IMG/VR virus record: IMGVR_UViG_3300036978_000277
Span: 1-23,354 of that record
Reading direction: 5' to 3' (one strand)
DNA from: a virus
DNA: 23,354 bases
Each line of letters begins with the position of its first letter. Positions within the stretch are counted from its first letter, which is position 1. A program made the translations under genes and the position numbers. Shown here piece by piece: positions 1-23,354 of this stretch. The notes under the pieces were generated by a model that was not told where the DNA came from, ran no database searches, and saw only the letters and a list, made by a program, of their open reading frames with translations.

Positions 1-7
1 TGTCACT

Positions 8-829
8 ATGCACAGCTGGTTTAAGCGTGATAAATACTATACAATGATACCTAATCGTAAGCCTAAACTAATTAAGGTCAAACCTGCACAAGCACAGGAG
101 TCAAGAATCGCTAGGTCAGGCCCTATCGTTAGGCCAGCCACTCGCGCTAGTCAGGCTGTTAGGATAGAGCAGCGGCCTATCGCTCCTATTAAGAGGGAAG
201 AAGCAGTCAAGCCACCTCAGGTCTACTCTGTCCCGCCAAAGTGGAAGGGAGAAACCTGCTATATTATAGGAGGAGGGCCTTCCCTAATCGGCATTGACTG
301 GAACCGTCTTGCAGGTCGAAAGACAATTGCAATTAACAAAGCCTTCCTCTCATACCCAAATGCAGACATGCTCTATTGGACAGACAGTCGCTTTTATTCA
401 TGGCATAAGAGTGAGATTGACACCTTTGGCGGAGAAAAGTACACACTTCGCTGGAACCAGCAACATAAGGGTGACATTAAGCTACTAAGTAAGGGTGTTA
501 GGTTTGGATTAGAAACACGGCGTGATACCCTGGCACATGGCAATAACAGCGGGTATGCAGCCATCAATCTTGCATATCATACAGGTGTTAAGAGAATCAT
601 TCTCTTAGGTTATGACATGGGTAATCAGGGAGGCAAGAGCCACTTTCATGAAGGCTACCCTACACGCCCAACTTCTGATGATGTATATGAAAAGCAGTTC
701 ATTCCTGGCTTTAAGATTCTAAGTGACCTTCTTAAGCAGCAGGGTGTTGAGGTGTGGAATGCTTGCCTGTCCAGTCGACTAACTGTCTTTCCTAAGATGA
801 GCCTGGAACGTGCTCTATCCTTTAGCTGA
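8..829 (+). CDS. Phage protein with MptE/DUF115-like or glycosyltransferase-like Rossmann domain
   Basis: The only plus-strand gene. After a basic, proline-rich N-terminal segment of about 80 residues comes a domain opening with CYIIGGGPSL (about residues 84-93), then AINKAFLSYPNADMLYWTD and later IILLGYDMG. This pattern is typical of a widespread phage family resembling DUF115/MptE-like proteins, thought to have a nucleotide-binding Rossmann-type fold. Some relatives are annotated as sugar-transfer or capsule-modifying enzymes, but the substrate here is unknown. The frame stays open to the left edge of the window, so the true start could lie outside; Met1 (base 8) and Met13 (base 44) are both possible and neither shows a ribosome site. 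The 3' end overlaps the convergent minus-strand gene by 15 bases. Family assignment is moderately sure, function is not. Confidence 0.65.
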   Translation: MHSWFKRDKYYTMIPNRKPKLIKVKPAQAQESRIARSGPIVRPATRASQAVRIEQRPIAPIKREEAVKPPQVYSVPPKWKGETCYIIGGGPSLIGIDWNRLAGRKTIAINKAFLSYPNADMLYWTDSRFYSWHKSEIDTFGGEKYTLRWNQQHKGDIKLLSKGVRFGLETRRDTLAHGNNSGYAAINLAYHTGVKRIILLGYDMGNQGGKSHFHEGYPTRPTSDDVYEKQFIPGFKILSDLLKQQGVEVWNACLSSRLTVFPKMSLERALSFS

Positions 830-1363
830 CCTCTTTACGTGGCGAATAAACTCGCCTTGTTCACGTGTTAAGAGGGTTTTGATATGAGCGGTCAATTGGC
901 GTGAGCTCTCAACAATGCGGCGATCAACTATCCTATTTGATGAGTTATGTGAAGTTACACACTTAGCACAGACAAAGTTTTCTGGGTTTTTTGGACTATC
1001 GGAGCGGCAGACCAGGTCAATGCAGCAGATTGCACAACGCCAGTCAACAAGAATAGAGTCCCTCTCAAGCTGCTTAATAGTACCAAAGTCATCTGTGTAA
1101 GGGTTCCAATATGACTTGGAGGGAGCCTTTGCCCAGTCTAGCTGATCCTCTATAATAAAGATGATCTCATAGGTCTGTGGATCTGGCTCAAGCCACTTCA
1201 TAAAACCTTGTGTGAGAATAAGCCGCTGTTTAGCTGGAGGCAGGTTTTCCAATAGGATGCCGTGTCTACGGCGGAACCAGCCAAAATTAACGGCCTGTAC
1301 ATCATAGAGGCGCCCTCGACCGGCTGTCTTACGATAGCCACGGTTTGGAATCTTCTTTGACAT
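815..1363 (-). CDS. Hypothetical protein with four-cysteine zinc-binding-like motif
   Basis: A 182-residue basic protein not recognised as a known family. In its C-terminal half, WRCAICCIDLVC is followed about 18 residues later by FVCAKC, giving two CxxC pairs that look like a zinc ribbon or treble-clef site. The N-terminus is rich in Arg and Lys, consistent with nucleic-acid contact, but that is inference. It is the last gene of the minus-strand run, 22 bases after the coiled-coil gene, and has no clear promoter of its own. It ends with a TAG inside the 3' end of the plus-strand gene, so the two transcripts converge with no room for a terminator between them. Confidence 0.7.
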   Translation of the reverse strand: MSKKIPNRGYRKTAGRGRLYDVQAVNFGWFRRRHGILLENLPPAKQRLILTQGFMKWLEPDPQTYEIIFIIEDQLDWAKAPSKSYWNPYTDDFGTIKQLERDSILVDWRCAICCIDLVCRSDSPKNPENFVCAKCVTSHNSSNRIVDRRIVESSRQLTAHIKTLLTREQGEFIRHVKRSAKG

Positions 1364-1385
1364 ACAGGCCGTCTATAGAAATGAA

Positions 1386-2771
1386 TTAAAGTCTTGGTCC
1401 TTTTTGATCCATTGCTCTCTTAAAGCGGGTTGCGATGGACTCAGTAATGTAGTTCATGGCATCAATTGACTTAAGTGCTTCATCAATCATAGCTATGTCA
1501 AGAGATTCTCCTAGTTTTTTAGTGTCTTTAATGCTTTTAATAAGATCCTCATATCTCTTAATCTTATCAGTGTCGCCAGCTTCCGTTGCTTTTGTAAGAC
1601 CTGCCTCGGCTTTAGTGAGACTCTCCTTTTCCTTATCTGTCAATTCACGTGACTTAGGTTCTTCCTTTTTAGGTTCTTCCTTTTCAGGTTCTTCCGTCTT
1701 AGTCTCTTTTTTCTTAGGTTCCTTTTTCTGTACTAAACCTGCAAGGTCCTCTTTATATTGTGATCTAAGATCATCGACTGATGCAGTAAGCTTAGCTTTA
1801 GCTTCTTCCCAATCATCCTCGGTTCCTAATCCAGTGTCAATCATAACCTTCTTGCCAATCTTATCTTCTGCATCTGATAAGGCCTTTTTTGCATTGGCTA
1901 TTGCAGTGGCACTATTCTCATCGTCAGGGGCTGCAATGTACTTATCGGCCGCTTCCTGGTACTTAGACATTGCGTCAAATACGTTTTTAAGTCTTTCAAC
2001 AGACTCCTTCGTGCGTTCATCTGCAGAGGCTAACTTTTCTTCTTGCGCAGCTAAGGCATCATCAGTCTCCTTTTTAGATGCGGCCAATTCTTTAGTCTTT
2101 TCAGCTTTAATTCTTTTTGCTCCATCGGCAAGTCTTTTTTCAGCCTTTGCCTGTTGATCTGGATCCTCGGATGCAGCTAATTCTTGCTCGGTTGACTTAT
2201 TTAAGTAATTAAGCTCTTCATCAAAGTCAACAGTACTAGTAAACTCTGCAGTTTTCTTTTTTAAGAAATCATTTTCTATTGAAAGATCGGTAACTTCTTT
2301 GATAGCGGCAGCAATTTCTTCAGTCTCTTTTTCAGCCTTTTTCTTAGCAATTTCCTTTTGTGTTGCATATCTTTTGTCAAAATTAGCCTTTAGTTGAAGA
2401 AGTTGTTCATCTCTCTTTTTTCTTAATTCAGGTCCTATGATCTTTTTCTTAGCCGCATCTGGAACTGCCTCTAATTTTGTTTTAATAGCATCATTAAGTT
2501 TTTCCTTTGCCTCGGTTTCCGCAGCATCCCAAGCCTCATCCTTATTAAGATCCATGTCAATTTGCTCCTGCTCCGCACTAAGTTTTGATGCATATTCAGC
2601 CTGCTTAAGCTTCTTATACTTTGATCTGACTGTAGCTGCATTTTTTGCAGAAGTGATCATTGACATAAGGGTCTCTCCTATTGTGGCTTCATTGAGAGGC
2701 TGTAAGCTACCTTCTGTCTTTGCGGATTCGTATAAGTGGTTCCAGGTATCAAAATTTTTAATAAGCGGCAT
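1386..2771 (-). CDS. Lys/Glu/Ala-rich coiled-coil protein, probable head-core or internal protein
   Basis: A 461-residue, highly charged protein dominated by long helices (Lys, Glu, Ala), with a low-complexity KEEPK-type stretch near residues 348-372. The N-terminus has the same feel as the capsid-targeting tags of its neighbours: a short basic/hydrophobic start followed by LYE|S (residues 13-16) and LNE|A (26-29), both fitting the (I/L)-x-E rule of T4-type prohead protease. Further candidate sites LGE|S and ITE|S occur near the C-terminus. It lies downstream of gp23 and of another tagged gene, with a weak AATACATAAA element before it. A scaffold-like or packaged core protein is the best guess. 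No enzymatic motif is visible. The antisense reading frame over this gene is only a compositional shadow. Confidence 0.7.
   Translation of the reverse strand: MPLIKNFDTWNHLYESAKTEGSLQPLNEATIGETLMSMITSAKNAATVRSKYKKLKQAEYASKLSAEQEQIDMDLNKDEAWDAAETEAKEKLNDAIKTKLEAVPDAAKKKIIGPELRKKRDEQLLQLKANFDKRYATQKEIAKKKAEKETEEIAAAIKEVTDLSIENDFLKKKTAEFTSTVDFDEELNYLNKSTEQELAASEDPDQQAKAEKRLADGAKRIKAEKTKELAASKKETDDALAAQEEKLASADERTKESVERLKNVFDAMSKYQEAADKYIAAPDDENSATAIANAKKALSDAEDKIGKKVMIDTGLGTEDDWEEAKAKLTASVDDLRSQYKEDLAGLVQKKEPKKKETKTEEPEKEEPKKEEPKSRELTDKEKESLTKAEAGLTKATEAGDTDKIKRYEDLIKSIKDTKKLGESLDIAMIDEALKSIDAMNYITESIATRFKRAMDQKGPRL
1656..1730 (-). repeat. 15-bp tandem repeats encoding a KEEPK-like spacer
   Basis: Five consecutive 15-base units lie in frame within the coiled-coil gene. 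The first three are nearly identical on the plus strand (aggttcttcc followed by five variable bases, at 1656, 1671 and 1686); the last two are more diverged. They encode five-residue repeats of the KEEPK type, a charged and probably extended linker. Copy number is likely to vary between relatives by slippage. Confidence 0.75.
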
Positions 2772-2790
2772 GATGTTTCTTTTTATTTAG

Positions 2791-2800
2791 TTTATGTATT
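2791..2800 (-). promoter_or_regulatory. Weak late-promoter-like element
   Basis: AATACATAAA on the minus strand, 20 bases before the start of the coiled-coil gene. It differs from the window consensus GATATATAA(A/T) at two positions, so it is only a possible promoter. Confidence 0.3.
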
Positions 2801-2804
2801 TAGG

Positions 2805-3041
2805 CTATGAATGGCCTTTTAGCTGGTCAAGTTGCTTTTTAGCAGTGAGAACGTTAAGCCTAGCATGAGCCAATTCCAAGTGAGCCTTATAGATCTCAAT
2901 TTTATCTGGGTTTGTTTTCATACGATCGGTGTATCTCCTAATCTGGTCTTTTAAGAGACCTTCGGCTTCTCTGTTTACTTCAGAGGCAGGTCTGTATTTA
3001 GCCTCATTAACAAAATTGGAATAGTCTTTAATATGATTCAT
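2805..3041 (-). CDS. Small capsid-targeted putative internal protein
   Basis: A 78-residue protein starting MNHIKDYSNFVNE|AK. This matches the layout of T4 internal-protein tags (MKTYQEFIAE|A): a short amphipathic N-terminus ending in a prohead-protease site, here V-N-E at residues 11-13. Cleavage would leave a basic, helical mature protein of about 65 residues. The gene has its own promoter-like motif at 3061-3070, just beyond the gp23 terminator. It also has a visible AAGGAA ribosome site about 10 bases before the ATG, which is unusual in this window. Its function after packaging is unknown. The cleavage is inferred, not seen. Confidence 0.75.
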   Translation of the reverse strand: MNHIKDYSNFVNEAKYRPASEVNREAEGLLKDQIRRYTDRMKTNPDKIEIYKAHLELAHARLNVLTAKKQLDQLKGHS

Positions 3042-3060
3042 GACGATTTCCTTTATTTGG

Positions 3061-3070
3061 TTTATATATC
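3061..3070 (-). promoter_or_regulatory. Putative late promoter (GATATATAAA)
   Basis: An exact match to the recurring motif, 20 bases before the ATG of the 78-residue tagged protein and just after the gp23 terminator, so it would restart transcription. Confidence 0.55.
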
Positions 3071-3083
3071 AGAGTGTTGTAGA

Positions 3084-3112
3084 CAAAAAAAGAGGAACCG
3101 AAGTTCCTCTTT
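3084..3112 (-). terminator. Intrinsic terminator after gp23
   Basis: On the minus strand a 10-bp stem AAAGAGGAAC/GTTCCTCTTT is closed by a TTCG loop, giving the stable C(UUCG)G tetraloop, and is followed by a run of seven T. It lies 23 bases past the gp23 stop codon. Confidence 0.85.
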
Positions 3113-3134
3113 CTTAAAATAAATCTAATTTGGA

Positions 3135-4877
3135 TTAGATAACGTCCAAACCGCCTTGAAGAACAATGTTCAAAGTGTAGTACATAGTTTGAGGATGGAA
3201 CCCAGCCTCAACTAGCGCGAACCTTGACTTTACGGCTATTTTTGGAGCCATTGTACCCTCAGCGATAGTCTCTACAGACTCAGCCATTAAGTATGGCATG
3301 AATACAAGACCAGGAGAGTTACCGTCACCCTTACGACCGATTGCGATGCGAAGATCATCGAAATCACGGTTAGGATCAACATAGATAGTTACACCTGCAA
3401 CTGCACCAATTGGGTAGAGTGATCCACCAGCTTGGTTAACAGTGTTTGACAATGGGTAAGGAACGAATCCAGCCACGTCTTGGATCGCAGTTGCCATCTT
3501 ACCGCCAGTTACTGCGAAAGTAGCAGGACCACGACGGCCGCGAGTTGCAATCAAGTTGCTAGAGGCAAGGATCTTAGTTAGGATCCGGCGCTGAAGAGAA
3601 CCTTGAGTTTCACCGCCTAGGTTAACGTTAGTTACTGGAACCAACACTGCCTGTGAAACGTTTGACGTATTACCAGGACCTAGGGCAACTAGGGTAGGAA
3701 CGCCAACTGCTGTATCATATATAGCAGAAAGAACAGTACCAGAGACAGCCTCAACCTGTACCGCATTGGTAACACCAAGACGGAAGATACGATCAAGAAT
3801 GAGCTTGTTAATAGACTGTGTAAGTTCATTAACAAGAACTGCTTCTACTTGAGCAACTGCGTCAATACCGAACTGCTTAAGGTCTTGAACCTGTTCACGA
3901 GTCACAGCAGCAGCGACCTGATAGGTCATAGCAGCAACTGACTTGTTGAATAGAGATAGACCTAATAGGTTGTCCGGAGTTGACTCGCCCATTCCACGTT
4001 GGTAAGGATCAAGAGCATCAATGCCTGGGAAAGAAGAAGCCGTGTTAACTCGGTTGCTAAGCTCAAAAGCATCACCAGAGAAACCAGTAACGTGGTCTTC
4101 AAGAGCTTTCACTAATTCAGCAGGACCAGCCCATTCACCATCTACGACTGTAGCTGCAGAATCTGAATAGTAGTTATTGAATCCAAGTGTTGCATTACCG
4201 ATAGCTTGAGCAATAGACTCTCCAGGAGAGGCTTCAGAACCTTGAGCATATCTACCGGAACTTACATAACCTCTTACTCGGAAGATTGGGTATCCATCAA
4301 TTCTAGATAGACCTACAAAGGTGAGCTCAAAAGAACCACCAGAAATACTAGAAATACCGCCAAGTTGGCTAGTAGCATAAACTACTTCACCTATTGTAAA
4401 TCCGGTAAATCCTGTGAAGTCAACTGGGATTTTGATCATGAGCGGAGCAGCTGAAGACTCAAGTCCACCAGCAGCAGCCTTAATACCACCTCCGTATACA
4501 AAGTCAAGGTAGGTAAGTACTCCCATTGGGCCTTGCATTGGAACAACTGGAACAAGATCAAGACCTACTGTCTGGGCAGCAACCTGCATAGCAAGTGGAA
4601 GCAGAGAGAAGGGACGGTCACCGGAACCAGCATCTTGGCCTGTAAAGTTGTTTAGGCTGCCAGGATTACCAGGAAATTGGGTATTGCCCATTCCAGGAAC
4701 ATTCATGTTTGGGTTGAGGTGAACTGTGTTGTAAACACTTTCATTAAGGTTATGATAGTGGCAATACTTAGACATCCAAGACAACTTAGATTTTTCAGTG
4801 ATACCAGTAGCTTCCTCGATGATAGGTGCCCAAGTTCTTTGTACCTCGCCCTCATTAATTAGATGATTAGCGTACAT
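3135..4877 (-). CDS. 23: Major capsid protein, T4 gp23-like
   Basis: A 580-residue protein (T4 gp23 is 521) in the expected position after portal, protease and scaffold genes. Its composition is that of a gp23-type capsid protein: Gly/Ala/Val-rich beta domains, a central helical segment with DLKQFGIDAVAQVEAVLVNE, and few charged runs. T4 gp23 loses its first 65 residues to the gp21 protease; here LNE|S at residues 44-47 is the best equivalent, with an earlier INE|G at 7-10. It would form the hexamers of the HK97-fold shell. The leader is A-rich with no Shine-Dalgarno sequence. A promoter-like motif lies 73 bases upstream, bounded by terminators on both sides, so gp23 probably forms its own strongly expressed unit. 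Confidence 0.88.
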   Translation of the reverse strand: MYANHLINEGEVQRTWAPIIEEATGITEKSKLSWMSKYCHYHNLNESVYNTVHLNPNMNVPGMGNTQFPGNPGSLNNFTGQDAGSGDRPFSLLPLAMQVAAQTVGLDLVPVVPMQGPMGVLTYLDFVYGGGIKAAAGGLESSAAPLMIKIPVDFTGFTGFTIGEVVYATSQLGGISSISGGSFELTFVGLSRIDGYPIFRVRGYVSSGRYAQGSEASPGESIAQAIGNATLGFNNYYSDSAATVVDGEWAGPAELVKALEDHVTGFSGDAFELSNRVNTASSFPGIDALDPYQRGMGESTPDNLLGLSLFNKSVAAMTYQVAAAVTREQVQDLKQFGIDAVAQVEAVLVNELTQSINKLILDRIFRLGVTNAVQVEAVSGTVLSAIYDTAVGVPTLVALGPGNTSNVSQAVLVPVTNVNLGGETQGSLQRRILTKILASSNLIATRGRRGPATFAVTGGKMATAIQDVAGFVPYPLSNTVNQAGGSLYPIGAVAGVTIYVDPNRDFDDLRIAIGRKGDGNSPGLVFMPYLMAESVETIAEGTMAPKIAVKSRFALVEAGFHPQTMYYTLNIVLQGGLDVI

Positions 4878-4950
4878 TTTTTTGAGTTTTTTTTCGCTAT
4901 TGTTTTTTCTAATCAGCTGCCATTTGCTTCTTAGCAGTCTTAGATTATGA

Positions 4951-4960
4951 ATTATATATC
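4951..4960 (-). promoter_or_regulatory. Putative late promoter of gp23 (GATATATAAT)
   Basis: Matches the window consensus and lies in the 166-base gap between the tagged protein at 5044-5385 and gp23. The resulting leader would be about 65-70 bases, much longer than for the other late genes, and A/T-rich near the ATG. Confidence 0.55.
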
Positions 4961-4992
4961 TATGTGCTCAAAACTTTTTTTGGGAAGTGCAT

Positions 4993-5019
4993 AAAAAAAG
5001 GGACCTAGGTCCCTTTTTT
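4993..5019 (-). terminator. Palindromic intrinsic terminator before gp23
   Basis: The perfect palindrome gggacctaggtccc (5000-5013) is flanked by A and T runs, so it can act on either strand. On the minus strand it ends the transcript of the upstream tagged-protein genes shortly before the gp23 promoter. Confidence 0.8.
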
Positions 5020-5043
5020 ATTTAAGTTTTGTGGTTTACCGTA

Positions 5044-5385
5044 TTATATCCCAAAGACAATTGCTGAACCGTCTTCATCCTCTATCTCAATGTACTTTCC
5101 ACCAGCTCTGCTCCAATCCCTAGCGGTCTTAAGAACAGTGTCCCAATCTTCAGTCTGCTGTGAATAGATGACAGCTACATCATCATCTCCACCACCTATC
5201 TTTTTTGCAGCTGCCTTAAGCTCCCTTGATGGCGGTTGGTCCTCCTTCTTCATATCATAAATGGTTTGGAATTCTACACCACCAGAGAGTGCATCGCTAA
5301 GGAGAGCAAGAAGATCGGCGCCTGTGGATTCATTCACCCGGCGAGGTTTGGCAATAAACTGTTCAAATAGTTTTACGTGTTTCAT
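5044..5385 (-). CDS. Capsid-targeted putative internal protein A
   Basis: A 113-residue protein starting MKHVKLFEQFIAK, with a predicted cut in RRVNE|ST after residue 19. The mature part (about 94 residues) is acidic and not recognised. It contains KKIGGGDDDVAVIYSQ and a C-terminal EIEDEDGSAIVFGI, suggesting a small alpha/beta domain. The first 54 coding bases are almost identical to those of the gene at 6041-6376 while the rest is unrelated, so the tag looks like a reused module. The leader is AAACAAACAACAAAAACAAT, without Shine-Dalgarno. It sits between the scaffold and capsid genes, where T4-type phages keep core proteins. A host-directed or DNA-condensing role is possible but not shown. 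Confidence 0.75.
   Translation of the reverse strand: MKHVKLFEQFIAKPRRVNESTGADLLALLSDALSGGVEFQTIYDMKKEDQPPSRELKAAAKKIGGGDDDVAVIYSQQTEDWDTVLKTARDWSRAGGKYIEIEDEDGSAIVFGI
5332..5385 (-). repeat. Capsid-targeting tag repeat, copy 1
   Basis: 54 bases encoding the first 18 residues of this tagged protein. They match 6323-6376 at 49 of 54 positions by eye, all five differences being transitions. Similarity stops at the predicted protease site. Confidence 0.8.
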
Positions 5386-5408
5386 ATTGTTTTTGTTGTT
5401 TGTTTTAA

Positions 5409-5486
5409 TTATGCGGGTTCAATTTCAATATTGACTGGCGGAGGCATGTCACGTTCATTTAACCATTGCTAATAGTTTTTTGACAT
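5409..5486 (-). pseudogene. Possible micro-ORF interrupted by an amber codon
   Basis: Directly after the stop of the 179-residue gene (TAA then ATG) the same frame reads MSKNY, a TAG, then QWLNERDMPPPVNIEIEPA and TAA. The downstream part looks protein-like and could be a 25-codon gene carrying a CAG-to-TAG change, the tail of a decayed gene, or chance. An internal ATG would still allow a 12-residue peptide. TAG is used as a normal stop by gp4 in this window, so recoding is unlikely. Confidence 0.3.
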
Positions 5487-6026
5487 TTACCTTTTAGTAT
5501 TTTCTAAGTACTTGTTAAACTCAGTACATGCTTTCTTAACTTTACCGGCATCACTAAAATCACTAGTACCGTAGTCCAAAGAGCCTTCTTCATCACTGGC
5601 AAAATAACCACCAATAACGAAATCTGAGCCATTAGATGACATTTCGGCATAATCAAGATAAGTATTTACGTAATAGTCGGTTCCAACTACTGGAATCATT
5701 ATTTCATTTGCGAAATTTGAGCTATCAATAGTTATATTTGCTGTGTCAAGATTTACACCACAGTTTTTATATGCATCACCAACATACTTAAGCAATGCTG
5801 GTAAATCTTTCTTTACGATTCCAGTAAGTGGCACAGGCTTAGCTTTCTTCATAGCTTCAACTGCAGCTTTTTCCACTTCCTTTTCATCCATGCCTTCTGT
5901 GTTTTTACCGGATCCGTCAATAACGTTGGCACCTACATCATAAAGATCAGCATCCACGGCATCATTATAGTTGATGCCTTCATTAAAGTTTGAGAAGTAC
6001 TCATTGATTGTTTTAATGTGCTTCAT
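5487..6026 (-). CDS. Capsid-targeted putative internal protein B
   Basis: A 179-residue protein starting MKHIKTINEYFSNFNE|GINY. The F-N-E site (residues 14-16) resembles a prohead-protease cut but has Phe at the first position, a looser fit than its neighbours. The mature part would be an acidic protein of about 163 residues with DLPALLKYVGDAYK, NITIDSSNFANEIMIPVVG and Tyr-rich segments, probably alpha/beta, with no family recognised. It follows protein C by 14 bases with the AC-rich leader AACAACAAACAACAGC and no Shine-Dalgarno, so it is likely co-transcribed with the scaffold and sister proteins. The role after packaging is unknown. Confidence 0.72.
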   Translation of the reverse strand: MKHIKTINEYFSNFNEGINYNDAVDADLYDVGANVIDGSGKNTEGMDEKEVEKAAVEAMKKAKPVPLTGIVKKDLPALLKYVGDAYKNCGVNLDTANITIDSSNFANEIMIPVVGTDYYVNTYLDYAEMSSNGSDFVIGGYFASDEEGSLDYGTSDFSDAGKVKKACTEFNKYLENTKR

Positions 6027-6040
6027 GCTGTTGTTTGTTG

Positions 6041-6376
6041 TTAAGCTGAAAAGAAAGTAAACTTACCTGTTACTTTATTTCCCGTGACAGTAGGGCTCCC
6101 TTCAAAACCAGAGCTATAATCATCGTTATCTATAATGCCTTGAGATTCTGCCCAATCAAGAATGTCATTATTTATGTTATCTAATTCATTGTCAAGATAT
6201 GCTTGTACATCAGACTTATCTGTAAAAACGATAGTTGCATTACATGTAATGTTCTTTCTATCCTTTTTAACATTACTTAATTCAATTCTAAAGTCATCCA
6301 TAGCACTAGTATAAGAATTTTCATTCACCTGGCGGGATTTGGCAATAAATTGTTCAAATAGTTTTATGTGTTTCAT
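6041..6376 (-). CDS. Capsid-targeted putative internal protein C
   Basis: A 111-residue protein with the tag MKHIKLFEQFIAKSRQVNE|NS, cut predicted after residue 19. The mature part is acidic and probably alpha/beta: alternating strands (NITCNATIVFTD, KVTGKFTFFSA) around a helix (DVQAYLDNELDNINNDILDW). No known family is recognised. It begins 15 bases after the protease-scaffold gene with the leader AACAACACACAACAAC. Its first 18 codons are nearly the same as those of protein A, whereas the bodies do not align by eye. Confidence 0.75.
   Translation of the reverse strand: MKHIKLFEQFIAKSRQVNENSYTSAMDDFRIELSNVKKDRKNITCNATIVFTDKSDVQAYLDNELDNINNDILDWAESQGIIDNDDYSSGFEGSPTVTGNKVTGKFTFFSA
6323..6376 (-). 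repeat. Capsid-targeting tag repeat, copy 2
   Basis: Partner of 5332-5385; 49 of 54 bases identical by eye, encoding the N-terminal capsid-targeting sequence. Confidence 0.8.
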
Positions 6377-6391
6377 GTTGTTGTGTGTTGT

Positions 6392-8155
6392 TTAGCGACC
6401 TAGGTTAAACTTCATGCGGCTAACGATGTCTGCGCGTTGCTCGGCTGAAACTGCATATTGGTTTTGCACCTCAGGAGCAGCTGGGCTTATTGACTCATTA
6501 ATCTTTTCAAGGTGTACCTGCTTTTCACGCAGATCTCTGGTTGACCAAAAGTTATTGATTTGATATGCATTAGTCAAGGGATAGAATGTAGCCTCGGCTA
6601 GAAGCTGCTTCTTACGGCCTTCACTTAAGCCATTCCACTTATCGTGGTACTTAGCTGGCATATCATCAATAAAGTTTGATCTACGCTCTTCAACCATAAA
6701 GCACGAATCCCAAATGCGATTTGTATCAACCGTGCTCATAACATTGCGTTCGTTCATAGCTCCAACAATTTTACCTTGCATCTCTGCAGAAAGAGCAGTA
6801 AACTCACGCTTTTTGTTTTCGGTAAGGAAGTTCATAAATGCCATGTTTGTGCTGGTCTTAGTCTCTGCCTTATTGATAAGAGCAGAGATGCTCTCATTTA
6901 AGGTTGACTTGTATGAAGCGGCCTTAGCAGCAGCTTGAGCAGGTGACCCAGTAAGACCGGCTTTCTTTTCAGTAACCAATTTTGCGTATTCACCATTAAC
7001 TTGCTCTGCAATATAGTCGCTATATGCAAGACCCTTTTCAAGACCCTCCTTTAGGTACTCGGCATACATAATAGCATGCTCTGTCTTTTCACCTACATAC
7101 TCACTGTAGCCAATGCTCTTATTAAGACTCTCGCCTAGGTAGTTTGAGAACTTAATTGACTGCTCTGTCTTTTCAGCTAGGTAGTTTGAGAACTTAATTG
7201 ACTGCTCTGTCTTTTCAGCCAGGTAGTTTGAGAACTGAATGCCTTGGTCGGCTTTTTCGGCAACATGCTCTGAATAGCGGATGCTACCGTCAAGCTGTTC
7301 AGCAATATAGCCAGCATAGTTCTTAATAGAGTTCATATTCTCAGCTAGGTAGTTAGAATAGGTAATTCCCTTATCAAAGCTTTCAGCTAGGTAGTTCACA
7401 TATTCAGTGATACCGTTAACCTTCTCGGCAATTGACTCCGCATACTTAACAAGTTGTTCGGTCTTGCCGCTGCCGGCTGACTCTCTAGCCTCCTTAAGAG
7501 ACTTAATCTCAGTCTTGAGATACTCTGTGTACTTATTAAAGTCTTCTGCTGTTACATAAGTGTGATCCATGTTAGTTTCTTTTGTTTCTTGTATTTTATT
7601 TATTGGTTTATTTATTTCATATATGAAAAGATTTTCATCATTATCAAAGCCAAACGATTCGTTTACTCTTGATAGCTCTGCATTCTCAAATCCAGGATCT
7701 GCGACAAGATCATAGGTAAACCATTTCTTAATCTTCACACGACCATCATCGCCTACAGTACCAGCTGCTCTTGATGAAATATGAAGAGGAATGCCATCCT
7801 CAATAAGAGCCTTTGCCTCTTTACCCTTCGCCGTGTTAAGAAGACGAATACGACCTCTAACCTGCTTGTTAGCCGCGTCATAAGAGAGATCCTCTATCAC
7901 ATGAGAAACATTTGATAGACTTATGTCAAAATCCTTTGGGTGATCAAGCTCTCCAAGAAGCTTCTTGGTCTTAACCTTTTCTTGCAGCTCTTTAATATGA
8001 GGCATTACTTCCTGCTCTTCATAGATGCGGTTGTTTTTGTTTCTTACACCAAATTGTGTAAAAACTCCCTCAAGGATAACACTACCGTCTTGTGACTTTG
8101 TTGTCTCTAGACCAGAGGTTGATCTCTCAAGGATAAGCAAATTTCTTTCTGCCAT
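6392..8155 (-). CDS. 21-22: Prohead protease-scaffold fusion, T4 gp21 + gp22-like
   Basis: A 587-residue fusion. Residues 1-165 are a T4 gp21-type serine protease (S77 family): GVFTQFGVRNKNNRIY near residues 30-45, catalytic His72 in LGELDHP and the serine in HISSRA (128/129). The rest is a scaffold-like core protein, starting with helices and then about eleven 14-residue repeats (around 236-390), with a C-terminal globular part ending SRMKFNLGR. VNE|S at residues 164-167 lies exactly between the domains and fits the enzyme's own specificity, so the fusion probably cuts itself. Met196 follows an A-rich leader-like stretch and could start a separate 392-residue scaffold. T4 keeps these as two genes; phage lambda C/Nu3 shows the nested arrangement. 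The gene has its own late-type promoter motif. Confidence 0.88.
   Translation of the reverse strand: MAERNLLILERSTSGLETTKSQDGSVILEGVFTQFGVRNKNNRIYEEQEVMPHIKELQEKVKTKKLLGELDHPKDFDISLSNVSHVIEDLSYDAANKQVRGRIRLLNTAKGKEAKALIEDGIPLHISSRAAGTVGDDGRVKIKKWFTYDLVADPGFENAELSRVNESFGFDNDENLFIYEINKPINKIQETKETNMDHTYVTAEDFNKYTEYLKTEIKSLKEARESAGSGKTEQLVKYAESIAEKVNGITEYVNYLAESFDKGITYSNYLAENMNSIKNYAGYIAEQLDGSIRYSEHVAEKADQGIQFSNYLAEKTEQSIKFSNYLAEKTEQSIKFSNYLGESLNKSIGYSEYVGEKTEHAIMYAEYLKEGLEKGLAYSDYIAEQVNGEYAKLVTEKKAGLTGSPAQAAAKAASYKSTLNESISALINKAETKTSTNMAFMNFLTENKKREFTALSAEMQGKIVGAMNERNVMSTVDTNRIWDSCFMVEERRSNFIDDMPAKYHDKWNGLSEGRKKQLLAEATFYPLTNAYQINNFWSTRDLREKQVHLEKINESISPAAPEVQNQYAVSAEQRADIVSRMKFNLGR
6985..7450 (-). 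repeat. 42-bp (14-residue) tandem repeats in the scaffold domain
   Basis: About eleven consecutive units with the pattern (Y/F)(S/A)xY(L/I/V)AExxxxxIx. Two neighbouring units (7139-7180 and 7181-7222) differ at only one base; the others are diverged. Fourteen residues equal two heptads, fitting a regular coiled coil in which unit number sets length. Confidence 0.85.
7568..7588 (-). promoter_or_regulatory. Possible internal translation start for free scaffold
   Basis: The in-frame ATG at 7570-7568 (Met196) is preceded by AAGAAACAAAAGAAACTAAC, which resembles the A/C-rich leaders of true genes in this window. It lies in the low-conservation linker between protease and scaffold and would yield scaffold without protease. 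Confidence 0.4.
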
Positions 8156-8182
8156 TCTGCTGCTTTTATTTTATGCGGTTGA

Positions 8183-8192
8183 ATTATATATC
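8183..8192 (-). promoter_or_regulatory. Putative late promoter (GATATATAAT)
   Basis: Matches the window consensus, 28 bases before the protease-scaffold start, in the 54-base gap after gp20. Confidence 0.55.
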
Positions 8193-8209
8193 GCTCTTAA
8201 GATTTCTTT

Positions 8210-9856
8210 TTAGATGCCTAAATCTAGACCTCCCGCCGCGTCATCCTTCTTTTTCTCAGGCTTAAAGTCTTTCTTATCAGCCCCTAGTAGGATCTTTTCA
8301 ATGTCACCGTCTACAAAGCCTTCCTTCTCAAGTTCGGCTCTCTTTTTAGCTCTTTCATTTGCCTTGATGTCATCGTGGGTAAATCCGCCGTAGCGCTTAA
8401 TTAGCCAACCTAGATCAAAATAGGGTACCTCTGTCATGTTTGCATCCATAGTGCTCAATTGGGTCTTCATATTGCCAATAAAGTCAACTCGCTTACCCAT
8501 CAGCTCCATTTCCTTTAGTTCCTCAAATACGTTGTCCTTAACCCACTTAACACCAAGACCAGCCTTAAAGGCAACGTCATTCTTAAGTTCTGGATGATTA
8601 AGACAGAGCTGCAGATAGAGAGGCTTAACCATGATCTCCTGAAAGATCGATCTAATGCGGTCAATAAACTTGGCAAACTTAATCTCATCGCGCAGCATAC
8701 CGCTAGCCTCAAGTTCCCATGTAGAACCACCTTCCCGGTCAAATCTAGAGAAGGGTATTTTTGATGCAAGCTTTAGACGGTCGGCAAAGTACTTAAGAGA
8801 CTCGGTGTCTCCTAAGTCAGGGCCGTCTCCACCAACATTCTCAATCTCAGGCTGTTCACCGTCCTTTGATGGCAACCAATACTCTTTATTAAACGGCATC
8901 ATAGGTTTGCCATTTGTTGACATTTCGCCACTATCAAAATCAAAGTCAACTACCTCGCGGTACGAGTTCATTAATTGAGCTAGTGACTGCTTGGCACGTG
9001 TCTTTGACTTACCACCGACTGGTATGACAAACTTAGTCTTAAAGCTAGCATTGGTGACAGCCCAAATAATCCTGGTATGCTCCATGATGCGCAGCATATT
9101 AAATGCCCGAATCAGACGCTCAACATAGGATGTTCTCTGAGGTGAATTGACTTGTGAATATGAAATGTAAATGATTTGTGAATCCCATAGGGTCTTTTCT
9201 TTAACACCCTGACCTTTATATTGAACCCACTTAACCTTTCCTGTCTCGGTGTCAACACCATGAACAAGAGATTGCGGATCCAACTCCTTGAAACCAATGA
9301 TCTCGGTTTGCTTGTCATTGTAAATGATCTCAAAGGCTAGGAATCCGTCAACGAGCCACTTTCTGAAATAGTTCCAAATGCTAAGTGCATCATTAAAGCC
9401 AAAATAGTTGTAAATGTTATTGTAGACATCGCCAATTTCTTCCTCAACTGAAGCAGTAATCTGTCCAGTGAAGTGTCCATACGCGCAATAGTTACTCTCA
9501 TCAAATACAATGGCTTCATCGCATAGGACATCCAAGATCTCTTCAATTTCATCTTGGACGGCAAATGTTCTATACTTAATAACCTTTTGCTTGTACTGAC
9601 GATCAAAGAACGCAATGTTCTTTTTCATCTTAGTGTCAGTCAGCGACATAGCCGCAAATGGCGAGTAAATGTCATCACTATCACTACCAGAGGGGTTCAT
9701 CGTGTACCCGTATTGGTTTTCAGTGAATCCTATTGCACGTGAGTTTCTGATGATCATATCATCATATGCCATGCCTAAATTCGATAAGTCCTTTAGGATC
9801 TTACGAACCGGATTATCATTGGTAAGAGGTCCTTTTCTATTTGTGAATCCAGCCAT
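8210..9856 (-). CDS. 20: Portal vertex protein, T4 gp20-like
   Basis: A 548-residue protein (T4 gp20 is 524) forming the twelve-subunit portal through which DNA is packaged and leaves the head. Recognisable stretches include VQDEIEEILDVLCDEAIV, DPQSLVHGVDTETGKVKW, the MPFNKEYWLP motif near residue 318, then the variable Gly-rich loop and a long helical C-terminal half with DEIKFAKFIDRIRSIFQEI. It is directly followed by the protease-scaffold gene, as in T4-type head modules. The C-terminal tail is Lys/Asp-rich and probably flexible. A late-promoter-like motif lies 18 bases ahead of the ATG. No Shine-Dalgarno is seen. Identification is secure from order and sequence together. Confidence 0.92.
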   Translation of the reverse strand: MAGFTNRKGPLTNDNPVRKILKDLSNLGMAYDDMIIRNSRAIGFTENQYGYTMNPSGSDSDDIYSPFAAMSLTDTKMKKNIAFFDRQYKQKVIKYRTFAVQDEIEEILDVLCDEAIVFDESNYCAYGHFTGQITASVEEEIGDVYNNIYNYFGFNDALSIWNYFRKWLVDGFLAFEIIYNDKQTEIIGFKELDPQSLVHGVDTETGKVKWVQYKGQGVKEKTLWDSQIIYISYSQVNSPQRTSYVERLIRAFNMLRIMEHTRIIWAVTNASFKTKFVIPVGGKSKTRAKQSLAQLMNSYREVVDFDFDSGEMSTNGKPMMPFNKEYWLPSKDGEQPEIENVGGDGPDLGDTESLKYFADRLKLASKIPFSRFDREGGSTWELEASGMLRDEIKFAKFIDRIRSIFQEIMVKPLYLQLCLNHPELKNDVAFKAGLGVKWVKDNVFEELKEMELMGKRVDFIGNMKTQLSTMDANMTEVPYFDLGWLIKRYGGFTHDDIKANERAKKRAELEKEGFVDGDIEKILLGADKKDFKPEKKKDDAAGGLDLGI

Positions 9857-9873
9857 GTTAGCTTGCGTGTTGG

Positions 9874-9883
9874 TTTATATATC
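9874..9883 (-). promoter_or_regulatory. Putative late promoter of gp20 (GATATATAAA)
   Basis: An exact consensus match, overlapping the last codons of the upstream gene by two bases and 18 bases before the gp20 ATG. The leader would be only about 10 bases. Confidence 0.6.
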
Positions 9884-10448
9884 ACACTACGTAATATAGT
9901 GATTGTGCTCTTTTTATTGTGGTTCCGTGGAACATATTTTCATCATTTACCGCTCCAATGTACCAATTTTCATAACCTATGATGCGCATATTGCGAATAC
10001 GATCTAGTCGGTATTGCTTTACACAGTGTCCTAGATTATATAGCTTGCCGTATGCCGACTTAAGATTGTCCCAGCTTAGTCCAGTGAGAGATGACTGGTT
10101 AAGCGGCTTACCAAGATTAGATCCATTGAGCTGTGATTGAATAATAGCTGAAAATGATGACCAGATGCGGTTAATGATGCTAATCCTAATGTCGTATGGA
10201 ATATAATGGAGGTTAATCCCCACTCCATTGCCAGATGGACTAGACCCTAAACCGATTATGATTGGACTTGTGTCATACCAGGGTTCATCGGCGCCAAAGT
10301 ACTCAAATGAATACATCTTACCTAAGTCAAAACGGCCTGAATAGCGGCTGCCAATAAGAGAGAGTTGACTTTGGCTAACTTTGGATGCCTTCCGGCGTCC
10401 CTTGTTTGCCTTTACATATGTCTCTATCTCTAGCTTAAGATTTTCCAT
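9882..10448 (-). CDS. Conserved virion-type protein with YDTSPIIIGLG/GINLHYIP motif
   Basis: A 188-residue protein. The centre reads YFGADEPWYDTSPIIIGLG and then GVGINLHYIPYDIRISIINR, a signature I associate with a conserved protein found near head and tail genes in many T4-like myoviruses; its precise role is not known to me. The basic N-terminus (VKANKGRRKASK) may touch DNA. It starts two bases after the gp4 stop, so the two are probably translationally coupled, and ends inside the gp20 promoter motif. A head- or neck-completion role fits the neighbourhood (gp4 upstream, portal downstream) but is inference. Confidence 0.7.
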   Translation of the reverse strand: MENLKLEIETYVKANKGRRKASKVSQSQLSLIGSRYSGRFDLGKMYSFEYFGADEPWYDTSPIIIGLGSSPSGNGVGINLHYIPYDIRISIINRIWSSFSAIIQSQLNGSNLGKPLNQSSLTGLSWDNLKSAYGKLYNLGHCVKQYRLDRIRNMRIIGYENWYIGAVNDENMFHGTTIKRAQSLYYVV

Positions 10449-10450
10449 GA

Positions 10451-10939
10451 CTAAAAGAGATTTGAGTCCTCGGTAATAAACATCACCTTAAAGTTCTGTT
10501 GCAGAGCCGCCTTCTGCAGAGCATCACTCTTGCATAGGTTCTTTACATACTGTTCATATATGTACTTGTAGCTTAGCATTGCTTTAGCCGTTTTGCGTTT
10601 AGGTTCTTTAGGCTTTTGTAGTTGAGCCTTTGGCTTTACCTCAACCACATAGGTTTCAATCACTTCACCTTCACTGGTCGCCTTACGTAACTTAATGTAA
10701 AAATCAGGGAAGTACTTATGAAACTTGTTGTCAAGAATACTAAAGTACTGAATAGAGAAGGGTTCACTCATCCAACTTATTACATCAGGATTATGATCAC
10801 ACCAGTGACAGAATTTGCGTTCCCAGCTACTTCGGTAAATGATAGGCAGTGGGCCATTATACTTATGAGAATTGGCAGGCTGATAGTAACCCTGCTTAAA
10901 TCCTGACTTAAGTGTTGGCTTAACCTGCTTAATGTTCAT
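10451..10939 (-). CDS. 4: Head completion nuclease, T4 gp4-like
   Basis: The protein is about 162 residues from the chosen start (T4 gp4, also called gp50/4, is 150). The family signature is clear: YRSSWERKFCHWCDHNP (35-51), then SEPFSIQY, HKYFPDF and VVEVKPK. D79, E100 and K102 form a PD-(D/E)xK nuclease pattern, with Glu40 as a further conserved acidic residue. In T4 this protein acts late in head maturation, before tails join. I chose the ATG at 10939 because it overlaps the gp55 stop as TAATG. The longer frame from 11023 would overlap gp55 by 85 bases and adds nothing family-like. The stop is TAG. Confidence 0.88.
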   Translation of the reverse strand: MNIKQVKPTLKSGFKQGYYQPANSHKYNGPLPIIYRSSWERKFCHWCDHNPDVISWMSEPFSIQYFSILDNKFHKYFPDFYIKLRKATSEGEVIETYVVEVKPKAQLQKPKEPKRKTAKAMLSYKYIYEQYVKNLCKSDALQKAALQQNFKVMFITEDSNLF

Positions 10940-11304
10940 TAGATAGAATAGATCCCTTCGCTGTCTGATGACCCTGTGATGGAGACAGTACCTGCATACT
11001 TCTTTGGGTGGATTGTATTCCATCCCTTAGCAAACCCTCTCTTAGCAATTTCAGTATAGTATGCAAATGCATTACTGCCCTTATCAGGGTTAAAGCTTCT
11101 CCAGTATCGGAAGAGGTCCATATATGCCATAGCAATGCAGTCCTGCTTATCCTCGCTGTTGCTATATTGCAGTCTGTTTGAGGAGCGATCGGCTAGCATC
11201 ATCAGCATTTTTAGAGCAGTTGGTGTAAGTTCATCTTGCTCTTTTGACTTAACGATTTCGGCTAGGAGATCTTTGTTATTAAGATAGTTTTTCTTTCTAG
11301 GCAT
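10939..11304 (-). CDS. 55: Late sigma factor, T4 gp55-like (short form)
   Basis: A 121-residue protein similar to T4 gp55, the sigma-like factor that directs host RNA polymerase to late promoters. The start KNYLNNKDLLAEIVK matches the T4 opening (YNYVNNKELLQAI). Residues 49-98 resemble the region 2-like core: QDCIAMAYMDLFRYWRSF, then NAFAYYTEIAKRGFAKGW. T4 gp55 has 185 residues; the missing part is most of the C-terminal region. The end EGIYSI is short and hydrophobic and could replace the sliding-clamp-binding tail of T4 gp55, but this is a guess. It has its own late-type promoter motif, pointing to autoregulation, and its stop overlaps the gp4 start. Confidence 0.85.
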   Translation of the reverse strand: MPRKKNYLNNKDLLAEIVKSKEQDELTPTALKMLMMLADRSSNRLQYSNSEDKQDCIAMAYMDLFRYWRSFNPDKGSNAFAYYTEIAKRGFAKGWNTIHPKKYAGTVSITGSSDSEGIYSI

Positions 11305-11330
11305 GTCTGTTATTATTTGGGTGAGATTAA

Positions 11331-11340
11331 TTTATATATT
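11331..11340 (-). promoter_or_regulatory. Putative late promoter of gp55 (AATATATAAA)
   Basis: One base off GATATATAAA, 27 bases before the gp55 ATG and directly after the terminator of the upstream gene. Confidence 0.5.
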
Positions 11341-11346
11341 ATACAC

Positions 11347-11374
11347 AAAAAAGCCAGGATAGTCACCCTGGCTT
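11347..11374 (-). terminator. Intrinsic terminator ahead of gp55
   Basis: On the minus strand AAGCCAGG and CCTGGCTT form an 8-bp stem around an 8-base loop, followed by TTTT. It lies 25 bases past the stop of the 623-residue gene and just before the gp55 promoter motif. Confidence 0.8.
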
Positions 11375-11398
11375 AATTTTTTATGAATAAAAATAAGA

Positions 11399-13270
11399 TT
11401 AAATCTTTACCTTTAACAATCCACGCTTAATTAGGTCTGATTTAAGTGTCTTGGCATCAATAACATCAACAAGATCGTTGTCGCCTAGAGAAGCATACTC
11501 TTCGGCATTCACCATTACCTCATCACCCTTCTTATAAGAACCAACATTATCATCAATAGTAGCCTCAGTATATCCTGAGTTTAGATAGTCAAGCTTAGTT
11601 TTTTTTTCAGAGAGGTATGTTAACTGCAGCTCTTTTTCCTTTTTAGTGATCTCTCCCTCTACTAGAGAAAGGGCAGTAGCAAGTTCATCAACGCGACCTA
11701 TACGAGAAATTGCAGAATTAATCTGTTCACGCTTATTCTCAAGAAAGGAGAGTTCATCATTAATGATACTCCTCTTCTGCTCAACTAGGGCAGTCTTATG
11801 TCCTTCTGCAACTAGTGATTTAGCTAGGTATGAAGTTGCATCATAACCAATAAACTCCTTAGTCTCTTTAAGAGCAGCCGTTGCTGTAGTAAAGAACTTC
11901 ATTTCATTTAGCTTCATAGCTGGGTTAACCTTATTCACCCAAACACCTTCCTCAACGGCTAGCATAGTTAGGTAGACATTAAGGAACTCAGTGCTGCTTA
12001 AGCCAAGTGCAGTGTCAAGTTCTCCAACCATGTCAAAGTTTTCAACTAGGGTAGCAATTCGGTCAGCTTTCCATGCTTCGCGGAATGAGAACACTTTATT
12101 TGCAATAAGAGACTCTTTAACAACAGTTGCAGTTTTACCTGTAAGATCAAGAGTTCCTAGTTTAATAGTACCCTCGGTAAGATTGATGTCAAGAGTTTTG
12201 TCGTTCTCTCCGAACATAACAAGAGATTCATTCATCTGACGGAACATTCCTAGTGCAGCCAGGACTTGTGTGAACCTTGAATCAGTGACATGAGCCTCAG
12301 TGATATTGCGACCATCAAACGACCAGTTCTTACCATGAAGATGGAATAGGACCTTGTTACCCTCGCTAATCATAGGAGTGATGATCTTTTGTACTACTGC
12401 CTTAGACTGATTGGCTCCCATGCCCTCTGCCTTCATTTCATTAAGAATGCTACGAAGTTCAGCCGACCACGGATTAGCGGCTGCTACACGGGCAAATCCA
12501 GCCTTAACAACATCCTCCGACTCTTTAAGCATAATTGTTAACTCACCAGCAAGCTTTGTATCAAGTGGGTTATTCCTGCCACCAATCGCTGAAATTGCCT
12601 CGTTAACCTTAAATGACCACTGATGGTTAGCATAAATGTCATTTATATATGTTCTTAGCTCACTAATAGGACGGATCCAATCGTAAACTGTAGATGTCTT
12701 ATAGATGTTCTTGGCAATACCGTATTTAAGAACTGGTGAAACCTTTTCATCAATTAGCTTAAGCCAAATCTCCTTGGCATTATTCCCTTCCTTAATGTCA
12801 TTAAGTTCATCAGTTGTGAACTTTGCAATTATGTCTGCATTAATTGTCATTTCAGGGAACATTCTTAATGCTGCCTCAAGAAGTTCCTTAGCCTGCTTAC
12901 CTGAGTAGGATGTCCTTGATGTGTCCCCTGCCATTTCGTTAAGACTATTGATAGTAGTGACTACCTTTTCATATAGGTCGACTAGTGTGAACTTCATGTG
13001 TTTATGATTTTTTTGCTGTGTTTCTTGCATTACAATAAGAGTGTTATGAGCATGAATTGCGGCGAGTGCCATTTGCTGTGGAGTGCCCATACCTACCAGG
13101 ATGGCCAAAACTTGGCCAGGAGACTTGCCACTCTTAAAAAACTCACGAGTTAGGTCCATGAGCTGTTTTGGGGGAGAATTTAGGTAGGGTGCCCTAGTGT
13201 TTACTCCATACTGAGGAGTAACCAATCCATGTGCATAAACCTGAGTCTGCCCTTCGGATAGTTTTGTCAT
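11399..13270 (-). CDS. Large unknown protein, probable virion component
   Basis: A 623-residue protein that I do not recognise. Residues 1-91 are a separate-looking region with PYLNSPPKQLMDLTREFF and a hydrophobic Gly/Ala segment. From Met92 (base 12997) the sequence restarts as MKFTLVDLYEKVVTTINSLNE, which resembles the capsid-targeting tags elsewhere in the window and is preceded by an A-rich, leader-like stretch ending AAACAC. The middle is helical. A coiled coil with EQKRSIINDELSFLENKR is found near residues 497-560, and the C-terminus is a small domain (SYKKGDEVMVNAEEYASLG). It has its own late promoter motif and a terminator, so it is expressed as a single late unit. A head or injected protein is plausible. 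No ADP-ribosyltransferase or hydrolase motif is visible. Confidence 0.75.
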   Translation of the reverse strand: MTKLSEGQTQVYAHGLVTPQYGVNTRAPYLNSPPKQLMDLTREFFKSGKSPGQVLAILVGMGTPQQMALAAIHAHNTLIVMQETQQKNHKHMKFTLVDLYEKVVTTINSLNEMAGDTSRTSYSGKQAKELLEAALRMFPEMTINADIIAKFTTDELNDIKEGNNAKEIWLKLIDEKVSPVLKYGIAKNIYKTSTVYDWIRPISELRTYINDIYANHQWSFKVNEAISAIGGRNNPLDTKLAGELTIMLKESEDVVKAGFARVAAANPWSAELRSILNEMKAEGMGANQSKAVVQKIITPMISEGNKVLFHLHGKNWSFDGRNITEAHVTDSRFTQVLAALGMFRQMNESLVMFGENDKTLDINLTEGTIKLGTLDLTGKTATVVKESLIANKVFSFREAWKADRIATLVENFDMVGELDTALGLSSTEFLNVYLTMLAVEEGVWVNKVNPAMKLNEMKFFTTATAALKETKEFIGYDATSYLAKSLVAEGHKTALVEQKRSIINDELSFLENKREQINSAISRIGRVDELATALSLVEGEITKKEKELQLTYLSEKKTKLDYLNSGYTEATIDDNVGSYKKGDEVMVNAEEYASLGDNDLVDVIDAKTLKSDLIKRGLLKVKI

Positions 13271-13287
13271 TGTGTATTTTGATTTTG

Positions 13288-13297
13288 TTTATATATC
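13288..13297 (-). promoter_or_regulatory. Putative late promoter (GATATATAAA)
   Basis: An exact consensus match, 18 bases before the ATG of the 623-residue protein; the leader AACAAAATCAAAATACACA has no Shine-Dalgarno. Confidence 0.6.
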
Positions 13298-13316
13298 AAT
13301 GCTATGAAATGAACTT

Positions 13317-14246
13317 TTACCCTTCGTTGTTAAACTTATTTCGATATTCTTCACTATAGGGATCCTCAGGCGACTTAGGTGCAGTCGTAATTTCGTTCTG
13401 TATGAAGGGTGGTGTATCAATTGGAGGCTGTGGGTTTAGATTGCTAAAGATGGCATCTTTAGGTGCTTTAGACATATCATCAACCGTATACACTGCCTGT
13501 TGAATGACACCACCAAACCTAATCTCGCCATCTCTAAACATACCAATTCCATTGCGATTAGGATTAAGGTTAGTGTCCTTAGTCATTTCTATGATCTCGG
13601 CTAGTAGAATGCCACCTTCAAAGACAGGCATAAATGTCTTAACCTGGATTGAGAACTCCACGTTGAACTCCTTCTTATCATTTAGGCCAAACTCAAATAG
13701 GCGAGTCTGTGTGTACTCTTCTGGAACTGTAAGTGAAGCCTGCATTCTCATCATGCCTAAGTCAACCTGATAGAGTGTTGCCTTATAGAGCTTACTCATA
13801 ATAGACTCGGTAACCTTTAGCATTTCAGTGTTATTTGAGCAGACAATGGTACAGTCAAAACTCAACTCAATCGGTAAGAATGCGGTCTCAAGTGAAAATG
13901 TTTTAAGTTGGCCGTCAAATTCCCTGACAAATTCAGATCTGACAAACTTATTTGTCATTTCACCTGAATTGATTCCGCCACTCGTAAACTGAATAACTCC
14001 TCTAGGTACCACTTCATAATCTCCAATAGCTTCACCGGCTTCCTCGGCTCCAAACTTAAAGACATCAAGTAAGAGTCTTTCATTACCTGTCACTGAATAG
14101 TAAAAGGGCACAGGGATTTTAACCTGAGTGTCCTCACTGGTCCTATTGTAAAAGTAGATCTTGTCTCTAAGCTCAGCCAGAGTAGCTACAATAATGTAGC
14201 GAAGTATGACGTTATCTCGATTGAATTCCTGGTTATAAGTTGACAT
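13317..14246 (-). CDS. 15: Tail sheath stabiliser/tail completion protein, T4 gp15-like
   Basis: A 309-residue protein (T4 gp15 is 272). The arrangement matches gp15: an N-terminal RYIIVATLAELRDKIYFYNR, then VKIPVPFYYSV, VVPRGVIQFTSGGI, LPIELSFDCTIVCSNNTEML with a helix before LYKATLYQVDLG, then a strand ending in FSIQVKTFMPVFEGG, and a proline-rich disordered tail. T4 gp15 caps the tail tube and sheath and meets the head neck. The similarity is recognised by pattern rather than by alignment, so another neck protein cannot be excluded. It has a promoter-like motif 13 bases before the ATG and lies just after gp46, marking the change from replication to structural genes. Confidence 0.7.
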   Translation of the reverse strand: MSTYNQEFNRDNVILRYIIVATLAELRDKIYFYNRTSEDTQVKIPVPFYYSVTGNERLLLDVFKFGAEEAGEAIGDYEVVPRGVIQFTSGGINSGEMTNKFVRSEFVREFDGQLKTFSLETAFLPIELSFDCTIVCSNNTEMLKVTESIMSKLYKATLYQVDLGMMRMQASLTVPEEYTQTRLFEFGLNDKKEFNVEFSIQVKTFMPVFEGGILLAEIIEMTKDTNLNPNRNGIGMFRDGEIRFGGVIQQAVYTVDDMSKAPKDAIFSNLNPQPPIDTPPFIQNEITTAPKSPEDPYSEEYRNKFNNEG

Positions 14247-14258
14247 GGACCGGTTTAA

Positions 14259-14268
14259 CCTATATATC
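14259..14268 (-). promoter_or_regulatory. Putative late promoter (GATATATAGG)
   Basis: Matches GATATATA and diverges in the last two bases. It sits 13 bases before the gp15-like ATG and marks the boundary between replication and late genes. Confidence 0.45.
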
Positions 14269-14269
14269 T

Positions 14270-15937
14270 CTATCCAATGTCTTCAATTGTGAATTCACTA
14301 AACCCAGAATCCTTTGTGATCTCAAGTCTCTTATCAAAGTATTCGGAAGGCAAAACTGTATGATTGATCACAAATGTATTTAGTCCAATCTCCTTAATAG
14401 TTTGGTGAAGAATGCTAATGATATGATAGACACCATCAGAATCAATCGATGAAAAGATTTCATCCAAGAAGAGAATGTTTAAACCTGGAAACCTGGTCTT
14501 TATCATTTTAATAAGAGCCATAATAATGACAAAGTCAACCTTCTTTCTCTCTCCAGTTGAGAGAGTCTTTGGACTTATCTCTTCACCTAGATGATATAGC
14601 ATACAGTTGAACTTATCATCAAATGTAATGCCGAATGGGATTCCCATCTCCTTACCCATAATCATCACGTGATTATTTAGAGAGGGTAAGATTGACTTAA
14701 CCGCAAGGTTCTTAATTCCGTCCTCGCCTACTATTGTTTCAAGCAGGGACAGGTAGTGATCTTCGCTCTCAACTGCATTCTTATGATGGGCACTGAGAGC
14801 CTTCTTATCACTAAAGTCTTTGACAAGTTCCCTAAGATGAGATGAGTCCTGCCCTTTATTATTTGACATCTTAACCAGCTCATCCTTGATCTGCTGCATA
14901 ACGGCATCAAGCTGACTTACCTTTGTCACAACAATACGATTCTTTTCTCTTGCCTCGACCAGACAGTCATCAGCCGCCTTAAGTTTAGACTTAACCAGCT
15001 CATGACTCTCATTAAGATCATGAAGAGCATGTTCATGATCATCCTTTAGCTTTATGTGACTATCTGACATTAGGTCAGAGCCGCATGTTGGGCATGCTTG
15101 GTTGTTATACAGCTTAAGAGCTCTCTTGTGAACGGCAATGTTGCTTAGGATGGTCTGCTCCTCGGCCGAAACAGCCTTTGCATCAGCAGTACAATTAAGT
15201 ATTTTTGTCCTTATCTTTTCATTTGCATCGGCCAGCTTTTTCTTAGCCAGGTCAAGCTGAATAAGGCGAGACTTAAGCTCGGCCACTTCAGCACTATTCC
15301 TATCATTTGAAACCTTCTCAAACTCGCTTAACTTTGCCTGGACTGACTGGATTGATTCATTAAGTGTAATGATCTCTTTATCAAATGTTCGGATGTCATC
15401 GCTAATCTCTCTTCTCTTAGTCTTAACCAGCTCTCTCATTTGGTTGATGGCCGAAAAGCCAAAGATCCTGTCAATGATCTGCTTCTTATCGTAAGGCGAC
15501 ATGGAAATAAACGACTTAAAGTCATTAACCGAGAGTATGATCACATTCTTAAAGACATGATATGATATGTCATAGATCTCAGTGTCAAGGAACTCCTGCA
15601 GATTGGTCTTACCTGCAATGTCATACTCACTGCCATTGATCTTAACAGTAAATATGTTAGGGGAAATGCCTCTCTCGACCTCAACCAGGTTTCCCTTGCT
15701 CTCCAGCACGATCCGTCCCCATAGAGAACTGTTTACCCGGTTAGGCAGATCTTTTACATTTGCGCCCTCTACCCGGCCATAACAGAGATAGGTAATTGCC
15801 TTAGCTAGGGACGATTTGCCAGATCCGTTATTGCCTAAGACCTGGTAGAGATTTCCTATGTTATCGTCAAAAGTGATCCGCTGGACCCTGTTTCCGTAGC
15901 TAGCAAAATTCTTAAACTCAATGCTCTTGATCTTCAT
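14270..15937 (-). CDS. 46: Recombination endonuclease subunit, Rad50/SbcC-like gp46
   Basis: A 555-residue SMC-type ATPase (T4 gp46 is 560). Walker A GNNGSGKS spans residues 35-42. Coiled-coil arms flank a zinc hook, CPTCGSDL, near 282-289. The ABC signature LSTGERKK lies near 457, and Walker B NILFLDEIF near 485-493 with a following D-loop SSIDSDG. With gp47 it forms the Mre11-Rad50-type complex that resects DNA ends for recombination-dependent replication, loading UvsX and gp41, both also encoded here. The start overlaps the end of gp47 by 20 bases, so the two subunits are translationally coupled. All key motifs are intact. Confidence 0.95.
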   Translation of the reverse strand: MKIKSIEFKNFASYGNRVQRITFDDNIGNLYQVLGNNGSGKSSLAKAITYLCYGRVEGANVKDLPNRVNSSLWGRIVLESKGNLVEVERGISPNIFTVKINGSEYDIAGKTNLQEFLDTEIYDISYHVFKNVIILSVNDFKSFISMSPYDKKQIIDRIFGFSAINQMRELVKTKRREISDDIRTFDKEIITLNESIQSVQAKLSEFEKVSNDRNSAEVAELKSRLIQLDLAKKKLADANEKIRTKILNCTADAKAVSAEEQTILSNIAVHKRALKLYNNQACPTCGSDLMSDSHIKLKDDHEHALHDLNESHELVKSKLKAADDCLVEAREKNRIVVTKVSQLDAVMQQIKDELVKMSNNKGQDSSHLRELVKDFSDKKALSAHHKNAVESEDHYLSLLETIVGEDGIKNLAVKSILPSLNNHVMIMGKEMGIPFGITFDDKFNCMLYHLGEEISPKTLSTGERKKVDFVIIMALIKMIKTRFPGLNILFLDEIFSSIDSDGVYHIISILHQTIKEIGLNTFVINHTVLPSEYFDKRLEITKDSGFSEFTIEDIG

Positions 15938-17012
15938 AGTCTGGTGTTATTGTCTGTTGGTACAGGTTAAGGGTTGACTTAAAGAGTCTATCCCGCATTT
16001 CAAGGTCAACATTCATACCATCAATATAGATCTTTGCAATCTGCATAAGGTCAAGTTCTCCCTTAAAATCAGCAATGCTACCCTCTTCAATCATGGCTAC
16101 ACTGCTCTCATCATAAATCCTAGGCTCAAGTTTATGAGCTACTCCGTCCATGAAGTTCATAAATGTGTTGATGTCATACTTACCTAGAACCGATGCAGGT
16201 ATGAATAGGTCAACAAAATTACCTCGAACCTCATCAATAATCTCGCCCATCTGCCTATCCATGATCTCGCCTATATAGTAGCGGATAAACCTAGGGGACC
16301 TGCCATTTTCATAGAACTTATGACGGCCTGTCTTAAGGTCAAGTAGGTACACTCCCTTAGCATTACCACGGTCAGAGCGAGTCATATGATATGGGTTGCC
16401 AACAAGTATAAAGTTCTTCTTCTCCTGTCGGTAGTGAATATGACCGCTGTAAACTCTCTTAAATCCTGAAAAGGTGGAGACAGGGTTACCCCCTTCATGT
16501 AGGTGCTTAGTGCTAGGACTAGTCTGTACACCCTGTGTTTCGGTGTGACAGAAGAGATAGTCAACAGGTTGGGTGACAGCCTGCAGAGTTTCTGCCTCAT
16601 GAGCACTGTCACGACGCCAGGGCATCAGCATACATGTGACACTGCCGTATTGCTGAATATGAGGTTCTTTATGAACCGTAACATGAGGAATGTACTTTAG
16701 GCAGTCGACTGATGTAATGTCATTAGAGTTCTTCTTCATAATGTCATGATTGCCGACAATGATCCGGATCTCTGGAAAGATAGTTGACAGTTCCTCAAAG
16801 ACCCTGATGCCTAAATGCTGCGCGGCTAGGTTAATGCTTTGCCGATTATCAAATACATCGCCTAGATGATAGAGGACATCACCTGGACGGTATTCCTTCT
16901 TAACCAGAGGAATAAAAAAGTTAAAGAAATAGTCCTCAATAAGGCTTAACCACAAGACAGAGTTTGATCTGCAGCCAATATGAGTATCTGAGATGATCCA
17001 AATCCGTCCCAT
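15918..17012 (-). CDS. 47: Recombination endonuclease subunit, Mre11/SbcD-like gp47
   Basis: A 364-residue metallophosphoesterase (T4 gp47 is 339). Metal-binding motifs in order: D9-T-H11, GD at 51-52 in HLGDVFDNR, GNHD at 87-90, CHTE around His156, and GHIH at 190-193. This is the nuclease subunit that pairs with the ATPase gp46, and the C-terminal part would hold the gp46-binding region. The gene overlaps gp46 by 20 bases at its end, and its ATG overlaps the preceding stop as TAATG, so it belongs to one long operon with gp41 and the two small unknown genes. Confidence 0.95.
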   Translation of the reverse strand: MGRIWIISDTHIGCRSNSVLWLSLIEDYFFNFFIPLVKKEYRPGDVLYHLGDVFDNRQSINLAAQHLGIRVFEELSTIFPEIRIIVGNHDIMKKNSNDITSVDCLKYIPHVTVHKEPHIQQYGSVTCMLMPWRRDSAHEAETLQAVTQPVDYLFCHTETQGVQTSPSTKHLHEGGNPVSTFSGFKRVYSGHIHYRQEKKNFILVGNPYHMTRSDRGNAKGVYLLDLKTGRHKFYENGRSPRFIRYYIGEIMDRQMGEIIDEVRGNFVDLFIPASVLGKYDINTFMNFMDGVAHKLEPRIYDESSVAMIEEGSIADFKGELDLMQIAKIYIDGMNVDLEMRDRLFKSTLNLYQQTITPDYEDQEH

Positions 17013-17443
17013 TAAAATAGCTTTCTAATGTTCTTCTTTTTTAGGATATTATACTTATCGTCTAACTCGCGAATAAGCTCATCCTTATACTTATTTGATA
17101 GAGAATTATAGAACTTATTAGGGATTATGTCAAAGTAGTCTGAGAGTGATCCAAACACATCTACACGAGTGTAGTCAGCCCCTATGTTATTGATAACAAG
17201 CAGAAAGACCTGGTTAATCTGGATCTTATTTAGCTTTTTTGTATTGCCGTCAGGTGTTACCTTGTTTAGTTCAGCAAAGCTACTCTTTTTAATGATATCA
17301 TCTATCTTTCTCATTAGGATGTCGTAATGAATCGCGTCCTCAGGGCTTAGGCTAGATTCATATGAGGGATCCACTTTAAATGAAGTGCTGCCGTCATATG
17401 CGCCATCACCGTATGTATTGCCAAATATCTTATCGTTGATCAT
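17012..17443 (-). CDS. Hypothetical protein between gp41 and gp47
   Basis: A 143-residue protein not recognised. The N-terminal 35 residues are Gly/Asp/Ser-rich and probably disordered. The rest is helical, with IQINQVFLLVINNIGADY, DVFGSLSDYFDIIP and NKFYNSLSNKYKDELIREL. The tail KKKNIRKLF ends in a basic stretch and two hydrophobic residues, the kind of end that some phage proteins use for clamp binding, though the acidic character usual for that role is missing. It is joined to gp41 by ATGA and to gp47 by TAATG overlaps, so it is made with the replication machinery and may be a small accessory or co-activator. This is inference from position only. Confidence 0.7.
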   Translation of the reverse strand: MINDKIFGNTYGDGAYDGSTSFKVDPSYESSLSPEDAIHYDILMRKIDDIIKKSSFAELNKVTPDGNTKKLNKIQINQVFLLVINNIGADYTRVDVFGSLSDYFDIIPNKFYNSLSNKYKDELIRELDDKYNILKKKNIRKLF

Positions 17444-18723
17444 GTGATGTCTTCTGTTTCAGTTAGTCTCATAAAGTCATAGTTAATGGTAAACCTGCAC
17501 TTATTGCCTTTACCGTGGCCGTCCCGTATCTTTAGGACCTTAAGCCAGTACTCTTTATTTGCATGCATCATAGGATCCTGAATAAGGCCGTACATAACGT
17601 CGGCAGTATGTGCAAGGCCAGCCGACTCAGCAATGTTTTCCATAGAGACCTCAGTAGCATCCCAAGCACCACGATTAATCTGTGTAGCCGAAATGACAAG
17701 AAGGTTCCTCTTAACGGCAATTGCTCTAAGATCCTCGGCGATCTGCTTAATCTTCATATACGTGTTCTCCGTGTTTGGATTCCTATAGTTAGCAAGAATG
17801 TTGATGTAGTCAACAACAAGAACATTAACCTGGTGATCAGTCGTCTCCTCAAGAGTCTTAAGATAGGCTTCAATATCAAGTACACTTGCCTGGCTGGTAG
17901 GAAACTCCTTAACAAAGAGCTTTCCTGGTGGCAGAAGTCCGCGAGATACTCGCTCAAGCTTTCTCTTAATAAAGTCGCGGTTAGTGCTCTTTTCATCGTA
18001 TTCGACCATAGAGATGTCAAGCAGGTTTGAACCTATTCTCTTAAGCACCTTTTGTGAGCTCATTTCAGCAGTGATGAAGACTACGTTATGCCCCATCCTA
18101 ACAAAGTTGACAGCATCATTGGCTAGCCAAATACTTTTGCCTATGTTAGCCTGGCCGGCGTAGATGACCAGTGCCTTTGGATCATAGCCACCACCTGAGA
18201 TCCGGTCAACAAACGACCACCCAGTCTCAATCTTCTTTGACTTCCGCTGAATATGGTGCTCAGGGTTAAAGAAGTCCAAACCTACGTCAGTGTCAAAGTG
18301 AACCGCGCCTTCAGCCGAGATCATTGAGATAGCACGGTTGACTACGTCCTCAACATTCTCCGGAGAGACCTGTTGTGTCTTTACATACTCAATGGTCTTA
18401 ATTAGCTGCTTATCGAAATGACGCCATTTAATCCAAGACTCTGCAGTTCTCTTAAGCCAATCCTGTTCATAGCTTGAGATGTTCTTATCATAAACCGATT
18501 CTACAATGTCATCTGATATCTCTTGTGGTCTGTCTTTAACAAGAGCCTTCATTTGCACATTACTGGGAGCCTCTCCAAACTTAAGAAAGAAATCCTTTGC
18601 AATCTGGGCTAAGACATCAACGTCAGGGTTACTAAAGAAGCCGCGGTTAAGCGTCTTAAGATAATGCGGCTTGGTTAAGAACCAGTTGAAAAATGCCTTT
18701 TCGTGATCTATTGGTGTATTCAT
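17440..18723 (-). CDS. 41: Replicative DNA helicase, DnaB-type gp41
   Basis: A 427-residue helicase (T4 gp41 is 475). The RecA-like motor begins near residue 165 with ETGWSFVDRISGGGY. Walker A AGQANIGKS is at 189-197, the catalytic Glu220 in ITAEM, Walker B VLVVDYINIL with Asp305, and the later ISATQINRGAWD provides the sensor region. The N-terminal 140 residues are the helical hexamerisation and primase-interaction part. It unwinds DNA at the replication fork with gp43. The start overlaps the stop of the 105-residue gene as ATGA, so the two are coupled. No primase gene lies in this window. Confidence 0.93.
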   Translation of the reverse strand: MNTPIDHEKAFFNWFLTKPHYLKTLNRGFFSNPDVDVLAQIAKDFFLKFGEAPSNVQMKALVKDRPQEISDDIVESVYDKNISSYEQDWLKRTAESWIKWRHFDKQLIKTIEYVKTQQVSPENVEDVVNRAISMISAEGAVHFDTDVGLDFFNPEHHIQRKSKKIETGWSFVDRISGGGYDPKALVIYAGQANIGKSIWLANDAVNFVRMGHNVVFITAEMSSQKVLKRIGSNLLDISMVEYDEKSTNRDFIKRKLERVSRGLLPPGKLFVKEFPTSQASVLDIEAYLKTLEETTDHQVNVLVVDYINILANYRNPNTENTYMKIKQIAEDLRAIAVKRNLLVISATQINRGAWDATEVSMENIAESAGLAHTADVMYGLIQDPMMHANKEYWLKVLKIRDGHGKGNKCRFTINYDFMRLTETEDIT

Positions 18724-19037
18724 ACCAGAGTATATGGATTATGTTCAATTTGAAATGATGTGAATGCTGATGTTCTATTTACTTCGCTAATTAAACCAAG
18801 TTGCTCTAGATGAGTAAGATGCTCATTCATAACGTCTGGACTAACTGAAGGATACTTCTTCTCAAGCATTACACTTGTAAACTTAAGACGGCGATCTTCT
18901 TTACGGGAGCAGTACTCAGTCAGCATATCATAAAATACATCCTCGGCTGTTGGGTATCCTGGTAAATGTGGATATGCACCGGTGATATACTTAATTTTAA
19001 GCATATTCTTATCAATAGTTTTACTCAGCATCGGCAA
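18720..19037 (-). CDS. Small winged-helix-like protein between UvsX and gp41
   Basis: A 105-residue protein of unknown family. Residues about 40-97 look like a winged helix-turn-helix: LKFTSVMLEKKYPSVSPDVM, then NEHLTHLEQLGLISEV and a beta-wing with AFTSFQI. The start is uncertain: Met1 (19037) and Met3 (19031) lie inside the end of UvsX, while Met12 (19004) lies just after it. It ends in a 4-base ATGA overlap with gp41. Position between the recombinase and helicase makes a loader or replication-accessory role conceivable, but it does not resemble T4 gp59 in length or sequence. A transcription regulator is the other option. Confidence 0.65.
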   Translation of the reverse strand: MPMLSKTIDKNMLKIKYITGAYPHLPGYPTAEDVFYDMLTEYCSRKEDRRLKFTSVMLEKKYPSVSPDVMNEHLTHLEQLGLISEVNRTSAFTSFQIEHNPYTLV

Positions 19038-20229
19038 ATAGAGTTGTTAGTTCCTCGTGTGTGGCCTCATCGGTACCATATGAGAAGTTACTTGCAATGA
19101 TAGGCTCAAGCATAAGTAAAACTTCGTGAGTAATAACCTTTGATGTAAAGAGCTCATTGACAGGAACGGTATCATTAAGATGACGAACACAAAGCTTGCG
19201 AGAAGTAGGACTAGCTTGAAAGTACATAGTCACCTTTTCACCCTTATCAGGAGTGTATGTATGCTGCTTGCACTCTGCTTGTGCATCAGGTGACAGTTTA
19301 GCATACTCTCGCTCAGTAAGAAACTTACCACGCTCAACACCACAGTTTTCCCAGCTTATGTACTCCTCAAGGCCTACATACGGGTTCATGCCCTTATTAA
19401 ATGAAATGTGGAACTTGATTGGCTTAGGTTTAGCAAAACGGTTCTTATTAGGTTTAGCCGTGACAATAATACCAGTCTGCTCTTGACCATCGCCTTCAGC
19501 CGTATCCTTAAGCTTTGCCTTACCTAGGAAGAGAATGATTGATGCAGAGTACTCAACACCAGTTCCACCTGAGCCAACCTGTTTGGCAAAGAGATCAGTT
19601 GTCATATAGGTGTGATTGGTAAAGAGAAGAGGTATCTTACAGATGCCAAGCTTGGTCATAATAATACGGAATGTCGACTTCATTAGCTTGGCACGAGTCA
19701 TATCGGCCTTATCGCTGCCGCTCTTTGCATCGTCAATCTCTTTTTGTGTAGCTAGGTTACCTGCCGAGTCAAGCACAATCATAATCTTAGGTAGAGTGAC
19801 TCCCTTACTCTTTTGCGCAATAAGTGTATCGGTAAGAGCAGTGATGCTGGTCCTAAACTCCTGCACGGTATTACAGGGCTCATACCTAAAGCGGGCTGCA
19901 TCGATGTCAAACTTTTCAACTAGGGTTCGGTCAACCGCATTCTCCGAGTCATAATAGATGATGCTGTAACCCATCTCCTGAGCCTGTCGGACCGCATTAA
20001 GGGCGAGAAAGGTTTTGCCTGTTCCTGATGGACCGCCTAAACAAACAGCCCGGTTATTTGGGTAACCGCCAAATAGACTAGCTGTAAGGCAAGCATTTAG
20101 CATATAGTTGCCTGTTGATATGTAGTGGTCAATCTCTGAGATTGAAGACTTATCAAGAGTATCACCGTACTCTGATATTTTGCTCATCTCTTTATTAAGA
20201 TCCGAGAATGAAAATTCTTTTGCTGCCAT
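19021..20229 (-). CDS. uvsX: UvsX recombinase (RecA/Rad51 family)
   Basis: A 402-residue recombinase (T4 UvsX is 391). Walker A GGPSGTGKT spans 65-73. The catalytic Glu96 lies in YYDSENAVD, Walker B KIMIVLDSAG includes Asp154, and GSGGTGVEYSAS (219-230) corresponds to the DNA-binding L2 loop region. UvsX coats single-stranded DNA and drives strand exchange in recombination-dependent replication and repair, downstream of gp46/gp47 resection. No UvsY is recognised here. The leader AAACACAGAACAAT lacks Shine-Dalgarno, and a weak promoter-like element lies 19 bases before the ATG. The gene separates the secretion islet from the replication cluster. Confidence 0.95.
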   Translation of the reverse strand: MAAKEFSFSDLNKEMSKISEYGDTLDKSSISEIDHYISTGNYMLNACLTASLFGGYPNNRAVCLGGPSGTGKTFLALNAVRQAQEMGYSIIYYDSENAVDRTLVEKFDIDAARFRYEPCNTVQEFRTSITALTDTLIAQKSKGVTLPKIMIVLDSAGNLATQKEIDDAKSGSDKADMTRAKLMKSTFRIIMTKLGICKIPLLFTNHTYMTTDLFAKQVGSGGTGVEYSASIILFLGKAKLKDTAEGDGQEQTGIIVTAKPNKNRFAKPKPIKFHISFNKGMNPYVGLEEYISWENCGVERGKFLTEREYAKLSPDAQAECKQHTYTPDKGEKVTMYFQASPTSRKLCVRHLNDTVPVNELFTSKVITHEVLLMLEPIIASNFSYGTDEATHEELTTLFADAE

Positions 20230-20247
20230 ATTGTTCTGTGTTTAAGA

Positions 20248-20257
20248 ATTATATGGC
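20248..20257 (-). promoter_or_regulatory. Weak promoter-like element before uvsX (GCCATATAAT)
   Basis: Shares ATATAAT with the late motif but differs in its first three bases. It is 19 bases before the uvsX ATG, in the 44-base gap after the T9SS-sorted protein, and could be an early or middle promoter instead. Confidence 0.3.
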
Positions 20258-20273
20258 AATTTAGCAAATTTGT

Positions 20274-20837
20274 TTACCTTATCAGGGTGACCATGCCAAC
20301 TAGTGTTTTTGCATAGCCTTGATGATCTTCATACGTGATCTTATAACTATAAATACCCTGCTTACAAATCTTTCCTTTATATTGGCCATCCCATCCTGCA
20401 TTAATGTTACGAGTAAACCAAATCTCTTCGCCCCATCGGTTAAAGATAGACATTTGGAATTCTCTGATGTTAATGCCCTTTGCAGTAAACCTATCATTTA
20501 TCCTGTTTTCGCCAGGTGTAAATGCATTAGGTACCCAGAGTACGCTTTGGTCACAAGGAACGAGCTGTAGTGCTAGGGTAGCTTGGGTTACGCAATCCCA
20601 TTCATTAACTGCCGTGACAGTGAGCAGACCATCGGAATACCAATCAATGGTAAGAGTTTCGCTAGTCTGCTCTACAATGGCTCCACCTACCACTTCATAT
20701 GAATATATTAAGCCAGGCTGGGTAAGAATTGTATATGTAGATGGAGATCTTTGCCCAAAACAGTTAGGTAAACTATGAAAGTATTGTCCGAGTGCTATGT
20801 TAGGTAGCAGAAAGAGCAGTAAGATCCACTTTAACAT
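20274..20837 (-). CDS. Secreted protein with T9SS type B sorting domain (gliding-motility CTD)
   Basis: A 187-residue protein. Residues 1-17 are a classic signal peptide (MLKWILLLFLLPNIALG). Residues about 30-93 look like a PKD-like beta-sandwich with Cys82 and Cys95. Residues 98-187 match the Bacteroidota type B sorting domain of type IX secretion: VPNAFTPGENRINDRF, then FQMSIFNRWGEEIWFT, GWDGQYKGK and GIYSYKITYED, ending GMVTLIR. In hosts such domains carry adhesins and motility proteins through the T9SS to the cell surface. A phage copy implies that the phage places a protein on the host surface or outside it. The ATG overlaps the preceding gene's stop as TAATG, so the two small secreted proteins are coupled. 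The role could be superinfection exclusion, adhesion or virion decoration; none is shown. Confidence 0.9.
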   Translation of the reverse strand: MLKWILLLFLLPNIALGQYFHSLPNCFGQRSPSTYTILTQPGLIYSYEVVGGAIVEQTSETLTIDWYSDGLLTVTAVNEWDCVTQATLALQLVPCDQSVLWVPNAFTPGENRINDRFTAKGINIREFQMSIFNRWGEEIWFTRNINAGWDGQYKGKICKQGIYSYKITYEDHQGYAKTLVGMVTLIR

Positions 20838-21175
20838 TAGTCATGAGTAATGATACCTGTGACTGGTGTAGGGTTGATAGTAACATTACATTGTACAGGT
20901 GTACCTAAACAGCCATTGGCATCAGTCTCAACAACACTTACTTGATAGTTGCCAGGAACGGCCGACCAGTTGATTTGAATTGCATTAGTGCCTTGGCCTG
21001 TATTGATTATGCCACCAGTAACAGTCCATTGATAGGTTGAGCCTGGGTTGTTTGCCACTGCATATAGGGTAGGGCTAACATCAGCTACACAAATAAAGTG
21101 TGGACAGGGAAGAGTTTGCGAAAGAGCAGGTAGAGATCCAAGCGCGATAAGAGCAATCGTGATAATGTGTTTCAT
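20837..21175 (-). CDS. Secreted PKD-like single-domain protein
   Basis: A 112-residue protein with a signal peptide (residues 1-20, cut after ALSQ) and one PKD-like domain: SPTLYAVANNPGSTYQWTVT, then GGIINTGQGTNAIQINW and VSVVETDANGCLG. Such repeats are frequent in Bacteroidota surface proteins. The C-terminus PVTGIITHD resembles the end of the 199-residue secreted protein (FVTGQILHN), suggesting a shared short tail with a common purpose. The gene is coupled to the T9SS-sorted protein by a TAATG overlap, so the two may act together, for example as a chain of beta domains. The function is unknown. Confidence 0.8.
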   Translation of the reverse strand: MKHIITIALIALGSLPALSQTLPCPHFICVADVSPTLYAVANNPGSTYQWTVTGGIINTGQGTNAIQINWSAVPGNYQVSVVETDANGCLGTPVQCNVTINPTPVTGIITHD

Positions 21176-21180
21176 AGTTT

Positions 21181-21603
21181 TTACTTTTGTTTCTTAGACC
21201 AACTATCTGATGTTTCATTTGTCTTAATAGGACCACCAGCTGCCCAGGTATAGCATGTTCTTGCAGAGTGACACTTAAAGTGGTGCATCCAGCAATAGCC
21301 TAGGCGGCCTTCGCTGTCCTCAAGTTCACCAGGCATGCACGCCTCCATCTTTGGAGAAATGTCAAATGCTGCACAATTAGAGCATGTAGAATTTTTGGCC
21401 ACTTTAGCTGTAGTGTTCCAGTGATCGGCCAGGTGTTCCCAATAGGCTTCATCACTTAGGTTAAGAGGCCCGTACTCAATGTGCTCTGCCTTAATTGCAG
21501 CATTGCGGTTCTCGGTGTTAACCTTAAGATCTTGAGTTGCCAAAGGGCAAGCAGAGCCTTCGGCCTCGGTTAAAAATTTGCTAAACGATAGTATAGGTTT
21601 CAT
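21181..21603 (-). CDS. Cys-rich capsid-targeted protein, possible metal/Fe-S binder
   Basis: A 140-residue protein with the tag MKPILSFSKFLTE|AEGS, a predicted prohead-protease site after residue 13. The mature part has a Cys cluster: CSNC (74-77), Cys89, then GYCWMHHFKCHSARTCYTW (103-120) and GGPI. The CxxC, C, GYC, C, C-x2-W pattern recurs in marine and Bacteroidota phage proteins and recalls small Fe-S or zinc folds such as HiPIP, but the metal is not known. The leader TCTAAACAAAACAGT is A-rich, and an AATATATAAT promoter-like motif lies 15 bases upstream, so it looks late-expressed although it lies among the secreted proteins near early-type genes. A packaged metalloprotein is the best interpretation. 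Confidence 0.75.
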   Translation of the reverse strand: MKPILSFSKFLTEAEGSACPLATQDLKVNTENRNAAIKAEHIEYGPLNLSDEAYWEHLADHWNTTAKVAKNSTCSNCAAFDISPKMEACMPGELEDSEGRLGYCWMHHFKCHSARTCYTWAAGGPIKTNETSDSWSKKQK

Positions 21604-21617
21604 ACTGTTTTGTTTAG

Positions 21618-21627
21618 ATTATATATT
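21618..21627 (-). promoter_or_regulatory. Putative late promoter (AATATATAAT)
   Basis: One base from the consensus, 15 bases before the Cys-rich tagged gene and overlapping the last two bases of the upstream secreted-protein gene. Confidence 0.45.
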
Positions 21628-22225
21628 AGTTGTGAAGTATTTGTCCAGTGACAAAAGGCTGACAGCAGTCTAGTGTGGCTTGAAAGCTTTCGTTAGGATC
21701 ACCTTGACAGTCATAGTTAATCCAGCTGCCAGTCTCTCCGTCTGCATAGTTCTCAATGATAAGAGACAATAGGGCTCCGTCTTGACCTGGAGGACAGCCT
21801 ACCACAGTTGCTCTCCACCTAAAGGTCCACGGTCCGGCCAGGCCATCTCCAAAATTGTTGCCAGGATTACCGTCTAAAGGGCCTCCTAGGTCGCTATCAT
21901 AAAACCATCCTGGTCTAGAGACGGTTATGCCAGTTGCTGATGAAGTGACCGAATTAACCCATAGCCAAGTACCGTCGCCTGTGTTGTTGGTAGGAGTACC
22001 TACTGGAGTAATAGCCGTCCAGCCTAGGCCTGCATTGATGGCAATACCATGCATCCAGTTGACAGATAGTCCCTGATAAGAGGAAACCGTGTAGGTGAAT
22101 GTGACAACAGTACCTGGCTGATATACGCCTCCTACTGGAGCAGGGTTAACGGTTACCTGGTCAGAGAGAATGCACTGGCCAAATGATAGGAGAGGGCAGA
22201 GTATGAGTAGCCAAAAGAGTTTCAT
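21626..22225 (-). CDS. Secreted Bacteroidota-type surface protein
   Basis: A 199-residue protein with a signal peptide MKLFWLLILCPLLSFG and probable cleavage before Gln17. The mature part begins with VTVNPAPVGGVYQPGTVVTF and NWMHGIAI, a pattern I associate with secreted beta-domain proteins of Flavobacteriia and relatives. Trp/Gly-rich segments and six or so Cys (CPPG, DCQG, DCCQPF) suggest a disulphide-stabilised beta-sandwich. It lacks a T9SS sorting domain but ends FVTGQILHN, like the PKD protein (PVTGIITHD). The ATG overlaps the stop of the membrane protein as ATGA, so those two are translationally coupled. A partner of the T9SS-sorted protein is likely; the function is unknown. Confidence 0.8.
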   Translation of the reverse strand: MKLFWLLILCPLLSFGQCILSDQVTVNPAPVGGVYQPGTVVTFTYTVSSYQGLSVNWMHGIAINAGLGWTAITPVGTPTNNTGDGTWLWVNSVTSSATGITVSRPGWFYDSDLGGPLDGNPGNNFGDGLAGPWTFRWRATVVGCPPGQDGALLSLIIENYADGETGSWINYDCQGDPNESFQATLDCCQPFVTGQILHN

Positions 22226-22695
22226 TGGAGGTGTCTTTTATTGAGTCTCCAGGTTAGCCGCAGGAGTTGAGCATGATATAAGAGTAGGATAATGACAGCC
22301 GCGAGTTCCCCAAGTAGAATGTCATAAAAAAAGACAGGCGTGGTAAGAAGATAGGGAACTGCCCAACCCCACAGCCTCTTATCCCTAATGATAGGTGGCA
22401 GGCAACTTAAAAAGAATCCAATTGCAAAAAGGTAGTGGAGGGAGGGATGCATCTCAACCGAGAATGCAGTTAGTAGCAAGAGAAAAAAGCCGGACCACTT
22501 CCACTTGGCAGAGGAGTACATATAGTATGATGTGGCTGCATTGGAAAAGATAAAGAGAGGCTGCCACGGAGTAAGCCAGGCTGATGATAGGCTATGAAGG
22601 TCACTAATTATGAGAGGCAGAAGAGCATTAGTAAATAGCGCAAGCATGATAACACCCAGCTTAACTCTCCTGTCTTGAAAGATCTCAGTGAACAT
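22222..22695 (-). CDS. Multi-pass inner-membrane protein
   Basis: A 157-residue protein with about five or six hydrophobic segments: near residues 12-30, 43-60, 67-83, 86-103, 109-125 and 127-148. It has a positive C-terminal tail (RLTWRLNKRHLQ). No family is recognised and no catalytic motif is seen. It precedes the secreted protein with an ATGA overlap and follows gp43 after 26 bases. Together with its coupled partner it may act at the host envelope, for example in export, anchoring or superinfection exclusion; that is inference from coupling only. Confidence 0.75.
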   Translation of the reverse strand: MFTEIFQDRRVKLGVIMLALFTNALLPLIISDLHSLSSAWLTPWQPLFIFSNAATSYYMYSSAKWKWSGFFLLLLTAFSVEMHPSLHYLFAIGFFLSCLPPIIRDKRLWGWAVPYLLTTPVFFYDILLGELAAVIILLLYHAQLLRLTWRLNKRHLQ

Positions 22696-22721
22696 TACCC
22701 CCCTTTATTTAATCTATCTAT

Positions 22722-23354
22722 TTAGAAGACTCCCGTCACATAAATTAGGTTACTATTAAAGCCCTTATAGCCCATTGCATGCAGAACCCGATTGATTGGG
22801 TCAATGATTGTCTTTTCAAACTGGACATCATAGTTAATCTCAGGAGCAATTTCATAAGGGAAATCACCTGGCGCGTATGAAAAGACTTCACAGGCAGGGT
22901 CTTTACTAAAATAGAGCTTAAGCTTTTCTCCGTTACCTAGCAGCTTATACTTCTTCTTATGTTGGGAGTTATTAAGTAGATAGTTATGATAGCCGGCCGC
23001 TCTAACACCAATTGGACATTTGGGACCTATCTCAAACCGTTCATAGTCATTAATGATGTAGTTCTGATAGTTGTTCACCTTCTTTGACATTGAGATATGA
23101 TCAATGTTAGCCAGCTTAAACTCACGCTTAATCTCCTTAAGCATACCAGCAAACTGCTTCATGTCAAACTTAGGTTCCGAAAAGATAAATGTTAGCAAGC
23201 TCTTAAGCTTCTGTCTGGCAAAGAGAGGAGTTGACGACTGAATAATCTCAAATCCCTTTGCACTTACCTTAGTTAGGTCATCATAATGCAGGTTTGGATC
23301 CTTCCAAACAATGTTCTGCATGTACTTCTTTTTTGCTAACCAGATTGCATTCTT
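22722..23354 (-). CDS. 43: DNA polymerase, T4 gp43-like, C-terminal fragment cut by window edge
   Basis: The C-terminal 210 residues of a family B DNA polymerase. The frame is open to the right edge (KNAIWLAKKKYMQN before Met at 23321), so the internal Met is not the start. It matches the thumb of T4/RB69 gp43: KKKY with a following VW, then SAKGFEIIQSSTP, IGPKCPIGVRAAGYHNYLL (T4 has GPKCPFHIRGILTYN), KLLGNGEKLKLYF and FEKTIIDPINRVLHAMGY. It copies the phage genome with gp41 and accessory factors. The end, NLIYVTGVF, differs from the acidic-hydrophobic clamp-binding tail of T4 gp43 (SLFDMFDF), although it keeps a final Phe. Catalytic and exonuclease motifs lie outside the window. Confidence 0.93.
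   Translation of the reverse strand, partial: KNAIWLAKKKYMQNIVWKDPNLHYDDLTKVSAKGFEIIQSSTPLFARQKLKSLLTFIFSEPKFDMKQFAGMLKEIKREFKLANIDHISMSKKVNNYQNYIINDYERFEIGPKCPIGVRAAGYHNYLLNNSQHKKKYKLLGNGEKLKLYFSKDPACEVFSYAPGDFPYEIAPEINYDVQFEKTIIDPINRVLHAMGYKGFNSNLIYVTGVF

Follow-up and report, generated by a model that had tools for sequence, protein, structure and literature searches.

Cargo of the type IX secretion system (T9SS) has previously been described in phages: T9SS type A proteins encoded by Cryophage were published in 2020 together with a superinfection-exclusion idea (PMC7468147), and T9SS domains have been noted in crAss-like phages (PMC6949934). These reports call for a correction to the remark, made in a sequence-only reading of the DNA considered here, that its author knew of no described system of this kind in a T4-like phage. 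Like the locus described below, these phages possess a gene with a T9SS sorting domain and variable cargo, for which a role at the cell surface or in superinfection has been proposed. Unlike it, Cryophage has its type A domains on single-chain enzymes and on a PA14 protein, whereas at the present locus two proteins devoid of sorting domains appear to be served, through shared tails, by one type B carrier. Among cellular systems, SprB/SprF of Flavobacterium johnsoniae and PG1035/PorP of Porphyromonas gingivalis display the same type B sorting domain and surface adhesin logic, and megaphage relatives carry SprB repeats; however, the phage carrier is ~190 aa long and split from its head, and the searched phage records yielded no PorP/SprF gene.

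The window, i.e., the whole stretch of DNA analyzed, comprises 23,354 nucleotides of the viral record IMGVR_UViG_3300036978_000277, and its assignment to a T4-like phage is backed by head, portal, and replication genes. A variable gene slot (20230–22721, no strand), delimited by comparison with relatives and T4, is flanked by uvsX (19021–20229) and the 3' end of the DNA polymerase gene gp43 (22722–23321), confirming the earlier placement of the gene set between core replication genes. The polymerase appeared split because the window holds just its last 199 codons; its frame continues to the window edge. The slot is empty or contains glycosyltransferases in relatives, and in T4 it holds imm.1, imm, 42, b-gt, and segA. 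In the window, it encodes three predicted secreted proteins, designated A, B, and C, and the same genes occupy the same slot in the loci L002, L092, and L186. When the window is compared with L002, differences are ~2.5–3 times more frequent at third than at second codon positions; this bias and the same-slot conservation together argue that the gene set is not a product of chance. Of the four-gene set for which the sequence-only reading suggested a synteny search, the membrane protein gene lies outside the conserved core. T4 imm and imm.1 occupy an equivalent gp43-uvsX position, with a small membrane protein next to gp43 in both phages; nevertheless, Imm is a membrane protein whereas A, B, and C are predicted to be secreted, with no sequence relation shown.

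C is a 187-aa carrier (20274–20837, minus strand) composed of a signal peptide, an Ig/PKD-like N-terminal domain, and a type B T9SS sorting domain, and its homologues are present in L002, L092, L186, L089, and L088. The sorting domain (CHU_C/Bac_Flav_CTERM; residues 102–187; 20277–20534, minus strand) is full length and well conserved, matching positions 3–85 of the 85-position TIGR04131 profile with 51.4 bits (cut-off 35) and the PF13585 CHU_C model with 59.4 bits (cut-off 27). The predicted signal peptide (MLKWILLLFLLPNIALG, then Q; 20787–20837, minus strand) was called, like the others reported here, from N-terminal hydropathy and a cleavage-site pattern; its hydropathy maximum is 2.61, as opposed to −0.5 to 0.9 in most other window genes checked. 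Both features, and TIGR04131 as the model that should recognize the domain, had been put forward in the earlier reading and hold, and C is, as judged from its sorting domain and predicted Sec signal peptide, putative type B T9SS cargo. The PKD-like domain claimed for the same gene has no Pfam match there (PKD_6 sits in B), although the N-terminal half of C is Ig/PKD-like by profile and fold comparison. A TAATG overlap (20835–20839, minus strand), read directly from the sequence, joins the B stop to the C start and thereby suggests translational coupling; this one-base overlap recurs in L002, L092, and many other modules.

The two neighboring signal-peptide proteins of the earlier reading correspond to A and B, whose N-termini show the same hydropathy and cleavage-site evidence, but they are better regarded as subunits of one A-B-C assembly than as separate secreted proteins. 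B (20837–21175, minus strand) is a predicted secreted connector of 112 aa, recognized by a five-way alignment and by a PKD_6 domain (PF19408; 30.4 bits, Pfam cut-off 25). It ends in a proposed docking tail, TPVTGIITHD (20840–20869, minus strand), in which the alignment reveals T-G-x-I-T-H-D to be invariant across five homologues and whose motif is general to the module. A (21626–22225, minus strand) is a predicted secreted head of 199 aa, modeled as a beta-sandwich (AlphaFold pLDDT 90.7), and its own proposed docking tail, PFVTGQILHN (21629–21658, minus strand), forms a low-confidence, non-strand end when A is modeled alone. Host homologues of A are parts of large T9SS surface proteins. Neither A nor B has a type A or type B sorting domain of its own in NCBIfam and Pfam, and none of the three proteins matches a PHROG family. 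The coupled membrane protein of the earlier reading is likewise present, as a 157-aa multi-spanning protein (22222–22695, minus strand) start-stop coupled to A. It is accessory: besides the window, just L002 and L186 have it, and it is missing from L092, L088, and L089. It gave no PHROG or PADLOC match and no tblastn match in 50,697 phage records, T4 included, and thus no sign of homology to imm or imm.1. Between A and B lies a 140-aa Cys-rich protein (21181–21603, minus strand) in which a signal peptide was not found; it was also rejected as a core component, as other genes or none occupy this place in L002, L186, L092, L088, and L089.

Far from being a local islet, the split, tail-linked set is a module found in many phages of Bacteroidota. 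Its order is A, B, C, with a signal peptide on all three proteins and a sorting domain on C only, and T-x-x-I-x-H-[DN]-stop is the ending shared by A and B. An independent scan found this tail on 43/43 non-redundant B proteins; the intact gene after B was C in 38/38 cases, and the gene before B was a tail-bearing A in 41/42. Furthermore, among non-redundant viral CHU_C ORFs, 17 of 22 short ones but none of 27 longer ones followed a tail-bearing ORF (Fisher p = 4e-9), although p values here are not exact because the sequences in the statistics are related. Within a module, the tails of A and B vary in concert (HY/HY, YTN/YTD, HD/HD); YTD tails occur in L265 and HN tails in L205. The heads include SP199-type, glycine-rich ALK_LTK_GRD-like, PKD with a weak WD40 signal, and weakly galactose-binding-like forms. 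B was encoded by 132 viral contigs in one scan, and the module reaches contigs of 436 kb. Detection required alignments, a single-sequence C query against viral contigs having returned nothing; a tblastn search for cultured phages with A, B, and C found only metagenomic megaphage records and one 4.2-kb fecal contig.

The order of the module is reproduced in many long viral CHU_C ORFs, which are A-B-C fused into one chain (B, 67–157 bits; C, 120–173 bits), and in the megaphage LR745206 a single ORF contains B directly adjoining C. For 19/22 chains, the A-tail profile ranked the fused A-B junction within the top 5% of the protein, and the ten-residue B-tail profile did so for the fused B-C junction in 14/22; when the B tail was cut to its last eight residues, matches to fused B-C junctions were poor (3–5 of 20). 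Because the junctions of fused chains match the tails, docking of the split proteins probably follows the A-B-C order. A structure model of B-C, which is a natural fusion folded as a single chain, has an ordered junction with beta bridges, and both its best fold matches and its best sequence match are to GhpA, the grappling hook of Aureispira (PDB 9flp, 9flw, and others). GhpA resembles fused B-C in being an array of related Ig-like domains that ends in CHU_C, and one of its inter-domain stretches, at about residues 3992–4002 and within 9flw, reads PKPQTPTIAHN, but it is one chain of 5,898 residues, whereas the phage version is short and, in many phages, divided at the junctions into three proteins.

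A cognate PorP/SprF gene is usually, not universally, clustered with the type B cargo gene. PorP/SprF (PF11751) was detected in 0/34 module-bearing phage records, many of them fragments, compared with 13–18 copies in each of three host genomes used as a positive control; the phages would therefore use the PorP/SprF of the host. Published work indicates that type B cargo is held by PorP-like barrels, probably uncleaved, and that its export needs a cognate PorP/SprF and >200 cargo residues, as against the 187 aa of C. A search of 28 + 396 Bacteroidota genomes for host copies of the split module, with P-I-x-H-[DN]-stop and an overlapping ATG as the pattern, yielded only chance-level hits, about as numerous as in the reversed control; as this pattern misses tails like those of the window itself, absence from hosts is not proven. 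Among the short CHU_C ORFs of seven host genomes, three of about 150 listed, none lay behind a tail-bearing gene. A host protein in L127 ends in GIYHD.

We consider it fairly probable that A, B, and C are the three docked subunits of a phage-encoded fiber that is exported by the T9SS to the surface of the infected Bacteroidota cell. Each protein would be taken across the inner membrane by the signal peptide it carries. Once in the periplasm, A would dock on B, and B on C, through their C-terminal tails. Since the tail joins the Ig-like domains where A-B-C is one chain, it probably supplies the first strand that the following domain lacks, and docking of the split proteins would be non-covalent. 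The type B domain of C may then take the assembly through the host T9SS, so that A and B probably ride out on C, and a PorP/SprF barrel of the host could anchor the assembly at the surface. B and C would serve as constant stalk and carrier and A as an exchangeable head. That the host T9SS displays a phage protein on the cell, as the sequence-only reading supposed, is well supported at the level of sequence by the complete domain, the signal peptide, and strong conservation. The broader principle, a modular T9SS carrier in which a single short type B protein would bring out, in trans and via the tail, two proteins lacking sorting domains, is in our estimate evenly balanced. It is reminiscent of chaperone-usher and type V pili, in which a short subunit strand completes the next Ig-like domain, although no sequence relation to them is shown, export of the module would be by the T9SS, and strand insertion is a proposal.

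The fiber would most likely alter what the infected cell binds; among the uses suggested in the sequence-only reading, which were superinfection block, adhesion, and gliding, the former two remain the leading candidates. Superinfection exclusion, direct or by masking or competing with host adhesins or PorP/SprF partners as candidate phage receptors, is a tentative proposal. The gliding machinery has been proposed as a phage receptor in Flavobacterium (PMC7345892), the phages have cargo without PorP/SprF and would share that of the host, and the slot is where T4 keeps its immunity gene imm with imm.1 and relatives keep glycosyltransferases; still, shared position is not shared function, the module is located elsewhere in other phages, and PADLOC gave no match. 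Equally tentative is adhesion, by which the infected cell or its debris would stick to other cells or surfaces through the exchangeable head and help progeny reach new hosts. It is favored by heads that are diverse while B and C are constant, by a megaphage version with 13 SprB repeats, by the grappling hook GhpA as nearest solved relative of B-C, and by weak fold matches of A to adhesins and pilins, although these matches give the fold class only because their TM-scores are <0.5 by query length. As to the tail itself, the export route might be the same but A and B not ride on C, a host component instead recognizing the tail as a novel short signal for the T9SS or for surface anchoring; the tail is short, extremely C-terminal, and strongly conserved on otherwise unrelated A proteins, and a 3153-aa host protein in a Flavobacteriales MAG also ends NPTPSTNGIYHD. 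This is nonetheless unlikely: the tail has a ready structural origin as the domain junction of fused homologues that resembles the GhpA junction, A and B tails co-vary within a module, and tail-bearing ORFs almost always adjoin a short C in the scanned loci. Ig-like domains are often carried on phage virions. A role in the particle is compatible with the location of the module in L088 and L089, where it is surrounded by structural genes and sits just upstream of those for the head-tail adaptor and tail sheath, and many fused chains come directly after the tail tube gene; yet virion decoration, with the sorting-like domain as a host-derived structural fold, is quite improbable, given that the signal peptide on each subunit would take it from the cytoplasm, the site of virion assembly, that the full-length sorting domain has been well conserved, and that replication genes surround the module in the window, L002, L092, and L186.

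Although phage-borne T9SS cargo was already published for Cryophage, the literature searched contained no description of a type B form that is split and linked by tails, and the split architecture and shared tail appear new. If the carrier principle is correct, it would represent hitchhiking export through the T9SS as well as a new way to assemble a surface fiber, in which heads could be swapped by changing one gene because the C-terminal tail would complete the next Ig-like domain. A tail-bearing A and B with a short C also provide a rule for finding secreted phage proteins now annotated as hypothetical. If co-export holds, the T9SS would move proteins without a sorting domain of their own, and phage remodeling of the Bacteroidota surface would become directly testable in a tractable host such as F. 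johnsoniae.

The carrier gene C (20274-20837, minus strand) encodes a 187-residue protein with a signal peptide, predicted by hydropathy, and a complete type B T9SS sorting domain, which exceeded the cut-offs of both profiles searched (TIGR04131, 51.4 bits against 35; PF13585, 59.4 bits against 27). The sequence-only reading, which had assigned these features to the gene and placed it among the replication genes of a T4-like phage, is borne out: uvsX (PHROG 97) lies on one side and the DNA polymerase gene on the other, its last 199 codons inside the window and the remainder beyond the window edge. The T4-like assignment is confirmed by portal, head protease, major head protein, gp46/47-like and helicase genes, and the window spans the entire 23,354-base IMG/VR record. 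The window's genes are real: compared with L002, a locus with the same genes in the same slot, 56-67% of codons differ at the third position and 19-26% at the second.

Across phages, C is accompanied by a head protein A (21626-22225, minus strand) and a connector B (20837-21175, minus strand). In the window, L002 and L092, the B stop and C start fall inside the same five bases, TAATG. The three genes are also contiguous in L088 and in L089 (153 kb, with head and tail sheath genes of T4 type); both of these modules adjoin structural genes, away from uvsX, so the set moves as a unit. A 709-aa protein with DUF285 repeats (L089:7610-9739) adjoins the latter module, beside tail-fibre-like genes. 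A tail sheath match was obtained in 11 of the 19 module-bearing records tested, which supports their viral nature; the others may be fragments or other morphotypes.

Among relatives gathered by a uvsX search (80 uvsX loci), the polymerase-uvsX gap is mostly about 50 bases or holds a 1.2-3.9 kb insert, including group 1 and family 11 glycosyltransferases, and T4 carries imm.1, imm, 42, b-gt and segA at this position. The secreted set occurs at L002 alone among the 80 loci, and a CHU_C domain in L002's record only among 50 relative records searched whole; L092 and L186, retrieved via the set itself, also hold it in the slot. In both of these module-bearing phages (L092:7022-9633; L186:10959-12973), an intein-like insert interrupts uvsX, with an endonuclease-like ORF nearby. 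The slot is a hotspot in related T4-like phages (L003, L006, L010, L012, L013, L033 and others), containing glycosyltransferases of the same two families, a methyltransferase-like gene, or 540-570-aa proteins that lack a Pfam match and resemble glycoside phosphorylases by eye.

A, a beta-sandwich, and B, a PKD_6 domain, are otherwise different, yet share the C-terminal tail T-x-x-I-x-H-[DN]. A broader C search showed that, in many unrelated viral contigs, the gene immediately preceding C bears this tail. Once near-duplicates had been discarded, there were 22 short C-type ORFs (at most 215 aa) and 27 longer CHU_C ORFs; a tail-bearing ORF lay within 40 bases upstream of 17 of the former and none of the latter (Fisher p = 4e-9). 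Nearly all tail-bearing ORFs in the scanned loci belong to a module. A held-out search with B alone, using patterns that exclude the tail, found B encoded in 132 viral contigs; counts were made on 80 retained loci with 43 non-redundant complete B proteins. All 43 bear the tail, as do 41/42 upstream ORFs, and every intact downstream ORF (38/38) matches the C profile at 131-208 bits; this set is not wholly independent, some contigs being shared with the C search, but most of its contigs, and the A tails, had not entered the earlier counts. The final A/B tail residues are N/N in 38 held-out modules, D/D in two and N/D in one. Non-HN tails tend to deviate in A and B together (HY on both in L242, YTN and YTD respectively in L265, HD on both in L214 and L222); in the window, A ends in HN and B in HD. 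Such joint variation fits recognition by the same-module partner, with relatedness also contributing.

Many long phage CHU_C proteins contain A-B-C in one chain and in the same order, with B profile matches of 67-157 bits followed by C profile matches of 120-173 bits. Just before B, these chains read, for example, PPIPSTGPINGTDTICY or MGDITHNLIPCPDTTC, where a split A ends PPQVILGPISHN and mature B starts QLTTTNPDTVCY; just before C, they read PQPTLDSITPYNPFYELC, where a split B ends PQPTLTPIQHN and mature C starts QHTFEIC. The A-B junction ranked within the top 5% of protein positions by the A-tail profile in 19/22 chains, and the B-C junction by a ten-residue B-tail profile in 14/22; an eight-residue profile placed it there in only 3/20, indicating that the junction and the last residues of the B tail have diverged. 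In megaphage LR745206, the B and C proteins of L205 match back to back within one 732-aa ORF, and L090 holds all three regions within one 544-aa ORF. The split proteins thus correspond to the fused chain divided where its domains join, each piece having its own signal peptide. In many contigs (L199, L215, L218, L223 and similar), fused A-B-C comes right after the tail tube gene, a position that hints at late expression or at a connection with the virion.

A was predicted as a beta-sandwich (pLDDT 90.7), its last, tail-containing block having pLDDT 67 and no strand; its matches to adhesin and pilin sandwiches (TM < 0.5) indicate fold class only. In the modelled natural B-C fusion of L218 (pLDDT 89.3), the stretch EQPTITPITPYN that joins B to C starts at residue 173, within a block averaging pLDDT 95, and is predicted to form isolated bridges at residues 177 and 181, before the first C strand (186-189). 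The best fold matches of B-C were fragments of GhpA, the Aureispira grappling hook protein (E 5.6e-12, TM 0.51 by query), which was also found by profile at sequence level (E 1.2e-68) and in which one of the matched domains ends with the stretch PKPQTPTIAHN.

Large surface proteins of Bacteroidota, many with an ending typical of a sorting domain, contain A-like domains (identity up to 49%), and an A-like domain also heads a 1,670-aa protein of megaphage LR756502 with 13 SprB repeats, PKD and CHU_C. This type B protein resembles a small gliding adhesin; the marine megaphages LR756502.1 (L085:14379-19391) and LR745206.1 (L086) each have several T9SS type B proteins, with three and four CHU_C places, respectively. 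A 3153-aa host surface protein from a Flavobacteriales MAG (L127:2959-12420) ends in NPTPSTNGIYHD, a tail of this kind, so bacteria too may have split T9SS assemblies. Type B cargo requires PorP/SprF (PMC10202324; PMC9143113). No copy was found in any of the 34 module-bearing phage records searched, but three host genomes carry 13-18 copies apiece; the phage would therefore have to rely on barrels supplied by its host.

The sequence-only reading knew of no such system in a T4-like phage. Full-text searches of open-access literature (T9SS with phage and superinfection exclusion; donor strand; piggyback) gave no paper describing the module, as judged by title and abstract, and the phrase "type IX secretion" is absent from the marine megaphage paper. 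Phage-borne T9SS cargo as such, however, was already reported in Cryophage (PMC7468147) and noted in crAss-like phages (PMC6949934); the Cryophage cargo is type A, whereas C carries a type B domain. The mechanism is possibly new. On the best reading, A, B and C would each traverse the inner membrane separately, the tails would join them head to tail, and C with host PorP/SprF would export the assembly and keep it on the surface. The sequences show the sorting domain, the order of the three proteins, the tails and their identity with the fused junctions, and, by hydropathy, the signal peptides; from these we infer docking, co-export and surface location. Blocked superinfection, favoured by the parallel with the T4 slot, and changed adhesion, favoured by the exchangeable heads, SprB repeats and grappling-hook match, are about equally likely roles for the module.
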